Made by a program: the position numbers and the translations under genes
Notes under the pieces: generated by a model
Told to the model about the DNA's origin: nothing
What the model saw: only the letters and a program-made list of their open reading frames with translations
The model's database searches: none
Shown here: positions 1-64,000 of the stretch, piece by piece
Layout of the letters: the number at the start of each line of letters is the position of its first letter
Numbering within the stretch: position 1 is the first letter of the stretch
Assembly (NCBI RefSeq): GCF_003991225.1
Contig: NZ_JTFC01000012.1
Location: 1 to 64,000 of the forward strand
Length of the DNA: 64,000 nt
DNA from: Candidatus Kurthia intestinigallinarum
Lineage (GTDB): Bacteria > Bacillota > Bacilli > Bacillales_A > Planococcaceae
Direction of reading: 5' to 3'

Positions 1-1
1 T

Positions 2-394
2 GTGGAACCCCCTGTCGTGGAACCGCCTGTTGTGGAACCACCTGTCGTGGAACCGCCTGTTGTGGAACCACCTGTTGTGGAACCGCCAAAAGAAGTAGAG
101 AATCCTGAAACACCAGTAACACCACCTGATACAATACCTGAAGAAAATACACCTTCAACTGTTGTACAGGTAAGTAATCCACCAAAAACTACAACTATGG
201 TAACTACTACACCAGTTGTACAACCTGCTTCATCAAATTCAAATACACCGACACTTCAAAATCCTGCACAATCAAGTATGCTCCCTCAAACAGGTGATGC
301 TGCAACGCAAACAGGCTTAATGGGTGGTATGTTGTTAGCTCTTAGCGCATTAGCTGGCGTATTTGGTTTACGTAAACGTAAAACAGAGAAATAA
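2..394 (+). CDS. C-terminal part of an LPXTG cell-wall-anchored surface protein (5' truncated)
   Basis: The reading frame is open at the left window edge, so only the last 130 residues are visible. They begin with a run of VEPPV units encoded by near-identical 15-bp tandem repeats. A Thr/Pro/Ser-rich spacer follows, then LPQTG at residues 94-98 of the fragment, a hydrophobic stretch and a positively charged RKRK tail. This is the classic class A sortase signal, so the protein should be covalently attached to peptidoglycan with the Pro-rich repeats spanning the wall. The ligand-binding or enzymatic part lies outside the window, so no function can be given. The repeats could vary in number by slippage. 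Confidence 0.9.
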   Translation: MEPPVVEPPVVEPPVVEPPVVEPPVVEPPKEVENPETPVTPPDTIPEENTPSTVVQVSNPPKTTTMVTTTPVVQPASSNSNTPTLQNPAQSSMLPQTGDAATQTGLMGGMLLALSALAGVFGLRKRKTEK

Positions 395-440
395 AAAAGA
401 CTTAGCAGTAACCAGACTTACCTAAAATCTGAGACAACCA

Positions 441-486
441 AAAAGACACTTTCAGAGGAAGCAAAATCTTTGGAAGTGTTTTTTGT
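441..486 (+). terminator. Rho-independent terminator after the LPXTG gene
   Basis: Arms ACACTTTC and GGAAGTGT are separated by about 18 nt and followed by a T run. It lies about 50 nt after the stop of the LPXTG gene. Confidence 0.6.
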
Positions 487-592
487 TGAGCGAATAATAA
501 ACATATTCATAAAAAATAAAAATGACAGTGAATCAAAGGACTCGAGTTATAAAATTACTAAATGGTATTCTCATTTTACGTAAACGCATATC

Positions 593-732
593 AAAAAAGA
601 GCATGGACAGAAAATGTCATTTTCCTTTTTTAGCATTTGAAACGAAAAACCGGAACCGCGCCATAGCGCGATTCCGGTTTTTCTGATGCTCATAAGAGCG
701 ATTGTTTTTACGCGTATATCAAAGCCTTTTTT
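593..732. repeat. 140-nt nested inverted-repeat element, copy 1
   Basis: The element carries a strong inner hairpin (AACCGGAACCGCG / CGCGATTCCGGTT) flanked by the conserved text ATTTTCCTTTTTTAGC on the left and ATGCTCATAAGAGCG...TACGCGTAT on the right. Four more copies occur in this window. This copy lies between the convergent LPXTG gene and panD, where it probably acts as a bidirectional terminator. The 395-592 stretch before it holds only the LPXTG terminator. Confidence 0.85.
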
Positions 733-735
733 CAT

Positions 736-1125
736 TTAGAAATTCATAATTGTTGCTTCTGGCTCATGACCAATCATTTCAACAATTTTATTTTCAGCTC
801 CCATTACTGCTACTTTTGGTGCGTAGTTGGCCGCTTCTTCAGCCGACATATACGTATACCCAATAATAATGACGATGTCTCCAGGCTGTACAAGGCGCGC
901 TGCTGCTCCGTTCACACATACAACGCCGCTTCCACGTTCTCCTGCAATTGTATACGTTTCAAAGCGCGCACCATTATTATTGTTCACAATATGCACCTTT
1001 TCATTTCGTAACAGCCCAACAGCATCCATTAAATCTTCATCAATTGTAATACTTCCCACATAGTTTAAATCTGCTTGTGTCACTGTCGCACGATGGATTT
1101 TTGACGTCATCATTTCTTTAAACAT
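736..1125 (-). CDS. panD: aspartate 1-decarboxylase
   Basis: PanD makes beta-alanine from L-aspartate for pantothenate synthesis, using a pyruvoyl group formed by self-cleavage. The protein opens [12 protein letters not shown], and the YVGS motif puts the self-cleaving Gly-Ser bond at residues 24-25, exactly as in the E. coli enzyme, if translation starts at the ATG at 1125. A GTG at 1134 would add three residues and spoil this register, so I chose 1125. The length of 129 residues is normal for the family. The gene starts one base after the panC stop, so it is the last gene of a translationally coupled panB-panC-panD operon. The substrate and role are established for the family. Confidence 0.96.
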
Positions 1126-1126
1126 C

Positions 1127-1960
1127 CTACTCACCTACCTTAAAAATAATATTGTCAATCAGACGCACATTTTCATAATACAATGCCGCTGCCAAAATCA
1201 CTTGCGTATCCTCTGATGTCACAGGTTGTAAATCTGGGTAGCTCAACAATTCAATATAATCAACGCGTCCTTTTGTTGCAGCTTCAATTTGCTCAATTGC
1301 TTTCTTCTGATTAAACGACGCAATATTTCGCTGTAATACCTGCAACGTTTTATATAAATTTGGGGCTAATTGTCTCTCTGTTTCAGATAAAAATACATTA
1401 CGTGAGCTTTTCGCTAAACCATCTTCCTCACGTACAATCGCAATTGGCCGAATCGTTATAGGCATATTGTAATCACGCACTAGCATCTCGATTAACGCTA
1501 ATTGCTGGGCATCTTTCTGACCAAAATAAGCGTTTGTTGGTCTAACAATTTGAAATAACTTCGTCACAATTTGCAAGACACCATTAAAGTGCCCTGGTCG
1601 TGATGCACCACATAAAATTTTAGAGGCTGGTCCCGCTTCAAATGTGACACCACCCTGATGTGGATACATTTCCTCAACACTTGGTGCAAATAAAATCGCC
1701 ACACCTACCTCATCTGCAATGCGTGCATCACGTTCTAAATCACGCGGATAAGCCTCGTAATCCTCATTCGGCCCAAACTGTGTTGGATTGACAAAATCAC
1801 TCATCACGACTACATCATTTTCAGCAACAGCCGCCTTTGCAAGTGTTTGATGTCCTTCATGCAAATACCCCATTGTTGGCACTAACCCAATTGTCTGATT
1901 TGCCACATAGTAAGAGGCTAATTCTTTTTGCAGCTCTTGAATTGTTGTAATAACCTTCAT
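1127..1960 (-). CDS. panC: pantoate--beta-alanine ligase
   Basis: PanC joins pantoate and beta-alanine with ATP, through a pantoyl-adenylate, to make pantothenate in the cytoplasm. The 277-residue protein has the HEGH nucleotidyl-transferase signature at residues 34-37 within [16 protein letters not shown] at 146-153, and the KMSKS-like AKSSRN at 183-188. All are typical of the family, and the length is normal. Its ATG overlaps the panB stop by one base and its own stop lies one base before panD, so the three genes form a compact operon that supplies the whole branch from ketoisovalerate and aspartate to pantothenate, apart from ketopantoate reductase. Confidence 0.97.
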
Positions 1961-2799
1961 TATTTTTTAACGCCTCCATAAAGTCCATCCAATTGTTGTT
2001 CGTTCATCGTAAAACTCTGTGCATCACTCGGGAATGTACGTGCTTTTACGCCATCACGATATGCTGCAATCCCTGTAGACATTACTGCGTGAACATCGCT
2101 GAATTTCTCAACAAATTTCGGTACACGGTGATCGCCATAGCCTACTAGATCATGATATACGAGCACTTGACCATCCACATCAACGCCTGCTCCAATACCG
2201 ATAATCGGCACAGATACTTGCTCTCTTAAAATCTCACCTAGCTGCTTTGGAATACATTCAAATACAATGGCGCACACCCCTGCTTTTACCAATGCTTTTG
2301 CATCATCTATGAGTTTTTTAGCACTCTCTGTCGTTTTACCTTGAACCTTATAACCACCTAAAACTTCTGCAGATTGTGGCTGTAATCCCAAATGTCCCAC
2401 CACTGGAATACCTGTTGCGACAATACGCTCAATTGCTGGTAGAAGCTCGCCCGCCCCTTCTAGCTTGATAGCGTTTGCATTTGTTTGTTGAAATAGCTGA
2501 ATCGCATTTTGTACAGCTTGCTCTGTGCTAACATGATACGTTCCAAATGGCATATCTACGACAACAAACGTATTGGGTGCCCCCCGACGTACAGCTTTCG
2601 CATGATGAATCATATCTTCTAATGTCACGGACACGGTCGATTCATACCCTAAGACAACCATGCCTAATGAATCGCCAACTAAAATCATCTCAATCTGCTG
2701 TTGCTCTGCTAAACGTGCTGATGGATAATCATATGCCGTCATCATTACAATAGGCTCGCCTGATTTTTTCATTTCCAGAAAATTCACAACATTTTTCAT
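1960..2799 (-). CDS. panB: 3-methyl-2-oxobutanoate hydroxymethyltransferase
   Basis: PanB transfers a hydroxymethyl group from methylene-tetrahydrofolate to alpha-ketoisovalerate, giving ketopantoate. The 279-residue protein shows MTAYDYPSA near the N-terminus, the metal-binding Asp in VGDS (residue 43) and VVDMPFG (82), Glu in KLEGA (114), the catalytic Glu of VFECIP (181) and the IGIGAGVDVDGQ loop, all matching the family. It is the first gene of the pan operon. A Gly-rich Shine-Dalgarno lies just upstream of the ATG. The promoter must lie in the 125-bp divergent region shared with the serine hydrolase gene. Confidence 0.97.
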   Translation of the reverse strand: MKNVVNFLEMKKSGEPIVMMTAYDYPSARLAEQQQIEMILVGDSLGMVVLGYESTVSVTLEDMIHHAKAVRRGAPNTFVVVDMPFGTYHVSTEQAVQNAIQLFQQTNANAIKLEGAGELLPAIERIVATGIPVVGHLGLQPQSAEVLGGYKVQGKTTESAKKLIDDAKALVKAGVCAIVFECIPKQLGEILREQVSVPIIGIGAGVDVDGQVLVYHDLVGYGDHRVPKFVEKFSDVHAVMSTGIAAYRDGVKARTFPSDAQSFTMNEQQLDGLYGGVKK

Positions 2800-2924
2800 A
2801 AATAGGTCCCCCTTGCCTGCTTTGATATGTTGAATTTACATTAACTTTACAATAAATCGTATTGCTATGCACTTAACGATTAATTAAGTTACACTAAGAA
2901 AAACTAAACTATGGAGGTCCTTGT

Positions 2925-3701
2925 ATGAATTGGTTAGAATTAACAAATCGTTTAAAAGCTATTTGTGAGGCGTATCCAGATGGGTTACACGTAAAGATTA
3001 CATATGGTAAACAAAGCTTTAGTTTTCATGAACTAAACGAAGTATCTTCTGCAAGTATTATTAAAATCCCCCTTGTCTTAGCCGTCATGAAACGCATTCA
3101 AGACAACCAAATTCAATTAACCGATACGCGTAAAGTAAAAGAGACGGTAAAAGGTGCTGGTATCTTAGCCTATCTTCATCAGGCAAAGGAATTTTCACTG
3201 CATGACATAATGAAACTTGCGATTATTGTCTCGGATAATACCGCTTCTAATCTCTTAATCGACGAAGTAGGCTTTGAAGAAGTGAATGCTTTAGCACAAC
3301 AAGTTGGTGCTCCGTCTACTGTACTATTACGCAAATTTATGTCACTCAATCGTATGCGAGATAATTTTACAACTGCAGCAGATATGATTACGTGGCTACA
3401 ATTAATTGGTGAAGCAAATCCACATTTCACTGAAGAAAGCAGACGTCACGTTTATGGTATGCTATACGATCAACAATTTAAAAATTTACTAGGAGGGCGT
3501 ATTGATGAATTTGGGGAAGTTCAAATTGCGAGCAAATCTGGTGATAATACAGGTATTGAGCATGATGTTGCCATCTTCTCTATCGGTCAAGAACGCTTAT
3601 ACATTGCCGTTTTAACCCAAAACCTAGACTATGCAGCGCCTGTCATTAGTGATATTGGCGAGGCATGTGTTACATTTTTACAGAGTGTCATACAGCCATA
3701 A
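2925..3701 (+). CDS. beta-lactamase-fold serine hydrolase (class A-like)
   Basis: The 258-residue protein has the three active-site elements of the penicillin-recognising serine hydrolase fold: S44-x-x-K47 (SIIK), S103-D104-N105 (SDN) and K204-S205-G206 (KSG). There is no signal peptide or lipobox, so it appears cytoplasmic. No clear counterpart of the class A deacylating Glu166 loop is visible (the corresponding segment reads KFMSLNRMRD), which argues against an efficient beta-lactamase. It is more likely a small-substrate hydrolase or an uncharacterised family member. GGAGG precedes the ATG. It diverges from the pan operon and ends in a strong terminator. Confidence 0.85.
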   Translation: MNWLELTNRLKAICEAYPDGLHVKITYGKQSFSFHELNEVSSASIIKIPLVLAVMKRIQDNQIQLTDTRKVKETVKGAGILAYLHQAKEFSLHDIMKLAIIVSDNTASNLLIDEVGFEEVNALAQQVGAPSTVLLRKFMSLNRMRDNFTTAADMITWLQLIGEANPHFTEESRRHVYGMLYDQQFKNLLGGRIDEFGEVQIASKSGDNTGIEHDVAIFSIGQERLYIAVLTQNLDYAAPVISDIGEACVTFLQSVIQP

Positions 3702-3702
3702 T

Positions 3703-3738
3703 AAAAAGGAGGTGCTCATTTTTATGCGCCTCCTTTTT
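3703..3738 (+). terminator. Rho-independent terminator, hydrolase gene
   Basis: AAAAAGGAGGTGC pairs with GCGCCTCCTTTTT. The A and T flanks make it usable from both strands, and the convergent methyltransferase gene ends immediately after it. Confidence 0.85.
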
Positions 3739-3741
3739 ATG

Positions 3742-4524
3742 TTATTTTTTCTGCGCAATCCACATCGTCCAGCGATCTTTCTCAACGATATTACGTTCCT
3801 CTGTTACTTTACTATCTATATAATCAATCAGTTCTTCTAATTCAAAATCATCCAATTCATACAAAATGCTACGACCAATACGATGACGCAGTTCTTCTTT
3901 TAATCGATTTTTCGACGGATAGGTGCCTCTAACTTCCCAAAAAGGCACTTCCTTTACGAGTGTAAATCCGGTTTCTTCTAAAACCTTACGTACTTCTTCT
4001 CCACGGTGGCGTCGCTGTGTTTCAGTCGTTTTTAATTTAATGAATTTTTCAAAGAAATAGCCACGTATATGTTCCTGACTTCCCGGTAAAAGTACATCTT
4101 CAGGTGTTCGATCTTGTACAATAAAGTACCCATCTTTCTCTAAAATACGATGTGCTTCTGTAAAAAAGAGTTGTAAGTCTCCTAAGTGGTGAATGAGTGC
4201 ACGCGCCAATACTAAATCAAATTTGGCATCAGCTAGGCCCGTTTCAAACGCACTTCCTAGCTGAAAAGAAATTGTATCATAGTCTTCACAATTTGCTTTT
4301 GCTCCTTCTAGCATTGCTTTCGAGAAATCAACACCTACAACAGATTCTACACCTGCATCAATAAGTGCTTTGGAATAAATACCACCTCCACAACCAATGT
4401 CAGCTGCACGGATAAAATGCTTCCCTGGTGGCAGCAACGCCTCTAAATCTTCGCTCCACGAGGCATTTGCTTTACGTGAAGCATAGGTCATTTTATTTTT
4501 CTCATCATGAAAATCAATTGCCAT
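3742..4524 (-). CDS. class I SAM-dependent methyltransferase
   Basis: The 260-residue protein contains the SAM-binding motif I ADIGCGGG at residues 41-48, an acidic end of strand 2 (VVGVDFS) and motif IV-like DLVLARALIHHL. This is the UbiE/Methyltransf_11 type of Rossmann methyltransferase. The C-terminal third is rich in Arg and Glu and may define the substrate, which cannot be named. A GAGGTGAGG ribosome site precedes the ATG. It is a monocistronic gene convergent with the serine hydrolase. Confidence 0.88.
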   Translation of the reverse strand: MAIDFHDEKNKMTYASRKANASWSEDLEALLPPGKHFIRAADIGCGGGIYSKALIDAGVESVVGVDFSKAMLEGAKANCEDYDTISFQLGSAFETGLADAKFDLVLARALIHHLGDLQLFFTEAHRILEKDGYFIVQDRTPEDVLLPGSQEHIRGYFFEKFIKLKTTETQRRHRGEEVRKVLEETGFTLVKEVPFWEVRGTYPSKNRLKEELRHRIGRSILYELDDFELEELIDYIDSKVTEERNIVEKDRWTMWIAQKK

Positions 4525-4701
4525 CGTTCCTCACCTCATTTCATTGTACTTTTCCCATTTTCGCTGAAAAGTTATCCATTTTAAAAAATAACACATACTT
4601 CCACCTAATCAATTATTCGAATAGAGGACTATAGATATATCCATCATTTAAAATAATTCCTTTTTCTAACTAACACAAACTAAAATTCCTACTTTTTTCT
4701 T

Positions 4702-5166
4702 TTAGAACGTTATCGGTATAAAATAATGTGCTTCTCCTTTTTCAAAATTAGCTTCAACCTCCATAATATAGGTGCCCTTTTTCTTAATATCCTTCACATT
4801 TGTATAGGTCGCCTTTTCACGATCTTTTGCATCCCATAAAATAATACGATAATATTTTGGCAACGGTTGAAACCCAATCTTCAAATACTTCTTATCTTTA
4901 ATGACAAGTGGATTTTCAATTGAGACCGTTTTAGTCGGTGGTAAAGAATCTGTCGTTACTTGTTCGATTTTTTCAGTTTCCTTATCTATATAACGCCATG
5001 AGTAATTTTGTGCATCTATTTTTTCGATTAATACACTACTCACAGCTAAAAATAAGGTAGGTGGATATTTATAACTTTCATCTACTTTTTTCTCAGGTTC
5101 TTTTTTTTCGCTACAGCCAACTAACAGCACAACGATGCTTATTAGTAGTACCATCCATCTTTTCAT
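4702..5166 (-). CDS. small secreted lipoprotein of unknown function
   Basis: Translation from the ATG at 5166 fits the GAGGG ribosome site (7-nt spacing) and gives MKRWMVLLISIVVLLVGCS, a lipoprotein signal with lipobox LVGC. ATGs upstream at 5172 and 5193 are worse placed. The mature part, about 136 residues, is Lys- and Glu-rich at first and then probably beta-rich, ending with NFEKGEAHYFIPITF. It resembles small immunoglobulin-like lipoproteins seen in Bacillaceae, but I recognise no family. It should be anchored to the outer face of the membrane. Confidence 0.8.
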   Translation of the reverse strand: MKRWMVLLISIVVLLVGCSEKKEPEKKVDESYKYPPTLFLAVSSVLIEKIDAQNYSWRYIDKETEKIEQVTTDSLPPTKTVSIENPLVIKDKKYLKIGFQPLPKYYRIILWDAKDREKATYTNVKDIKKKGTYIMEVEANFEKGEAHYFIPITF

Positions 5167-5306
5167 ATTCATTCCCTCTTTCAAAACTCCCATCGGTAAT
5201 TATTTTAACTTATTTGGCGAATAAAATATGCTAAAATATTCATGTTTTTTCTTGAAAAATTCAGAATTTTCATATATATTAAAAATACAACATTGTTGCA
5301 TGTTGG

Positions 5307-5338
5307 CTTATGAAGAGGTCCCTTCATAAGAATATTTT
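5307..5338 (+). terminator. hairpin with T run, orphan
   Basis: CTTATGAAG and CTTCATAAG form a perfect 9-bp stem with a 6-nt loop, followed by AATATTTTTT. No plus-strand gene precedes it, so it may end a short untranslated RNA. Confidence 0.55.
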
Positions 5339-5340
5339 TT

Positions 5341-5358
5341 TGCATACAATTGTATGCA
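5341..5358. promoter_or_regulatory. perfect 18-bp palindrome, possible operator
   Basis: TGCATACAATTGTATGCA is fully self-complementary. Its size and symmetry suit a dimeric repressor, but no cognate regulator is identified. Confidence 0.45.
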
Positions 5359-5381
5359 CTCCACTCATCTCAATTTTAAAC

Positions 5382-5420
5382 AAAAAAAGTCCACTCCTCC
5401 CCAGGGTCGGACTTTTTTTG
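5382..5420 (+). terminator. strong terminator, orphan
   Basis: AAAAAAAGTCC pairs with GGACTTTTTTT. It lies about 110 bp before the broken secreted-protein gene and after no coding gene. Confidence 0.7.
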
Positions 5421-5533
5421 TTGCATGAAGAAGGAAAAAATGATTCTTTAAAATCAAATTAAAAACAAAAATTATTTACTTAAGATTATTAATTTAATAG
5501 CATATAAAAAAGAAGGCTTTATCTTGCCAAAAA

Positions 5534-5962
5534 ATGAAATATACATTTGGGTTTTTACTATGTAATTTCTTATTATTCACACCTATTACCCTCAACTCCA
5601 CGACAAATGCGTAGGCTTCCACCCATAAAACAAAAGGAACCCCTTCTAATTCTCTAGATAAATTTACAAAAAAAGGAACATTACCTGAAACAAAAGGGTC
5701 AATCGGCATGACATGTAAGGAATTAAAGAAAAAAATTGTTGGTGATTCAGGGCTAAAGGCAAAAGTACAAGCCATCAATAAAGTGTACTTTAAACAGACA
5801 TACACACAGCAAGATATGCAAAATCTTTACAGCGCTCCGCTTAATAATTTGTATAAAACCTCAAAATATTATGTTAGATTTTCATCTTATTACGGTAATA
5901 CGACATTAAGTGTTGGGAATTTTAAAACGATGCAAACAATCACTACCATCTCTGGCTATTAA
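5534..5962 (+). pseudogene. secreted small protein gene interrupted by an in-frame TAG
   Basis: From the ATG at 5534 the frame encodes a clear signal peptide (MKYTFGFLLCNFLLF, ending near TTNA). It then meets TAG at 5612-5614 (codon 27) and continues open in the same frame for 115 more codons to the stop at 5960-5962. The downstream part is Lys-rich (CKELKKKIVGDSGLKAKVQ) and then Tyr/Ser/Thr-rich, as in a small exported protein. Continuity of frame across the stop shows that one gene has been cut by a single nonsense codon. No strong ribosome site precedes the ATG, and an internal ATG at 5708 also lacks one. Function is unknown, and I recognise no family. Confidence 0.65.
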
Positions 5963-6097
5963 TAGCATAATATATATTGAATAATCACTCCTGTTCTAAG
6001 AAAAGAGAGTGCTTTTTTATGTGGATAAAAATTTTTTATTAAATTATTGGAGAAATCAATATTACAATCGTCTAATGTAAAAGAAAGGAGTGAGCAC

Positions 6098-6607
6098 GTG
6101 GATAATCCGCATTGGCAAGAGTTATTGACCACACATACACAAAAATTATTACATATAAGCTTTTTATACGTAAAAGATTGGCATGCAGCGGAAGACATTG
6201 TACAAGATGTCTTCGTTAAATACTTTGAAACGTATGAGCAGTTTCGCCATGAATCTTCTGTTACTACTTACTTAACAAGAATGACCATTAATCGTTCAAA
6301 AGATTATTTAAAAAGCTTTCGGTATCGTACACAGCAACTGACGACTTACTTTACGCAAAGCATTACAACAAAAGATTCTCTTATTATCAATGAAGAACAA
6401 AATGAAATTGCAGATGCGATTTTGGCACTTCCTTTAAAATACCGTGAGCCAGTCATTTTATATTTTTATGAAGAGCTAACATTTCATGAAATAGCGGTTT
6501 TACTTCATTTACCTGAAAGTACCGTACATTATCGCTTTACACAAGCAAAATTAAAATTACGTGAGCAAATACCTGAAAAGGAATGGGGGTTATTGAACCA
6601 TGAATAA
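6098..6607 (+). CDS. ECF-type RNA polymerase sigma factor
   Basis: The GTG at 6098 is preceded by AAAGGAG at a good distance, so I start there and obtain 169 residues, normal for an ECF sigma factor. Region 2 is visible around residues 20-50 (DWHAAEDIVQDVFVKYF, the core-binding helix), and region 4 around 127-157 carries the helix-turn-helix LTFHEIAVLLHLPESTVHY. The next gene overlaps by 8 nt and encodes a membrane protein of anti-sigma design. This should therefore be a membrane-stress sigma factor held inactive until a signal, with target genes unknown. Auto-regulation is usual in the group but is inferred here. Confidence 0.93.
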   Translation: MDNPHWQELLTTHTQKLLHISFLYVKDWHAAEDIVQDVFVKYFETYEQFRHESSVTTYLTRMTINRSKDYLKSFRYRTQQLTTYFTQSITTKDSLIINEEQNEIADAILALPLKYREPVILYFYEELTFHEIAVLLHLPESTVHYRFTQAKLKLREQIPEKEWGLLNHE

Positions 6608-7277
6608 CATTCGTGAAAAATTGCAGCAAAAAATGGGAGATACCTCGAAGCAGGAGCAACGGGTTCAAGTACGGGTGAAAAAACGCTTAGCAAAGAAAAA
6701 ATGGCTTAATTTCAAATGGGTAGGTAGTGTTGCTAGCCTCGCTGCTTGTTTACTCATTATATTTTTCATATTGCCTGATCATAAACCTCAACAACAAGGT
6801 GCCGTTGAAATTGGTGGCGTCATGTTTGATGAAAAAACAGGCCATGAAAAGGCCATTTCCGATTTACTTTATGATGAAGTGCTAGCATCATTAAATGTTA
6901 CAAAGGAGGAAAAGCTTTTTTACACGCCCGCTCGTTACACAGATTATACGTATGTAACAACACACTGCCAAACAACAAATTGTCGCATTCTTGCACTACG
7001 TGACAACGCTAAAACAGGCTCCATTTATAATTTAGGAAGCGGTACGATTAAAATAGAAGCTTTATCTCCTGATAAGAAAATGGTGGCATTAGTACTGCGC
7101 ACTAAAAAACAAGATACGCTTCGTTTTATGTATACAAATGATATTACGGACCATCCAGAAATCCCCGAATATTTCCCTCAGATTAAAAAAGTTAAATGGC
7201 TCTCTAATGCAAAAATTCAACTAACGCTCAATTCTGGAAAAAAAGAAATTATTACTATTCCTCGCTATTATAAGTAA
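6600..7277 (+). CDS. membrane anti-sigma factor, partner of the ECF sigma factor
   Basis: The 225-residue protein has a basic cytoplasmic N-terminus (residues 1-39), one transmembrane helix (about 40-59) and an extracytoplasmic domain of about 165 residues. This is the topology of regulators that sequester ECF sigma factors at the membrane. No ZAS zinc motif is visible in the short cytoplasmic part. The ATG overlaps the sigma gene stop by 8 nt, implying translational coupling. The external domain is beta-rich (YTYVTTHCQTTNC with a possible disulfide) and would sense the signal. Assignment rests on context and topology rather than on a recognised domain. Confidence 0.78.
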   Translation: MNNIREKLQQKMGDTSKQEQRVQVRVKKRLAKKKWLNFKWVGSVASLAACLLIIFFILPDHKPQQQGAVEIGGVMFDEKTGHEKAISDLLYDEVLASLNVTKEEKLFYTPARYTDYTYVTTHCQTTNCRILALRDNAKTGSIYNLGSGTIKIEALSPDKKMVALVLRTKKQDTLRFMYTNDITDHPEIPEYFPQIKKVKWLSNAKIQLTLNSGKKEIITIPRYYK

Positions 7278-7279
7278 AA

Positions 7280-7316
7280 GCAGCGTATCCTCTAATGGAT
7301 ACGCTGCCTTTTTTTG
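7280..7316 (+). terminator. terminator of the sigma/anti-sigma operon
   Basis: GCAGCGTATCC pairs perfectly with GGATACGCTGC and is followed by CCTTTTTTTG. Confidence 0.9.
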
Positions 7317-7324
7317 TATGTAGC

Positions 7325-7738
7325 TTATTTTTTTTGTTCGACTACTGCCATTGTACAGCGCGAAATACAAATTTGACGCTGTTGTTCATCGACGATATCA
7401 ATATTCCATACCATTGTTGAACGTCCGATATGAAGAGGTGTTGCGACGGCTGTCACGATACCGTCTCGTTTGCCGCGAATATGATTAGCATTAATTTCTA
7501 AGCCAACTGTATAATGCGTTTCTGGATTTACATTTAAAAAGGCCGCGATGGATGCAGCTGTTTCTGCTAACGCAACCGAGGCGCCACCATGTAATAATCC
7601 AAGTGGCTGATGTGTTTTAGGTCCAACCGGCATTGTACACACAACGCGCTCTTTCGTTAATTCTTGAAATTCTATCCCAAGCGTACCAATCAATGTTTGT
7701 TCTAAATGTTCTTTGCTCATAATTTGTTCTAGTTGCAT
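7325..7738 (-). CDS. PaaI-family hotdog-fold thioesterase
   Basis: The 137-residue protein has the family hallmark GLLHGGASVALAETAAS at residues 47-63, the segment that carries the active-site helix of PaaI/YdiI/EntH acyl-CoA thioesterases. Such enzymes hydrolyse acyl- or aroyl-CoA in the cytoplasm. The precise substrate cannot be read from the sequence. Related proteins act in menaquinone synthesis (DHNA-CoA hydrolysis) or in CoA recycling, and this protein is about the right length for either. AAAGGAGG precedes the ATG. The gene stands alone. Confidence 0.88.
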   Translation of the reverse strand: MQLEQIMSKEHLEQTLIGTLGIEFQELTKERVVCTMPVGPKTHQPLGLLHGGASVALAETAASIAAFLNVNPETHYTVGLEINANHIRGKRDGIVTAVATPLHIGRSTMVWNIDIVDEQQRQICISRCTMAVVEQKK

Positions 7739-7869
7739 GAAAAAACCTCCTTTTCTTCTATTATAAACGTCCTCTATACAACAATGAACTTTTTTTATAC
7801 ATAAAGCAGTTTATCGTATACGAAAAATAGAATTATATGATACTATTGTAGAAAAAGGAGGCGTTTCCG

Positions 7870-9048
7870 ATGAATACTACTCATTCACTCACATTATATG
7901 GTCACACAATAACTTTACCAACCATCACACAAGATTATGCAGCTATTCGCAAGATTGCGGCTGTCCGAGCTAGTGCTATCATTAAAAAATTACAACTTGT
8001 CGAACAAAATGCATTGCATCTCGTTGCCGCCTTCTCAAAAATTCGTACAGAACGCGTAGCATTAGCTACACAAGAAATTGATTATTATTATTCGCAGGGC
8101 CGCCTCCTACAAAAAGACCTTGAAGAAGTATCTTTTCGTGAGCAAGCGGCTGTCACATTGCAACCAATAAATGCATTTGAACAGAAGATTTTGACACAAT
8201 TTGAAGAAGCCAAACAAACACATAATTTAGCAAAAATTAACGACGAAATTTTCACGAAAGCAATGCTCGCTCAGTATTACCAAACGATATATAATACCTT
8301 TATTTCATTACATACGGTGTATGTCCAACTTGCCGCTGATGTGAAATATGATAATGCTTGGGCGCTTGAAAACTTACCTTTCCAGCAATGGCAAGAAGTT
8401 CCGAAGCGATTACAGGTTGTCCAACAACAGCCAACAAAGGAAAATGTGCTTGCGCTTTTAATGGCTGACCCGTACCACCCAACACATATTGCTCTAGCCT
8501 ATGCATTGTGTGGAAACGATAATGAGGAGTTACAGCATTTTTTAACAGCAATTGGCTACACAGAAGCAATTGAGTTATTACCTAGTTGCGAAACAGCAGC
8601 GACATTATTTGGCGAGCATAATGCGGCCATCCACCTTGCACTCATTGAGAATCCGTTATTTTTCACACTTGTCACAGCAAATGCCTTTCAAACACTTGAA
8701 GTGGCGTTTGCAAAAGCGATTGAGCAATTTAGTAGTACACTCACACCCTTTTTGTCACAGCAAGTAAAACAGGAAGCGGTATTACTTGCATATACGGTTC
8801 GTAAATCTCCGATACTTGTGCTCACAAAGACCGGCATTCGAGGGAAAGGACGCTGGTTCAAAGCTATTGACACAACCTATGAAAAAATCAACCATTGCCT
8901 GATTCGTGACGGACTATGCCAGCTAAACCAAACGACAATTGCTGTACCACATTTTGAGCATGAGGATGACGAATTGATGATAGATTTAATCCATATGATG
9001 CAAGCGATTACAGCGATTCAACAGCCATCAGCGGTTTCTTCCGCATAA
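7870..9048 (+). CDS. conserved-looking cytoplasmic protein of unknown function
   Basis: This 392-residue protein has no signal peptide, membrane segment or motif I recognise. The first half is predicted mostly helical with Gln- and Glu-rich stretches suggesting coiled coil (around residues 40-125). The second half is mixed, ending in DELMIDLIHMMQAITAIQ. AAAGGAGGCG lies just before the ATG, and codon use matches neighbouring genes, so it is a real gene. It is convergent with another unknown coiled-coil protein gene (9128-10546), a hairpin serving each. No function is proposed. Confidence 0.75.
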   Translation: MNTTHSLTLYGHTITLPTITQDYAAIRKIAAVRASAIIKKLQLVEQNALHLVAAFSKIRTERVALATQEIDYYYSQGRLLQKDLEEVSFREQAAVTLQPINAFEQKILTQFEEAKQTHNLAKINDEIFTKAMLAQYYQTIYNTFISLHTVYVQLAADVKYDNAWALENLPFQQWQEVPKRLQVVQQQPTKENVLALLMADPYHPTHIALAYALCGNDNEELQHFLTAIGYTEAIELLPSCETAATLFGEHNAAIHLALIENPLFFTLVTANAFQTLEVAFAKAIEQFSSTLTPFLSQQVKQEAVLLAYTVRKSPILVLTKTGIRGKGRWFKAIDTTYEKINHCLIRDGLCQLNQTTIAVPHFEHEDDELMIDLIHMMQAITAIQQPSAVSSA

Positions 9049-9054
9049 ATTCGT

Positions 9055-9086
9055 AAGACGTTATCTGAGTGATAGCGTCTTTTTTA
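9055..9086 (+). terminator. plus-strand terminator
   Basis: AAGACGTTATC and GATAGCGTCTT form a stem with one mismatch, followed by TTTTT. Confidence 0.8.
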
Positions 9087-9091
9087 CGTTA

Positions 9092-9124
9092 AAAACCCGT
9101 TCAAAGAAATCTTTGAGCGGGTTT
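9092..9124 (-). terminator. minus-strand terminator
   Basis: AAACCCGTTCAAAG pairs with CTTTGAGCGGGTTT around an AAAT loop. It serves the convergent gene that ends at 9128. Confidence 0.75.
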
Positions 9125-9127
9125 GGC

Positions 9128-10546
9128 TTAGGGTGTGCGTAAATGTGGATAACGTGTTTCTAACTCAAATACTTGCTTCTCTAGCTTGTCATATTGCCTA
9201 AGCACGGTCTGTATTTTTTCCGTACGCTGTGCTAATTTTTCAGTAACGAGTTTTTGTTCCTGCTGAAGTGACGCAGTTTGTTGTTTCGCTGCTGTGTATG
9301 GCAGTTGAAGCGTCTCATCAAATGGAATTTGCTGTTGTAACATGGTAATCGCCATTTTTTCTAGTTCTTTACTTAGTGCACGTTCTTTTGTTTTCACTTT
9401 TGTACGATGCTCTAATTTTTTCGTAGCCGCCTTCATCTTATCAAACAGGCTTTGATTTATTACGGTCGTATCTTGCAGTCGCTGTAAACGTTCAATGTCT
9501 TGGCGTAGCGACTCCACATTTTGCGTATACGGTGCGACATCTGGCAGTTGCGCCGTTTTTTCTAAACGTAAATACAATGCGTCTGCCGCTTCTAGTAAAT
9601 GCACCCGTTCCTGTTGTAATTTATCTTTTAAAATTACTGTCATATCCGTTAACATTTTAATATCTAGCTGCGCTTCTTGCTGCTGTGTTTCAAGTTGCTG
9701 TAGCGATTTTTTCAGCGTTTGATAATGCGTAGCAATCTGTGCTGAATAAGTTTGCAAATGCGGTGCAACAGTCGGTTTTCCAGCAAGGATATATGGTAAA
9801 ACAGCTTGTACAAGAATCGCTGGGATCATTTCACGTTTCATTGATTTATTGGCAATACGATACGTTAGAAAACTGCTTGATACAGCTGCTAGCGCATTTT
9901 CTGATGTTGCCAAGGTGAAAAAGCCAAGTGGCACATCTATTTTTTTAATATCAATCACGCTGTTCACAATAAGAGGTATAATATTCACGCCAAATTGCTG
10001 ATAAAGCTGCTCAATCCCCTGTGCGACACCACGCTCTGTCAGTGCCTGCTCTAAATGTCGTGATGTCATTTGTCGCATCCCAAGCCCCTGCTGCACTTGT
10101 TCACGAATATCTGCTCTAAATGTTGCGCTATAGTCGAATAATACTTTTGCAATATGTGAGCGTTCAATTGGCTTTAAGTGCTGCCATTGATGCTCAGTAT
10201 CCTCTAGTAATTGTTGAAAGAATCGCTCAATTAATGGTTCAATCGATATTTCACCTGTTGCACCTAAAATTCTGGCGTATGCAAGCTCTAATTCTTGTGT
10301 CTCTTCAATATGTACGGCACGTTGATTTGTTGTCTGTAAAAGCTGTAATACTAGTTGTAAACGAATCTCATCATCAGACAAGCTTGCCAAACGTGTGACG
10401 TGATTATTCATTACCGCTTCTAATTCTTTATTCCATGCTGAGCCAAACAAATCAAGCGAGGTCATTTCCACATACATGCTATAGACCTGGCGTAAGTTTT
10501 TCCCATCTAGCGCATTAAACGCATGTAGAATCCATGTAGCTTCCAT
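9128..10546 (-). CDS. large coiled-coil protein of unknown function
   Basis: I start at the ATG at 10546 because GGGAGG lies 8 nt upstream. The frame stays open further, but without a ribosome site. The 472-residue product has a helical N-terminal half, a hydrophobic middle (about residues 190-250, NIIPLIVNSVIDIKK and AAVSSSFLTYRIANK) and a long C-terminal coiled coil rich in Gln, Glu, Lys and Leu (about 265-460). No catalytic motif is recognised. The coiled coil suggests a structural or scaffold role, but this is inference. It is a single gene, convergent with the unknown gene at 7870. Confidence 0.75.
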   Translation of the reverse strand: MEATWILHAFNALDGKNLRQVYSMYVEMTSLDLFGSAWNKELEAVMNNHVTRLASLSDDEIRLQLVLQLLQTTNQRAVHIEETQELELAYARILGATGEISIEPLIERFFQQLLEDTEHQWQHLKPIERSHIAKVLFDYSATFRADIREQVQQGLGMRQMTSRHLEQALTERGVAQGIEQLYQQFGVNIIPLIVNSVIDIKKIDVPLGFFTLATSENALAAVSSSFLTYRIANKSMKREMIPAILVQAVLPYILAGKPTVAPHLQTYSAQIATHYQTLKKSLQQLETQQQEAQLDIKMLTDMTVILKDKLQQERVHLLEAADALYLRLEKTAQLPDVAPYTQNVESLRQDIERLQRLQDTTVINQSLFDKMKAATKKLEHRTKVKTKERALSKELEKMAITMLQQQIPFDETLQLPYTAAKQQTASLQQEQKLVTEKLAQRTEKIQTVLRQYDKLEKQVFELETRYPHLRTP

Positions 10547-10614
10547 CGTCAACGCCTCCCTTTTGCTCTTTAGTATACCATTTGAGCAATAAAAAAAGAG
10601 CGTCATTTAGACAC

Positions 10615-10788
10615 TCATATGCCACTTTTACTCTGTTCTTCTCGTTGTTCTTTTAAAAAATTCAATTTATCTATAGCTTGTCGCGACATTTGATGTGTCT
10701 CTAATAACTCACATAGTTCTTGAAATTCATCTTCGCTCATTTCTAGTAGAATTTTTTGCTTGTCATGGTTATAAGATTTTAAGTACAT
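10615..10788 (-). CDS. small protein of 57 residues, unknown
   Basis: A short gene with AAGGTGAG 3-8 nt before its ATG encodes MYLKSYNHDKQKILLEMSED and continues to QSKSGI. It is fully helical in appearance and highly charged. The centre (SEDEFQELCELLETHQMSRQ) aligns by eye with the centre of the next small protein upstream (SAEEWGTICQLLKGQRYDQ): S-x-E-[FW]-x-x-[IL]-C-x-L-L-x-x-x-x. The two look like tandem paralogues. Function is unknown. Confidence 0.65.
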   Translation of the reverse strand: MYLKSYNHDKQKILLEMSEDEFQELCELLETHQMSRQAIDKLNFLKEQREEQSKSGI

Positions 10789-10812
10789 GCTCTCACCTTA
10801 TCTTTTTGTAAA

Positions 10813-10992
10813 TTATCGTCGTGTAAAGAAATGTTCTTGCATCTCGATATGTGAAGCAATCGATAAAATTTTATCAGGTACTGTTTGGTCATATCGTTGT
10901 CCTTTTAATAACTGACAAATCGTACCCCATTCTTCAGCTGAAAATTGTAATGTAACTCGTTGTTTTATTTCATCATACTTTTGAATATCCAA
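10813..10992 (-). CDS. small protein of 59 residues, unknown, paralogue of the previous
   Basis: The start is probably the TTG at 10992, since GGGGGGA lies 7 nt upstream. The product begins MDIQKYDEIKQRVTLQFSAEE and ends HFFTRR. It shares the S-x-E-[FW]-x-x-[IL]-C-x-L-L pattern with its downstream neighbour, 24 bp away, with which it probably forms a two-gene transcript. No known domain. Confidence 0.62.
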   Translation of the reverse strand: MDIQKYDEIKQRVTLQFSAEEWGTICQLLKGQRYDQTVPDKILSIASHIEMQEHFFTRR

Positions 10993-11149
10993 GGAATAAT
11001 CCCCCCTTTTAGTGAAATGTCTCGAATTTGTACTATCTACTTTACATTATTGACAACTTTCTATCATTTTAAACATGGAAAACGTTTCTTTTTAAAAATC
11101 AGGAAAAAAGTTTATAATAAAATAAGGTTCATTGAAAGGAATGAGTAGA

Positions 11150-11875
11150 ATGGTACAATCACTAGAAGGTAAAATTGCTATTGTTACAGGCGCAGGCCGT
11201 GGTATTGGTCGTGCGGTGGCAGAAGCACTTGCAAAAGAGGGCGTGCATGTAGGACTACTTGCTCGCACAGAAGCACAAGTCAAAGAAGTATCTGAAGCGA
11301 TACAAGCACAAGGTGGTACATCTGCCTTTGCAACAGCAGATGTTACAAACAACGAGGAAGTGCAACAAGCGGTCGCTACATTAACAAAAGCACTTGGCAA
11401 AGCTGACATTTTAATTAATAATGCTGGCATGGGTGGTTTTGGAAAATTAGTCGAACAAGATCCTGAAACATGGGTGAAAATTGTCGATACTGGCATTAAA
11501 GGCACATATTACGTGACCCATGCAGTATTACCACAATTAATTGAAAAAAATGAAGGCGACATCATCAACATTTCATCAACAAATGGCTTAAATGGTGCCG
11601 CAACATCAACAGCTTATTCTGCAGCAAAATTTGGTATTATCGGCTTAACTGAATCATTAGCACAAGAAGTACGCCGTAATAACATTCGCGTGACAGCACT
11701 AGCACCAAGTACTGTCGTAACAGAGTTAGCGCGTGAATCTGGTTTAATTGACGAAGAAAAAGCCGAACGTATGATGCAACCAGAAGATTTAGCAGAAGTA
11801 ATTGTAAATCAATTAAAACTGCCTAATCGTATTTATATTAAACAAGCAACAATTCTTGGTACAAATCCATACTAA
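11150..11875 (+). CDS. short-chain dehydrogenase/reductase, FabG-like
   Basis: The ATG at 11150 fits the AAGGA ribosome site. ATGs upstream in frame are too close to it. The 241-residue protein is a classical SDR: TGAGRGIG at 13-20 binds NADP(H), NNAG sits at 90-93, the catalytic Ser near 142, and Y156-x-x-x-K160 completes the active site. Length and motifs fit 3-oxoacyl-ACP reductase (FabG) and the YmfI/YkvO group. Without fatty-acid genes nearby, the substrate remains open. The gene ends before a 140-nt repeat that separates it from a convergent gene. Confidence 0.9.
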   Translation: MVQSLEGKIAIVTGAGRGIGRAVAEALAKEGVHVGLLARTEAQVKEVSEAIQAQGGTSAFATADVTNNEEVQQAVATLTKALGKADILINNAGMGGFGKLVEQDPETWVKIVDTGIKGTYYVTHAVLPQLIEKNEGDIINISSTNGLNGAATSTAYSAAKFGIIGLTESLAQEVRRNNIRVTALAPSTVVTELARESGLIDEEKAERMMQPEDLAEVIVNQLKLPNRIYIKQATILGTNPY

Positions 11876-11886
11876 GAACAAACAAA

Positions 11887-12016
11887 GGAGAGGCTTTGAC
11901 ATACGTGTAAAAACAGCCTTTTCTATGAGCATAAGAAAAACCGGAACCGCGCGATGGCGCGGTTCCGGTTTTTTGTTGCGAACGCTAAAAAAGGAAAATG
12001 ACCTATTTTGTCCTCG
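11887..12016. repeat. 140-nt nested inverted-repeat element, copy 2 (reverse orientation)
   Basis: The inner stem AACCGGAACCGCGC / GCGCGGTTCCGGTT is perfect here. The flanking conserved text is the reverse complement of copies 1, 3 and 4. It lies between the convergent FabG-like gene and the 75-residue protein gene. Confidence 0.85.
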
Positions 12017-12023
12017 TTCCTTT

Positions 12024-12251
12024 TTATTTGCGCTCATTTATAGGTTCTGGTCCAAACCACATTTCCATAAATTTTTTTGAAATAATCCAGTTATTTTTAT
12101 CTGTTGTATCTACTTTAAAGTTTTTTAAAATTTTATCATCTACGGCTCGTCTCATTAAATCATTATCAGATAGCTTTTTATTCAAGCGATACAATGTAAT
12201 TTCCCATCGCTTTACCGCTTCTTGAACCGTCATATAATTATCAATTCCCAT
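12024..12251 (-). CDS. small helix-turn-helix-like protein
   Basis: The 75-residue protein starts at an ATG preceded by AAGGAGAG and reads MTVQEAVKRWEITLYRLNKKL near its N-terminus. This resembles the winged-helix/excisionase type of small HTH in which a T-[VL]-x-E-A helix precedes the recognition helix. The C-terminal NNWIISKKFMEMW looks like the beta-wing end that such proteins share. It overlaps no partner, and its neighbour upstream (16 bp) is another small unknown gene in the same direction. A DNA-binding role is likely but unproven. A similar C-terminal segment occurs in a remnant at 61858-61947. Confidence 0.65.
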   Translation of the reverse strand: MGIDNYMTVQEAVKRWEITLYRLNKKLSDNDLMRRAVDDKILKNFKVDTTDKNNWIISKKFMEMWFGPEPINERK

Positions 12252-12266
12252 ATAGCTAATCTCTCC

Positions 12267-12539
12267 TTAAATGCTTTTTTCAAAACTATATGCGATGAGT
12301 CCTTTTAAACAATAGAGACATAAATCAAATTCAAGTACTTGTAATTTCATCTTTTTTAATCTATTTACAAAGTCAATGTAATCAGCTTCTGTTATTTTTG
12401 CTGTTTGTTCAATGTACAATAATTTTTGAAGCAGATCATGTTTCATTGTTGTAGAAGGCCACGCGTCTATCCGTGCTTTCAAATTTGTTAAATGATAATA
12501 AAAGTAACTTTTATAAACACTATTTGCTATAGAATTCAT
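12267..12539 (-). CDS. small protein of 90 residues, unknown
   Basis: GGAGGT lies 7 nt before the ATG at 12539, so I start there. The product is helical, with YFYYHLTNLKARIDAW early and FDLCLYCLKGLIAYSF near the end (two Cys in CLYC). No signal peptide. It is probably co-transcribed with the HTH-like gene 15 bp downstream. I recognise no family. Confidence 0.6.
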   Translation of the reverse strand: MNSIANSVYKSYFYYHLTNLKARIDAWPSTTMKHDLLQKLLYIEQTAKITEADYIDFVNRLKKMKLQVLEFDLCLYCLKGLIAYSFEKSI

Positions 12540-12992
12540 AAATAAAACCTCCATTTTATCCATTTAATTTAATTATTTTTAAATACTTTACACTACATAA
12601 ATAGTGTAAACTATTTAAACTATAATTTCAAAATCATTATTTTTTTGTTTATCTATCATTTTTCTATTATTTTATATTCAGTATAATAATTTATTATTAT
12701 ACTGAATATAAAATAGATTCATTAGACTTCTATATTTACTTTCAGAAATAGAATTGCTGATTTTTTTATTTATTAAGTCCTAAAAAACTAATGAAAAATT
12801 ATAAGATATTTTTAAATAAAATTTGTATAATATACCCATTATCTATACCCAAATATATAATGAAGTATAATTTATATTGATTTTCAAGTATATGTAAACA
12901 AAATAACCATTTGTAAATCTTTTGTTAACTCTTTTCAATCTACACATAACTATTTAATGAAGGGGTATCAGAAAAATGAAAGAGGTGATAGT
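12540..12992. other. AT-rich intergenic region with a long perfect palindrome
   Basis: About 450 bp of very AT-rich DNA without a supported gene, holding the 23-bp inverted repeat at 12668-12715 and probable divergent promoters. Confidence 0.6.
12668..12715. repeat. perfect 23-bp inverted repeat with 2-nt spacer
   Basis: The arms run from 12668 to 12690 and from 12693 to 12715, each containing ATATTCAGTATAATAAT or its complement, with TT between. It lies between divergent genes, so it is unlikely to be a terminator. It could form a cruciform or bind a large dimer. Confidence 0.8.
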
Positions 12993-13262
12993 ATGGAAAA
13001 TCCACTCGTAACCTATGCGATATTAACAATGGCCATTGTGCTATTTATTGGACTTGCGATGAAACTTTTTGGAAGTCGCCGTTTTTTCCTATTACCTGGC
13101 GCTTGTATTGGGCTATTGGCATTCATTGGCATCGCCATTTCTTTATCCATTGAAGGTAGTTTTACAGCATTTTTCTATTTCTTATTATTTGGTAGTATTT
13201 TTTTCGGTGGAGCTATTGGTACGCTGTTACTAGTGCCAATTTATTTTTTAAAAAGAACCTAA
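12993..13262 (+). CDS. small integral membrane protein
   Basis: AGAGGTGAT lies just before the ATG at 12993. An upstream in-frame ATG at 12957 lacks a site. The 89-residue product is almost wholly hydrophobic, with about three membrane helices: residues 7-25, 33-52 and 60-84. It contains the Gly-rich LFGSIFFGGAIGTLL and ends with KRT. It resembles no transporter I can name. A 140-nt repeat follows immediately. Confidence 0.75.
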   Translation: MENPLVTYAILTMAIVLFIGLAMKLFGSRRFFLLPGACIGLLAFIGIAISLSIEGSFTAFFYFLLFGSIFFGGAIGTLLLVPIYFLKRT

Positions 13263-13263
13263 T

Positions 13264-13405
13264 AAAAAGAGGCTGGGACAAAACACGTCATTTTCCTTTT
13301 TTAGCGTTCGCAACGAAAAACCGGAACCGCGCTACAGCGCAGTTCCGGTTTTTCTTATGCTCATATGAACGGTTGTTTTTATACGTATGTCCCAACCTCT
13401 TTTTA
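13264..13405. repeat. 140-nt nested inverted-repeat element, copy 3 (best preserved)
   Basis: This copy shows both layers: outer arms AAAAAGAGGCTGGGACA and TGTCCCAACCTCTTTTT at the two ends, and the inner hairpin AACCGGAACCGCGC / GCGCAGTTCCGGTT. It lies between a plus-strand and a minus-strand gene end. The opening GAGGCTGGGACAAAA recalls repeats common in other Firmicutes (from memory). Confidence 0.9.
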
Positions 13406-13409
13406 TCTA

Positions 13410-14126
13410 TTAAACAATATCGTATTGATGACGATGGAAATGCCAACCCTCAATAATCCCTTCAGCAGCACTCTTTTCTGCATGGTAAATCAAAGGTCCC
13501 TCAAGAAGCTTTAACTCCTCGCAAGCATTGCCAACAATAATTGCCGGGTAGCCAGCTGCAATGAGATGCACATCATTTTCAGAATCACCCGCTACCACAA
13601 CATTTTTCGTATGCTGACATTTTTCAAGAACATAATGCAATGCTGTTCCTTTATTCACATTAGGTGCTAACACATCGAGTTGGCTTTCATTACTGAAAAT
13701 CGTTGTCGCTTCAATGCCTTGAGCTTGTAGTGCATATTTGAATAATTTATAAGTTTCTGGTGTCGCATTCAGTGCCAAACGATTATTAGCATCAACCTGC
13801 TGACATTCAATATCTAACTCATTCGCAATTTCCTCAATTGCTTTCACAGGCATTTTTTGAAATGCCGCACTCCAGAGTAAATCTTCATTAAATGTTTCAC
13901 CACAATAGATAGAGCCGCCTGCATCACAAATTAAAATATCTGGCTGCGGCAAATTGTTTTCTTGTATGAGCTGATAGGCTGATTGAAAATACCGACCTGT
14001 TATATAAATAAGTGAGGGACGATTGTCACCAAAATATGTCCATAACTGCTCATGTGAAATCTTCTCGCTTACAAGCGTATCGTCAAGATCGGTTGCAAGC
14101 ACTTGCTCCTTAAGATTTGGATACAT
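13410..14126 (-). CDS. HAD-family sucrose-6-phosphate phosphatase-like protein
   Basis: The 238-residue protein has HAD motif I at D13-L-D15-D16 (TDLDDTLV), motif II T43 (YITGR), motif III Lys in VNKG near 159 and motif IV GDSEND at 180-185. This is the Cof/sucrose-phosphatase subclass, which removes the phosphate from sucrose-6F-phosphate or related sugar phosphates. Its gene overlaps the preceding glycosyltransferase by 17 nt. A synthase followed by this phosphatase type is the known layout for sucrose or mannosylfructose synthesis, which supports the name. Substrate identity is inference. Confidence 0.82.
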   Translation of the reverse strand: MYPNLKEQVLATDLDDTLVSEKISHEQLWTYFGDNRPSLIYITGRYFQSAYQLIQENNLPQPDILICDAGGSIYCGETFNEDLLWSAAFQKMPVKAIEEIANELDIECQQVDANNRLALNATPETYKLFKYALQAQGIEATTIFSNESQLDVLAPNVNKGTALHYVLEKCQHTKNVVVAGDSENDVHLIAAGYPAIIVGNACEELKLLEGPLIYHAEKSAAEGIIEGWHFHRHQYDIV

Positions 14127-15315
14127 ATGTCAAACTCCTTTTATACAATGCAGTAATATCTGTCACAATTTCTTTCCAGTTAAATGTTGTCATAGCACGT
14201 TTTTTTGCTTGCTTTTTCATCATTAGGCGCGTTGTTTTCTTTACTAATAACTCACGCATCGCAGACGCCAAGGCCTTTGGTGATGCTTTTGGCACGTGGA
14301 TGCCTGTACGATTATCTACGACTACTTCTTGAAGTCCCCCGACATTTGTCGCGATGACGGGACATCCCGTCGCTTGTGCCTCTGCTGCCACCATTCCAAA
14401 TGATTCATAGTAAGATGGCATAATTGTTGCAATGGCATTTGCATATAAGACTTTTAACTGCTTCGCATTTTGCGGTCCAATAAAGAGTACACGGTCTTCT
14501 ATGCCCTGTAAGGCTTTTAATATTTTTCGATTACGCGGTAATTGTGTCTTCGGATTAATGCTTGCCTTTGTGCCGCCTGCTACAATTAATAAAACGTCTT
14601 TCGGTACATCAGGTTTCGTTATTACTTCTTTGAAAGCCGCAATCAATTCAAAGATTCCTTTTGTTTTAACGAGACGTCCTGCATAAAAATAATAATTTGT
14701 ATTTACATGTGAAACGTCAATTGATTTTGTTAAATAAATTGGTGCAACACCAATCGGAATGACTTCTACACGGCTTTTTGGGGCACATCGTTCTATTAAT
14801 TCTTTTTCTTGCTTTGTTGTAGCAAGTACCGTATCCGCTTCAATTAACACTTGTCGCTCACATGCTAAGCGGAAACGGTCTAGTTCGCCGCTTCCTTCTT
14901 TTTTAGCAAGTGCCAATGAATGGTTAGTATGAATAAATGGAATTCCATAATTTTTCTTCAGCTCGCATCCCACAAGGCCTGACATCCAGTAATGGGTATG
15001 AATAATGGCATACGATGAAATAGGTAGCGCTTCTACAATTTCTTTATAAAAAGTACCCATCAAACTACGCATCTCATTTTTATCAACATAGCCATGGACA
15101 CCTGCATCGAAGCGATGTACATAACTATGTTGCCCAATTTTCTCGATTTGTGGTGCGGATGTGTTACACCAATGCGTAGCAATATCCACAGCATATCCTA
15201 AGCTATCCAGTTCTAATGCTAATTGTTTGACATAATTGTTCTGACCTCCAGCCTGTCTACTACCAAGTGGTGCTAGGGGATCTCCATGTTCTGAAATAAA
15301 TAAAATTTTTTTCAT
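14110..15315 (-). CDS. GT-B glycosyltransferase, sucrose-phosphate-synthase-like
   Basis: Starting at the ATG at 15315 (AAGGAGG at 8 nt) gives 401 residues. GGQNNYV at 23-29 is close to the GGQ motif of sucrose-phosphate synthases, HTHYWMSG at 106-113 matches their HxHYxxxG acceptor-site motif, YAGRLVKTKG at 211-220 starts the C-terminal Rossmann half, and ESFGMVAAE at 304-312 is the GT4 nucleotide-sugar E-x7-E motif. The length fits the minimal bacterial enzyme without the plant-type C-terminal phosphatase. With the overlapping phosphatase gene it probably makes a sucrose-like compatible solute from UDP- or GDP-sugar. A plain cell-wall glycosyltransferase is the alternative. Confidence 0.82.
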   Translation of the reverse strand: MKKILFISEHGDPLAPLGSRQAGGQNNYVKQLALELDSLGYAVDIATHWCNTSAPQIEKIGQHSYVHRFDAGVHGYVDKNEMRSLMGTFYKEIVEALPISSYAIIHTHYWMSGLVGCELKKNYGIPFIHTNHSLALAKKEGSGELDRFRLACERQVLIEADTVLATTKQEKELIERCAPKSRVEVIPIGVAPIYLTKSIDVSHVNTNYYFYAGRLVKTKGIFELIAAFKEVITKPDVPKDVLLIVAGGTKASINPKTQLPRNRKILKALQGIEDRVLFIGPQNAKQLKVLYANAIATIMPSYYESFGMVAAEAQATGCPVIATNVGGLQEVVVDNRTGIHVPKASPKALASAMRELLVKKTTRLMMKKQAKKRAMTTFNWKEIVTDITALYKRSLTYVSKS

Positions 15316-15468
15316 TACCATTTCCTCCTTATGTCATAGATGTTTCTTATTAATAGTCTTCCCATCTAAAAGATGCTTTAACATATTTTTAGAACTACTT
15401 ATAAAAATAAGATTTTTTACTTAAAAATAAAAAAAGAGAAATCTTGAAAGATTCCTACTCCATTTATT

Positions 15469-15984
15469 CTACTCTACTGCACATTTCATTAGCCAATCAA
15501 TTTGCGTGTCGTCACCAATAACAAAGGCATGTTCACTAAATTTTTGAAAGCCTTTTTTCTCGTAAAAAGCAATGGCATTTGTATTATGCTTCCATACGCC
15601 TAACCAGACATTCTTTTTGTGCTTCAATTCAGCTTGTTTGAATGCTTCATTTATTAATAACTTACCTAACCCCTGCTTCTGATATGCTTTACGCACATAA
15701 ATCCGTTCAACTTCTAATGTATCCTCACCCATATCCTCCGTCTGGGCATCCCCTACATTTATTTTTAGATATGCCATTACCTGCTCTTTATCATTTCTTA
15801 AAAAATAAAAAGTGGACTGTGGATTGCGTAGTTCAGCTACGAGCTTTTCCTCTGCGTAAGCCTCATCTAAAAAATTGGTCATATCTTCTTCTGGCGTCGT
15901 CCCTACAAATGTATCGTAAAATGTTTCGCGGCTAATTTGTTGTAAAGTTGCTACATCGGCTGGCGTACACTGTACAAATTTCAT
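15469..15984 (-). CDS. paiA: PaiA-like polyamine N-acetyltransferase (GNAT)
   Basis: The 171-residue GNAT protein has the acetyl-CoA loop QKQGLGK at 102-108 preceded by VERIYVRKAY, and NVWLGVWKHNTNAIAFYEKKGF in the C-terminal half. These features, plus the QTEDMGEDTLEVERIY stretch, match B. subtilis PaiA as I remember it. PaiA acetylates spermidine and spermine and lowers their toxicity. The gene is 10 bp downstream of the marR-type gene and is probably co-transcribed with it, so its expression may follow the same repressor. Confidence 0.8.
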   Translation of the reverse strand: MKFVQCTPADVATLQQISRETFYDTFVGTTPEEDMTNFLDEAYAEEKLVAELRNPQSTFYFLRNDKEQVMAYLKINVGDAQTEDMGEDTLEVERIYVRKAYQKQGLGKLLINEAFKQAELKHKKNVWLGVWKHNTNAIAFYEKKGFQKFSEHAFVIGDDTQIDWLMKCAVE

Positions 15985-15994
15985 AAAATACCTC

Positions 15995-16447
15995 CTAATA
16001 CTGTCGTTTATTTCCCTTTTTCACAAAATCCCATTCTACTTCTACTTGATGACGCATTTTTTCAAGCATGTCTTGTAGTAATTGTTTTTCTTTTATCGTA
16101 AAGCCTTCTAATGCGACATCATCAGAATAATCATTTTCCCGCTTTAAATATGGATAAACCGCAGCACCTTTCTCTGTCACATACAACTTTTTAATTTTTT
16201 TATTTGTAGCATCATCACGTTTCTCTATGAACCCCTGTTGCTGAAGCTTTTGTACAGCACGCGCAGCTGTCGTACGGTCTACCATTAACATCTCTGCCAC
16301 TTTTTCTTGAATAATACCCGGATGTTCATAAATACGAATTAAATACAGATATTGACCCTTCGTCATATTTAATTCTTTAAATTCGATATTACTAATCGAA
16401 TCCAGCGCACGCGCAATCATCCCAATTTCCCGTAAAATCGTTGTCAT
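15995..16447 (-). CDS. MarR-family transcriptional regulator
   Basis: The ATG at 16447 has GTGAGGTG upstream. A GTG four codons earlier lies on top of that site. The 150-residue protein has the MarR winged helix: IIQEKVAEMLMVDRTTAARAVQKLQQQGFIEKRDDATNKK is helix-turn-helix plus wing. It precedes the paiA-like gene by 10 bp. A 13-bp inverted repeat overlaps its own promoter region (16463-16498), which suggests autorepression relieved by a ligand. The ligand is unknown. Regulation of polyamine acetylation is an inference from the operon. Confidence 0.9.
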   Translation of the reverse strand: MTTILREIGMIARALDSISNIEFKELNMTKGQYLYLIRIYEHPGIIQEKVAEMLMVDRTTAARAVQKLQQQGFIEKRDDATNKKIKKLYVTEKGAAVYPYLKRENDYSDDVALEGFTIKEKQLLQDMLEKMRHQVEVEWDFVKKGNKRQY

Positions 16448-16462
16448 ATTACACCTCACTTT

Positions 16463-16498
16463 GTTGTAAATACAACATTATTATATTGTATTTGCAAC
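16463..16498. promoter_or_regulatory. probable MarR operator
   Basis: GTTGTAAATACAA and TTGTATTTGCAAC form a 13-bp inverted repeat with one mismatch and a 10-nt spacer containing TTATTATA. It begins 15 bp upstream of the marR start codon. Confidence 0.7.
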
Positions 16499-16518
16499 AA
16501 AAAAAGCAATAAAAAAAA

Positions 16519-16542
16519 GCAGGGAAGCTGTCCCTACTTTTT
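16519..16542 (-). terminator. terminator of the catalase gene
   Basis: On the minus strand AAGTAGGGA pairs with TTCCCTGCTT, followed by a run of T, just after the catalase stop. Confidence 0.75.
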
Positions 16543-16550
16543 CTCTTAAG

Positions 16551-18545
16551 TTAGCCAATCGCGTATTCACGATCAAAATGACGATCTGTTGCGAGTGCAT
16601 CAATAAAGGCTTCTAATCCTTTCACAACGCCAGGTGCTTTACTATAAGCAACTTGAATAACATCCTCATCCGTATAGCCAATCGCTTTATAGTGATTGTA
16701 TACTTCATCAATAAATGTTTCGACTTTGCGTTGTGTTAACGCATCTTCAAACTTCGTCGCAACAATTAAACCATCATATAATACCGGAGAAGCTGTATCA
16801 AATGTATGGTCACTTATAACGTCTCCTAACGTTCCTTGTCGATCACTAACGATTTCGACGACAATACCCGCTGCTTCTAGTGCTTCAATAAGTGGCTTTG
16901 CTTCCTCCCCTTTTTGAATAATGACCGCAACTTTTTTCGTTTCTACAAAACGAATTGGATTCGTGTACATACTTACAGCTGGTGATTGCTTCGTTTCTGT
17001 CTCTTCTGGAATGGTCTCAATTGTCGCAGTAACGCCCACTTTTTCACCTAAAGTTTTTGCTAGGTCATGGCTAATATGTGCCACCATTTCTACAACCTGT
17101 TTACGCACATCCATACTTTGTACTTTCCCTACTTCAAAGCAGAATGCCTTCGTAATATGTTCTTTTTCTATTGGTGTCATACTATTCCAAAATAGACGTG
17201 CTTGAGAAAAGTGATCCTCAAAGCCTTGACTACGTGCACGAATTTTTCGACCATCTACTTTTTCTTGGTAATGCTCATATCCACCATTAGCACGTGGAAC
17301 AGGGTTTGGTGTATTATTTTGCAAACTGTTTTTGTGGTAACTTACTTGACCGCGGTTGATTGTTTGACGGTTATAGCCATCTCGTTGATTATTATGGAAT
17401 GGACAAACTGGTTTATTGATTGGAATCTCGTGGAAATTAGGACCACCAAGACGAATCAACTGCGTATCTGTATAAGAGAATAAACGACCTTGCAATAACG
17501 GATCATTTGAGAAGTCAATCCCTGGTACAACATGTCCTACATGGAAGGCCACTTGCTCTGTTTCTGCAAAGAAATTGTCCACATTACGATTAAGCGTCAT
17601 CTTTCCAAGCTTTCGAAGCGGAACTTGTTCCTCAGGCCAAATCTTCGTTGGATCTAAAATATCAAAATCAAATGCAAATTCTTGTTCTTCTGGAATCAGT
17701 TGCACCGCTAATTCATACTCTGGATAATTGCCCTGTTCAATAGCATCATATAAGTCTCGGCGATGGAAATCTGGATCTTTCCCGGCAATCTTTTGTGCCT
17801 CATCCCAAACAAATGAGTGAACACCAAGTACCGGTTTCCAGTGCAATTTAACGAAGTGTGCCACACCATCTTCATTGACAAAGCGATACGTATTGACACC
17901 AAAGCCCTCCATCATACGATAGCTTCGTGGAATGGAACGGTCTGACATATGCCACATCACCATATGCGCAGCTTCTTGGTTATTCGCTACAAAATCCCAG
18001 AATGTATCATGGGCACTTTGTGCTTGTGGTATTTCATTATGCGGCTCTGGCTTCACTGCATGGACAAAGTCTGGAAATTTAATAGCATCTTGAATAAAGA
18101 ATACCGGAATGTTATTACCGACTAGGTCATAATTTCCTTCCTCTGTGTAAAATTTCGTCGCAAAGCCACGTGCATCACGTACACTGTCAGCCGACCCACG
18201 AGAACCTGCCACTGTTGAAAAACGTACAAAAACAGGCGTTTGCTTTCCTTTTTCACTTAAAAACTTCGCCATCGTAATATCACTCGCATCCCCGTAGCTT
18301 TCAAAATAGCCATGTGCAGCTGTTCCGCGTGCATGGACGACGCGCTCTGGGATTCGCTCATGGTCAAAATGTGTCATTTTTTCACGAAAATGAAAATCCT
18401 CCATAATCGTCGGTCCACGATCTCCAACTTTTAATGAAAATTCATCTTCACTCATTTTCAAGCCCTGATTCGTTGTCAGCGCCTTATCTCGATCCTCTAC
18501 TGTATAGTCCTCTAATTGTTGTTTTTTCTTGTTCTCTTGCTCCAT
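16551..18545 (-). CDS. katE: large-subunit (clade 2) monofunctional haem catalase
   Basis: The catalase decomposes hydrogen peroxide. Starting at the ATG at 18545, 9 nt from AGGAGG (an ATG at 18551 is only 3 nt away), the protein has 664 residues. Distal His71 lies in RVVHARGTAAHG, Asn144 in DLVGNNIPVFF, and the haem-ligand Tyr358 in RLFSYTDTQ. The extra C-terminal domain (about 515-660, starting near KKVAVIIQKGEEA) is the flavodoxin/class-I-amidotransferase-like domain of clade 2 enzymes such as E. coli HPII and B. subtilis KatE. It is monocistronic with its own terminator. In bacilli such catalases serve general stress or stationary phase, but that is not shown here. Confidence 0.95.
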   Translation of the reverse strand: MEQENKKKQQLEDYTVEDRDKALTTNQGLKMSEDEFSLKVGDRGPTIMEDFHFREKMTHFDHERIPERVVHARGTAAHGYFESYGDASDITMAKFLSEKGKQTPVFVRFSTVAGSRGSADSVRDARGFATKFYTEEGNYDLVGNNIPVFFIQDAIKFPDFVHAVKPEPHNEIPQAQSAHDTFWDFVANNQEAAHMVMWHMSDRSIPRSYRMMEGFGVNTYRFVNEDGVAHFVKLHWKPVLGVHSFVWDEAQKIAGKDPDFHRRDLYDAIEQGNYPEYELAVQLIPEEQEFAFDFDILDPTKIWPEEQVPLRKLGKMTLNRNVDNFFAETEQVAFHVGHVVPGIDFSNDPLLQGRLFSYTDTQLIRLGGPNFHEIPINKPVCPFHNNQRDGYNRQTINRGQVSYHKNSLQNNTPNPVPRANGGYEHYQEKVDGRKIRARSQGFEDHFSQARLFWNSMTPIEKEHITKAFCFEVGKVQSMDVRKQVVEMVAHISHDLAKTLGEKVGVTATIETIPEETETKQSPAVSMYTNPIRFVETKKVAVIIQKGEEAKPLIEALEAAGIVVEIVSDRQGTLGDVISDHTFDTASPVLYDGLIVATKFEDALTQRKVETFIDEVYNHYKAIGYTDEDVIQVAYSKAPGVVKGLEAFIDALATDRHFDREYAIG

Positions 18546-18703
18546 GTTCATTTTCCTCCTTTGAATTAACAGGTTTTTGAATGAATCGGATGCATGTTTT
18601 TTTATTGGACACCCTTATGTAGTAGACTGCCCAATAAGATGAATTTCTAACAGGTAAAAAGGTTTAGTTTCTTAATTTCAAACGAAAGGACTAAAATAAT
18701 AAG

Positions 18704-19267
18704 CTAATTTATTTTTTTTAAACCTAAAATAATTTTAATAAAATAAGTAGCCGCCGTCTGGCCATCAATCTCCTGTGCTGTCAGCCATTGTTCCACCACA
18801 CCTAAAAATGCCGATGCAGCAAAAGCGGCCGTATAGGAAATGGGCACATTTTCAATTATTAACGCCTTTTTTTCAATAAATTGATTCATAAAAAAATCGC
18901 GTAGCTTCTTTGTAAATTCGACATCCTGAAGTAATAGTGTACGAAATACTTTTTGCTGTTCTTCAATGTACTGAAATACTCGTGTAGAAAATGGCGACAC
19001 GATGCCTTGTTTGGCTTCTGCTAAAATCGACGCTGGCTGAAGCGGCTTGATAGCTTTTTCTAAGCCCTCAATTAAACGTTTTTCAATTGTTTCTAGGATG
19101 GCGTACTTATCTACAAAATGGACATACACTGTACCACGGTTGACTTCTGCCTGGTCGGCAATTGTTTGAACCGATACTTTTGATAGTGGGCGTTGCTGTA
19201 ATAATGTAATCAGTGCATTCATAATTTTTTGCCTAGTTGCAGCATTCATTTCATTATAAATTGTCAT
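18704..19267 (-). CDS. TetR-family transcriptional regulator
   Basis: GGAGGG lies 4-5 nt before the ATG at 19267, which gives 187 residues. The N-terminal helix-turn-helix reads VSVQTIADQAEVNRGTVYVHFVDKYAILETI, typical of the TetR family. The C-terminal half is a helical ligand/dimer domain with SYTAAFAASAFLGVVEQWL. It diverges from the small membrane protein gene at 19367, which is the most likely target because the two share a 100-bp promoter region. Confidence 0.9.
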   Translation of the reverse strand: MTIYNEMNAATRQKIMNALITLLQQRPLSKVSVQTIADQAEVNRGTVYVHFVDKYAILETIEKRLIEGLEKAIKPLQPASILAEAKQGIVSPFSTRVFQYIEEQQKVFRTLLLQDVEFTKKLRDFFMNQFIEKKALIIENVPISYTAAFAASAFLGVVEQWLTAQEIDGQTAATYFIKIILGLKKIN

Positions 19268-19366
19268 AATACCCTCCAAACCATTCAACACTTTGTTAAA
19301 TAGTGATTATTGCTATAGTATACGTCGCATCTTATGATAGTTACATCATCTTAAAAGGAGTTCTGT

Positions 19367-19744
19367 ATGAAAAAAAGTACCATTTTTTTAACGATTGCTG
19401 CAGCAATTTTAGTCGTCTTGATTGGGAAAGCCTTTATTTTTAATGATGCAGTGAAATTTTATTTACTCATTTTCGTTGCGGTTGGACTAGGTCTCGCGCT
19501 TTTACGTCTTGGTGTGAACGGCGCCATTAAAAAAATGCGGGGTAAGCATATCGGCTTCAAAATTTTATTTTTCATTATATTATTAGGATTTGGATTACCA
19601 TTTCAAAATTGGTTCCGTAAGGATATTATTTTCGCAATGGATAGCTCATTTATCGTTCCTTGTATAATTACGACTGTTGCGAGCGTTATTTTTTTCACGA
19701 TTATTTATGGTCACGTATACGAAAAGGTTCGTGTACGTTTTTAA
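19367..19744 (+). CDS. small membrane protein, probably TetR-regulated
   Basis: The 125-residue protein has about four hydrophobic helices (residues 5-25, 30-47, 64-82, 95-117) and no recognisable transport motif. AAAGGAG precedes the ATG. Gene neighbourhood suggests control by the divergent TetR protein. No family can be named. Confidence 0.75.
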   Translation: MKKSTIFLTIAAAILVVLIGKAFIFNDAVKFYLLIFVAVGLGLALLRLGVNGAIKKMRGKHIGFKILFFIILLGFGLPFQNWFRKDIIFAMDSSFIVPCIITTVASVIFFTIIYGHVYEKVRVRF

Positions 19745-19748
19745 CATA

Positions 19749-19789
19749 AAAAGAGGGTGTCAGCCATTAAGGCAGCACCCTCTTTTTTA
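19749..19789. terminator. bidirectional terminator
   Basis: AAAGAGGGTG and CACCCTCTTT form the stem between the convergent membrane-protein and asp23-type genes. Confidence 0.88.
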
Positions 19790-19791
19790 TA

Positions 19792-20223
19792 TTACGCTAA
19801 CTTTCCAGTGTTTTTCTCTTTCGTAGTTGCTTGTTCATATTCCTTGGCACTCATAACGTCGCTAACATGCATATTTACTTCGACAACATGTATACCCGTC
19901 ATATAAGCTACTTGCTCCGTTACAAGATCAATTACTTTTTTGAAAATAGTTGGTGCACTTTGACCGTACTCTAAAATCACGTTTAAATTGACAATGGCTT
20001 GTTTTTCTCCAACCTCTGCCGACACACCTCGTGCCACATTGTTCGAGCTAAAGCGATCTGTAAAACCGCCTTTCATATCTAAAATGCCATTCATTTCACG
20101 TGCTGCTAACCCCGCAATTTTTGCAATAACACCATCATCAAATGTTAATGAATTTTCATGTTTCGGCTGTTCAAGTGCTTCATTTACTCCTGCTTGGTCA
20201 TTGTATACTTTTTCTTCATTCAT
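19792..20223 (-). CDS. asp23: Asp23/Gls24-family envelope stress response protein
   Basis: The 143-residue protein shows the Asp23 core: [29 protein letters not shown] near the N-terminus, followed by [20 protein letters not shown] and a Val-rich strand [12 protein letters not shown]. In staphylococci Asp23 forms filaments at the membrane and is tethered by AmaP, whose gene lies directly upstream here. The pair is therefore a complete envelope-stress module. AAAGGAG precedes the ATG. Expression in relatives depends on sigma B, but no SigB promoter was identified here. Confidence 0.93.
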
Positions 20224-20247
20224 TATAATCGACTCCTTTTTAGTAAA

Positions 20248-20781
20248 TTAAATCACACGACGGCGTAATTCTTTTTGATCAATCGGCTGAAATTTCAAAT
20301 GACGCACAGGCATCTCTGCAAACTGCTCAGTACTGGCTTTAATATCGCTATACATTTGTTCAAATAATACCTGTGTATCAGGGCGAGTTACGAACATATC
20401 AATCATAATATCGAGGTAGGAATCTTTTGAACGCTGATGTAATTTCACCGCAACAGTTGGCTGCCGTACATCATCATATTTTTCGATGGCCTGCTTCACA
20501 TGATTTTCAATCGTTTGTTTCGTAATATAGATGTCGCCATCCTCAAAGCGCTCATAAATACCACGTTTTTTATATGATGTAGAAAAGGCAAACAGAAGAA
20601 AAATAAGCGCAATGAAGACAATAAGCGCAGTCAAAATATAGAGCGTAGGCTCAAACCATTCATAACCGCTTAGTTGTCGCTGTATATCCGACAACTGGGG
20701 AATGTCAAACACCATCAACGCAAGCGCGCCTATGCCTAAAAAAACAATGAGCCCTATTAAAAAGCTAATAAGACGCTTCAA
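20248..20781 (-). CDS. amaP: alkaline shock response membrane anchor protein AmaP
   Basis: GGAGG lies 8 nt before a TTG at 20781, the best start. A GTG three codons upstream overlaps that site. The 177-residue protein has two hydrophobic helices near the N-terminus (residues about 5-26 and 43-66) and a cytoplasmic part with an Asp23-like fold (TVAVKLHQRSKDSYLDIMIDMF), ending in RRRVI. This matches AmaP, the membrane tether of Asp23. It lies 24 bp upstream of asp23 in one operon. Confidence 0.88.
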   Translation of the reverse strand: MKRLISFLIGLIVFLGIGALALMVFDIPQLSDIQRQLSGYEWFEPTLYILTALIVFIALIFLLFAFSTSYKKRGIYERFEDGDIYITKQTIENHVKQAIEKYDDVRQPTVAVKLHQRSKDSYLDIMIDMFVTRPDTQVLFEQMYSDIKASTEQFAEMPVRHLKFQPIDQKELRRRVI

Positions 20782-20961
20782 TTTATGCACCTCCTACTAT
20801 TATTTCTTTATTGTCATTCTTCCACTATTCCTCAAAAATAAACGCCTGATTCATTTGTAGTCATACATACCTAAAAGCCTAATAAGTCCCTTTCCCTAGC
20901 ATTTTTTCTGTTTGCAGCGGGAATAGATAACTATAACTTAAAATGAAAGGTGTGATTCACA

Positions 20962-21426
20962 ATGAAGAAATGGACAAAGCCATTCATTGCAACGATGATT
21001 GCGCTATCACTTATGACGGCTCCACTTGCAGCACATGCCTCACAACAACTCACAATCTATGCTCCAAATAAAATGGCGACGAAATTAGTCGTTGAGCATA
21101 AGTCGCCTTATAGCTACGCTAAAAATGGTTCAATGACAAAATTTTTAATGCATGAGCTACACTATACACATTATGTAAAAGGGTATGCTGTATCAAAATC
21201 AGAAAAAACGATTACGCTTAATTTCAAATCATCTCTAGCAACTAGCCAAGTCGTGCAAGGCTCTACTGGTGGCCAATTCTTCACGGATCGCATCGCTGTA
21301 ACATTCTTTAAAAACATGCCTAAATTACAAACAATTTATTTCCGTTTAGATGGTAAAAAAACGTCGCTCGATCATGTTAACTTTACGAGCATTCAACGTA
21401 GCAACTACAAAAAAATGTTGAAATAA
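20962..21426 (+). CDS. secreted protein of unknown function
   Basis: The 154-residue protein starts with a standard Sec signal peptide (MKKWTKPFIATMIALSLM, cleavage after AHA near residue 26). The mature region is Lys- and Thr-rich, about 128 residues, with ITLNFKSSLATSQVVQGSTGGQFF in the middle and a basic end KKMLK. It may be beta-rich. No cysteine, lipobox or sortase signal, so it is released to the medium or held by charge. It precedes the GTPase module by 100 bp, but functional linkage is not shown. Confidence 0.75.
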   Translation: MKKWTKPFIATMIALSLMTAPLAAHASQQLTIYAPNKMATKLVVEHKSPYSYAKNGSMTKFLMHELHYTHYVKGYAVSKSEKTITLNFKSSLATSQVVQGSTGGQFFTDRIAVTFFKNMPKLQTIYFRLDGKKTSLDHVNFTSIQRSNYKKMLK

Positions 21427-21528
21427 TATCAAACCCGAGGCGATTGTCTCGGTTTTTTTGTGTTCGATGGAACATTTTTTCGGGTATTCCGTATACTATA
21501 GTACATTCTAGAAAAAGATGGTGATGAC

Positions 21529-23403
21529 GTGGATTTAACACAGCTCAATATTTTATTATATAAACAACCTAGTACGCAGGATTTTACATTCCCCTTGACG
21601 CAAGTAGGCGATATTCCAATTATTAATAGCAATCACTCAGCAAATGTCATGCTCTATATTATGGATGCAAAAGGGCCAACTGCGGATGAATTGTTTACGA
21701 TTCAACAGGCGGCGAAAAAAATGCCGGTTGTTATTGCACTTCGTCATGTAGAGGGGCCCATTGATTTGGATATGACACTGCCACCGAATGTGACGTTAAC
21801 AAATGCAGATGATGTCATCATGTTAGAAGATGCATTATTTGAGGGCTATTTACGCGTCGTTCGCGCTTACTTCCGCGCGAAAATGATGCTGTATGCGAAA
21901 AAAGCATTGATTCCGTATAAGGAAAAAGTTGAAAAAATATGGCGCACGAAAAATGCACAGCAGCAGGCTGAGCAATTTACTGCACAATTTTTAACAAAGG
22001 ATTTGCCGCCTATTTTGCATCAGGTGGCTGAGGAACTCTTACTGCCATTATCACCTAAAATTGCTTTTTTCGAGGAGCGGCCTGAACAAAAGCTGTCACT
22101 AGATACATTTACATCAAATGTATCTGCATTCTTCAAACAGCTACGCGGTCCTATTGAAGAAGTCGAAGAAAAACCTGGGCGCTTCAAAACACTGATTGGC
22201 AAAACATCGAAAAAAGCACGTGCCATTGTCAATAAGTCGTCAATTCATGTAGCGGATGCCTTTGAACACTATATTTTAGAGCAGCTTCGCACAAATCGTG
22301 ATGTAGCAGATTTAGTCGAGAGCTATATTTCACAAGTGAAAGAGGCCATGCTACCAACACGTGCTCGCCAATCTGTAAATGTCGCGATTTTAGGGCAGAC
22401 AGGCGTTGGTAAATCGTCCCTTATCAACTATTTATTTCATGCGCCAAAACGTGCCACTGGTGCCGGAAAACCTGTGACCGAGCAAGGCTTTTTTGAGGAA
22501 AAGCTCGTATTAAATGGCATTCCGGTATCGCTAATTGATTCATGGGGCATTGAGCAGGGCAAAGACCAGGTATGGTTAGCAGACTTTAATCATTTCCTTG
22601 AGACACGCGGCTATAAAGCAGCCGTTGCAGAATGGGTGCATATCGCCATTTATTGTATTTCAGGCGCCTCTGCTCGCGTGCAGGATTTTGATTTAAAAGT
22701 AATTGATATGCTACGGGAGAAAAAAATCCATGTTATTGTGGCGCTAACAAAGGCTTCGCTCGTATCGCCGCAAGTCATCGCTGAGCTAACAGAGACCATA
22801 CACGATGCGACGCGTGAGGACGTTACCGTTATCCCAGTCAATAGTGTGGCACAAAAACTGATGACGGGCCAGGTCATTGAACAGCAGGGTCTTGAAGAGA
22901 TTACCGCACATATTCGTGTCAATTATTTAGAGATGCTAAATGAGCGACTACCAGAGCGTATTTTCTATTTAGCAAATCGTAAAGTGGCTGGTGAGTACCG
23001 CCGACGTATCGAGGAAAGTCCATCAAGTAAGGAAGCGGTTGCACTTGCGAAGCAGCTATCTGAGCGCTTTGTAAGCCAAGATTTAAATCTATTAATGGAG
23101 CGAGAGGTGCATGCCGCAATGACTACGTATGCAAGTACACTTGATGTGACTCGTCCGGCACGCCGTACAAATCGCACGAAACACGTCGATAATGAGTGGC
23201 GCATTGAGGCATTAGATGTGGCCTTTAGTAAATTAGAAGAGGCATTTCGTTCAACGATTCTAATGCAGGCCCCGCCACAAGTAGGACGCAAATTTCAAAA
23301 AGAAATGGAGCGGTATTTGACGGAAAATCGCGCTCGTATTGAAAATGAAACACGCCAAACTATTGCACGTGCAAGTGCCGCGATTGACAAGGAGGAATTA
23401 TAG
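21529..23403 (+). CDS. large GTPase with atypical G4 motif, first gene of a two-GTPase module
   Basis: The 624-residue protein starts at GTG. A central TRAFAC-type GTPase domain has GQTGVGKS (289-296, G1), Thr317 in GKPVTEQG (G2), DSWG (337-340, G3) and, where [NT]KxD is expected, TKAS (407-410), so guanine specificity is doubtful. The first 280 residues have a small alpha/beta-like segment (MLYIMDAKGPTADEL) and long helices. The last 200 residues are helical and rich in Arg/Glu, as in dynamin- or Era-like effector regions. No membrane segment is obvious. Its TAG stop abuts the ATG of the second GTPase gene, so the two are translationally coupled. Role unknown. Confidence 0.82.
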   Translation: MDLTQLNILLYKQPSTQDFTFPLTQVGDIPIINSNHSANVMLYIMDAKGPTADELFTIQQAAKKMPVVIALRHVEGPIDLDMTLPPNVTLTNADDVIMLEDALFEGYLRVVRAYFRAKMMLYAKKALIPYKEKVEKIWRTKNAQQQAEQFTAQFLTKDLPPILHQVAEELLLPLSPKIAFFEERPEQKLSLDTFTSNVSAFFKQLRGPIEEVEEKPGRFKTLIGKTSKKARAIVNKSSIHVADAFEHYILEQLRTNRDVADLVESYISQVKEAMLPTRARQSVNVAILGQTGVGKSSLINYLFHAPKRATGAGKPVTEQGFFEEKLVLNGIPVSLIDSWGIEQGKDQVWLADFNHFLETRGYKAAVAEWVHIAIYCISGASARVQDFDLKVIDMLREKKIHVIVALTKASLVSPQVIAELTETIHDATREDVTVIPVNSVAQKLMTGQVIEQQGLEEITAHIRVNYLEMLNERLPERIFYLANRKVAGEYRRRIEESPSSKEAVALAKQLSERFVSQDLNLLMEREVHAAMTTYASTLDVTRPARRTNRTKHVDNEWRIEALDVAFSKLEEAFRSTILMQAPPQVGRKFQKEMERYLTENRARIENETRQTIARASAAIDKEEL

Positions 23404-24516
23404 ATGACAAAGGAAGACTATCAGATGACCGAGCAAGTTGAAAAAGCGCTCGAAGTATTTTTAAAAGAGGATGGCAATGCCAATATTCTCGTTGTAGGCG
23501 CAACAGGTGTTGGTAAATCAGCACTTGTCAACAAAGTGTTTGATGTCGATTTTACAAAGGTCGGTAATGGAAAGCCTGTCACACAGGAAACAACGAAATA
23601 TTCGATTCCGAATATGCCGATCACCCTATTTGATACGAAAGGCTATGAACTCGCAACTGAGGAACATACTCGATTTTTAAATGAAATGCAGCTCTATATG
23701 GAAGATAGCAAAACCAAACCAGCGGACCAAATTCATATGGTGTGGTACTGCATTGCCGCACCAAATAGCCGCGTAACCGATATGGATATCGCGATGATTG
23801 AGCGCTTTATGAAAACGGGTAAGCCCCTTGCTGTTGTGCTAACAAAGGCTGATATGGCGGCTGAGGAAGATTTGCGTGCGATGATGGCCATTTTACAGCA
23901 GGCGAATATCCCTCATTTCTATGTCTCAACCGTATATGATGCAGGCGATAATTTCGAGCTTAGCAAGCTCATCACTTGGACATACGAGCAGATCGAGCCG
24001 TCTGTGAAATATGCATTCTTACGTGCTCAGCGTACGAATGTCGACCTTGTGAAAAAAGAAGTGAATAAAGCTATCCGTCAGCATGCGGCCGCTTCGTTTG
24101 CGGTCGGCTTTACGCCGATTCCATTTGCAGATGGTCCCCTTTTATTAGCGAACCAAAGCGCGATGATTGGTCGCATTATGAAGCAATATGGCTTAGATAG
24201 TGACTTCGAAAATATTTCGGTTATCGTCAGTGCGCTCGGTGCAGGAACACTTGTCAGCAATCTTGGACGCTACCTCGTAGCACAGCTTACAAAATTTATT
24301 CCAGGTGCAGGCTCGGTTATTAACGGCTCGGTTGCGACAGCAATTACCGTATCACTTGGCTTTACGGTATCCGAAATTTGCTACCGTATTGCGAAGAAAA
24401 ACATTCGTGGTGAGGACGTAACCGAGTTTATGACGGATCTATTAAAAAGTGATGAAGTGAAAAAAATGTTTGATGATTTCTTGAAAAAAGAAATGGATAA
24501 TCAAAAGAAAAAATAA
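23404..24516 (+). CDS. GTPase with DUF697-like C-terminal domain
   Basis: The 370-residue protein has a complete GTPase core: GATGVGKS (32-39), Thr60 in GKPVTQET, DTKG (77-80) and TKAD (147-150). From about residue 215, after a KKEVNKAIRQHAAA helix, comes AVGFTPIPFADGPLL, the signature of the DUF697 domain found in YcjF and related GTPases. It is followed by two hydrophobic Gly-rich helices (AGTLVSNLGRYLVAQL and ITVSLGFTVSEICYRI) and a Lys-rich tail. The hydrophobic part could insert into membrane. It starts on the base after the stop of the larger GTPase, with GGAGG inside that gene's end. Together they may be a membrane-associated stress or remodelling system, which is inference. Confidence 0.86.
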   Translation: MTKEDYQMTEQVEKALEVFLKEDGNANILVVGATGVGKSALVNKVFDVDFTKVGNGKPVTQETTKYSIPNMPITLFDTKGYELATEEHTRFLNEMQLYMEDSKTKPADQIHMVWYCIAAPNSRVTDMDIAMIERFMKTGKPLAVVLTKADMAAEEDLRAMMAILQQANIPHFYVSTVYDAGDNFELSKLITWTYEQIEPSVKYAFLRAQRTNVDLVKKEVNKAIRQHAAASFAVGFTPIPFADGPLLLANQSAMIGRIMKQYGLDSDFENISVIVSALGAGTLVSNLGRYLVAQLTKFIPGAGSVINGSVATAITVSLGFTVSEICYRIAKKNIRGEDVTEFMTDLLKSDEVKKMFDDFLKKEMDNQKKK

Positions 24517-24522
24517 AAATAC

Positions 24523-24556
24523 GCAGAAGCTTTCATCATAGGGCTTCTGCTTTTTT
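24523..24556 (+). terminator. terminator of the GTPase operon
   Basis: GCAGAAGC pairs with GCTTCTGC and is followed by TTTTTT. Confidence 0.8.
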
Positions 24557-24560
24557 ATAT

Positions 24561-24580
24561 TTGTATAATTTAATAAAATA
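24561..24580. repeat. TTATACAAT-type dispersed motif, site 1
   Basis: TTGTATAATTTAATAAAAT, the reverse form of the motif with its A/T-rich flank, just after a terminator. It is the leftmost clear copy. Confidence 0.55.
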
Positions 24581-24689
24581 ATAAAAAGTTATCATATCAA
24601 CATTTATCATCTATTATGCGCAGAATACCTTCTGTTCATTGAATGATTTTGCACCTTTTGGGTAAAGATAATGGAAGGAGGTTTTGCAA

Positions 24690-25532
24690 ATGACACGAGT
24701 TTGGTTAATTACAGGCGCTAGTAGTGGTCTTGGCTATGCCTTTGCAAAAAAAGCACTCCAGTCAGGCGATAACGTAGCCGGACTAGCACGTCATATTGAA
24801 ACATTAGAGGAGCTTAGGCAGGATTATCCGACACAGTTATTCCATATGGTGGCGGATGTCACGCAAAAAGAAGCAATCACACAAGCTATTCAAAAAGTTC
24901 ACCAGCATTTCGGACATATTGATATTGTTGTGAACAGTGCAGGCTCGATGATGCTTGGGATGGCAGAGGAATTTACAGAGCAACAAGTACGCGATCAAAT
25001 GGAGACGAATTTTTTTGGTGCTGTCTGGGTAACACAGGCGGTGATGCCAATCATGCGCACACAGCGAAGCGGGCATATTATTCAAATCTCAAGTATTGGG
25101 GGGGTTGTCACCGGACCGATGACGAGTATGTATAGTGCTAGTAAGTTTGCGCTTGAGGGCTTTAGTGAAGCATTGGCACACGAAGCCGCTCACTTTGGCA
25201 TTCATACAACGATTGTCGAACCGGGTGGCTACTGGACCAATTTGTATTTAAAGCTACAATTCGCAGAGCAGCTACCCGGTTATGATTCTTATCGTGAGGA
25301 ACTTAGTCAGCAAGAAAACCAATCTGTCGATAGCGCACCGGAGCTTGCGGCTAGTGCATTATGGGAGATCGTGCAAGCAAAAAATCCCCCGCTTCGTTTC
25401 ATTTTAGGAAGCATGGTCTTTGATGCCGCACTCGACCATACGACGAAAAAAATCCATACGTGGCGTGAATGGGAACCGGCAAGTCGCCATGCTGAAAAAG
25501 CAACGCCACCCCCAGAAGGCTATGGCGAATAA
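24690..25532 (+). CDS. short-chain dehydrogenase/reductase
   Basis: AAGGAGG lies 8 nt before the ATG at 24690. The 280-residue protein is a classical SDR with TGASSGLG at 8-15, NSAG at 82-85, catalytic Ser near 135 and Y148-x-x-x-K152. The longer C-terminal part (TTIVEPGGYWTNLY, then an acidic, Pro-rich tail ending PPPEGYGE) is typical of the group annotated as SDR family oxidoreductases acting on unknown carbonyl substrates. It stands alone with its own terminator. Confidence 0.9.
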   Translation: MTRVWLITGASSGLGYAFAKKALQSGDNVAGLARHIETLEELRQDYPTQLFHMVADVTQKEAITQAIQKVHQHFGHIDIVVNSAGSMMLGMAEEFTEQQVRDQMETNFFGAVWVTQAVMPIMRTQRSGHIIQISSIGGVVTGPMTSMYSASKFALEGFSEALAHEAAHFGIHTTIVEPGGYWTNLYLKLQFAEQLPGYDSYREELSQQENQSVDSAPELAASALWEIVQAKNPPLRFILGSMVFDAALDHTTKKIHTWREWEPASRHAEKATPPPEGYGE

Positions 25533-25540
25533 ATATAGTC

Positions 25541-25568
25541 AAAACAGCTGACACCGGCTGTTTTTTTC
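25541..25568 (+). terminator. terminator of the SDR gene
   Basis: AAACAGC and GCTGTTT arms, followed by a T run. Confidence 0.75.
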
Positions 25569-25702
25569 TATTGGAAAAGTGTGCTGCCTGATTAGGTACT
25601 ATACTGTTTTTAAGATAACTGATACGAGCATACATAGCTGAGCGAGACCTTGATCGCGCATTAAACCTCTAAATTAGATTTATTATTTCAATTTTCAGTT
25701 TT

Positions 25703-25972
25703 TTAATACGTGATCATCGCTAGTTCCTCATATAGCTGTACCATAATAGGTAATAGGAAAGGCGACGCCACCGCCAAATCAAACAATTTAGATGTGATTT
25801 TTTTCTTTAATACCACAAAGATATTCAGCCCAATTAATGCAAAAAACAACCCTGGAAATGTCACAAACAATGACATATCACCAATTAAAAGCAGTGCCTC
25901 TAAAAAGACGACACTTCCCAAATACCGTACGTTTTGACAAGCTACTATAATTTTGAACCATATGCTGTTCAA
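25703..25972 (-). CDS. small membrane protein, unknown
   Basis: AAAGGAGG lies 7 nt before the TTG at 25972, which is the likely start. Earlier in-frame codons have no site. The 89-residue product has three hydrophobic segments (residues about 17-34, 37-55, 68-84) and a KKKIT loop between the last two. Nothing in it identifies a family. It diverges from another tiny membrane protein gene at 26088. Confidence 0.65.
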   Translation of the reverse strand: MNSIWFKIIVACQNVRYLGSVVFLEALLLIGDMSLFVTFPGLFFALIGLNIFVVLKKKITSKLFDLAVASPFLLPIMVQLYEELAMITY

Positions 25973-26087
25973 AGCACAACCTCCTTTGTTATATTTTACC
26001 AAAATACAATAAACTTTCATAGCAAATAGCTTTTGAGAACTAAATTGGCTTATTTATGGTAAATTAATGTAAAAAGGAGTTGTTTGT

Positions 26088-26270
26088 ATGTCCAGTCCCT
26101 TACTACTAGTCATTGCTATGTTCTCCATTATTATTTGGATTGTTGTGTCAAAGGAGCTACTGAAACCTACGAAACAACTGAATAAGCAAAAATTAATCAC
26201 TCTCGTAGCTACAGGTTTTTTAACGACATTCATTATTACATGGTCATTCGTTCAAAAATTAATAGCTTAA
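26088..26270 (+). CDS. small two-helix membrane protein, unknown
   Basis: AAAAAGGAG precedes the ATG. The 60-residue product has two membrane helices (residues 3-21 and 37-57) joined by a basic loop (KELLKPTKQLNKQK). It ends with a terminator (26277-26312). No family recognised. Confidence 0.65.
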   Translation: MSSPLLLVIAMFSIIIWIVVSKELLKPTKQLNKQKLITLVATGFLTTFIITWSFVQKLIA

Positions 26271-26276
26271 TCAAAG

Positions 26277-26312
26277 AAACAGCGTCTACTTTTGAAATAG
26301 GCGCTGTTTTTA
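26277..26312 (+). terminator. terminator
   Basis: AAACAGCG and CGCTGTTT arms, then TTTATAC. Confidence 0.75.
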
Positions 26313-26321
26313 TACGTTATT

Positions 26322-26608
26322 TTATTGACTTGTTGCTGTATAAAAATTTTGATGATCCCACTGATGGCCATTAATCGTCACCGGTTGCTCAATTTGAATG
26401 CCTTTTACTTCGTTAATAATCGCCCCATATTCACGGTCTAATAGTAAAATATCCGGTTCATAACGAAAATCTTTTCCTTTTGGAACCAATGGATATTTTA
26501 GATAACCTAAACAGTCCTTTCCTGCATATGCACTTTTTACTTTTCCCCAGCAAGTCCTAATGGCTCTGTATCAATAAATATATTTTTTTGTTCATTCATG
26601 TTCTGCAT
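26322..26608 (-). pseudogene. truncated, frameshifted remnant of a NERD-like nuclease domain gene
   Basis: On the minus strand an ATG at 26608 opens MQNMNEQKNIFIDTEPLGLAGEK and stops. In the +1 frame the sequence continues coherently as KVKSAYAGKDCLGYLKYPLVP, then EPDILLLDREYGAIINEVKG and a TAA at 26322-26324. The D-I-L-L-L-D...E-V-K-G pattern is that of NERD/restriction-endonuclease-like domains at the N-terminus of helicase-type proteins. One frameshift plus the missing C-terminal part mark it as a remnant. A small intact protein with a sequencing error is the alternative. Confidence 0.6.
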
Positions 26609-26704
26609 CCCTACTACAGTGTAAAATATTTACAGATATTTATAAAAACCATTTATCGCATCTGATTTTTTAATACGTTATACTGAAGAAAAAGGAGGGG
26701 TTCT

Positions 26705-28009
26705 ATGAACTACCTTTATCCACCAGACCTCGTTGAACGAACCAAGAGTGACTGGCAGCATTATTTAAAAACACATGATTTACCTGAGCCAATCGTGCAT
26801 TTTCCAAATGATGATGAATTACTTACTATGCTACATATCATGTATCATTTAAGTTTTGCGAAGGAAGAGGCGCGACCGAGTACCGCAAAGGTGACCTATT
26901 TGAATCCACATGAGCTGTCGTCTGTACTTAGTGATACGAAAGCACCTACGTTTTTTGATCATCCAATTCCCTTCACAAAAAGTGAAATCAAGCGGCTCTG
27001 TCCGGCATTTGATCCGGAAAAAAGCATTTTGGCTATTTGTGCGCAAAAGCATATCTCACAAACTAACTCAGACGAACTTGTCGTATGGGGTGTACTTCCT
27101 GTAGAAAATACATTTTCGCGCATTAAAGATGAAATGCTGTCGCTTGTGGCCCCGTCCTCTCATTTATTTACACTCAGTGTTTTCGAGCCGGGTGAACTGA
27201 TTGCGAGTGCCGGAAGTGAGGAATTGTATCGCCTAAGTGGTGGCCAGCTTGTAAAATATCCGGCTCGAACAATTAGTGAAGGGATTATCGGACAGCATTT
27301 TGAAGAGGTTTTAACGGAATTATTTATTGCCGGAAAAGGCTCAAGAAATTTAGCGAAAAAAGTATACTTTAGAACCCTTAGTAATATGTTGAAACTTATT
27401 GAAAAAGAACGTCATGGTGGTACACTCATTATTGTCCCGTCCACCTTTACGGCTGATCCCCATGCGCTCGATATGAAATATGAAATGCGTGGACCGGCGA
27501 TTTGGCCAAAACTTGTCAACACCGTTGAACATTTAAATTGGCTTCATAAAATGAAAGCCATGCCTGAGATGAGTCAATTGACGAAAACATTAGCAAGTGA
27601 TTTCTCAACCTATCTTGGGCAGCAACAACCAATGAATATGGTCGACAAAGTATTTCATGTAAAAGAGGCAAATGAGCGAATTGCCGAGCATGAGCATTTC
27701 ATTGCGTCACTATCAGAGGTTGACGGCGCTGTCGTGATGAATGATCATTTAGAGGTGCTTGGCTTTGGTACAGAAATCCGCCTAACGAATGACAAATTGA
27801 GCTCGATCAAGCAAGCACTATCTCCGCATGCGCGAGAATCACGTGTTCTAAAAATTACGTCCTATGGTACGCGACACCGCTCTGCTATTCGCTACGCAAA
27901 ATACAATCCGGCAGCTATCGTTTTTGTGATTTCACAAGATGGTCGTGTTAAAGCGGTGAAACAACATGAAGGCATCACCTACCTTTGGGATGGTATTCGC
28001 TTAACGTAA
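26705..28009 (+). CDS. protein with C-terminal diadenylate-cyclase-like (DisA_N/DACNV-type) domain
   Basis: The 434-residue protein ends in a domain with both signatures of DisA/CdaA-type diadenylate cyclases: D340-G341-A342 (EVDGAVV) and G388-T-R-H-R-S-A394, followed by PAAIVFVISQDGRVKAV, which aligns with the VVSEETG strand. These residues bind and condense two ATP to c-di-AMP in known enzymes. The N-terminal 330 residues match neither DisA, CdaA nor CdaS as I know them and have no membrane helix. Related domains of the so-called DACN group are predicted sensors in nucleotide-signalling and conflict systems, so it may bind a nucleotide rather than make one. AAAGGAGG precedes the ATG. It is monocistronic and ends at repeat copy 4. 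Confidence 0.75.
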   Translation: MNYLYPPDLVERTKSDWQHYLKTHDLPEPIVHFPNDDELLTMLHIMYHLSFAKEEARPSTAKVTYLNPHELSSVLSDTKAPTFFDHPIPFTKSEIKRLCPAFDPEKSILAICAQKHISQTNSDELVVWGVLPVENTFSRIKDEMLSLVAPSSHLFTLSVFEPGELIASAGSEELYRLSGGQLVKYPARTISEGIIGQHFEEVLTELFIAGKGSRNLAKKVYFRTLSNMLKLIEKERHGGTLIIVPSTFTADPHALDMKYEMRGPAIWPKLVNTVEHLNWLHKMKAMPEMSQLTKTLASDFSTYLGQQQPMNMVDKVFHVKEANERIAEHEHFIASLSEVDGAVVMNDHLEVLGFGTEIRLTNDKLSSIKQALSPHARESRVLKITSYGTRHRSAIRYAKYNPAAIVFVISQDGRVKAVKQHEGITYLWDGIRLT

Positions 28010-28011
28010 AT

Positions 28012-28145
28012 AAACTGGCACAAAACACGTCATTTTCCTTTTTAGCGTTTGCAACGAAAAACCGGAACCGCGCCACCGCGCGATTCCGGTTTTTCTTATG
28101 CTCCTAGGAGCGAGTGTTTTTACACGTATGTCAAAGCCTATTTAT
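28012..28145. repeat. 140-nt nested inverted-repeat element, copy 4
   Basis: Inner stem AACCGGAACCGCGC / GCGCGATTCCGGTT, with the conserved CACGTCATTTTCC and TACACGTATGTCAAAGCC ends. It lies between the convergent DAC-like gene and the carotenoid operon. Confidence 0.88.
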
Positions 28146-28160
28146 ATTATCAAAACAGAA

Positions 28161-28178
28161 AATTATACAATTGTATTA
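28161..28178. repeat. TTATACAAT-type dispersed motif, site 2
   Basis: AATTATACAATTGTATTA, a near-palindromic form, in the gap before the carotenoid operon end. Confidence 0.6.
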
Positions 28179-28207
28179 TTTTACTATTTTACAAAAAGTC
28201 TTTTTAA

Positions 28208-29623
28208 TTATTTTATACAATTATTATTTTCTACAATAATACGTTTAGCTACCTCATAGCCACCCTTTACAACAATTGGTGAGCCGCCACCTGGATGCAC
28301 TGTCCCGCCAACAAAATACACATTTTTAAGTCTTGAGTCTTTATTTGCTGGTCTGAAAAAACTGCCGCGTAATGAATTGGATGCCTGACCATAAATTGCG
28401 CCTTGCATCACATGAAATGTCTCGGCAATATAGCTTGGTGGTAGCTGTTTTCGTGCTTCGATTTGTGAAGTATTAATCCCCCAACGCGTTAGTGCCTCGT
28501 TGACTTGCTGCTGTGCTTTTTTCATCGACAGCGCTGTTTTTGCAGGGGCATTTACTAATACAAATAATCCTGGATGCCCTTCTTTAGTAGCGGCATATGG
28601 ATAACAGCTATACACCGTCGCCTCATTTGCTAATTGAGAGTTTCGAAGAAATTGAAATTCCGCCTTGTAATCATCGCTAAATAATACATTGTGATAATGC
28701 AGCGGCACCGGCTCTTTGAGTGTAATAAGCTCGACATAAGCTGATGTCGATAACTCATACGTGCGTGGCTGTCGCCCTAATAATGTCTGCGCCACTGCAT
28801 AATCAATATCACTAATAATCATATCTGCGCTGTACTGTCCTTTAGCAGTTTCACAAAATGTTACTTCGTTATTTGCCATCGCCAACTTTTCAATTTGCTC
28901 ATTAATATGAATATGTACACCCTGCTCTAATAGTAATTCCTCTAGCACACGTGCAATCGTCGTTGCTCCGCCGTCTAAATAATACGTACCATCTACTAAT
29001 TCAAAATAGGCAATCATCGCAAAAGTCGCCGGAGAAGCATAGGGCGATGAGCCAATATACGTTGCAAAGCGGCCGAATAACTGACGGACTGTAGGATGCG
29101 GAAAATAGCGCGCTAAAAAGGTGTCCAATGTTTCAAAAGGATGTGCCTGTACTAAATGATAAAGGAGACTTGGCTTTACATAATCTTTGATTGAAAAAAA
29201 GGTTTTCGTTAAAAAAGCTTTTTCACTTAACTTGAAAAGGCGCGTCACTTCCTCTAAAAAAGCAGGATAATTCGCGGCACTTACCGGATCAATGGCCGCA
29301 AGCTGTTGTTGCATGTTGTGACGATTCGTCGTAAAGGTTACTTCATGCTCTCCCCACTGATGCTTCGTGGCATTGTCGAGCTTTTTAAAAGGCAGTAGCT
29401 TTTTTGCATCACCAAACGGTGCAACCAATTCCCAAAAGTAACGTGGCATCGTCAGTGTATTAGGACCATAATCAAATTGATGCTCCCCGACTTGAATCGA
29501 CTGCATTTTGCCACCAAGCCAAGCATTTTTCTCAAAAATATGCACATCATAGTGACGACTAAGCGTGAGTGCCGCAGCCATTCCCCCTAGCCCTCCACCA
29601 ATAATAATGGCACGTTTTTTCAT
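28208..29623 (-). CDS. CrtN/CrtI-family carotenoid FAD oxidoreductase (CrtP/CrtNb-like)
   Basis: Translation probably starts at the ATG at 29623, which overlaps the preceding gene's stop as ATGA. The 471-residue protein has a dinucleotide fold GGGLGG at 9-14, the flavin-binding LGGKMQ near 35, and the C-terminal FVGGTVHPGGGSP signature of phytoene-desaturase-type enzymes. As the second member of this family in the operon, it more likely oxidises terminal methyl groups (CrtP/CrtNb role) than introduces double bonds. It is the last gene of a five-gene operon. The exact step is inferred from C30 carotenoid pathways of other Firmicutes. Confidence 0.85.
   Translation of the reverse strand: MKKRAIIIGGGLGGMAAALTLSRHYDVHIFEKNAWLGGKMQSIQVGEHQFDYGPNTLTMPRYFWELVAPFGDAKKLLPFKKLDNATKHQWGEHEVTFTTNRHNMQQQLAAIDPVSAANYPAFLEEVTRLFKLSEKAFLTKTFFSIKDYVKPSLLYHLVQAHPFETLDTFLARYFPHPTVRQLFGRFATYIGSSPYASPATFAMIAYFELVDGTYYLDGGATTIARVLEELLLEQGVHIHINEQIEKLAMANNEVTFCETAKGQYSADMIISDIDYAVAQTLLGRQPRTYELSTSAYVELITLKEPVPLHYHNVLFSDDYKAEFQFLRNSQLANEATVYSCYPYAATKEGHPGLFVLVNAPAKTALSMKKAQQQVNEALTRWGINTSQIEARKQLPPSYIAETFHVMQGAIYGQASNSLRGSFFRPANKDSRLKNVYFVGGTVHPGGGSPIVVKGGYEVAKRIIVENNNCIK
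28211..28230. repeat. TTATACAAT-type dispersed motif, site 3
   Basis: TTTTATACAATTATTATTTT overlaps the last codons of the carotenoid oxidoreductase (ENNNCIK), so in this case the motif is also coding. Confidence 0.6.
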
Positions 29624-30705
29624 AGCTTTCGCCCCTTCCAATACATCGATTTTTTACGTGCAGTTTGAATCATTGTCGTACCTAATAACACACAATACGC
29701 GCATGCACTGACCGGCATCAATAAGCTAAAAATCGATAGCTGCTTTGCAACATAATCACTGACTAGGCGCATAGCGGTAATGCAGATGAATGGCAATGTG
29801 TATAAAAGATGCTGTGTACTAAGCCCAATAATGAATAATACACCAGGCATCACAAAATATATGCTATAAAAAAGAATGAGCAAACAACCAAGGACATAGG
29901 AATGCTGAATACCTCGAAAGCAATTTTTTTGAAAACCATGCCATGTATCACGAATCGTTGCATACATCGCACACGACACAAAATCGGTAATATTGTAGAG
30001 CATAGCGCGCTTGCCCGATTTTTTTAACATTCGAAACAGCGCGACATCCTCGACTACCTCATTCTTCACCGCTGTATGCCCACCTATTTCAAAATAGGCA
30101 TCCCGGCGAACCGCAATAAAGGCACCACTTGCCGCAGTCGCTGCTGGCATACACTGACGATTCGCCAAATAAATTGGTAAATGCGCATGAACAAAAAAAT
30201 GAAGCAATGGCGTCAGTAATTTTTCGAGCCAATTTCGCATCTCAAAGCGCGGAAAACCTGATAGTGCATCAATTGGCCGTTCAAACATCGTCGCAGTTGC
30301 CAAAAGCGCCTTTGGATGAAGCGTCACATCGGCATCAATCCATACGAAAATATCACCCGTTGCCTGCTCAGCCAAACGCTGACAGGCATGCGGCTTCCCG
30401 TGCCAATCACTTGGTAAGGCATCACCATATAATAGACGAAAACGCGTGTCGAGTGACTGATTTTCTTGAAGAAGCGTGGCCGTGCCATCCGTCGATTGAT
30501 CATCATAAAAAAGAAATTCTGCCTGCTCATAGTCTATGTTATGCAGGTTTTTCATTAGACGTTGGACATTCGTTGCCTCATCTCGAAGCGGAATTAATAC
30601 GCTAATGGAAGGATTCGAATGGCTTTGAATCGTCATACGCCGCAAAAATTGCACATTTATAACTAACCATAAAACACCAATAATAAATGGCAGTATGATT
30701 ACCAT
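29620..30705 (-). CDS. carotenoid glycosyltransferase, CrtQ-like (GT2)
   Basis: The 361-residue protein has an N-terminal membrane helix (residues 2-20), the GT2 start SVLIPLRDE at 35-43, FYDDQSTDGT near 66-75, the metal-binding DAD at 124-126 and two or more helices at the C-terminus (about 270-350). This layout is that of CrtQ, which adds glucose to a carboxylated C30 carotenoid in staphyloxanthin-type synthesis. It overlaps the acyltransferase gene upstream by 7 nt and the oxidoreductase downstream by 4 nt. Acceptor and sugar are inferred from pathway context. Confidence 0.82.
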   Translation of the reverse strand: MVIILPFIIGVLWLVINVQFLRRMTIQSHSNPSISVLIPLRDEATNVQRLMKNLHNIDYEQAEFLFYDDQSTDGTATLLQENQSLDTRFRLLYGDALPSDWHGKPHACQRLAEQATGDIFVWIDADVTLHPKALLATATMFERPIDALSGFPRFEMRNWLEKLLTPLLHFFVHAHLPIYLANRQCMPAATAASGAFIAVRRDAYFEIGGHTAVKNEVVEDVALFRMLKKSGKRAMLYNITDFVSCAMYATIRDTWHGFQKNCFRGIQHSYVLGCLLILFYSIYFVMPGVLFIIGLSTQHLLYTLPFICITAMRLVSDYVAKQLSIFSLLMPVSACAYCVLLGTTMIQTARKKSMYWKGRKL

Positions 30706-31301
30706 AGGCGTGTAAAGCCCTTCAGATCATTTGTGATAACACTTGCCTTTAATGTGTCAATTTCTGTTGTCATCATTTGTTGTATATTTACAGGCTGTAC
30801 CTTTGGCGTCAGCTGACATGCAATATCTCCACGTACGCCATCTGTAAAGGAATAATAAATGGAGATAAAAAGCAGCTTATATTTTGGAAATCGACTCATC
30901 AAGCGCTCCACTCCTGGTTGAATCGTCAGCGGCCGCTTCTCCGCATGCTCTTCGACCCCTTGCGGAAATAATATAATCGTATGTGTCTGTGCAAGACGCA
31001 GTAATTCCTTATACTCCGAAAGTTTAATCGGTTGTGAAATTGGAACAGTACCAAGCTTTTTAAAAATCGGAAATTTCTTTAAGCCAGCTGCACTCATCCC
31101 GACAATACGATTTTTCGGTAAATACCCACGCCGGTCTAATTCAAATAATACGAGTGCATCATAAAAACTACTATGATTAACAACGATGATCGATGGCTGT
31201 TCAATCCGACTAAGCTTCACGCGCATCGAACGAAACATGCGTCTTAAAAATAGTTTCTGTCCGATGTGAAACATGGAATAGCTAAGTTTTTTTCGCTCCA
31301 T
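30699..31301 (-). CDS. PlsC-type acyltransferase of the carotenoid operon
   Basis: The 200-residue protein has the acyltransferase H-x4-D motif at H43-SSFY-D48 and FPQGVEE at 112-118, the counterpart of the FPEGTRS motif of lysophosphatidate acyltransferases. AAGGAG precedes the ATG. In similar carotenoid clusters a PlsC-like acyltransferase esterifies the sugar of the glycosyl-carotenoid, which I infer here. A plain phospholipid acyltransferase is possible. It overlaps both neighbours (20 nt upstream, 7 nt downstream). Confidence 0.8.
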   Translation of the reverse strand: MERKKLSYSMFHIGQKLFLRRMFRSMRVKLSRIEQPSIIVVNHSSFYDALVLFELDRRGYLPKNRIVGMSAAGLKKFPIFKKLGTVPISQPIKLSEYKELLRLAQTHTIILFPQGVEEHAEKRPLTIQPGVERLMSRFPKYKLLFISIYYSFTDGVRGDIACQLTPKVQPVNIQQMMTTEIDTLKASVITNDLKGFTRLW

Positions 31302-32010
31302 TATAAAATCTCCTTCCTATCTGAAGTAGACTAAAACTAATCACGGCGACAATACATGCCATATAGAGTTTTGCTAATAGCGCAATCCAAATAAATAACA
31401 CAACAATTGTCCAAAACACCATCTTCATGCGGTGAATACTTTGTTTTGACGGTAATTGTTTTATGCGCGGCAATAGCAGCTGCACGACAAAGGCAATGCA
31501 AAACCAGCCAAAGAAATTACTAAACGGTATACCGTAATACGCACTTTCACTATCCCATAACCAGTACCCCTTCACAACATATGCTACGGGGTCGAGCACT
31601 AAATCGAGTACGACAACATACAGCGCAGCGACGAGTGCCTTAACTAGACGGGTTTTAAACGATAGTGTTAGCGCATGTCCAGCCATAATCATGACAATCC
31701 AGGCAAAACCAATCCCAATGGGTACACCAAATAGGAGTGGTGGGAAGCGATTCGTATAATCATAGCTCCCGAAAAAAATATCAAAATGCGCGCTCATGCC
31801 TTCAATAGTGAAGGTTGCTACACCAATAAGAATGCTTGCGATAAGCCCTCGCTTTTTCCCAAAGGTTTCCATCGCATAACCAACTGCTACACAACCCGCA
31901 AGAATGAGAAAGACACTATTCGCCCACTCTAGCCAACTTGGAATTAAATCAAAGCCGACCAGAATCATGCCAACTAAAAACCAAATGATGTATAACTTAT
32001 AGCACCGCAT
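31282..32010 (-). CDS. CruF-like carotenoid biosynthesis membrane protein (DUF422)
   Basis: The 242-residue protein has about seven hydrophobic helices and the features GVPIGIGFAWIVMIMAGHAL, DLVLDPVAYVVKGYW and WDSESAYYGIPFSNFFGW that mark the DUF422/CruF family. Characterised CruF members hydrate the 1',2' double bond of linear carotenoids. The reaction here is inferred. It overlaps crtN by 14 nt and the acyltransferase by 20 nt. Presence of this gene suggests that the final pigment is a hydroxylated or further modified acyclic carotenoid. Confidence 0.83.
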   Translation of the reverse strand: MRCYKLYIIWFLVGMILVGFDLIPSWLEWANSVFLILAGCVAVGYAMETFGKKRGLIASILIGVATFTIEGMSAHFDIFFGSYDYTNRFPPLLFGVPIGIGFAWIVMIMAGHALTLSFKTRLVKALVAALYVVVLDLVLDPVAYVVKGYWLWDSESAYYGIPFSNFFGWFCIAFVVQLLLPRIKQLPSKQSIHRMKMVFWTIVVLFIWIALLAKLYMACIVAVISFSLLQIGRRFYNGAKKT

Positions 32011-33547
32011 GGCTCAATTCCGTAATACGATAGTCGAGTTCCTTTGGAAGCGGCTTGATTGGATACGTTTTCTCACCATCGCGTTCTAAAATTAAATTCG
32101 CCGAAATACGCGCAGACTCAATAATAATTGGCAGACCACTACCCGGATGTGTACCACCACCTACTAACCAGCAATTCTCATATGGTGAGAAATGATTATG
32201 CGGGCGGAATGTCATCATTTGATTTAGCTGATGCCCTAAATTAAACGTTGCGCCCTTATAAACATTCATCTTCTGCTCCCAGTCAACTGGTGAGAACATC
32301 ATTTCCTCTTCGATATGCGCCTCTAAATCTGTTAAACCTAGACGCTCCTCTAATGTTTTCAATAATAGCGCGCGATACTCATGCTTCACTTCTTCCCATT
32401 CAATATCACTGAAATTGTTCGGTACAGGAGCTAATACATATAATGTTGATTTCCCTTCTGGTGCAAGTGAATCATCTGTTACAACAGGATTTTGCACATA
32501 GATGGACATGTCTTTTGACAATAATTTTGTATCTGAAATCTCTTCCATATTTTTGCGGTAATCTTCCGCAAATAAAATCGTATGATGCTGTAAGTCATAC
32601 TGCGTATCAATGCCTAAATACAGCATAAATGTCGAGCAAGAATATTGTTTTTTCTCAACTTTTTGCGGTGACCACTGGCGACTCTTCGTATTTTTTAAGA
32701 GTTTCGTCATCGCATAGCCAAAGTCTGCATTGATGACGACATCATCACAATGAAGTAATTCACCTGATTCAAGACGAATGCCCTCAATACGTTTTTTATA
32801 CTGAACTACTTCTTGAATTGGTGTATTTAAATGAATTTTGACATTCATTTCTTCAAGAACTGTCGCCATCGCTTTCGTTAATTGATTCAAACCGCCCTTT
32901 AAGTGATAAATGCCATATGCTTGCTCAATATAAGAGAGAATTGAAAAGGCGCCCGGGCAGCTCCACGGAGACATCCCTAAATATTTTGATTGGAATGTAA
33001 AGGCAAGCTGCAATTCCTCATCATTAAAATACTCCCCTAATTTGTCCATTAACGACTTCCCAAATTCTAGCTCTGGTAAAGCCTTAATTGCCTCTGGACT
33101 CATTAAATCGGTTACACTATCCATTTTTCGTTGTAGGAGTGGCGATAGCGCCTCCAATTTTTTATGTGTTTCTTGTAAATAACGTGTATAACCATGCTCA
33201 TTTCCGGGAAAAGTAGTAGCAATCGTATTCATCATTTCTTCATAGTTTGAACTCACCGTAAAACGTTTATCTGCATATACAAGCTCATATAAAGGCTTGA
33301 GTGCAATTGGCTCCACATAATCTTCTAGCTTTCGGCCCGTTAATTCAAAAATTTCTCGAATTAAATACATCATATTTAAAAACGTTGGACCGCGATCAAA
33401 TGTATACTCCCCTATTTGAATTGCACTCGTTCGTCCACCAACAAAATTTTCTTTTTCAAATACCTCTACCTCATACCCTGCATTTGCTAACAACATGGCT
33501 GATGTCAATCCACCAGGACCTGCACCAATAACATAAATTTTTTTCAC
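31997..33547 (-). CDS. crtN: CrtN-type diapophytoene/phytoene desaturase
   Basis: The 516-residue FAD enzyme starts at GTG with AGGAGG 8 nt upstream. GAGPGGL at 8-14 and FVGGRTS near 36-42 form the dinucleotide fold, and the C-terminus has CWLVGGGTHPGSGLPI, the family signature. It leads the five-gene carotenoid operon. CrtN introduces double bonds in 4,4'-diapophytoene. The CrtM-like synthase needed to make that substrate is not in this window, so it must be elsewhere. Expression is probably controlled from the divergent region shared with the MerR-type regulator. Confidence 0.9.
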   Translation of the reverse strand: MKKIYVIGAGPGGLTSAMLLANAGYEVEVFEKENFVGGRTSAIQIGEYTFDRGPTFLNMMYLIREIFELTGRKLEDYVEPIALKPLYELVYADKRFTVSSNYEEMMNTIATTFPGNEHGYTRYLQETHKKLEALSPLLQRKMDSVTDLMSPEAIKALPELEFGKSLMDKLGEYFNDEELQLAFTFQSKYLGMSPWSCPGAFSILSYIEQAYGIYHLKGGLNQLTKAMATVLEEMNVKIHLNTPIQEVVQYKKRIEGIRLESGELLHCDDVVINADFGYAMTKLLKNTKSRQWSPQKVEKKQYSCSTFMLYLGIDTQYDLQHHTILFAEDYRKNMEEISDTKLLSKDMSIYVQNPVVTDDSLAPEGKSTLYVLAPVPNNFSDIEWEEVKHEYRALLLKTLEERLGLTDLEAHIEEEMMFSPVDWEQKMNVYKGATFNLGHQLNQMMTFRPHNHFSPYENCWLVGGGTHPGSGLPIIIESARISANLILERDGEKTYPIKPLPKELDYRITELSHAVL

Positions 33548-33728
33548 GTAAATGGCCTCCTAAAAAATATATTTTCTATACTTAAACACTTGTATGAGTC
33601 TAATTTATTTATACTACTCAGTATAATTAAAGTATACCGCTATTTCATTTTTGTCAAACCTTTATTTTAAAATATTGGACAAAAGAATAATTCCAGCTAT
33701 AATTAGAATTCACAAGGGGGGCAACTGT
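33548..33728. promoter_or_regulatory. divergent promoter/operator region of the carotenoid operon and its MerR-type regulator
   Basis: This 180-bp AT-rich region carries TATACT...AGTATAATTAAAGTATAC, a cluster of TATAC half sites on both strands near 33610-33640, suitable for a MerR-type dimer or tetramer. TTTGTCAAACC and TATAATT lie further right, towards the regulator gene. Promoter boxes were not assigned with certainty. Confidence 0.5.
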
Positions 33729-34601
33729 ATGCATGATTCTTTAGAACATTTCACTATTGCAGATGTTTCAGCAATTACGGGGATTAAAAAAGATACATTA
33801 CGAAAATGGGAGGAACGCTATGATTTTTTGAAACCAATGAGACTATCAAATAGTTATCGACGATATTCGAATCATCAAGTAGCATTTTTATACACTTTAA
33901 GTAAAAAAATGGAGCAGGGATTATCATTAAAAAAAGCAATTGATGCGACCAATGACGTAATTTATATGAAGGATACCTCTGCACTTCCAAGTCACTCTTT
34001 TTTCTTTAAATTACTTGCCTATGGTGCGCAGTGTAATGAAGAAAAATTTTCCTACACACTTCATCAAGCCCATCAGCAATGTGGTTTAGTGACCTACTTG
34101 CAAGAAATTGTCCAACCTTTTTTAAAAGAAGTAGGAAATCGTTGGGCGACTAAACAATGGGCTGAATATCAGGAGAAATTTTCTTCTACCTTACTACAGC
34201 ATCATTTAATTGAGCTTAGTCACCAAATACCCGTTCCACCAAATGCTAAGTTGGTGATGGGGGCCTGTTTACCAAATGAGCAACATGAACTACCTTTGCA
34301 TATTCTATTACTACAAATTCAATTAAAGGGAGCTCGAATTTTTTTAATTGGTCAATTACCTGCTCCTGGAACCATTGAAGATTTTGTCGAAGAATTTAAG
34401 CCAAGAGTCGTACTTCTTTCTGCAACGACTAGACTTCCTCTAGAAGATATAGCGTATCTAAAACAACTGGATGAATTCGCTAATAAGCATCCAGCTACTC
34501 ATTTTTTCATTGGTGGAGAAGGTGCCGCATCCTCTTCTATCTCACCCAAAACGATTCAAATTGCACAATCACTAGAGACAATTTGGCCCCATATTTTATA
34601 A
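33729..34601 (+). CDS. MerR-family regulator with CarH/LitR-like C-terminus and degenerate B12 site
   Basis: From the ATG at 33729 (AAGGGGGG upstream) the protein has 290 residues. Residues 8-50 are a MerR helix-turn-helix with the WEERYDFLKPMR wing. Residues 90-290 resemble the cobalamin-binding and Rossmann domains of CarA/CarH, the light-responsive repressors of carotenoid genes. The CarH helix motif W-x9-E-H reads W139-x9-E149-K150, and the D-x-H-x-x-G motif reads E184-Q-H186-E-L-P, so two of the B12 determinants are changed. It diverges from the carotenoid operon and is its most likely regulator. It may work without adenosylcobalamin, unlike CarH. Confidence 0.82.
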   Translation: MHDSLEHFTIADVSAITGIKKDTLRKWEERYDFLKPMRLSNSYRRYSNHQVAFLYTLSKKMEQGLSLKKAIDATNDVIYMKDTSALPSHSFFFKLLAYGAQCNEEKFSYTLHQAHQQCGLVTYLQEIVQPFLKEVGNRWATKQWAEYQEKFSSTLLQHHLIELSHQIPVPPNAKLVMGACLPNEQHELPLHILLLQIQLKGARIFLIGQLPAPGTIEDFVEEFKPRVVLLSATTRLPLEDIAYLKQLDEFANKHPATHFFIGGEGAASSSISPKTIQIAQSLETIWPHIL

Positions 34602-34605
34602 CGCC

Positions 34606-34638
34606 AAAAAAGCTGACACTATATAGTGTCAGCTTTTT
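34606..34638 (+). terminator. terminator after the MerR-type regulator
   Basis: AAAAAGCTGACACTATA pairs with TATAGTGTCAGCTTTTT as one continuous palindrome. Confidence 0.85.
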
Positions 34639-34656
34639 ATACAATTATTATTTTAT
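34637..34656. repeat. TTATACAAT-type dispersed motif, site 4
   Basis: TTATACAATTATTATTTTAT, the longest match to the consensus, placed directly after the regulator's terminator. Confidence 0.65.
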
Positions 34657-34680
34657 ATTTTTAAACACTTTCATAGAAAA

Positions 34681-35220
34681 TTAGCGTAACTCTGTAATTG
34701 TTTCATCACACCATTCAACAATTGCGCGCGACATTTTTTTACCAAACTGTAAAGTTAGCAGTCCACGCTTTCGATGCATCGTCACTGGCCCTGTACGCAA
34801 GCTATGCTCGATTAATTCATACGTTTCAAGCTTTTCATACTGTACAGCGCGATACTTCTCTATTTGCTGAATTGTTGTAGTGGTCTGTTCTTCATCACTT
34901 AAAAATAAGCGCAGCAACACTTCATTTTTTTCATTCGAAAATTTCTCCACTGGCTCTTGCAACCATTGTTTTAACAATTCCTGACCTTCATTAGTCAATG
35001 TGTATTCCACACGTTCGACTTTTGTACTGCCTGTCTGATCATGACGCTCAATCAAGCCATCTTCTACTAATAGCTTTAATGACGGATAAATTTGTCCATA
35101 GCTTATTTTCCAGAAATGAGACAAACTCGTATCAATCATGCGCTTTATATCATAGCCGGTGCGACAATGCGTCGTCAGCAAACCAAGGATGGCATAAGTC
35201 GTTGCACTATATCTTTTCAA
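34681..35220 (-). CDS. PadR-family transcriptional regulator
   Basis: GGAGGG lies 6 nt before the TTG at 35220, which gives LKRYSATTYAILGLLTTHCR as the N-terminus, the standard PadR start. The 179-residue protein continues with the winged helix (ISYGQIYPSLKLLVEDGLIERH) and a C-terminal helical dimerisation domain of the Vir_act_alpha type. PadR proteins repress genes for stress or drug efflux. No target is evident, and the neighbour upstream is a mobile element. Confidence 0.88.
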   Translation of the reverse strand: MKRYSATTYAILGLLTTHCRTGYDIKRMIDTSLSHFWKISYGQIYPSLKLLVEDGLIERHDQTGSTKVERVEYTLTNEGQELLKQWLQEPVEKFSNEKNEVLLRLFLSDEEQTTTTIQQIEKYRAVQYEKLETYELIEHSLRTGPVTMHRKRGLLTLQFGKKMSRAIVEWCDETITELR

Positions 35221-35399
35221 CACAAACCCTCCTATTTTCATGATATATCTAATTGATAGTACCCGCTTTTCATCAAATATATACATAGGGAGCTATTTTC
35301 ATGACAAATGACATATCTTTCAGAGGATTTGCATATAAGGATTTGGATGCGTTACTTTAAAGAATTCCATGAATTCGAAGTAGTTGGAAGATACGTATT

Positions 35400-35545
35400 T
35401 TTAGTAACGGGCGTTAAAACCCACTATGTTCAGTTGAACAACCCCACTTAGCCGTTTTAACGAACGTGCTTGAAGTGGGAGATTCCTACGAACAGTGCTT
35501 GCTTGTTTCCAACTGCTCGAAACAGTGGCTTCACTTTTTTTAGTA
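35400..35545 (-). ncRNA. probable omegaRNA (TnpB guide RNA scaffold)
   Basis: The region just after tnpB holds two crossing stems: 35412-35420 (CGTTAAAAC) with 35454-35462 (GTTTTAACG), and 35443-35449 (CCCACTT) with 35473-35479 (AAGTGGG). Because one arm of each lies inside the other, they can form a pseudoknot. TnpB proteins of this family use an RNA from their own 3' end and right element end as guide scaffold, the guide coming from flanking DNA just left of the element. The role is inferred. RNA ends are not defined. Confidence 0.55.
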
Positions 35546-36706
35546 GGCTATCCCCGTAGTCCCTACGGTTGGGTTATTTAAAATCCTTAGCCCTTCTCCT
35601 AAAATATTACGACTTGCATTGATGTCGCGGTCTAATGTCGTAAAACAAGATGGGCAAGTCCATGCACGAATATCGAGTGACTTCTTACAATCATAATGAC
35701 CACATGCATGACAAATTTGACTAGATGGGTAGAAGCGTGAAACCTTCACGACTTCACGTCCGTACCATTTTGCCTTATACATCAGTTTTTGCACAAAAGA
35801 GGACCAGGAAACATCACTAATCGCTTTCGCTAGTTTATGATTTTTCAACAGGCCTTTGATGTGTAAATCTTCTAAGCAGATAATGTCGTATTGACGAATT
35901 AGTTCCGTTGATAGTTTGTTCAAGAAATCTTCCCGCTGAAACGCCACACGTTCGCGCAATCGTGCGACTTTCATGCGTTGTTTTTGATAGTTTTTACTTT
36001 TCTTTAAATCTCGATTATCTTTTTTTGCTTGTTCATACCTACGTGATAATTTACGCTGCTCCCGTTTTAATTTCTGTTCCATCTTCTTCGTAAAGCGTTG
36101 GTTATCCACTTTACGTCCATTAGACAGAATCGCAAAATCGGTGATACCTAAATCAATTCCTACAGCTTCCTTTGTTTGAGGCAATGGCTTAAAGTCTGGT
36201 ACTTCGCATTGGACAGACACGTAAAACGTACCACTCGCATTGTATTTAATGGTTGCGCGCATAATGCGACCTTCTAATCTACAGGTTTGTTTGAATTTCA
36301 CAAGCCCGAGCTTCGGCAGTTTGATTCGTTTGCTGACAATCGCGATATTGTTGTTTATATTCTTTGTTGTGTAGCTTTGAACAGGGTTTTTCTTACTTTT
36401 AAAACGCGGGTAGTTATTTTGCTTCTTAAAGAACTGTTCAAATGCAGCGAATAGATTTTCATAGGAGGCTTGTAATGCCACACTATCTACATTTCGTAGC
36501 CAAGCGGTATCATCTTGCTGTTTCATTTTTGTTAGTAATTTAGACATCAAAGAACGGTTCAATCCTTTTCCTTCCGCTTTATAGGACGTATTCCAAAACT
36601 CAAGGAAATGGTTGTAGACAAAACGGCAATGACCATACGTTTGATGAATGAGTGCTTGTTGTTTTTTGTTCGGATAGAGACGAAATTTATAGGCTTTATA
36701 TGGCAT
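35540..36706 (-). CDS. tnpB: TnpB RNA-guided endonuclease-type protein
   Basis: The ATG at 36706 has GGAGGTG upstream and gives 388 residues, full length for TnpB. The split RuvC nuclease centre is intact: D185 in GIDLGITD, E279 in ICLEDL and D361 in LDRDINASRN. A zinc ribbon lies between the last two, with C332, C335, C351 and C354. The N-terminal HTH/beta-barrel part begins MPYKAYKFRLYPNKKQ, as usual. Known TnpBs cut DNA guided by omegaRNA and help element retention. The absence of TnpA means this one is retained alone, perhaps domesticated. No inactivating change is visible. Confidence 0.92.
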   Translation of the reverse strand: MPYKAYKFRLYPNKKQQALIHQTYGHCRFVYNHFLEFWNTSYKAEGKGLNRSLMSKLLTKMKQQDDTAWLRNVDSVALQASYENLFAAFEQFFKKQNNYPRFKSKKNPVQSYTTKNINNNIAIVSKRIKLPKLGLVKFKQTCRLEGRIMRATIKYNASGTFYVSVQCEVPDFKPLPQTKEAVGIDLGITDFAILSNGRKVDNQRFTKKMEQKLKREQRKLSRRYEQAKKDNRDLKKSKNYQKQRMKVARLRERVAFQREDFLNKLSTELIRQYDIICLEDLHIKGLLKNHKLAKAISDVSWSSFVQKLMYKAKWYGREVVKVSRFYPSSQICHACGHYDCKKSLDIRAWTCPSCFTTLDRDINASRNILGEGLRILNNPTVGTTGIAY

Positions 36707-37073
36707 AACAAACACCTCCTTTTTTACTATTTTAACAGGAACATTTGTTCTTAATCAAATAATTCACCTTGAAATCTTTATGACATTCGCACTCATCCGA
36801 TTCCTACCCAATGCTTTTTTTGAGGAAAAATACTCTGAGGGAAAACAAATAAAATACAATGCTTCCTAATAAATTTACTATATAGAAGTCTCACTTAAAA
36901 TTATCTAATACTAACTCCAAAGGAATTGCACGGAACCTATAATTGTGTGGAAATTCAAATTTAAAAAATGCTACATTATTTTTTACGATTCACTAATTCC
37001 ACTTAAAAAAACACAGCTTCTAATTTTAAATCATCACCGTAAAATGATTTCTCCTAAATCACCGATTATCTCA

Positions 37074-37621
37074 AGAAGCGTGTTTTGGCTACGACATATT
37101 TCTGAATATGCGCCAACTGTATGTCATTTTGCTTACTGATGTACTAAGCATCCGCTTTGTTTAATCATTATCACAAATAAATACGATTTATATGGCGATA
37201 GTTGTGATGCTTTGTTAACCACTTCATTAAAAAATCGGCTCTTATCTTCCCGTTTTGCCACATTTTGGGTTCATTTCGGCGCTCCGAGGGATATTTTCCA
37301 CACAGCGCTTGTTTCATTTCGGGGCTTGATGTCGCATTTTTTGTATGACTTGAATAAATGACAGCACACGCGCTGTTTTGAGCAGCATACAACTAAAAAT
37401 CGCCCGAAATTCGTGAAAATGGGTCGATTTTCGGGCTCTAGCGGCTAAAATACGCCTTTTTCGTTTCTTAAAAATCGTGATTATTTGCGCTGAAAGTAGT
37501 AAATAAAAATTTTTGTTGACAGCATATGCAGGATATTTAGTAAGTATAGGCTTTTTATGTACGTGTTTTGTCCTTGTTTGGCACATATTTTCAATTATGT
37601 CGTAGCCAAAACACGCTTTCT
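37074..37621. mobile_element. 0.55 kb MITE-like element with about 42-bp terminal inverted repeats
   Basis: Left end 37074-37115 and right end 37579-37621 are inverted copies. The core GCGTGTTTTGGCTACGACAT is identical on both sides, and the remaining bases of the 42 mostly agree (GAATATGCGCCA against AAATATGTGCCA). The 460 bp between has no credible gene but contains a hairpin GCCCGAAA / TTTCGGGC near 37402-37436. Size, terminal repeats and lack of coding capacity suggest a non-autonomous transposon or an IS remnant. No target duplication was established. Confidence 0.7.
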
Positions 37622-37745
37622 AGCCTTATCGCGATTTTTTTCTGGCTCACCAAAAAATCTAACTCCGTGTCCTCTCTCTCTTCATACTCATGAAGCAAAT
37701 TTATTTCATTCAATGACCAATGCCTGTTAAAATTGATTTTTATTC

Positions 37746-37768
37746 TTTTATCAAATTATACAAATATA
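37746..37768. repeat. TTATACAAT-type dispersed motif, site 5
   Basis: TTTTATCAAATTATACAAAT; the flank TTTTATCAAA recurs at the site near 53109. Confidence 0.6.
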
Positions 37769-37769
37769 A

Positions 37770-37802
37770 AAAAAAGGAACCGCATTATTTGCGATTCCCT
37801 CT
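37770..37802 (-). terminator. terminator of the ABC-2 permease operon
   Basis: AGGAACCGCA and TGCGATTCCT arms. On the minus strand the stem is followed by a long T run. Confidence 0.75.
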
Positions 37803-37806
37803 ATTA

Positions 37807-39036
37807 TTACGTCGTAAATTTCCATACATTTTTAAATTTCGTCCAAATACTACCCGTACTATATGTCAGTACACTGCGGCGATAAAGTGCCACAGTCGCC
37901 ATAAATACGACTACCAATGTGATGAATAAAATAGCGAGTGAGATGATAGCCATGCTCAAACTTAAATCCGTTGAGCTATAGCGAAGCGGCATCAGCATCC
38001 CTGAAGTAAATGGTACGAATGATAAGATTTTCACAAGAATGGTATCTGGATTTGTCATACCATATACAAGGCTGAAGAAGCCCGCCATCATAAGCATCAT
38101 AAGTGGCATTGTTGCTTGCCCTGCTTCCTCAACTTTTGATACGAGGGACCCCATCAATGCACCTAGTGTTAAATACAGCAGCATTGTTAATAGGAAGAAG
38201 CCAATGACAATCCAAATGTACGCGCCTGATAAATCCTTTAACATATCCGCCGCAGTCGACCATAGATCAGCCTTAGCTAATTTTAAGCCAACAAGTGCAG
38301 TAACGACTAAAATGACAATTTGCGTAAAACCTAGTAAGAATACCGAAACGATTTTGCCCATTAGATGCTGATTTGGGCGAATTGACGCCATTAGTACTTC
38401 AAGCACACGTGAGCCTTTTTCCGATGCAATATCGGTTGTAATCATGGATGCATATGTGATAACGAATAAGTAAATTAAGAAGCCCATGACGTATGATACG
38501 CCAATCCCAATCATTTTCGATGCAGAGCTTTTTCCACTGTCATCCTTTTTCAATGAAACCTCATCAATGACCGTTTGTGCATTTAATAACGTTTCTGCCT
38601 CATCGGATGATAAATTTAACTGCTGAATACCATATAATTTACTGGCTGTATCCACATGTGTTTCAACCGTTTGCTGTGTCGCTAGCGAGGGTGAATCATA
38701 AGTGATAAACTGCGCATTTAATTTTGAATCCTTACCTGTTAAAATCAATGCGCCGTCATAATCGCCATCCTTCACTTTCTTTTCAAGTGTTTTCCGGTCT
38801 TCCGTTGTTGCCTCAAATTCCACATCCCCCTTTTCAGGGAATGTCGCACCGAGTTGCTTCGTTTCATCAACGAGCGCGACCTTTACCTGATCATCACCTG
38901 AAAATACATCTTTAATCGATGTCCAATTGACAGCTACTAAGATGACTGCCATGTATAATAGCGTCATTAAAATAAATGATTTCGCCTTCACCTTCTGCAA
39001 GTAGTTTTGCTTAATGAGCAGGAGTGTTCTGTCCAT
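37807..39036 (-). CDS. ABC-2-type exporter permease, NatB-like
   Basis: AGGTGG lies shortly before the ATG at 39036 (a GTG three codons upstream overlaps it). The 409-residue protein has one N-terminal helix (about 18-36), an extracytoplasmic domain of about 140 residues, and five to six C-terminal helices starting near ASKMIGIGVSYVMGFLIY, with EKGSRVLEVLMASIRP in the coupling loop. This is the NatB/YhaP layout of ABC-2 exporters for sodium, drugs or peptides. It overlaps its ATPase gene by some 26 nt. The substrate is unknown. Confidence 0.87.
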   Translation of the reverse strand: MDRTLLLIKQNYLQKVKAKSFILMTLLYMAVILVAVNWTSIKDVFSGDDQVKVALVDETKQLGATFPEKGDVEFEATTEDRKTLEKKVKDGDYDGALILTGKDSKLNAQFITYDSPSLATQQTVETHVDTASKLYGIQQLNLSSDEAETLLNAQTVIDEVSLKKDDSGKSSASKMIGIGVSYVMGFLIYLFVITYASMITTDIASEKGSRVLEVLMASIRPNQHLMGKIVSVFLLGFTQIVILVVTALVGLKLAKADLWSTAADMLKDLSGAYIWIVIGFFLLTMLLYLTLGALMGSLVSKVEEAGQATMPLMMLMMAGFFSLVYGMTNPDTILVKILSFVPFTSGMLMPLRYSSTDLSLSMAIISLAILFITLVVVFMATVALYRRSVLTYSTGSIWTKFKNVWKFTT

Positions 39037-39928
39037 CTTTGCCACCTACTTTCAATTTAAAGATTTCATCAAGCGATAAATAATCCATACTGAATTTTTC
39101 GATATACTGTCCACGCCCAATTCGCTCAAATAGCGCTGGCCCATGCGTTTCATTCTCTAGGCGCAGTGTATAGCCGTCATTCGTTTGTTTTACATTTACA
39201 ACGCCATCAAGTGCCGCAAGCTCCGGCTTCGTCATCGCCGTACGCACACGTAAATTCACCTTACCATATTGCTCTTTTAATTCTTGTAAATCTCCTGAAA
39301 ACAGCGATTTCCCTCGTTTTAAAATACATAGACGGTCACATAGCTCCTCGACATTATCCATCTGGTGACTAGAGAATAAAATCGTCACGCCCTTATCGCG
39401 CAGCTCAATAATCGCTGACATTAACAATTCACGATTCACCGGATCGAGTCCACTAAACGGTTCATCTAAAATTAAAAATTGTGGTTCGTGAATAAAACTC
39501 GCAATCAGCTGTACCTTTTGCTGATTCCCTTTCGATAAGGTTTCTGCTTTGACCTTACGCTTTTCCTCTAAATCAAAACGCTCAAGCCAGTAATCAATTC
39601 GTGGCTTTAGCTCCTTTTTACTTTTCCCGTGTAATTCACCGAAAAAGTAAAGCTGTTCTTCTACTTTCATTTGTGGATAAATGCCGCGCTCTTCTGGTAA
39701 ATAGCCTAGAAAATCACGATTCAAGTTATTCACTGATTCGCCATTCCATAAAATTTCACCTTCCGTCGTATCTTGCAAATTCAAAATCATCCGGAATGTT
39801 GTCGTCTTACCAGCACCATTTTGTCCAATAAGGCCAAAAATCTCGCCGCGATTAATCGTAAAATCGATATGGTCCACAGCGACGAAATCACGGTATTTCT
39901 TCGTAACGTTCGACAATGCGAGTGTCAT
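39011..39928 (-). CDS. ABC transporter ATP-binding protein, NatA/YhaQ-like
   Basis: The 305-residue ATPase has Walker A GQNGAGKT at 35-42, the Q-loop, signature LSKGNQQ near 140, Walker B FLILDEP and the H-loop SSHQMDNVEE. A C-terminal extension of about 85 residues is typical of the DrrA/NatA group. AAAGGAGGG precedes the ATG. It forms a two-gene exporter with the downstream permease. Substrate not readable. Confidence 0.92.
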   Translation of the reverse strand: MTLALSNVTKKYRDFVAVDHIDFTINRGEIFGLIGQNGAGKTTTFRMILNLQDTTEGEILWNGESVNNLNRDFLGYLPEERGIYPQMKVEEQLYFFGELHGKSKKELKPRIDYWLERFDLEEKRKVKAETLSKGNQQKVQLIASFIHEPQFLILDEPFSGLDPVNRELLMSAIIELRDKGVTILFSSHQMDNVEELCDRLCILKRGKSLFSGDLQELKEQYGKVNLRVRTAMTKPELAALDGVVNVKQTNDGYTLRLENETHGPALFERIGRGQYIEKFSMDYLSLDEIFKLKVGGKDGQNTPAH

Positions 39929-39992
39929 GGGGTTATCCCTCCTTTTAAAATCACATACTCTGTTTAACTATACCCGTTATATCCATACAAAA

Positions 39993-40019
39993 AAAGGGAC
40001 TTTATGAAAAAAGTCCCTT
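39993..40019 (-). terminator. terminator of the SpoIIM-like gene
   Basis: AAGGGACTTT and AAAGTCCCTT arms with an A/T-rich exit on the minus strand. Confidence 0.8.
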
Positions 40020-40026
40020 GTTACTA

Positions 40027-40653
40027 TTAACGGTAACCCCATGCAAGTAGAATAGGGGTAATATAACTCTCAATAAGTCCTGCTACAAGCATTCCTGGTG
40101 TTAAAACGAAAATGAGTTGCAGCAATGCTTTTTTAATTTCTGTACCGATTTGGTTATTCTGGAATTTCGAAAAAATCCATTTGTAGATAGCATTGTTTAT
40201 TTTCATGGCAATGGCAATCGCAATAATAATCATCGGTAGCTCGATAATACCATGTGGTAAAATACCTAGCACAAAACTTTTGAAAACACCCTGTCCTGTA
40301 CCATGCATAATGTAGGCTACCATACCAATCATCGCACTATTAACCGCAAATGTAATCATATATAGCGGTAGCGGAATGAGTGCTAGTAACAATACCTGTG
40401 CACAAACCATCCAGTTATTCGAGAAAATATGCCAAAACGTTTCATGCCTTTCTTGCTTTGATAGCTCCTCGACAGCTTCCTTGCCGCCAAGCATATCCAT
40501 GATTTGCTCCATAATTTTCATGACATCTACTTTACCGACGCTTAAACCAACATAAGTCGCAACAGCGATAATGACGCCAATAATCCCAAATTGAATAATT
40601 GCCTTCTTATAATGCCCTTTTAAATCTTGATATGTACTTTGAATAATTGTCAT
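40027..40653 (-). CDS. SpoIIM-like membrane protein (stage II sporulation protein M family)
   Basis: The second of two adjacent start codons (ATG at 40653) best fits AAAGGTTG. The 208-residue protein has a first helix at about 21-40, an extracytoplasmic segment, and four further helices, with the SpoIIM-family pattern NNWMVCAQVLLLALIPLPLYMITFAVNSAMIGMV and GILPHGIIELPMI. SpoIIM acts in engulfment in spore formers, but paralogues of this domain occur widely in non-spore contexts, so sporulation should not be inferred from it alone. Monocistronic. Confidence 0.85.
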   Translation of the reverse strand: MTIIQSTYQDLKGHYKKAIIQFGIIGVIIAVATYVGLSVGKVDVMKIMEQIMDMLGGKEAVEELSKQERHETFWHIFSNNWMVCAQVLLLALIPLPLYMITFAVNSAMIGMVAYIMHGTGQGVFKSFVLGILPHGIIELPMIIIAIAIAMKINNAIYKWIFSKFQNNQIGTEIKKALLQLIFVLTPGMLVAGLIESYITPILLAWGYR

Positions 40654-40670
40654 CACAACCTTTTATAGAT

Positions 40671-40690
40671 TTATCATTTTATACAACTAT
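40671..40690. repeat. TTATACAAT-type dispersed motif, site 6
   Basis: TTATCATTTTATACAACTAT, just upstream of the SpoIIM-like gene. One central base differs from the consensus. Confidence 0.5.
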
Positions 40691-41004
40691 ACTTTTTTTT
40701 CGTTCCATGTCTAACATATGTGAACTAACTATTACTTATAGCTATTCCTATCATATCATGTTTGCAGTCACCAATCATGCCATAGTCAAAAGCGTTTATT
40801 AGCAGTTTGTTATACGATAGCGTGTAGCGTATTGAAAAGGCTCATACTTATCAAAAAAAGAATGCCTATCTATTATTAATCTAGTTTTTTGTACGATTAT
40901 GATTTTATATAATTATACTTTTATTCAAATAGTCTATGCTAGCGCTCTCCTATGTACCAATTCATTCTGATAGATAGACCTTTATCAAATACACGCTTAG
41001 ATAG

Positions 41005-41037
41005 AAAAAAGCAGGAATCATATGCGATTCCTGCTTC
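41005..41037 (-). terminator. terminator of the acetate-uptake-family gene
   Basis: AAGCAGGAATC pairs perfectly with GATTCCTGCTT. Confidence 0.9.
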
Positions 41038-41044
41038 TACATAA

Positions 41045-41707
41045 TTAGTGTGATGATGCTTGTTCTGCTGCTTGCTCACCATGTTTTGCAGCATAGCGCT
41101 CACGTGTGATAACGCCAAATGGTTTGCCTAGTGGTAAGAATGCAAAGCCGAAATGTTTGTTTAATGTGTTAGCACCTGCACCGTATAGGCCAAGTAATGC
41201 CACAATCAGTTCAGACCAAGCTGCTACTTCATGCATTGCGTGCTCCATGATACCTAATGAGCTTAGTGATAAGCCTAGGAATAGGAAGTTAATCATGAAG
41301 AAGATAAAGAATAACACTTTGTTTGTTTCAAGTGCACCGATTGTCATAAAGATTGTAAATACTAAATAACCTAAGTAAACGACACCTAATTGTTTTGGAT
41401 CAACGGCTGCAAATGATTCGCCAAGTAAGCCAGCTTGTGCCATCCAGCTACCTCCAACTGCTAACCAGAAAAATCCGTATGCGGCAAAGGCTGTCGCACC
41501 GAATGTGTTATTTAATTTTGCATCTAGAATTGACGCGTATATTTGTGCAAATCCTCCAAGAAGAATCGCCCATGGTAAAACGAATCCAAGACCCTCTGTC
41601 CATCCTAATTTTTGTGTTGATGCGACGAATGTTACGATTGCTAGACCGAATAAACCGATTCCTGATGGGTCTGCAATAGGCATACGTACTGTTGTAATAT
41701 TTTTCAT
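41045..41707 (-). CDS. acetate uptake transporter (GPR1/FUN34/YaaH family)
   Basis: AGGGGGAA lies before the ATG at 41707, giving 220 residues. The family signature N-P-[AVS]-P-x-G-L-x-[GST]-[FY] is present in the form ADPSGIGLFGLA near residues 11-22, with Asn-Pro replaced by Ala-Asp. Six membrane helices follow. Members (E. coli SatP, yeast Ady2) transport acetate and succinate. The deviation at the start of the motif occurs in some Firmicute members, to my memory. Long AT-rich leader upstream, monocistronic. Confidence 0.88.
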   Translation of the reverse strand: MKNITTVRMPIADPSGIGLFGLAIVTFVASTQKLGWTEGLGFVLPWAILLGGFAQIYASILDAKLNNTFGATAFAAYGFFWLAVGGSWMAQAGLLGESFAAVDPKQLGVVYLGYLVFTIFMTIGALETNKVLFFIFFMINFLFLGLSLSSLGIMEHAMHEVAAWSELIVALLGLYGAGANTLNKHFGFAFLPLGKPFGVITRERYAAKHGEQAAEQASSH

Positions 41708-42018
41708 ATGTAGTTCCCCCTGACTGCTGTTTCGTGCTGTTTTTTTCTTTCTAAAACAAATATTAACCGTTTTCATCAAACAATACACAATTTTGACACA
41801 AATAAGCGATTTTTCGACATTTCTCAAAAGATTACTTACTTGAAAAAGAAAATAAAGTTTCTAAACAGAAAATAATAATTTAAACGAGCGTATTTGTGTA
41901 CTATAACAGATAGGATATTAATTAACAAAAAAATCCATTTTTTATCTTTTTTATTTCTTATAGTAATACAGTTAGTATATGATGGTCCTATAGACTAAAG
42001 ATTGTGAGGTGATCTATC
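41708..42018. other. 310-bp divergent promoter region
   Basis: AT-rich DNA between the acetate-uptake gene and the ABC operon. TTGTGTACTATAACAG near 41895 and TTAGTATATGATGG near 41975 look promoter-like, but nothing is assigned firmly. Confidence 0.4.
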
Positions 42019-42795
42019 TTGATCTTTCTGGAAATTGTTCGAGAGCAATGGTTGAAAAACATATCGTATACGATGTCATTTCTTTTTTCGATGCTTATTT
42101 TGATTTGGTTATTACCATTTTTAATGCATCATTTTGTTATTCAACAACTCGACGTGTCAGAGATTTCATTTATTATTTGCTTAGTCGCGTTATTTCTTAT
42201 ATTAGTTCAAACACTATTCCATACACTAAGCGAGCTACAACGCTTATATAATGAACGGGACCTCTCTTTTTACTTACCTATTCCAATTTGGAAAATCATA
42301 TGTAGTCGTCTGCTTGTTGAGCTCTGCATTAGTTCACTTGCGCTTATCGGCATTCTTTCATCCATGCTCTTTGCATTATTGCATGATGATGCGTATTCAC
42401 TGCAACTAATCACAGCCGTCTTAACATTGATGTTTTTTGTACTACTCTATGCGCTACTAACGATGCTCGCGGTGTCCTTAGTTCTTTTCCCACTATGGCA
42501 TATTTGTACAAAATATATCGGTAAATGGTGTTATCTCGTCTTTTTAGTGTTACTTATCGTAGGAACCGTATTGTTTTACCGTTTTGAGCAAAGTTATGTC
42601 TACAAGCATTTTATAGAAATCGGACCGACATATAATAGCCTGTTTAAATTTAAAGAAGTGAATAGCCACCGATTTTTGAACATTGAAAATTTTTATACGA
42701 ATGTGCATATTTTTGAGGACACCTTTCTTTTCATTATTTCCCTAGCTTGTTTCTTCGGAGGGCTGATGTGGACAAAACGCATTATGCTGAAGTAA
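42019..42795 (+). CDS. ABC-2-type permease, six helices
   Basis: The TTG at 42019 is preceded by GAGGTGA at 6 nt, so it is the probable start. The 258-residue protein has six strongly hydrophobic segments and no soluble domain, with ERDLSFYLPIPIWKII as cytoplasmic coupling loop. This resembles EcsB/YxjB-like exporter permeases. The ATPase gene follows after 51 bp, so the two should form one exporter. Substrate unknown. Confidence 0.8.
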   Translation: MIFLEIVREQWLKNISYTMSFLFSMLILIWLLPFLMHHFVIQQLDVSEISFIICLVALFLILVQTLFHTLSELQRLYNERDLSFYLPIPIWKIICSRLLVELCISSLALIGILSSMLFALLHDDAYSLQLITAVLTLMFFVLLYALLTMLAVSLVLFPLWHICTKYIGKWCYLVFLVLLIVGTVLFYRFEQSYVYKHFIEIGPTYNSLFKFKEVNSHRFLNIENFYTNVHIFEDTFLFIISLACFFGGLMWTKRIMLK

Positions 42796-42846
42796 GTGGA
42801 ACGTGGTGCGCAACGATAACGTCTTTATAAGAAGGAGGAGGTTTCT

Positions 42847-43545
42847 ATGTATACCATTCAAAATTTAAGTTATGCCTATGGTTCGAAAACCGTTTTATCG
42901 AACATATCCTTTACATTACCACTTGGGAAGGTCATTGCGCTTACTGGTGAGAATGGTAGCGGGAAGTCAACGCTGCTTCGTCTCCTTGCGGGCACAATGC
43001 AGCCCACAAACGGCAAAATTTCATACAATCAGCATCCAGTGACAAATCTGGTTTCAAAACATGTAAGCTATATGCCCGACACGGATAACTATTTTTTAAA
43101 ACGCACAGGTGATCAGGTTTTTGAATTTTATGATACGGTTTTCGATGATTTTTGCTTAAATAAAGCCTATGAAATTGCTGAATTTTTGAAAATCGATGGC
43201 TCAAAACTGATCAAAGATTTATCAAAAGGCCAGCGTGGACGTTTGAAAATGGCTGTCGTGCTTGCACGTAATACGCCCTACTATTTACTAGACGAGCCAT
43301 TCAGTGGACTTGACCCAATTGTCCGGGCTCAATTAATTGACGGGTTAATGGAATTTACAGACCTCTCAAAGCAAACTATTTTATTATCTACACATGAATT
43401 AAGTGAAGTAGAGCGTATTACTGATGGTTTGCTATTGCTCCATGACGGCAAAATTTTATCGTACGAAGCAATGGAGGACATTCGAAAAGAATGGAAACAG
43501 GACGCAGTTAGCTGGATGAAATCACAATATGAGAGGGTGGACTAA
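42847..43545 (+). CDS. ABC transporter ATP-binding protein
   Basis: The 232-residue ATPase has Walker A GENGSGKS at 34-41, a signature LSKGQRGR near 127, Walker B YYLLDEP and an H-loop STHELSE. It starts with AAGGAGGAGG upstream and serves the 42019 permease. Its last codon directly precedes the ATG of a second ATPase gene, so two exporters are encoded in one transcript, or the four proteins form one complex. Confidence 0.92.
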   Translation: MYTIQNLSYAYGSKTVLSNISFTLPLGKVIALTGENGSGKSTLLRLLAGTMQPTNGKISYNQHPVTNLVSKHVSYMPDTDNYFLKRTGDQVFEFYDTVFDDFCLNKAYEIAEFLKIDGSKLIKDLSKGQRGRLKMAVVLARNTPYYLLDEPFSGLDPIVRAQLIDGLMEFTDLSKQTILLSTHELSEVERITDGLLLLHDGKILSYEAMEDIRKEWKQDAVSWMKSQYERVD

Positions 43546-44457
43546 ATGGAGCCATTCGTACGCGTCAAAAACGTATCAAAGACGATTCGTGGCAAACAAA
43601 TTATTCAAGCAATTAATTTTGATTTAATACCTGGACAAATTACAGGCTTTATCGGACCGAATGGCGCTGGTAAAACAACGACCATTCGTATTATGACCGG
43701 TCTTATGAAGCCAACAAGTGGCGAGGTCGAAATTGGTGGTATTTCGATGCAGAAAAATTTCAGCGAAGCTATTCGCCCAGTTGGAGTTATCGTTGAAAAT
43801 CCCGAGATGTATAGCTATTTATCAGGCTATAAAAATTTACTGCATTTTGCACGTATGCATGATAAGGCATCAAAAGACGAGCTTGCACGCATTATCGATC
43901 AAGTTGGTTTAACGGACCGAATTCACGAAAAAGTTTCGACTTATTCACTTGGTATGCGTCAGCGTCTCGGCCTTGCACAGGCACTACTGCATAAGCCAAA
44001 ATTTTTAATTTTGGACGAACCAACAAATGGCTTAGACCCTGCTGGTATTCGTGAACTACGCGTATTACTTCGGAAATTAGCTGATGAAGAAGGCGTGGCG
44101 GTATTAGTATCAAGTCACTTATTAACTGAAATTGAATTAATGTGCGACCGTATCATTATTATTCAACGAGGACAAATTGTTGAAACACGTGACATTCGTG
44201 CATCGCAGCAAAGTCGTTACCGCTTCGATATTGAAAATGAAGGTCTAGAAATATTGAATTCATACAATTATACATTTACACAATTAGAAAACTTTACAAT
44301 TGTTGATATCGAACGCGACCAAGTTCCAGCACTTATTGCACAGCTCGTCGAAAAAAATATCGCCATTTACGCAGTAACTCCTTATCAGGAATCACTCGAA
44401 GATCAATTCTTACAAGTAACAGGAGGTGACATGCATGTTCCAACTCATACAAAATGA
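43546..44457 (+). CDS. ABC transporter ATP-binding protein, BcrA-like
   Basis: The 303-residue ATPase has Walker A GPNGAGKT at 37-44, signature YSLGMRQRLGL near 135, Walker B FLILDEPTNGLDP and SSHLLTEIE. A C-terminal extension of some 90 residues is typical of the BcrA/lantibiotic-immunity group that pairs with single-gene ABC-2 permeases, here the next gene, which overlaps by 23 nt. A role in peptide-antibiotic export or resistance is plausible but not shown. Confidence 0.92.
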   Translation: MEPFVRVKNVSKTIRGKQIIQAINFDLIPGQITGFIGPNGAGKTTTIRIMTGLMKPTSGEVEIGGISMQKNFSEAIRPVGVIVENPEMYSYLSGYKNLLHFARMHDKASKDELARIIDQVGLTDRIHEKVSTYSLGMRQRLGLAQALLHKPKFLILDEPTNGLDPAGIRELRVLLRKLADEEGVAVLVSSHLLTEIELMCDRIIIIQRGQIVETRDIRASQQSRYRFDIENEGLEILNSYNYTFTQLENFTIVDIERDQVPALIAQLVEKNIAIYAVTPYQESLEDQFLQVTGGDMHVPTHTK

Positions 44458-45361
44458 ACGCATGAAGATATGGGCTAAAAAAGGTAGCTGGATTATGCTG
44501 GCACTTCTTGTTTTAGCAATTGTCGGCTACGGCATTTTATCAAATTCTATTGCAAGTGATTCGAGTAACTGGAAAGCAGACGAACAAAGTACAATCGCTG
44601 CTAACAAAGAAATGCTAGATGAGGAAGGTATTGACGAGACCACGAAGAAAGACCTCGAAGAGACTATTGCCATTTCACAATATCGCTTAGACAATAATGT
44701 GGCACCACTTAGCTCAGAAAGCGTGCAAGGTCATATGCAAGCTGCGCCATATTTTATGATGTTTGTGCTACTGTTTGTTGTCATTGTAGCCGGTGGCATT
44801 GTTTCAAGTGAATTTTCAAAGGGCACAATTAAAATGTTACTGACACGTCCAGTATCTCGCTTTAAAATTCTACTATCAAAACTATTAGCCGTTGTAGAAT
44901 TCGCTGTGCTATTATCAATTGTCACAATCGTTTTAAACTATATTGTTGCGCTACTATTTTTCGGTAATGCGACCGGTGCAAATTTAATAATGGATAATGG
45001 ACAAGTAACAGAAGTGAATATTTGGAAAAGTATCTTTATGTCATTTGGCTTCCAATTTATCGCCATAATCATGAGTATGTTATTCGCCTTTATGCTAGGT
45101 GTGGTATTCCGTTCAAGCAGCCTTGCAATTGGATTAACTATTTTTATTTCACTATTATCAACAACCATTACATTGTTCTTAACAAAATACGAATTTATCA
45201 AATTTATTTGGTTTGCAGTGCAAGATTTAGAAGGCATTTATCATGGGCAAGGCATACTCGATGTCTCATTCCCATTTGCTATCATGATTCAAATCATTTA
45301 TGCGATTATCTTTTTAGTCATCGCTTTTATCACGTTTATGAAATCAGATATCACCGCATAG
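44435..45361 (+). CDS. ABC-2-type permease, BcrB-like
   Basis: AGGAGGTGA sits 7 nt before the ATG at 44435. A GTG three codons upstream lies in the site itself. The 308-residue protein has one helix near 15-33, an extracytoplasmic loop of about 80 residues with charged repeats, and five C-terminal helices, with SEFSKGTIKMLLTRPVSR as the coupling segment. This is the typical partner of BcrA-like ATPases. It is last in the four-gene operon, followed by a strong terminator. Confidence 0.88.
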   Translation: MFQLIQNERMKIWAKKGSWIMLALLVLAIVGYGILSNSIASDSSNWKADEQSTIAANKEMLDEEGIDETTKKDLEETIAISQYRLDNNVAPLSSESVQGHMQAAPYFMMFVLLFVVIVAGGIVSSEFSKGTIKMLLTRPVSRFKILLSKLLAVVEFAVLLSIVTIVLNYIVALLFFGNATGANLIMDNGQVTEVNIWKSIFMSFGFQFIAIIMSMLFAFMLGVVFRSSSLAIGLTIFISLLSTTITLFLTKYEFIKFIWFAVQDLEGIYHGQGILDVSFPFAIMIQIIYAIIFLVIAFITFMKSDITA

Positions 45362-45395
45362 TTTAAAGAGAACGGTTAGAACTAGACTACTATGA

Positions 45396-45432
45396 AAAAA
45401 GCTCCAATGCTTTAAAGCATTGGAGCTTTTTT
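45396..45432 (+). terminator. terminator of the four-gene ABC operon
   Basis: GCTCCAATGCTTT and AAAGCATTGGAGC form a perfect stem, then TTTTTT. Confidence 0.92.
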
Positions 45433-45440
45433 ATAAATCA

Positions 45441-45466
45441 ATCATTTTATATTTTGATAAAATGAT
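45441..45466. repeat. inverted repeat next to a dispersed motif site
   Basis: ATCATTTTAT and ATAAAATGAT arms separated by 6 nt. The same words (TTTTAT, GATAAAAT) flank several of the dispersed motif sites. Confidence 0.5.
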
Positions 45467-45471
45467 AAATT

Positions 45472-45489
45472 AATAATTGTATAATTTTT
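45472..45489. repeat. TTATACAAT-type dispersed motif, site 7
   Basis: AATAATTGTATAATTTTT, beside the end of the gene at 45492. Confidence 0.65.
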
Positions 45490-45491
45490 TG

Positions 45492-46046
45492 TCACTTAAT
45501 CCTTTCTGGGGGCAACAATGCGCGTACCTTTTCAGTTGTTGAAAAGGACGTATTTTTTGAAAAAATAGCGAGTGCTGTTCCCGCATTAGGTAAATAGTAA
45601 AGCGTTTCGCCCTCCTCTAAATTTACATGAACGCCAGAACCCTGCCAGCGATTCCTCGTCAAAAATTGCTGTTTATTTGTTGACCAAAATACGAGATCTT
45701 CCATATTACTAAGTAACTCCACTAGTGGTGACATGCCTTGAAATTGTTGACTATCATTAATTTTAAACATTATCTTCCAACGATCTTTAGCTCGTGTTTT
45801 TTTATAATAAGTTATGTCATACTGCAGTCGCAGGTCATCAAAAAGCTCAACAAATGATTCCGACGTTTCCAGATAAACATACAATGGAAATGACTGACTC
45901 TGTTTCATCACTACCTCAATTACTTCAAATGGTAATTTCTCTGTATCTGGAAAAGCTAACTCATAGACACAAGCATCTTTACTATTTAAATGAAATAGCG
46001 TAGGCTTCCACTCATTAAGCGATGATTGATAAATTTGACACTTCAT
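45492..46046 (-). CDS. protein of unknown function downstream of rep
   Basis: AGAGGTG before the ATG at 46046 gives 184 residues. The protein looks alpha/beta, with TLFHLNSKDACVYELAFPDTE early and ETLYYLPNAGTALAIFSKN near the end, and no membrane segment. I recognise no domain. It lies 185 bp downstream of the rep gene in the same direction, but a terminator-like hairpin and dispersed motif sites intervene, so it may have its own promoter. Being next to rep it may be a plasmid maintenance gene, which is only a guess. Confidence 0.65.
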   Translation of the reverse strand: MKCQIYQSSLNEWKPTLFHLNSKDACVYELAFPDTEKLPFEVIEVVMKQSQSFPLYVYLETSESFVELFDDLRLQYDITYYKKTRAKDRWKIMFKINDSQQFQGMSPLVELLSNMEDLVFWSTNKQQFLTRNRWQGSGVHVNLEEGETLYYLPNAGTALAIFSKNTSFSTTEKVRALLPPERIK

Positions 46047-46086
46047 AAGGCACCTCTTATCTAAACAATTTTTCATTAAAATATAG

Positions 46087-46106
46087 AATTATACAATTAT
46101 ATTTTT
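46087..46106. repeat. TTATACAAT-type dispersed motif, site 8
   Basis: AATTATACAATTATATTTTT, immediately upstream of the gene that starts at 46046. Confidence 0.65.
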
Positions 46107-46155
46107 TTGAGTTTCTTCCTATTATATAGTACGCAGTATTAATCGTTGTCTTTTT

Positions 46156-46177
46156 GATAATTGTATAATTTGATAAA
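46156..46177. repeat. TTATACAAT-type dispersed motif, site 9
   Basis: GATAATTGTATAATTTGATA; with site 8 it forms an inverted pair 50 bp apart downstream of rep. Confidence 0.65.
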
Positions 46178-46230
46178 TGTAAAAAAGTTGAATGCCTTTA
46201 GCAATACTTTCTTCTGCAGGCATTCAACTT

Positions 46231-48084
46231 TTATTTATTTTCTAGCACTTCAATTTCTTCAATGATTTCTGCCTCTTGTGTTAAGACATACCATTCATTC
46301 ACCCATTGCTCTAGTTGCTGCACCGTTTCTTTTTTCTTCGGCAGCTTCGCCGTTTTTAAATACCGTTGCACGGCACTATACGATACATTCGCTTCTTCCG
46401 CAATAACAGACAATGGAATATTTCGTACCTCTTTAATTTCTTTTAACATTTCAGGTGATAATGTACGACGTTCTTTTTCTTGCTTAGCCTCTGTATAAAT
46501 TTCATTTGAAATCGTTTGAGGAATCAACAATTTACGATTTTCCTCTACAACGACATCGGGTGGTAAAATAACGACTTGTACTTTCTGCCATTCATTTTTG
46601 TACCAATAACGCTGGTCGGCTATTTCTGCATCAGTAAATTGTGTTTCATAATACCATGATTTAATAACCGAGTCCTGCATTAATTCATCCAATACGGTTT
46701 CAAGCTTTTCACGATTTTTCGAGCCCGTATAGCGTGGATTCAAGTCCATCGCATGATTTAAGGCTTCTACCGTAAATGGCTCCAATAAATCTTCTGTACG
46801 TACTTTCCATTCATAATTCAAAAAGCGAACAAGGCGCTTATGCGGTCGTTTTTGATAATAATTGTACTGAAATACTTTGTAATCTAGATAGCCAAATGCT
46901 TGCGTATTATCGGTTAAATAATATGCCAGTAATGACGATGGCTTAATCGTTAATGAATAAATCCCTTTTGCCTTACCAGTCTTTTTATCATACGCCATTT
47001 CAAGTGAACCGATTTGGAACATTGGCTGGAAATTCGTCAAATCATATTCTGTACGGTCTTCAAGGTTCGCCTCATTGACGATAATGAAATCATCATTTTC
47101 AACGGCAATCCACACACTTGATAATGCGGCTACACGTTGCATAATAGCAAAACGTTCACGTTCACGCGTTTTGAAATTTTGACGATACGGGTCCGCATAT
47201 TTCAATTTCAAAGCCTCATCACTTTCAAAATGAATATAGCCTTCTGAATTTTTAGAGCTCACCATCCATAAGTATGAAATCAAATCGAATAAATCCGCTG
47301 ATAATTCATCAAGTGACGTAATGGCAGACTCCATAAGTGAGAACCATACTTTCTTTTTCTCTACTGTATCAGCAGGGAGGCGCTGAATTTCTTCATTCGT
47401 CCTAATTTCTGCTTGCCCCTGTAAACTACCATCCATTCCAAGAATATCTTTTGAATACGTACCATTTTCATTTTTCGTGAAATCCGGTTTTGTTACTAAA
47501 TCTCGCAAGATTTGAAATGTCGAGCTTGAATTTGAATATAAATGCTCTTTTTCAATAATGCGCTCAATCGGTTGCTCTAATTCAACATGTACTAAATCTG
47601 CAGGAATCTCTTCTTTTTGAATCATTTCGACCGCCTTTTTAACAAGCGGATCAGAAATTTCTTTAATTTGTGATTCAACGAGCGACTTTTGTGTTTCTTT
47701 TTTGATTTTTTTTGGTGGTTCAGTCACTTTCGTAACAGGTTCTGCTTTTTTGACTGGCTTTTGTCGCGCTGAATCACTTTGCTTTAACAAAGGTTCAATT
47801 TTCATACGCACATATTCACTATTTTTCTCAACGCGTTCAATCAAAGTTGCCTTATTATAGGGCTGTAATTCAAAAAAGTCCTCATTAATGACTTTTAAAA
47901 GCTTCTTAAAGCTCGCAGACGATTCATATTCCTCGTCTACGCTTAACATATAAGCATCTTCGGACCATTCAATTACTTGTTCTGGATAGCTCGCTACAAA
48001 ATAGGGCTGCACAATTTCACAAATGGCTAGCGGCTTCCATTCTTTTTTGATTAATAACGTTGGTGGCAACTGTTCATAATTCAT
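46231..48084 (-). CDS. plasmid replication initiator (Rep), winged-helix type with C-terminal HTH
   Basis: The 617-residue protein has a Lys/Pro-rich linker at about 105-135 and, from about 240 to 470, a region resembling the winged-helix replication initiators of iteron plasmids (ELSADLFDLISYLWMV, then FKTRERERFAIMQRV and GYLDYKVFQYNYYQKR). A clear helix-turn-helix near 556-581 (IPLSVIAEEANVSYSAVQRY) follows. Its start lies about 80 bp from an array of iterons, the usual place for an initiator that binds them. It is transcribed away from the origin. The N-terminal 230 residues have no known counterpart for me. The initiator role is inferred from this combination. Confidence 0.82.
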   Translation of the reverse strand: MNYEQLPPTLLIKKEWKPLAICEIVQPYFVASYPEQVIEWSEDAYMLSVDEEYESSASFKKLLKVINEDFFELQPYNKATLIERVEKNSEYVRMKIEPLLKQSDSARQKPVKKAEPVTKVTEPPKKIKKETQKSLVESQIKEISDPLVKKAVEMIQKEEIPADLVHVELEQPIERIIEKEHLYSNSSSTFQILRDLVTKPDFTKNENGTYSKDILGMDGSLQGQAEIRTNEEIQRLPADTVEKKKVWFSLMESAITSLDELSADLFDLISYLWMVSSKNSEGYIHFESDEALKLKYADPYRQNFKTRERERFAIMQRVAALSSVWIAVENDDFIIVNEANLEDRTEYDLTNFQPMFQIGSLEMAYDKKTGKAKGIYSLTIKPSSLLAYYLTDNTQAFGYLDYKVFQYNYYQKRPHKRLVRFLNYEWKVRTEDLLEPFTVEALNHAMDLNPRYTGSKNREKLETVLDELMQDSVIKSWYYETQFTDAEIADQRYWYKNEWQKVQVVILPPDVVVEENRKLLIPQTISNEIYTEAKQEKERRTLSPEMLKEIKEVRNIPLSVIAEEANVSYSAVQRYLKTAKLPKKKETVQQLEQWVNEWYVLTQEAEIIEEIEVLENK

Positions 48085-48599
48085 GATGTACCGCCTTTCT
48101 GAATCATTTCGTTACTTGTAGTATAGCAAATTATTCATATTCATGTAATTATTCATAAATCAGCCACGAATGTCGCTCGATTTTGTTATTTTAATGTAAT
48201 TCAGTTATTCAAATATGAACCACAAGTGTCGCTCGATTTCTATTCACCATTCAACAATCAACCACGAATGTTGCTCAAAACCCAAAATTATTCAATTTTC
48301 AACCACAAGTGTCGCTCGAATTGTCAATTATTCATTTCCAGCCCATAAATGCCACTCAAAATGATTCAATTATTCATTTCCGGCCCACAAGTGTCGCTCG
48401 ATTTCCGCGACAGTCATTCATTTCTGGCCCACAAGTGTCGCTCAAAATTTTTTTTGGCCCACAAGTGTCGCTCGATTGAATTGTTCAAAAATGTGAATCG
48501 CGTCATATCAGTTATTCAAAAGGTTTTGGATTATTCATTTTTGGCCCACAAGTGTCGCTCGCCACAAGTGTCGCTCGCCACAAGTGTCGCTCGATTTCC

Positions 48600-48608
48600 T
48601 GTGGATAA
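48600..48608 (-). promoter_or_regulatory. DnaA box (TGTGGATAA)
   Basis: Exact match to the consensus TTATCCACA on the minus strand, just right of the tandem iterons. Confidence 0.8.
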
Positions 48609-48648
48609 GTCAAAAACTTTGTTATATCAAGGGTTCTTTAACGTTAAA

Positions 48649-48657
48649 TTATCCACA
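48649..48657 (+). promoter_or_regulatory. DnaA box (TTATCCACA)
   Basis: Exact consensus, inverted with respect to the box at 48600, 40 bp apart. It implies that host DnaA assists opening of the origin. Confidence 0.8.
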
Positions 48658-48833
48658 GAAATTATTCAATTCACTCAAAAAGTGGCCCACAAGTGTCGGA
48701 TAAGGCCTCTTTTTACCATAAAAAAAAGTACCTTCAGCCCTTGTGGCTCTAAGGCTCAGAGAATTATTCAAAAATGATTATTCATTATTCACTGCGATTT
48801 TATTTATTATACTGAAATCGGAGGTGAAAGACT

Positions 48834-50342
48834 ATGAACATGGCAGCGATTTATGAACAACTATTTAATGTATCTATTCATCGTTATAAACAAAAAAATT
48901 CAACTGCATCGCATTCATTACAAGAACTAGCAAACCAGGCAGAACAGCATGCTGTACAGGGTGGCATTTTTGCGGTGCGTCAAAAAGAAGATTTTGCTTC
49001 AAATGGTGGCGTAAAGGGTATGATTTTAACATCGATTGAATCATTGCTTGTTCATAGTGCATCACTATCGCACTTTACACCGAATCCCTATGTGTCTTAT
49101 CGCTATACAAATCATGCGCGAACACATGTGACGGGCTTTAGCGACGACCATTTATTGCAAATCAATACATTTGTCGTGGATATTGATACGAAAAAGCATT
49201 CTGTTGAAGACATTTTGCTAACAACAATGGATAACAGCATCGGGCTACCAACATTAATTATTGAATCACCACGCGGTTATCAATTGTACTTTATGCTTGA
49301 AACACCGTTTTACTTATCGACGGATAATAAAGCACGTAGTTTGCATATCGCAAAACGAATCGCACAAAATATTAAACAAAGTCTACGTGACATCGATGCC
49401 GATGAATATTGTAATGACTTTGGCTTTTTCCGTGTGCCAACCGAACAAAATATTCGCTTCTGCCAATTGAATCACGTCTATAATATTGCCTCGCTAATTG
49501 ATTGGTCGATACGCCAAGATGATAATATCGAACGACCGCTCTACATTCGTGGTCCAAAAGTGAATAATTTACGCTTAACTGAACAACCATGGTTCCAAGC
49601 AATTATTCAAACGAACAACATTCGTGGTCAAAAGGGTCAACTCGGTCGAAACAATGCTATTTTCACGCTTGCACTTGCTTGCTATCACGATCAATGGTCA
49701 TTTGAAAAAACGTATGATTTACTCGATGAGTGGAATTCAACGCTTCAATCACCGCTAAAAGATAGTGAAGTGCGAACAATTTGTCGCTCAGCCTATTCAG
49801 GTAAATATAATGGGCCGCAAAAGATGTATATTGAACAGTTAATCGTTGAATATGTTGATGCATCAATTGAATTACCGCAATTAGCTATTGGTAGCTGGTA
49901 CAAGCATAAAAAAGAGCGCAAAGACCGCGTCCGTTCACATCTTGAGGAATGGGAAGCAGATGTCATTGCGTTTATTGAAGCACGTACATCAATTGAAGAA
50001 CCATTTGTTCAATTATCACAAAGTGAATTATGTCAGGCTTTAGGTATCGCCAAAAGTACACTGAATAAATTATTAAATGCATCATCAACAATTATTCGTA
50101 AAGTATCTGGTGCAGGACGTGGCGCTATTACACAATTTTCAACAACGACATTATTCAAATCTTATTTAGTAACATCATTTATCGCCAATAAAAAATCATC
50201 AACATTTATTCCATTTGCAGCTGCACAGCTTTACACAATTATCGCACCAGTAGCACTTCTACCATTACTGTCATTTATTCACGAAACAGCATCTCAAATC
50301 GAACGAAGGCGAAGGCATCACTTATTGGTCCACAGTGCCTAA
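48834..50342 (+). CDS. replication protein with primase-polymerase-like and PriCT-1 domains
   Basis: The 502-residue protein diverges from rep across the origin. FVVDIDTKK (metal-binding DID at 116-118), ESPRGYQLYFML (about 144-155) and DADEYCNDFGFFRVP (188-202) match the three motifs of archaeo-eukaryotic-type primases. Residues about 266-335 (GRNNAIFTLALACY, LDEWN, EVRTICRSAYSGKYNGP) are the primase C-terminal domain PriCT-1. A helix-turn-helix-like segment (LSQSELCQALGIAKSTLNKLL) lies near 395-418. Such proteins prime plasmid DNA synthesis. GAGGTGA precedes the ATG. With Rep it gives the replicon two replication proteins. Confidence 0.87.
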   Translation: MNMAAIYEQLFNVSIHRYKQKNSTASHSLQELANQAEQHAVQGGIFAVRQKEDFASNGGVKGMILTSIESLLVHSASLSHFTPNPYVSYRYTNHARTHVTGFSDDHLLQINTFVVDIDTKKHSVEDILLTTMDNSIGLPTLIIESPRGYQLYFMLETPFYLSTDNKARSLHIAKRIAQNIKQSLRDIDADEYCNDFGFFRVPTEQNIRFCQLNHVYNIASLIDWSIRQDDNIERPLYIRGPKVNNLRLTEQPWFQAIIQTNNIRGQKGQLGRNNAIFTLALACYHDQWSFEKTYDLLDEWNSTLQSPLKDSEVRTICRSAYSGKYNGPQKMYIEQLIVEYVDASIELPQLAIGSWYKHKKERKDRVRSHLEEWEADVIAFIEARTSIEEPFVQLSQSELCQALGIAKSTLNKLLNASSTIIRKVSGAGRGAITQFSTTTLFKSYLVTSFIANKKSSTFIPFAAAQLYTIIAPVALLPLLSFIHETASQIERRRRHHLLVHSA

Positions 50343-50367
50343 ACATATTTTAAGGTCATCTCTGGTT

Positions 50368-50383
50368 TGTTCCACGTGAAACA
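50368..50383. promoter_or_regulatory. parS-like site (TGTTCCACGTGAAACA)
   Basis: One base differs from the perfect palindrome bound by Spo0J/ParB in Bacillus chromosomes, at a position known to vary. It lies 26 bp after the primase-like gene and 157 bp before parA. It is the only such site I found in the window. Confidence 0.85.
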
Positions 50384-50480
50384 TGTTTTACTATATTCAA
50401 CCTGGTAGCACATTGATTTTTGAAAACATGGTATACTATGTATAGTCCTATAATGAGCTGTATAGCTTTATTTTATTAAG

Positions 50481-50523
50481 GTTTATACAAATTACGAATA
50501 GTTAAGAAATTATACAAATGTAC
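50481..50523. repeat. TTATACAA motif pair in the parA leader (sites 10 and 11)
   Basis: GTTTATACAAATTAC (50481-50495) and AAATTATACAAATGTAC (50507-50523) are direct repeats 26 bp apart, ending 16 bp before the parA start codon. They are the most likely operator of the par operon. Confidence 0.65.
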
Positions 50524-50539
50524 ATAGGAAGGTGCAATT

Positions 50540-51730
50540 ATGGCAATTAAACTCTTTTTCGGAAATGTTAAAGGTGGCGTTGGTAAAACAACAATTACTG
50601 ATATGACAGCCTATATATTAGCCACACAATATAATCAACGTGTTCTTGTTATTGATTGTGACCATCAGGGGGATTCTACGGACTTCTTCTGTGATTATTT
50701 CAATATTGATTTAGGTATGGAGCAAGGACAGCATGGCTCTATGTTTACAATTTATGATGCCATTCAAGATTATGCAAAGAACAATAATCCTGAAGCAATT
50801 CATAAAGCAATTGTTCCAGTGACGGATTCATTATCGTTTATTCCAGCTAATTCATTGTTAGAAGAATTTTCAACATTCCTTTCTCGGATGAAAACAACAG
50901 AATCAATTCAGGGTACAACCTATATTCGTAATGTCCTTGAAACGATTGAGGATGATTATGATTTCATTTTATTTGATATTCCACCAAGTGCAGGACATCT
51001 TGTAACAAATGTTATTATCGCATCAGATTTTTATGTAGGGATTATGTCGACGGAGAAAAAAGCATTCCGCAAGCTACAACCCTTCTTTGATATGTGTAAT
51101 GAACATAGTGTACGTGCACAGCAATTTTTACAAGATTATGATGTTGCACAAAATTTAGGTGTCGTCATGTATTTTGTTACACAAAATCTACAAGAAGAAA
51201 AATATGTAGCCGATGCTGCGCAGGATTTTTTTGGGGATCTAATTTTTGACTCAAAAATTCGTCGTGCAGATGTCGTTCGTGAACATGAACGCATGCCATC
51301 ATTATTCTTTGAAGATACTGAGGAGAATCATGACTTCTTACAAATGTTTGAAGAGGTTACACAGGAATTATTAATTCGTATGCAGGCATTACCTGAAGAT
51401 ACAGTACGTGTCGCAACACAGGAAATTTTAATGCCATTACAAGAATATTTTACAGATGAACAGTTATTTCGCTTGAAAGAAGCCATTGAAGGTAAGGGAT
51501 TACAAAATATCGAATCCCTCCGTTTACGAGGTTATAAATCAAGTGATCCGCGTAAAACATTACAAACGCATATGATTCGTCTATTTACAGGCTCTAAAGA
51601 CGATGAGGCGTTATTTGAGCAACAATTCATTCAGTTAGAGAAATGGCTTGCAAAAGAGCCTACAGCATATAGTATTAGCGCGATGCAGCGTTTAATTCGT
51701 AAGCATCGTAAAGCGTTAGAGATTGTTTAG
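50540..51730 (+). CDS. parA: ParA-type partition ATPase
   Basis: The 396-residue protein has the deviant Walker A KGGVGKTT at 11-18, LVIDCDHQGD at 36-45 (Walker A') and ILFDIPPSAG near 143-152 (Walker B). It lacks the N-terminal HTH of type Ia ParA, so it belongs with type Ib or chromosomal-type ATPases, but it is longer than they are owing to a C-terminal extension of about 120 residues (QEILMPLQEYFTDEQL onward). It should drive segregation by dynamic binding to the nucleoid. The adjacent gene, 12 bp downstream, encodes the presumed DNA-binding partner. Confidence 0.92.
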   Translation: MAIKLFFGNVKGGVGKTTITDMTAYILATQYNQRVLVIDCDHQGDSTDFFCDYFNIDLGMEQGQHGSMFTIYDAIQDYAKNNNPEAIHKAIVPVTDSLSFIPANSLLEEFSTFLSRMKTTESIQGTTYIRNVLETIEDDYDFILFDIPPSAGHLVTNVIIASDFYVGIMSTEKKAFRKLQPFFDMCNEHSVRAQQFLQDYDVAQNLGVVMYFVTQNLQEEKYVADAAQDFFGDLIFDSKIRRADVVREHERMPSLFFEDTEENHDFLQMFEEVTQELLIRMQALPEDTVRVATQEILMPLQEYFTDEQLFRLKEAIEGKGLQNIESLRLRGYKSSDPRKTLQTHMIRLFTGSKDDEALFEQQFIQLEKWLAKEPTAYSISAMQRLIRKHRKALEIV

Positions 51731-51742
51731 GAGGTGGCATTC

Positions 51743-52270
51743 ATGGCCGATTGGTTAAAACCCAACACGTCATTGAATATTAAGAAAGTAAAACCTCAGG
51801 CTAAAAAAGATGATGAGGTTTCTTCAACACAAAATACATTAACGAAAAAAATGTCAAAGCGTGAAATTCCAAATTTAAATTATCATGCAGAACGCCCACG
51901 TTATACATCAGATGTACGTCGCCCAATTGGCGTGTCTCCTGATACGAAAGATGAAATCGCAGAAATTGCAGAAGACCATGATGTAAAATTTAATATGATG
52001 GTCGCGGTCTTAGCCTTATTTTTTGAGGATCATCAATCAGAGGAGCTTATTGAAAAATATCGTCCTCATGCAGAAGATATTGCAAAAGCAACGACAACAT
52101 CGCGTGCGATACACATTTATCCAAATATTTATCGCATGATCCGTCACAATGCACGTGTGCATAAGCTAACGATTCGTGAATTATCACAAATGATGGTCGA
52201 TGTTTATCGTGATCACCAAGGTGCAAGTCAGTTTACAGAATATGTTGACCGTTTTATGACAATGGATTAA
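51743..52270 (+). CDS. ParA partner, putative centromere-binding protein with two RHH-like segments
   Basis: AGGAGGTGG before the ATG at 51743 gives 175 residues. A basic, disordered N-terminus (1-55) is typical of partners that stimulate ParA. Two segments have the ribbon-helix-helix pattern of a short strand followed by two helices: about 59-96 (RPIGVSPDTKDEIAEIAEDH, then VKFNMMVAVLALFF) and about 120-158 (SRAIHIYPNIYRMIRHNARV, then LTIRELSQMMVDVY). A single chain with two RHH units would be a built-in dimer. It should bind the par centromere and repress the operon, which is inferred from gene order. No ParB-family motif is present. Confidence 0.75.
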   Translation: MADWLKPNTSLNIKKVKPQAKKDDEVSSTQNTLTKKMSKREIPNLNYHAERPRYTSDVRRPIGVSPDTKDEIAEIAEDHDVKFNMMVAVLALFFEDHQSEELIEKYRPHAEDIAKATTTSRAIHIYPNIYRMIRHNARVHKLTIRELSQMMVDVYRDHQGASQFTEYVDRFMTMD

Positions 52271-52273
52271 TAA

Positions 52274-52315
52274 AAAAACACTTTTAAAGAGATTTTTCTT
52301 TGAAAGTGTTTTTTT
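52274..52315 (+). terminator. terminator of the par operon
   Basis: AAACACTTTTAAAGA pairs with TCTTTGAAAGTGTTT, then TTTTT. Confidence 0.85.
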
Positions 52316-52437
52316 ACGTTTATTTTACAATAATAAGTATAAAGTATAAAAAACGAAAAATAATAAGTAGTATATTTAGACTAATTAACTTATAATGAAG
52401 ATATATAAAGCATATTTGTTAGAGGAGGGGTCTTAAA

Positions 52438-52986
52438 ATGATGCGAGCGATTTCACAGGATTGCCTTACTTTTCAAACACCGCGTTTAGTTGTTAAACCA
52501 ATGACACTAGAAGAGCAGCAATGTATTCATTATCATGCTTCTTCAGCTACAAATGCATCTATCCCTTTAGGGGGACATTATTTAATTCAAGATACAGTTG
52601 AGTATATTACAGACATGTTAAAGAACGATAAACAAGTCTATTTATGGGGTATTTATTTACAGCCAAACAATACATTAATTGGCAGTATTCATCTAAGTAA
52701 TGTGAGTCAAATTCATCGGCATGCTCAGATTAGTTTTTTGTTGGCAGAGGATTATTGGGGGCAGGGTTTTTCAACGGAGGCCGTGGCATGTGTCATTGAC
52801 TTCGTATTTGATAAGCTTGGACTTAATAAATTACTAGCGAAATGTTTTATTGAACATTATCCAACCCATCGTGTATTGCAGAAACTAAATATGAACATTG
52901 AGGGCATTTTAAAGCGTCATTTTTATTTAAATGGCATCTTTCATGATGTAACGCTTTATGCGAAGTTCAATGAATCTTCGTTTTAA
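52438..52986 (+). CDS. GNAT acetyltransferase, RimJ/RimL-like
   Basis: GGAGGGG lies 7 nt before the ATG. The 182-residue protein opens with the RimJ/L-type FQTPRLVVKPMT, has AEDYWGQGFSTEAVACVIDFVF as acetyl-CoA loop and helix (around 100-122), and NKLLAKCFIEHYPTHRVLQKLNM followed by EGILKRHFYLNG, all typical. It would acetylate a protein N-terminus or a small molecule. It stands alone after the par operon. Confidence 0.9.
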   Translation: MMRAISQDCLTFQTPRLVVKPMTLEEQQCIHYHASSATNASIPLGGHYLIQDTVEYITDMLKNDKQVYLWGIYLQPNNTLIGSIHLSNVSQIHRHAQISFLLAEDYWGQGFSTEAVACVIDFVFDKLGLNKLLAKCFIEHYPTHRVLQKLNMNIEGILKRHFYLNGIFHDVTLYAKFNESSF

Positions 52987-53038
52987 AAGGTATTTAAATA
53001 CAATTTAAACGTTTTTTCTTTCATTTATGAAAAAAACA

Positions 53039-53086
53039 TAAAACCCCCTTTAAAACCTCTTAAAGAGGCTTTAAAGGGGGTTTTAT
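53039..53086 (+). terminator. terminator, bidirectional
   Basis: AAAACCCCCTTTAAA and TTTAAAGGGGGTTTT enclose a nested CCTCTT / AAGAGG stem. Confidence 0.92.
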
Positions 53087-53107
53087 ATATCAAAATTTAG
53101 TTTTTAC

Positions 53108-53130
53108 TTTTATCAAATTATACAATTATA
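53108..53130. repeat. TTATACAAT-type dispersed motif, site 12
   Basis: TTTATCAAATTATACAATTA; same left flank as site 5. Confidence 0.65.
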
Positions 53131-53914
53131 AATAATGAATGAATATTGTCGATAATTCATTTAAAATATGCCGGCTGACATTTGGTGAAACGAGCAACAT
53201 AGCTTCTTCATACAGCTTGTTAGAAGTTTTAAAATCATTGCGCAGCGCATAAAGAGCAGAATTTAAAATTAAAAATGTGCCTTTCGATTTTAAATTTTGT
53301 TCAATTTGGGGTAATGATAAACAGTCCTCAATAATCATTTCAGCTGTTATTAATTGCTTTTGTTCAATATAGCTTTGTGCTAACACACTATGAAGCGCAA
53401 AATACGTTGTTGCATCTAAATGAAGTAATTTTTGCACATAAATGCGGTCGATAATATTGTAGTATTTCAAAACATGATTCACTTCTTCTAGGTGCATAAA
53501 GCATTCCATTAAATGTGCGTAGATTGAAATATAAATATTCGGATACTGTTGCTCAAAATCATGTTCTTCCATTTGTGCTAATAAGCGTAGTAGCGTTTTT
53601 TTCGCTTGTTCATAGTCTTGGTGAATTTTCATTTGCATCAATGCTGCCACATGAATAAATTTCAATCGCTCAAGCACACTTGGACTTTGTTGAATCAGCC
53701 GTTCGTAAAGTGCAAAACGGCGTTGTAAATTGTCATCATTGGCTAAGTTTGCATCGATATTTAAGGCAATATAGTAAAGGTAGCACTGCGCATCGACATC
53801 CTCTGACTGCTGTGCTAATAACAAATAATCGTCAATTAACAGGAGGGCCTCATGATAATGCGCAGCGCGAAATTTTGATGATACGTCTTTGAGCATTGTT
53901 TCAGTTAGAATCAT
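53126..53914 (-). CDS. TPR-like helical repeat protein
   Basis: The 262-residue protein is entirely helical, with pairs such as KFRAAHYHEALLLIDDYLLLA, VLAQSYIEQKQLITAEMIIEDC and LNSALYALRNDFKTSNKLYEEAMLL that fit tetratricopeptide repeats. Such proteins are often peptide-sensing or scaffold proteins (Rap, or the C-terminal part of Rgg/PlcR regulators), but no N-terminal HTH is present here. AAGGTG precedes the ATG. No signal-peptide gene was found beside it. Confidence 0.72.
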   Translation of the reverse strand: MILTETMLKDVSSKFRAAHYHEALLLIDDYLLLAQQSEDVDAQCYLYYIALNIDANLANDDNLQRRFALYERLIQQSPSVLERLKFIHVAALMQMKIHQDYEQAKKTLLRLLAQMEEHDFEQQYPNIYISIYAHLMECFMHLEEVNHVLKYYNIIDRIYVQKLLHLDATTYFALHSVLAQSYIEQKQLITAEMIIEDCLSLPQIEQNLKSKGTFLILNSALYALRNDFKTSNKLYEEAMLLVSPNVSRHILNELSTIFIHYL

Positions 53915-54002
53915 AATTACACACCTTCAATTTTAAAATGTGACAAAGTATTGACTATGCTCATTATAGAGACTTATGAAAATGAAAGTAAAGTCTCAAC
54001 TA

Positions 54003-54752
54003 TTATTCTTTTGGTACAAAGACAATTTCATGCCAGGCACTACAGTAATGATAGCCTTGTTTAGCGTACATTTCGCGCGGCGTATCTTCGCCATCTGCCA
54101 CAAGTAAAATTGTTTGCTCTGTATGCTGATTCATAACAAATTGCTGCATGGTTGAGCCAATTCCACGTCGTTGCATGGAATCGATGATAACGAAGCTATC
54201 TAGCTCTACCGTATCAGCTGTTAAAAATAATAGTAATGAACCAACAATTTGCCCATCAAGTAAAGCAACAACAAATTGAATTGATGAGTCGTTAAATTGT
54301 TTTTTGAGTAGATGCTGTTTCTCTGTGGCAAAAATTTCGCCATATGTGAGGTCAGTCATATATTGGAATGCCAAAAAAGAAGGAAACAATGCGTCATCTA
54401 CATACTGGATAACTACCTCCTCATTAAAGGAGGAGCCATTAAATTCAATCGGCAACATCGCGTATAATTCAAGTGAGCCAACGACATAGTGTTGTGCTTC
54501 AATATAGGCGAGCAATGCAGTTGGAAGTTGCTGATTTTCCGGAAACAGAAAACGGCGATGCTTCATCTGATGTGTCTGATGAAAATCAAGTTGTTTTTGT
54601 TCGTAATATTGAAACTCTGCTAGCGTTGGCATGTGCTTAAAGAGCATAAAATTACTGTTATAGCGAGATGGCATTTCAGCATCATAATAATGCTTTATAA
54701 TAGAATCCTCCTCATACAGAGGTGCATCTATATATGTATCTTTAAAATTCAA
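54003..54752 (-). CDS. GNAT-family acetyltransferase
   Basis: Translation probably starts at TTG (54752), 6 nt after AGAGGTGG. The 249-residue protein has its GNAT core in the C-terminal half: VVALLDGQIVGSLLLFLTADTVELDSFVIID is strands 2-4, SMQRRGIGSTMQQFV is the CoA-binding loop, and YAKQGYHYCSAWHEIVF is the last strand. The N-terminal 110 residues may fix the substrate, which is unknown. It overlaps the NUDIX gene by 11 nt, hence is translationally coupled with it. Confidence 0.87.
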   Translation of the reverse strand: MNFKDTYIDAPLYEEDSIIKHYYDAEMPSRYNSNFMLFKHMPTLAEFQYYEQKQLDFHQTHQMKHRRFLFPENQQLPTALLAYIEAQHYVVGSLELYAMLPIEFNGSSFNEEVVIQYVDDALFPSFLAFQYMTDLTYGEIFATEKQHLLKKQFNDSSIQFVVALLDGQIVGSLLLFLTADTVELDSFVIIDSMQRRGIGSTMQQFVMNQHTEQTILLVADGEDTPREMYAKQGYHYCSAWHEIVFVPKE

Positions 54753-55236
54753 TTGTATCCACCTCTTTCGCTACAATATGTTCTACTACTTGTGGTAAAT
54801 CACGTAGCTTCTCTGCGTAAAACGTTGGGAAAACAGCATGCTTAGCTAGTTCATCAATTGGAATCCAATAGACTTCTTCCTTCCCTTCGGTGCAGTAGCC
54901 GGTACTGTTCACTTGTTTTTTACCACGAGGTTTCATTAAAAAGTAGAAGGCAATTTCATGACATGAAAATCCTTCAATTGAGCCATCGCCCGGAAAGAAG
55001 TTTTCGTGAATAAAAGCAAGTCGATCAATGTCATAATGGACACCCGTTTCCTCAAATACTTCACGTACAACAGCCTGTTCTGCGGTCTCACCAAGCTGAA
55101 CGCCACCACCAATAGAATAATAATAATTAGCCACTTCATTGCCGGCGACTAATACACAGCCCTCCTCGATAATAATCGCGGCTGCGCGGTAACGGAACCA
55201 ATTTGACCCCTCTGTAAAACAGCAATCTTTTTCCAT
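54742..55236 (-). CDS. NUDIX hydrolase
   Basis: The 164-residue protein has a complete Nudix box at residues 44-66: GGVQLGETAEQAVVREVFEETG, matching G-x5-E-x7-R-E-U-x-E-E-x-G. Such enzymes cleave nucleoside diphosphates linked to another group, often for housecleaning. Substrate unknown. AGGAGGG precedes the ATG. It is the first gene of a two-gene operon with the GNAT at 54003. Confidence 0.9.
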   Translation of the reverse strand: MEKDCCFTEGSNWFRYRAAAIIIEEGCVLVAGNEVANYYYSIGGGVQLGETAEQAVVREVFEETGVHYDIDRLAFIHENFFPGDGSIEGFSCHEIAFYFLMKPRGKKQVNSTGYCTEGKEEVYWIPIDELAKHAVFPTFYAEKLRDLPQVVEHIVAKEVDTIEF

Positions 55237-55268
55237 GAAATCCCTCCTAATAGTTAAAATATAACATA

Positions 55269-55297
55269 AAAAAGAACCGCAACGAGGCAGTTCTTTT
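55269..55297 (-). terminator. terminator of the short GNAT-like gene
   Basis: AAGAACCGC and GCAGTTCTT arms with one mismatch. It lies directly before the end of the gene at 55306. Confidence 0.6.
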
Positions 55298-55305
55298 CGT
55301 ACTTC

Positions 55306-55710
55306 TTATAGTGACTCCACTAATTGCGGAGGATGATTAACGGCAGGATAAATTTCCTTCATTAATGATTCATACAACATCTCTCGATCATGTGGTTTTG
55401 CATACTCCTGTAATACAACAGCATCTGCAATAAGCCATGAATCCGTATGTGCAGGTTGATGTGCTACAATGAAGCCGATAATAATACGGTCTTGTAGGAC
55501 CATTACTTTATATGCAGGGTCCTGTAAATAAATCTTCCATAATGCGATATCATATTCAAATCGAATAGGTGTACCGCCCGTCCCGACAGTGTTAGAACGT
55601 TGGCTGTTTTGATTCGTAATCGGCTTCGTCAAATCAGCTTTACAAACGGTATGAATCGCCGCAATCTGATCTGCGTCATCTAATGTTGCATGTCGAATAA
55701 TACGTTTCAA
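55306..55710 (-). CDS. GNAT-like protein lacking a clear acetyl-CoA loop
   Basis: The start is probably TTG (55710), with GAGGGC 7 nt upstream. The 134-residue protein opens as a GNAT domain (IIRHATLDDADQIAAIH, later KVMVLQDRIIIGFIVAH and SWLIADAVVLQEYAKP), but where R/Q-x-x-G-x-G/A should bind CoA it has AKPHDREML. It is also shorter than a full domain. It may be a decayed acetyltransferase or a non-catalytic relative. Single gene with its own terminator. Confidence 0.65.
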   Translation of the reverse strand: MKRIIRHATLDDADQIAAIHTVCKADLTKPITNQNSQRSNTVGTGGTPIRFEYDIALWKIYLQDPAYKVMVLQDRIIIGFIVAHQPAHTDSWLIADAVVLQEYAKPHDREMLYESLMKEIYPAVNHPPQLVESL

Positions 55711-56015
55711 AAAAATCGCCCTCTTTCATTACTACATATATATTACCATTTTCCGAAATAATTAAACAATCATAAAGATATAGTCAGATAATTTCGATAT
55801 CTGTTGTGCAACACAACTTTATATATAGCCATTATACAAACATAGTAAACCAAAGGAATAAGGAAAAAATACTTTTTACTTATAATGAATTTAAGGATAT
55901 CGATTCATCATATAAGCTAAAACGCTCACCCTTGGACTTATTTTAGTGAAAATTCGTTTATAAATATAGAAAAATAGGAATAGGAAATTATTAGAATAGT
56001 AAGGAGTTGGGCATA
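55711..56015. other. 300-bp intergenic region, no gene seen
   Basis: AT-rich. It presumably contains divergent promoters for the GNAT-like and lipoprotein genes. No structured site recognised. Confidence 0.45.
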
Positions 56016-57155
56016 ATGAAGACAATGGTGAAGCTAGCAAGTCTTGCCTTAGCAACGACATTACTTGCAGCATGTGGACAATCGCCAAAAGATGAATATA
56101 TTGGTGCAATGGAAGATGCGGGCGATGCAAAAGCAGGCACTTTTGATATGAAATTTAAGGACATCGCTGTATCAGGTGGCGATAGTCAAACGACGACGAT
56201 GATTAATATGGTGAAAAGCCAATTAAATGATATGAAAATTAGCGGTTCGTATTCAATGCCAGATGACTCAAAATATGCAGTAGATGTAAACGTAAATGCG
56301 ATGGGACAAGAAATTCCATTTAACGTCATTGGTGACGATAAAGCCATGTATTTATCAACAGCTTTCTTATCAGCTGTTATGGATATTACACAGTCACTTA
56401 GTGGTAGCTCTGCAGCAGTTGATACATCAAAATTAAAAGAGCTAGATGGTAAATATATCGACTTACAGCAATTTGCAAAGGATAGTGCCGAGACAACAGG
56501 CTCTAGTGTCACTGCAGATGTAGAAAATTTAGATATGAAGCAATTACTTGCATATCAAAAGGATTTACAAAAAGAGTTTATTAAGTATTTAAAAGACGAT
56601 GTGGATGACAAACGTTTTGAAGAAAAAGATGGCAAGTTGTCATTTACAATGAATAAAGACGATATCGCGAAGCTTGATGATATTCAAGCAAAATTAGCGA
56701 AGGATAATCCGGATTATGAACAGTTTAAGGCGAATATTGGGGATATGCTAAAAGAGCTAGATAAGGTCAATATTCAAACAGTTATTGATTCAAAAACAAA
56801 GAAGCAAACATATGATGTCGATATTGCTTCTGCAAAAAACAATATCGATGCGGTGAAATTCACCATTTCAACAACGCCTTCTGATAAAGCGAAAGAGGTA
56901 ACTGTTCCGACAAGTGACCAGCTTGCGACAGAGGAGCAGTTGAATGAAGCGATGGGTGCAGCAACAGGTACAGACACAACAGATACTACAGGTAGCACGA
57001 CGATTACGGATGAACAATTCAAAACGCTATTAAAACAAGCGAAATCATCAAAAGCATCGATGTCTAAAGCACAACGAAAACAAGCGCTAGAACAATACAA
57101 ACCGTATTTAACAGATGAACAATATACGAAGTTAGAAAAAGTGTTAGAAGATTAA
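56016..57155 (+). CDS. secreted lipoprotein of unknown function
   Basis: AAGGAG lies 9 nt before the ATG at 56016. The 379-residue protein has a lipoprotein signal with lipobox LAAC (Cys20). The mature part has alternating strands and charged helices (FNVIGDDKAMYLSTAFLSAV, KKQTYDVDIASAKNNIDAVKF), reminiscent of LppX/YpmB-like lipid-binding lipoproteins. A Thr-rich linker near 310-330 and a helical C-terminus (KAQRKQALEQYKPYLTDEQY) follow. I cannot assign a family. It is anchored outside the membrane. Confidence 0.82.
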   Translation: MKTMVKLASLALATTLLAACGQSPKDEYIGAMEDAGDAKAGTFDMKFKDIAVSGGDSQTTTMINMVKSQLNDMKISGSYSMPDDSKYAVDVNVNAMGQEIPFNVIGDDKAMYLSTAFLSAVMDITQSLSGSSAAVDTSKLKELDGKYIDLQQFAKDSAETTGSSVTADVENLDMKQLLAYQKDLQKEFIKYLKDDVDDKRFEEKDGKLSFTMNKDDIAKLDDIQAKLAKDNPDYEQFKANIGDMLKELDKVNIQTVIDSKTKKQTYDVDIASAKNNIDAVKFTISTTPSDKAKEVTVPTSDQLATEEQLNEAMGAATGTDTTDTTGSTTITDEQFKTLLKQAKSSKASMSKAQRKQALEQYKPYLTDEQYTKLEKVLED

Positions 57156-57161
57156 TATGTA

Positions 57162-57202
57162 AAAAAAGCAGCAATCCATTTCGTTAGGGTTGCTGCTTTT
57201 TG
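57162..57202 (+). terminator. terminator of the lipoprotein gene
   Basis: AGCAGCAA and TTGCTGCT arms, then TTTTTG. Confidence 0.85.
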
Positions 57203-57210
57203 TATGTTTT

Positions 57211-57235
57211 CATAAAATCATAATTGTATAAATTA
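57211..57235. repeat. TTATACAAT-type dispersed motif, site 13
   Basis: ATAAAATCATAATTGTATAA, between the lipoprotein terminator and the convergent GNAT gene. Confidence 0.65.
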
Positions 57236-57661
57236 CAGCATTGTAGACAATCTAAGCTGATCTATACAAGGAATGCCATCCTCATAAATGGGTTCTTCAT
57301 AATGTGTCGTAAAATAATCTGGAATGATTTCAACGATACGAAAACCTGCTTTTTGGTAAAAGGCTAATTGTGAAATACTCGAATTGCCTGTGCGAACATC
57401 CAGCTGTTCATAATGATGCTCTTTTGCAAAATCAATCGCAAACTGTAGCAGTTGCTTGCCATAGCCCATTTGTTCATGCGCTGCGTCCACCGCAATATTT
57501 TTAATTTCAAGTATTGTCGGTGTAACTTGTTGTAGCACAATGACACCTCGTTGATCGAGTACGAAGCATTTACTTGTAGTAATATACTGTTCAATCGTTT
57601 TTTTATCTGGGTCTGCGCGTAATAAAAGCGCCCATGGATAATTTGTTGTTTGTTTAATCAT
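57233..57661 (-). CDS. GNAT-family acetyltransferase
   Basis: The 142-residue protein has IKNIAVDAAHEQMGYGKQLLQFAI as strand 4 and CoA loop (Q-x-M-G-Y-G-K), then LDVRTGNSSISQLAFYQKAGFR and ends in EDGIPCIDQLRLSTML. Standard small GNAT. Its ATG overlaps the stop of the metallopeptidase-like gene upstream by 4 nt, so they form one operon. Substrate unknown. Confidence 0.9.
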   Translation of the reverse strand: MIKQTTNYPWALLLRADPDKKTIEQYITTSKCFVLDQRGVIVLQQVTPTILEIKNIAVDAAHEQMGYGKQLLQFAIDFAKEHHYEQLDVRTGNSSISQLAFYQKAGFRIVEIIPDYFTTHYEEPIYEDGIPCIDQLRLSTML

Positions 57662-58548
57662 CGGTAATCCCTCTCGATATTGTGTAATAGTTCATTGCGT
57701 AATTTGATAAGTTCTTCAAATTGATAGAAGAACTCGATTTTTTGATGCTTTATTTTTTTGAGATCAGTAGGGCGCTTACTAAAAATGAAATAGCTAAATG
57801 ATTCTGCGAAGTCCTCATCCACATTGTTCATTGCATAAGGTGTAACAAAATTTTTGGTCGAGGCATAGCTACGGTTTTCTACGGAATCGTAAGCGTATGT
57901 ATAGGCTTCTTCCACCATTTCTTTCGTCCAAAATTGCTCGTAAAATAACTGTGTATATGAATTATCATTTGCACAGCGCTCTAAAATTTGATAGTTCGTA
58001 CAATAGCTCTTTGCAGTATCATTATGCTGACTATCATCAAAGCCAATTAAATGAGCCGATTCGTGGATGATGCCGTAATAGAAAAGTTTTTTATCATAGG
58101 TGAAATCTTGGATATCAAATGATAGGCGCCACTGTGTTTGAATAAAATTAAGTGGAGATACATAGCCGTAATACTCACCATGGCCATCAGTGAATATTTC
58201 AAATTCTTTCACATCTTCACGAATAGGTTCAGGTATTACTGCTTTGAAGCGCTGCCACAATTTTTCATGCGTGCCTACTTTTTTTGTGAGTTTCGGATGC
58301 TGTTTTGAACCGAGCCCATTTTCAGGATGAATGAGCTGTGTATGATCTTTGACAGTATAGATTTTTAAAGAACTGAAATCCTCTATATCGTAATACGGAT
58401 ATTCTTTCGAGCTAAACATCGTACCACTATGCCGGTCATTTATCTTCTTTAATGCTGCATCACCGTGTGCAGGATTCGGTGCAATTTCTGTATGAGGGAT
58501 AAAGCAAATCAACCCCAATAATAAAATGAAAAAAATAAATCTAAGCAG
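57658..58548 (-). CDS. extracytoplasmic HExxH metallopeptidase-like protein, probable CTG start
   Basis: Downstream of GGAGGG, at 6-nt spacing, the frame starts with CTG at 58548. No ATG, GTG or TTG lies between the upstream in-frame TGA and the TTG at 58518, which has no ribosome site and would cut the signal peptide. From CTG the product has 296 residues with an intact hydrophobic signal (LLRFIFFILLLGLICFIP). H162-E-S-A-H166 (IIHESAHLIGF) and EDFAE at 245-249 fit a zinc site of the HExxH...E type. The neighbour at 58638 is a paralogue. Substrate unknown; exported to the cell surface. Confidence 0.78.
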   Translation of the reverse strand: MLRFIFFILLLGLICFIPHTEIAPNPAHGDAALKKINDRHSGTMFSSKEYPYYDIEDFSSLKIYTVKDHTQLIHPENGLGSKQHPKLTKKVGTHEKLWQRFKAVIPEPIREDVKEFEIFTDGHGEYYGYVSPLNFIQTQWRLSFDIQDFTYDKKLFYYGIIHESAHLIGFDDSQHNDTAKSYCTNYQILERCANDNSYTQLFYEQFWTKEMVEEAYTYAYDSVENRSYASTKNFVTPYAMNNVDEDFAESFSYFIFSKRPTDLKKIKHQKIEFFYQFEELIKLRNELLHNIERDYR

Positions 58549-58568
58549 TTTAATCCCTCCAAATCAAT

Positions 58569-58590
58569 GAATTATACAATTATGTAAATA
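58569..58590. repeat. TTATACAAT-type dispersed motif, site 14
   Basis: GAATTATACAATTATGTAAA, between the two metallopeptidase-like paralogues. Confidence 0.65.
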
Positions 58591-58593
58591 TAA

Positions 58594-58630
58594 ATTTATA
58601 TAAAAAGACCATCTTTTTGTGAGATGGTCT
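58594..58630 (-). terminator. terminator of the second metallopeptidase-like gene
   Basis: AGACCATC and GATGGTCT arms, then TTTTTAT on the minus strand. Confidence 0.82.
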
Positions 58631-58637
58631 GTGTTTT

Positions 58638-59516
58638 TTAATAATAGCTATTTAATCTTGTTAAGATGGCATTTCGGAAATGAATCATCGAATCATATTT
58701 ATAGAAGAATGCAATTTTTTGCTCAGCACGCGTTTTTGCTGTTGTTGGGCGTTCACTGAACACAAAGTACATAAATGATTCTGCAAAGTCTTCCTCAGGA
58801 GAAGCAGCTGCATATTGGTCTACAAATGATGAAGGGTATTTTAAATATAATTGATTCGCTTGTTTACCTGTTTTTACCCAATCATTATGAATCGGTCCTT
58901 GCCAGAATAATTGATAGAAACGATTTAAATGCGAATCTTTGTTCATACAAACACCATTTGATGTGAAGTTTTTACAATTCGCCCCTGCATTATTTGTTTG
59001 CTTTTTATTTAGTGACACAAGATGTGCTGATTCATGGACAAGTGTTGCGAAGAAATTATTCGGTTGATCAAGTGCATCTTTGTAATCGACTGCAAGTGTC
59101 CATGTTTTCCATGTGCTATCATTTGGTTGCACAAATGCCTGGTCATTATTATGACCATCTGTGAAAACCGTAAAGTTTGTTACTTGCTGACGTTTACTAG
59201 CAGGGACCGTTACAATAAATTTTTCCCATAGACGTTTGTGTAAATTACCATCTTGTGCAATTTTTTTATAGGTCGCTGTATTTCCCGCATGGGGCGCATA
59301 AATTTGACCATTTTTTACGCGATATTTAATAATGATTTTCTCAGATTCTGTATCAGCTACATGCGAAGGAACAATGTTTACAAATTGACCATGACGTTGT
59401 TTTAATTGTGCAAGTGCTGCGTCACCTTTTGCTGTGCTTGCTGCCGCATTTGCGTCTAGTGTAGGAAGTGCGAAAAATAGAAGTAGTGCAAAACCATAAA
59501 GAATTATTTTTTTCAT
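58638..59516 (-). CDS. secreted HExxH metallopeptidase-like protein
   Basis: The 292-residue protein has a Sec signal (MKKIILYGFALLLFFALP, cleavage near DANA). H161-E-S-A-H165 (LVHESAHLVSL) and EDFAE at 242-246 match the paralogue downstream, as do DAAL, FTDGH and FFYKYD. Two Cys flank the insertion after the HExxH helix (C181, C190) and may form a disulfide. The arrangement is of the gluzincin kind, with the Glu of EDFAE as possible third zinc ligand. AGAGGAG precedes the ATG. A terminator separates it from the next gene. Confidence 0.82.
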   Translation of the reverse strand: MKKIILYGFALLLFFALPTLDANAAASTAKGDAALAQLKQRHGQFVNIVPSHVADTESEKIIIKYRVKNGQIYAPHAGNTATYKKIAQDGNLHKRLWEKFIVTVPASKRQQVTNFTVFTDGHNNDQAFVQPNDSTWKTWTLAVDYKDALDQPNNFFATLVHESAHLVSLNKKQTNNAGANCKNFTSNGVCMNKDSHLNRFYQLFWQGPIHNDWVKTGKQANQLYLKYPSSFVDQYAAASPEEDFAESFMYFVFSERPTTAKTRAEQKIAFFYKYDSMIHFRNAILTRLNSYY

Positions 59517-59729
59517 AAGAATTCAGCTCCTCTGCTCGTTAGTATAGCATGTATGCCTCAATATGCTAAGAGGCATTGAAGAAAGTAAACATTGCGCAAA
59601 AGGGAACCACACCTACAGGATACTCATTCCCTGTGCATTCTATCGTAAACGAAATCAAAAGAAAACAGTAAATTATACGGAATCGAATACGATTTTTTTA
59701 GGTAATTGGCGATTATATACGTATAAATA

Positions 59730-59753
59730 GATAAAATAATAATTGTATAAAAA
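59730..59753. repeat. TTATACAAT-type dispersed motif, site 15
   Basis: GATAAAATAATAATTGTATA, the rightmost clear copy in the window. It lies downstream of the beta-helix-like gene. Confidence 0.65.
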
Positions 59754-59769
59754 CCTTTTATTTAAACGT

Positions 59770-60630
59770 TTATATTAAAAAATCTTTTGATAATAAAAGT
59801 GGGCTGTCACTGCTCAGCTGCTTGTTTATTTTTTCGAAATGAAGTGAAAAAGATTCCCCAGAAATGAAAGGTGCGCTTATTAAAAGCTGACCAAGTGGTG
59901 AAAAAATAGTGACATTATCTAGTTCACTCATTGTCAGTTGAAGTGACTGTATCGACATGTCACAGTCATGCCAAGTTGCAGACTGTAGGTTAAAACTAAT
60001 GCCTTGGCATGCACAATTTATAAATGTTCCCACGTTTAATGACAAGGTATGTAGTTGTGCCGAGCAACGTTTTATGGTGGTGTCATGACTTGTCCAGTAA
60101 ACAGTTGCTAAATCACTTTGTTGGATATGAAGTGTGCCAGTTGCGACAAATTTTTTCCCAGACCATTCCATAGAGGCCAATGTGATCGTTGTTGTCTGAA
60201 TATCGACGTCACCATGAAATGCACAATCGTTTAGTTGACCATTACTTTTTAATCGAAATGCTTCGCCCGTTGTGCGGAGTGCGAGTAATTGTAGCCGTGT
60301 CGTAGCTTCAATTGATACGTAGTCCGATTTGAGTGTACAAAATGAAAGCTGCGTTTTTGTCAGTAAACCATCTGTTTGGATATGACTGGATATGAGCATA
60401 CTTTGTTGCAAGTAAACCGAGCCTTGAATCTCACTATCGACGATAATTGTCGCTTCATCACAAAAAAATGTTGGGCTTAATTTACTGGCATCATCAATAA
60501 AACCACCAAGTGTTCCTTTCGTAATTTCTTTATTTTGAACGGTGAATGATTCGTTAGCCTCGATTTGTGTAACATTATATGTCATGCCATTAATGTCTAG
60601 TTGTTTATGGGTTGTTGTTTTATGCCACAT
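59770..60630 (-). CDS. beta-helix-like protein of unknown function
   Basis: AAGGAGG before the ATG at 60630 gives 286 residues. After about 35 residues comes ITKGTLGGFIDDASKLSPTFFCDEATIIVDSEIQGSV, which resembles the GdlGGfvesesnLS start and following short beta-rungs of parallel beta-helix proteins known from phages and bacteria. The rest continues as short strands with polar turns up to the end, consistent with one long beta-helix. No signal peptide, so it is cytoplasmic. It may be a polymer-forming or scaffold protein like bactofilins, though it is not recognisably one of them. Single gene. Confidence 0.7.
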   Translation of the reverse strand: MWHKTTTHKQLDINGMTYNVTQIEANESFTVQNKEITKGTLGGFIDDASKLSPTFFCDEATIIVDSEIQGSVYLQQSMLISSHIQTDGLLTKTQLSFCTLKSDYVSIEATTRLQLLALRTTGEAFRLKSNGQLNDCAFHGDVDIQTTTITLASMEWSGKKFVATGTLHIQQSDLATVYWTSHDTTIKRCSAQLHTLSLNVGTFINCACQGISFNLQSATWHDCDMSIQSLQLTMSELDNVTIFSPLGQLLISAPFISGESFSLHFEKINKQLSSDSPLLLSKDFLI

Positions 60631-60695
60631 CGTATTCCTCCTTTTTCGCTCATAGCTAGTATACCAGGGTTGGTGATAGGTTCTATAAATGAAAC

Positions 60696-60728
60696 TAAAA
60701 AGACGATGCCTGCGCATCATCTTTTTTA
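60696..60728 (-). terminator. terminator of the DUF4097-like gene
   Basis: AGATGATGC and GCATCGTCT arms with T run on the minus strand. Confidence 0.8.
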
Positions 60729-61655
60729 ATCTTTAATTTTCACGTCGCCACTGCTTGCTTCCATCGTTAGTGTATTTGAGGAAGTAGTCGCTGTTGTGCC
60801 AGTGACTTCATGATCTTTCTCTGTTGTTAAAGTATAGCTAGATGGCACGCGAATATCGCCACTTGATGTACGAATTGTAAATGAAAAGTGATTGTCATTT
60901 TTGTTAGTGAGTATTTGGTCGCCGCTTGAAGAATAAATAGAAAGAGAAGTATCCTCACTGAAAATCGGCGTGATATGAATATCGCCACTTGTAGTTGTCA
61001 CCGTACTTTTTCCGCGTCCAAGTGTGATGGTATCAAATGATATATCCCCGCTTGTGCTTTCAGCAAGTAAGGTGTCAGTCGTTAATGTCTTAACCAAAAT
61101 ATCGCCGCTTGAAGAACGGATGGAAACTTCTTTCGCGTCACTACCTAGTTGACCAAGCTCCATGTCGCCACTAGTAGTTCTCAAGTCATAGGTTTCTGCT
61201 TTTAAATCATTTGCTTTAATATCGCCACTTGATGCTTCAATTTGCACGGATGTTACAGTAATATCTTTCAGTTTAATATCCCCACTTGATGCATGAATTT
61301 TTAGTTTGTCGTATTGTGTAGCTGGTAAGCTAATATGCACTTCAGGTTTGCTCCCAAAGGACAGCCATGATAGAAAACCCTTTGTATTTTGTTGGATGGC
61401 TAACTGGCCATTCGATTTTTCACGAATATCAAATTTTGAGGTTCTTGTCTCCGTGGTCTTTACTTCAATGGAATCTGAAGAAGTTTGCTCGACAAAAATA
61501 TCTGCACTTGAGACATCTAGTTGAAACGTGTGAAGTACTGCATCTGCAAATGAGGTAGTTTGGCTCTTATTAAAGAATGTAAAAGTGTAAATACCAATCA
61601 TTACGAGTAAAATAATGGCCCCCATACTAAGACCCAATGTTTTTCGCAAAGTCAT
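60726..61655 (-). CDS. DUF4097-like membrane-anchored beta-repeat protein
   Basis: AAGGATG before the ATG at 61655 gives 309 residues: one N-terminal membrane helix (about 8-27) and an extracytoplasmic part made of nine or so short repeats with the word S-S-G-D-[IV] (for example ASSGDIKLKD, TTSGDMELGQ, SSSGDILVKT). This is the DUF4097/DUF4098 beta-helix seen in LiaG and related envelope-stress proteins. Its role in those operons is unclear. Here it stands alone and no LiaRS or PspC gene is near. Confidence 0.85.
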   Translation of the reverse strand: MTLRKTLGLSMGAIILLVMIGIYTFTFFNKSQTTSFADAVLHTFQLDVSSADIFVEQTSSDSIEVKTTETRTSKFDIREKSNGQLAIQQNTKGFLSWLSFGSKPEVHISLPATQYDKLKIHASSGDIKLKDITVTSVQIEASSGDIKANDLKAETYDLRTTSGDMELGQLGSDAKEVSIRSSSGDILVKTLTTDTLLAESTSGDISFDTITLGRGKSTVTTTSGDIHITPIFSEDTSLSIYSSSGDQILTNKNDNHFSFTIRTSSGDIRVPSSYTLTTEKDHEVTGTTATTSSNTLTMEASSGDVKIKD

Positions 61656-61718
61656 CACATCCTTATCATTTCTTTCAGTGTATATAAAAATAAAGAATAT
61701 TGCAAATTCACAAAAAAT

Positions 61719-61852
61719 AGAGACTGGGACAAAATACGTCATTTTTCCTTTTTAGCGTTCGCAACGAAAAACTGGAACCGCGCCACAGCGTGATTTCGTT
61801 TTTTCTTATACTCCCATGAGCGGTTGTTTTTACACATATGTCCTAGCCTCCT
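61719..61852. repeat. 140-nt nested inverted-repeat element, copy 5 (degenerate)
   Basis: The outer arms GAGACTGGGACA and TGTCCTAGCCTC are kept. The inner stem is damaged (AACTGGAACCGCGCC against GCGTGATTTCGTT). It is the only copy that is not between two intact convergent genes. Confidence 0.8.
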
Positions 61853-61857
61853 ATTTC

Positions 61858-61947
61858 CTATTTTGGTACAATCCAGTCGATATATTTTGCAGAGATATAC
61901 GTTGGACCCTCTTTATCGTTGATTTTTAATTGTTGTTTTGATATTTC
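61858..61947 (-). pseudogene. C-terminal remnant of a small protein gene
   Basis: The minus strand encodes QLKINDKEGPTYISAKYIDW and ends IVPK with TAG at 61858-61860. An in-frame TAG lies shortly upstream. The segment is similar in pattern to the C-terminus of the HTH-like protein at 12024 (FKVDTTDKNNWIISKKFMEMW), so it may be the rest of a related gene. Confidence 0.35.
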
Positions 61948-62082
61948 TTCCTATTTATATAGACCGGCAAATCAATAAAATCATTTCACGCATAAATTGT
62001 TTGTAAAGCGGGTAATTTAAAAATGTACACGAATTTGCATGGTTCTGATAGTATGCAAATTCGACATGAAAGGGGAATAAAC

Positions 62083-62355
62083 ATGAATGTTTCAAAAGAA
62101 GAAGGACGATTTTTCGTAGAGGATCAAGGTGAAACCTTAGCTGAGATTACATTTACATAACCAAATGATGAATTTTTTATTATTGATCATACATTTGTAG
62201 ATGATAAGTTACGTGGTCAGGGTGTGGCGAATCAATTAGTAAAAGCTGTGGTGGATAAGGCACGAGAAGATCATAAAACAATTATTCCACTATGCCCATT
62301 TGCGAAAGGACAATTTGAGCGTAATCCAGAATATGCGGACGTTTGGCGCAAATAA
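62083..62355 (+). pseudogene. YjdJ-like GNAT gene interrupted by an in-frame TAA
   Basis: AAAGGGG precedes the ATG at 62083. The frame reads MNVSKEEGRFFVEDQGETLA, then EITFT and TAA at 62158-62160 (codon 26), and resumes in the same frame with PNDEFFIIDHTFVDDKLRGQGVANQLV to the stop at 62353-62355. The full 90-residue reading matches the intact protein at 62675 throughout (GRFYVGEENNKLAEIDFT; ELSGQGVAQQLVDKVVDKA; YADVW). It is a recent nonsense mutant of a small COG2388-type acetyltransferase. Confidence 0.82.
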
Positions 62356-62431
62356 ATGATATGCTAGAAAAGGAAATTAAGATTGTTTCTTTTGGCGAAA
62401 ATAAGATTCAATCTATTAGAGGGGAAAAATG

Positions 62432-62674
62432 ATGAATGAACAACAATTATTGGATAAAGGATATCGTAAATATTCAGGCGAGAATATTGATGTATTTTTT
62501 AACGCATCGATTTGTGAGCATTCTGCAAACTGTGTAAAAGGCAATGGAGATGTCTTTAATACAAAAAGAAAACCGTGGATTTTAGCAGATAATGCGAGTG
62601 CTGATGAAGTGGCACGCGTTATTGACACATGCCCATCTGGTGCACTGCATTATATTCGTAAAGGGGATGCGTAA
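62432..62674 (+). CDS. YjdI-like mono-cluster iron-sulfur protein
   Basis: Two ATGs (62429, 62432) follow GAGGGG; the second has the better spacing. The 80-residue protein has Cys in SICEHSANC and a later Cys in IDTCPSGALHY, the pattern of the divergent 4Fe-4S mono-cluster (Fer4_19/YjdI) family. CPSGAL is the second cluster half typical of ferredoxin-like ends. It probably carries electrons or senses redox state. The following gene starts on the base after its stop, and E. coli yjdI is also next to the yjdJ acetyltransferase gene (from memory). Confidence 0.85.
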   Translation: MNEQQLLDKGYRKYSGENIDVFFNASICEHSANCVKGNGDVFNTKRKPWILADNASADEVARVIDTCPSGALHYIRKGDA

Positions 62675-62956
62675 GTGGTAGCATTTAATGAACAAGGCCG
62701 CTTTTATGTAGGAGAAGAAAATAATAAGTTAGCTGAGATTGATTTTACACGACCTGCAGGAAAAGACTATTATGTTATTCTTCACACAGGTGTTCGAAAA
62801 GAACTTTCAGGACAAGGTGTTGCCCAGCAATTAGTTGATAAAGTAGTCGATAAAGCATGTCATGATGGATTGAAAATTGTTCCTGTTTGTCCATATGCTA
62901 AAAAAAGCTTTATGGAAAACGAGCAATATGCAGATGTGTGGTATAAAAAATCATAG
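62675..62956 (+). CDS. YjdJ-like small GNAT acetyltransferase (COG2388)
   Basis: The start is the GTG at 62675, directly after the yjdI-like stop, with GGGGA inside the end of that gene. The 93-residue protein is a minimal GNAT: VILHTGVRKELSGQGVAQQLVDKVVDKA contains the CoA loop and helix, and IVPVCPYAKKSFMENEQYADVW the conserved end of COG2388. An interrupted paralogue lies 320 bp upstream. Role unknown, presumably linked to the iron-sulfur partner. Confidence 0.9.
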   Translation: MVAFNEQGRFYVGEENNKLAEIDFTRPAGKDYYVILHTGVRKELSGQGVAQQLVDKVVDKACHDGLKIVPVCPYAKKSFMENEQYADVWYKKS

Positions 62957-62959
62957 TGG

Positions 62960-62995
62960 AAAATAGGAATCCTAACGGGTTCCTATTTTTTTTTA
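62960..62995 (+). terminator. terminator of the yjdI/yjdJ-like operon
   Basis: AAATAGGAA and TTCCTATTT arms, then a T run. Confidence 0.85.
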
Positions 62996-63007
62996 GGAGG
63001 AATCTGT

Positions 63008-63547
63008 GTGGATTATATTTTGTTATTGCGGGGTGTTAATGTAGGGGGAAACAGAAAAATTAGTATGACGGAATTAAAGGAGCAGCTTATTATACAAAGC
63101 TTTGAAAATGTTTCAAGCTATATTAACAGTGGCAATCTTTTAATATCATCAGCACTTGAAAAGCAGGCTTGTATCGATGCGCTACAGTCATTTTTTAAGT
63201 CGCATTTTTTTGAACTCGATTTTGTGCTACTTGATACAGTGCAGTATAAAAAAATGCTCGAATTGGCCCCTTCCTGGTGGGGTGAAAATGAAGAATGGCG
63301 CCATAATCTTGCTTTTGTACTAGCACCTTATACAGCGGAGGATTTACGTGCTTTAACCGCGCAGATTAATTCAGAATATGAGCACTGCAAAGTTTGTGGT
63401 AATGCCATTTTTTGGAGTAGTTCCTTTACAACTCATTATAGTAAAACGATGTGGTCTAAACTAATGAAGCAGGCTATTTATCGCCATTTGACTGTGAGAA
63501 ATCGTAATACGGCATTGAAGTTACGGGAATTGATTGAAAGAAATTAA
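63008..63547 (+). CDS. DUF1697 family protein
   Basis: AGGAGGAA precedes the GTG at 63008. The 179-residue protein opens DYILLLRGVNVGGNRKISMTELKEQL and continues NVSSYINSGNLLI, the standard DUF1697 N-terminus (L-R-G-[IV]-N-V-G-G and Y-[IV]-x-S-G-N). The C-terminal half has AIFWSSS, then KLMKQAIYRHLTVRNRNTALKL, also typical. Function in the family is not established. Single gene. Confidence 0.92.
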   Translation: MDYILLLRGVNVGGNRKISMTELKEQLIIQSFENVSSYINSGNLLISSALEKQACIDALQSFFKSHFFELDFVLLDTVQYKKMLELAPSWWGENEEWRHNLAFVLAPYTAEDLRALTAQINSEYEHCKVCGNAIFWSSSFTTHYSKTMWSKLMKQAIYRHLTVRNRNTALKLRELIERN

Positions 63548-63662
63548 TTAAAGTGAGAGTAATGATGATAAAATGCGTTAAAGGTAAAGTCAATTATGTT
63601 TTATCTAAATAAATAGATGGCGAACCCATTTTTAACGTATATTCAAATATAAACGGAAAGAA

Positions 63663-63696
63663 AAAAAGACGCAGCAAAATTGGTTGCGTTTTTTTA
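63663..63696 (+). terminator. terminator after the DUF1697 gene
   Basis: AAAAAGACGCA and TGCGTTTTTTT arms around an imperfect loop. Confidence 0.65.
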
Positions 63697-63790
63697 CTTT
63701 ACGAGAGGTGTTTTTAATTATGATAAAACACTAATATTAGTATCTGGTAATAATGGTATACTATAAAAGACGATTCAAAGGGGGAAAAGA

Positions 63791-64000
63791 ATGAAAAAAC
63801 GAATGAAGGTGATTTTGTGTATTCTCATATTGATTTCGCTATTCGCGTGGAACTGGCATACGCAAAAGGCTTTACCACAAGGGATGTCCGTTGATGGGAA
63901 GTTTCACCAGGTTGACAATGTAGAATTTTTAACAGATATTACGTATGAAAAAAATGATAAAGCTGTAATGGAACAACAACTTTTTGAACGTACGCTTCAA
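63791..64000 (+). CDS. N-terminal part of a probable phospholipase-D-like protein (3' truncated)
   Basis: AAAGGGGG lies before the ATG, and the frame runs off the right edge after 70 codons. The visible part has a membrane anchor (MKKRMKVILCILILISLFAW), then QKALPQGMSVDGKFHQVDNVEFLTDITYEK and EQQLFERTLQ. This resembles the start of Firmicute phospholipase-D/cardiolipin-synthase-like membrane proteins as I remember them. The HKD motifs would lie outside the window, so this is tentative. Confidence 0.55.
   Translation, partial: MKKRMKVILCILILISLFAWNWHTQKALPQGMSVDGKFHQVDNVEFLTDITYEKNDKAVMEQQLFERTLQ

Follow-up and report, generated by a model that had tools for sequence, protein, structure and literature searches.

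How can a large extra replicon gain chromosome-like folding and keep step with the chromosome of its host? For most bacteria this question is open. It is raised in a concrete form by a stretch of 64,000 nucleotides from Candidatus Kurthia intestinigallinarum, called the window hereafter, in which a parS site of the chromosomal type lies inside a replication and partition locus of the plasmid type. Does the replicon use this site, which protein reads it, and what is left to the partition genes that the replicon itself encodes?

The parS site and its surroundings

The parS consensus is a 16-bp near-palindrome, TGTTNCACGTGAAACA. The 16-mer at positions 50368-50383 of the window, TGTTCCACGTGAAACA, agrees with this near-palindrome and is one base off the palindrome TGTTTCACGTGAAACA. 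The earlier note had described a site one base from a perfect palindrome between a primase-like gene and parA, and this description holds: the neighbours are the PriCT-1 gene (48834-50342) and parA (50540-51730). No other place in the whole 64-kb window has fewer than three mismatches to parS. With a first-order Markov model, about 1e-4 exact TGTTYCACGTGRAACA sites are expected in the 84-kb contig of the window, and 6e-4 to 9e-4 per relative contig of 276-434 kb (six computed). The window 16-mer is a near-perfect parS and not a product of chance. It stands among the following elements.

46231-48084, reverse strand: Rep-like protein, 617 aa, no Pfam or NCBIfam match, relatives in plasmid records
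48222-48698, forward strand: iteron array with nine copies of ACAAGTGTCG (eight of GTGTCGCTC), from sequence repeats
48834-50342, forward strand: PriCT-1 (PF08708) protein, 502 aa, from a Pfam match
50323-50352, forward strand: origin-like block TATTGGTCCACAGTGCCTAAACATATTTTA at the 3′ end of the PriCT rep gene, from comparison by eye, with the skew minimum at 50402
50368-50383, no strand: parS, predicted Spo0J clamp-loading site TGTTCCACGTGAAACA, from motif match and conservation in relatives
50482-50519, forward strand: repeats TTTATACAAAT (50482-50492) and ATTATACAAAT (50509-50519) ahead of parA, from repeated sequence
50540-51730, forward strand: ParA of the replicon itself, 396 aa, closest to the NCBIfam model PrgP, below cut-off
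51734-52270, forward strand: small partition protein of the replicon itself, 178 aa, with weak similarity to PrgO, below cut-off

The order is thus the Rep-like gene on the reverse strand, iterons, PriCT-1 gene, parS, parA and small partition gene, with parS 15 bp beyond the origin-like block and 156 bp ahead of parA. The iteron array adjoins the 617-aa Rep gene, and some 1.6 kb separate it from the origin-like block of PriCT. Relatives of the 617-aa protein are found in 28 plasmid records, mostly of Bacillaceae, and many of them are annotated as helix-turn-helix proteins. Within the iteron array, the DnaA-box-like sequence TTATCCACA occurs at 48600 (reverse strand) and at 48649 (forward strand). 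The 502-aa PriCT-1 protein is probably a theta-replication initiator, and there seem to be two initiator systems on the replicon, one of iterons and Rep and the other of PriCT and its origin-like block. The 178-aa partition protein has no Pfam match, hence no ParB_N domain was detected in it, and its structure model is of low confidence (mean pLDDT 45.7). The TTTATACAAAT and ATTATACAAAT repeats are a candidate operator or centromere for this protein.

Is parS an ordinary part of such plasmid loci? A block related by eye to the origin-like block is found 3′ of the PriCT gene in ten other loci, namely nine plasmids with an annotated PriCT gene (among 13 fetched) plus the type-C locus of the window genome, described below, and parS adjoins it in none of the ten. 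Also, when positions 5 and 12 were left free, no parS at up to one mismatch was found in 13 stretches with related Rep, PriCT or ParA genes, 497 kb in sum, which are parts of records except for one whole plasmid. Since parS is absent beside these related plasmid loci, it seems to have been added to a shared plasmid backbone within the Kurthia lineage.

Conservation of the site and extent of the type-A replicon

The window contig (G000:C24, 84,350 bp) belongs to a 3.93-Mb genome in 247 contigs. Among the 61 related genomes searched, parA of the window type was found at 89-100% identity in four Kurthia, that is, the window genome, K. huakuii, K. massiliensis and K. senegalensis; four further Kurthia genomes do not have this parA, which we call type A. 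The earlier note had let its reading hang on conservation beside parA, and the site is indeed kept in all four Kurthia genomes with the replicon, 171-173 bp (start to start) ahead of parA. The parS of K. huakuii is reversed in orientation relative to the others, and this is permitted because parS is a palindrome. Among the four genomes, 14 of the 16 columns are invariant and the other two show just the C/T and A/G exchange that goes with the inverted copy. Of 196 flanking columns picked for comparison, 112 do not vary, and some blocks among them, the ribosome-binding site and start of parA and the origin-like block, are conserved as well as parS or better.

The homologous contigs of the three relatives are large: 359 kb in K. 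massiliensis, 354 kb in K. senegalensis and 331 kb in K. huakuii. Pairs of them share 129, 139 and 100 reciprocal best hits out of 280-323 ORFs, with block order shuffled, and 76 best hits are common to all three. The cumulative GC-skew minimum of the window contig is at 50402, 34 bp past the start of parS; it falls inside parS in K. huakuii, 128 bp after it in K. senegalensis and 83 bp before it in K. massiliensis. A skew minimum at parS in all four type-A contigs is the signature of an origin there. These contigs have a G+C content of 0.376-0.392, and plasmid-type replication and partition genes, which are looked for in a chromid, are present. The type-A contig is probably a secondary, chromid-like, circular replicon of about 350 kb: skew and gene content, as known from unclosed assemblies, indicate its separate status, and the order of contig ends is no more than suggestive of circularity.

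Other replicons with parS

When matches to parS were located genome-wide, as the earlier note had proposed, two further replicon contigs came out in the window genome, in addition to mismatched sites elsewhere. The same 16-mer is at G000:C186:16229 (type B) and a perfect palindrome is at C57:31627 (type C). C186 encodes a Rep-like protein (613 aa), ParA (273 aa) and a partner (96 aa); C57 encodes ParA (371 aa), a partner (110 aa), a PriCT protein and a Rep-like protein (564 aa), and a ClpX gene adjoins its parS. This ClpX (G000:C57:29071-30339), about 1.3 kb from parS, scores above the NCBIfam equivalog cut-off. Orthologous contigs in the relatives are 342, 434 and 317 kb for type B, and 276 and 52 kb for type C. 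Each of the 11 contigs of types A, B and C has exactly one parS at up to one mismatch to TGTTYCACGTGRAACA, and all nine exact TGTTYCACGTGRAACA sites of the four replicon-bearing genomes are on these contigs. Outside them, each genome has three to four further parS sites, with one mismatch to TGTTYCACGTGRAACA.

In type B, parS stands 100-125 bp (99 bp in the window genome by another comparison) ahead of a different parA in 4/4, with variable flanks and one copy having one mismatch. In type C, it is found on three contigs, again with one mismatch in one copy, and its region can be aligned between the copies of the window genome and K. huakuii and not with that of K. massiliensis (2/3); about 7 kb separate it from the end of parA and about 6.7 kb from the block that follows the PriCT gene. 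In types B and C, the skew minimum lies 8-12 kb away from parS or is indistinct, C57 and C186 being read in part and the overall minimum of mass_C5 being at the contig end.

Across the three types the Rep proteins (34-44% identity) are homologous, as are PriCT of A and C (46%); the ParAs are 25-34% identical. By sequence the three replicon types are distinct, yet related through their Rep proteins. Because of this homology, recurrence of parS may partly come from common descent and not from independent gain. No similarity beyond chance-level hits was detected among the three small partition proteins or between them and Spo0J.

The host machinery

If the site is read by a protein of the host, which one is it? 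The chromosome origin of the window genome is on contig C135, which carries gyrB, recF, dnaN, dnaA, noc and spo0J (judged from translations, noc by NCBIfam). In the four replicon-bearing genomes, ParB_N is confined to the adjacent Noc and Spo0J genes. Since the partners of the three replicon types are dissimilar and ParB_N is so limited, the shared 16-mer points to a shared trans factor. For the same reasons, the replicon's own small partition protein was judged unlikely to bind the 16-mer.

Noc scores above its own NCBIfam cut-off, and Spo0J below that of Noc and above that of parB_part. The recognition residues in the four replicon-bearing genomes are R/H/T/G in Spo0J versus Q/K/K/R in Noc, and at the equivalents of residues 173/201, R/G in Spo0J and Q/R in Noc were found in all seven Kurthia read. 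By a published residue code which, in the available part of its source, separates parS-type from NBS-type recognition (PMC7383237), the residues of Kurthia Spo0J are of the parS type and those of Noc of the NBS type. As a reader of the 16-mer, Noc was rejected on these residues (Q/R at the 173/201 equivalents). The binding site of Noc is a 14-mer, and a scan of the contigs with it gave one place at one mismatch (sene_C3:231385) and a few at two. Full-length SMC is encoded in 8/8 Kurthia genomes.

What is missing from these hosts is Soj. Its gene is absent between noc and spo0J in the four replicon-bearing genomes, and no orthologue was found elsewhere in them (G000, G003, G005, G006), where the best match is at most 34% and none reaches E 1e-60; among the Kurthia genomes searched, orthologues of 71-100% identity are in G001, G002 and G007 only. 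The AKGLGKGL segment at the N-terminus of Spo0J is the contact with Soj (ParA). The motif AKGLGKGLxA is present in 3/3 soj-containing Kurthia and missing in 4/4 replicon-bearing ones. Neither part of a complete chromosomal ParABS system that was looked for, a host Soj and the ParA-contact segment of Spo0J, was found in the four genomes. Where soj stands in relatives, the noc-spo0J interval of G000:C135 is 722 bp without an ORF of 80 aa; the gap is similar in K. huakuii and short in K. massiliensis and K. senegalensis. It is to be noted that the assembly of K. senegalensis has its spo0J frame (G006:C7) split into 191 and 92 aa, by a sequencing error or a real frameshift.

Soj loss and replicon parS in the family

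Does the loss of Soj go with parS on ParA contigs beyond Kurthia? Of 200 genomes of the family, 187 have a Soj match (E up to 1e-60) and 13 do not. The sampled genomes of g7, g9 and g16 (3, 2 and 3 genomes) have none at E 1e-60, and with soj-less genomes in these three further genera, soj loss recurs in the family. ParA like that of the window (E up to 1e-25) is encoded in nine of the 200: the four Kurthia, G022 and G063, both of another genus (g16), and G025, G137 and G188. The first six are without Soj and the last three have it. All six soj-less genomes of this group have parS on a ParA contig. In G022, a perfect parS is on C5, about 8 kb from ParA; G063 is a weaker case, with a one-mismatch parS on C14 about 1 kb from a different ParA and none on the contig of its window-like ParA, C83. 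Every parS at up to one mismatch in G025, G137 and G188 lies off the plasmid-type ParA contigs. G001, a soj-containing genome with a plasmid-type ParA, has no parS at up to one mismatch on such a contig, and the soj-containing G021 and G036 have no exact parS on plasmid-type ParA contigs and none at up to two mismatches in the stretches around ParA. The count is 6/6 soj-less versus 0/6 soj-containing genomes, from two lineages only and with several contigs being putative plasmids. This is a correlation.

In the soj-less genomes themselves, other ParA contigs (G003:C26 and C28, G005:C13, G063:C83 and C72) have no parS at up to one mismatch; therefore the site is not general to ParA replicons. 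The search for parS covered ten of the 13 soj-less genomes, all except G033, G072 and G078, and found it on a ParA contig in six. In G013, G015 and G031, which were searched for exact sites only, none is on a ParA contig, and the fourth such genome, G004, in 450 contigs and with no ParB_N match, is too fragmented to use. Because some soj-less genomes lack an exact parS on a ParA contig, Soj loss looks permissive and not sufficient. As a separate observation, the soj-containing Kurthia G001 has an exact parS at C22:168035, outside the listed ORFs of a 245-kb contig, which is either chromosome or secondary replicon.

A possible role of parS on the replicon

What, then, may the site do? Probably, the parS of the window is functional: host Spo0J loads there and recruits SMC-ScpAB, and the replicon is moved by its own ParA and partner. 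In such a scheme, the chromosome-encoded Spo0J, a ParB CTPase, would load at the replicon parS as a sliding clamp, and the clamps would spread across the origin region and recruit SMC-ScpAB. New replicon origins would be individualised and the arms compacted as on the chromosome, from which the replicon may benefit. Because the host is without Soj and its Spo0J without the N-terminal segment, the PrgP-like ParA and small PrgO-like partner encoded on the replicon would have to provide the movement. Types B and C may act likewise, in which case the chromosome and as many as three other replicons would share one Spo0J/SMC system. Thus, one 16-bp site on several replicon types, unseen on the related plasmids examined, suggests a simple answer to the question of folding, namely to borrow the SMC loader of the host. 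That an extra replicon recruits Spo0J and SMC had been proposed in the earlier note; conservation of the site, its recurrence on types B and C, the Spo0J residues and the chromid-like traits speak for this part, and action of Spo0J through a ParA is improbable here since soj and the N-terminal motif of Spo0J are lost.

Several observations count against this scheme. Among those given above are the homology of the Rep proteins, the distant skew minima of types B and C, the ParA contigs of soj-less genomes that do without parS, and the split spo0J frame of K. senegalensis. There is one parS per replicon, as compared with three to four further sites per genome elsewhere. Moreover, no dif-like site was found in the seven replicon contigs scanned, the best place having 6 mismatches versus 7 in a single shuffled control; this absence is unfavourable because dif is expected for SMC unloading.

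Why should parS be tolerated on replicons in these hosts? In B. subtilis, additional parS sites draw ParB away from oriC and impair origin separation, according to the accessible part of one study (PMC7614844). Such harm could explain why the soj-containing relatives examined have no plasmid parS. After Soj loss, parS may be tolerable, because with Soj an extra parS would compete with the chromosome origin. It is quite conceivable, if somewhat short of probable, that with Soj loss Spo0J-parS ceases to be a segregation centromere and becomes purely a mark for SMC loading, which makes parS safe on other replicons; in such lineages large plasmids would have acquired the parS of the host and retained it close to their origins, and every large replicon of the multipartite genome would be organised by one Spo0J/SMC system. 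The coincidence with soj loss suggests why host parS on replicons may be rare, and it raises the question whether ParA normally keeps plasmids from carrying host parS.

Spo0J might bind the site for the sake of regulation and not of SMC loading: by spreading, it would repress or time rep and parA or initiation, and copy number would be tied to the Spo0J pool. The short distances to the origin-like block and to parA in type A, and to parA in type B, fit this explanation, and in the available part of a review, insertion of parS upstream of repA on a test plasmid is described to lower adjacent expression on binding of ParB (PMC7022226). Simple promoter control does not fit type C, in which parS is present as well but lies too far from the end of parA, and we regard regulation as an unlikely purpose of the site; it is compatible with SMC loading, and both could occur.

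A little less likely still is that parS now has no function and is merely left over, either from a common ancestor of these replicons that used it or as a neutral copy of a chromosomal site. A single ancestral acquisition is possible in view of the homology of Rep across the three types. Certain ParA replicons of these cells do without parS, and one type-B copy and one type-C copy bear a mismatch. However, all columns but two flip-equivalent ones are identical among four species beside variable columns, the palindrome is preserved through inversion, where it stands with respect to parA varies with the replicon type, and parS recurs in a second genus.

The suggestion in the earlier note that this is a chromosomal parS with a plasmid locus integrated beside it is very improbable and was dropped, for although the contig carries metabolic genes (by eye including panB, panC and panD) and the assemblies are unclosed, the GC-skew minimum is at parS in 4/4 type-A contigs, including those of 331-359 kb, which come from three species and share the 76 three-way best hits in shuffled order, dnaA, gyrB, recF, noc and spo0J are on a different contig (C135), and the non-replicon parS sites of these genomes are inside genes reading as recF, dnaX, spo0J and others.

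Relation to known systems

Recruitment of the host loader, as preferred here, has a close counterpart in the chromosomal Spo0J-parS-SMC system of B. subtilis, which is alike in the 16-bp parS, the parS-type residues of Spo0J, SMC and the location of the site near an origin. Unlike in B. subtilis, parS of Kurthia is also on secondary replicons with plasmid-type origins, there is no Soj, and Spo0J is without AKGLGKGL. ParB is kept without ParA also in Streptococcus pneumoniae, which lacks parA as stated in the part of the same review at hand (PMC7022226); there the system is chromosomal, whereas in Kurthia extra replicons bear parS as well. ParA of the replicon and its partner score best against the NCBIfam models of the PrgP/PrgO plasmid partition system, but below the curated cut-offs, and the Spo0J-type parS alongside is an extra.

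Use of a partition system encoded by another replicon is found in SGI1, which hijacks the parABS system of IncC plasmids (PMC10954446, available part). SGI1 is a mobile element that borrows from a plasmid, whereas the Kurthia replicons appear to borrow the chromosomal ParB. Large extrachromosomal replicons show ori-ori contacts and arm alignment in a further study, whose authors consider that SMC-ScpAB probably causes the arm bridging and attribute the ori contacts in Agrobacterium to ParB/RepB (PMC13342612, available part). The chromosome-like organisation is alike, but host-type parS is not mentioned in that part of the paper; such a parS would be one way for large replicons to obtain arm alignment and ori-ori contacts. 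Among the literature matches listed, none concerns Spo0J-type parS on plasmids or a Kurthia chromid, and mention in the parS survey of Livny and colleagues (2007) is possible.

Other genes of the type-A replicon

What else is carried on this replicon? In K. massiliensis and K. senegalensis, tRNA-Arg(CCT) is on the type-A contig, and no second copy is among the BLAST hits read (4/4 and 3/5, respectively), the others being tRNA-Arg(TCT) or other tRNAs. A different contig carries it in K. huakuii and in the window genome, where its neighbours resemble those on the K. massiliensis replicon, and in G007 it was not seen among the hits read. Because of these latter cases, tRNA-Arg(CCT) is not clearly a core gene. 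In the window, three genes at 736-2799 resemble panD, panC and panB by eye, and a cluster at 28208-33547 is carotenoid-like by eye, with two phytoene-desaturase-like proteins, a glycosyltransferase and an acyltransferase.
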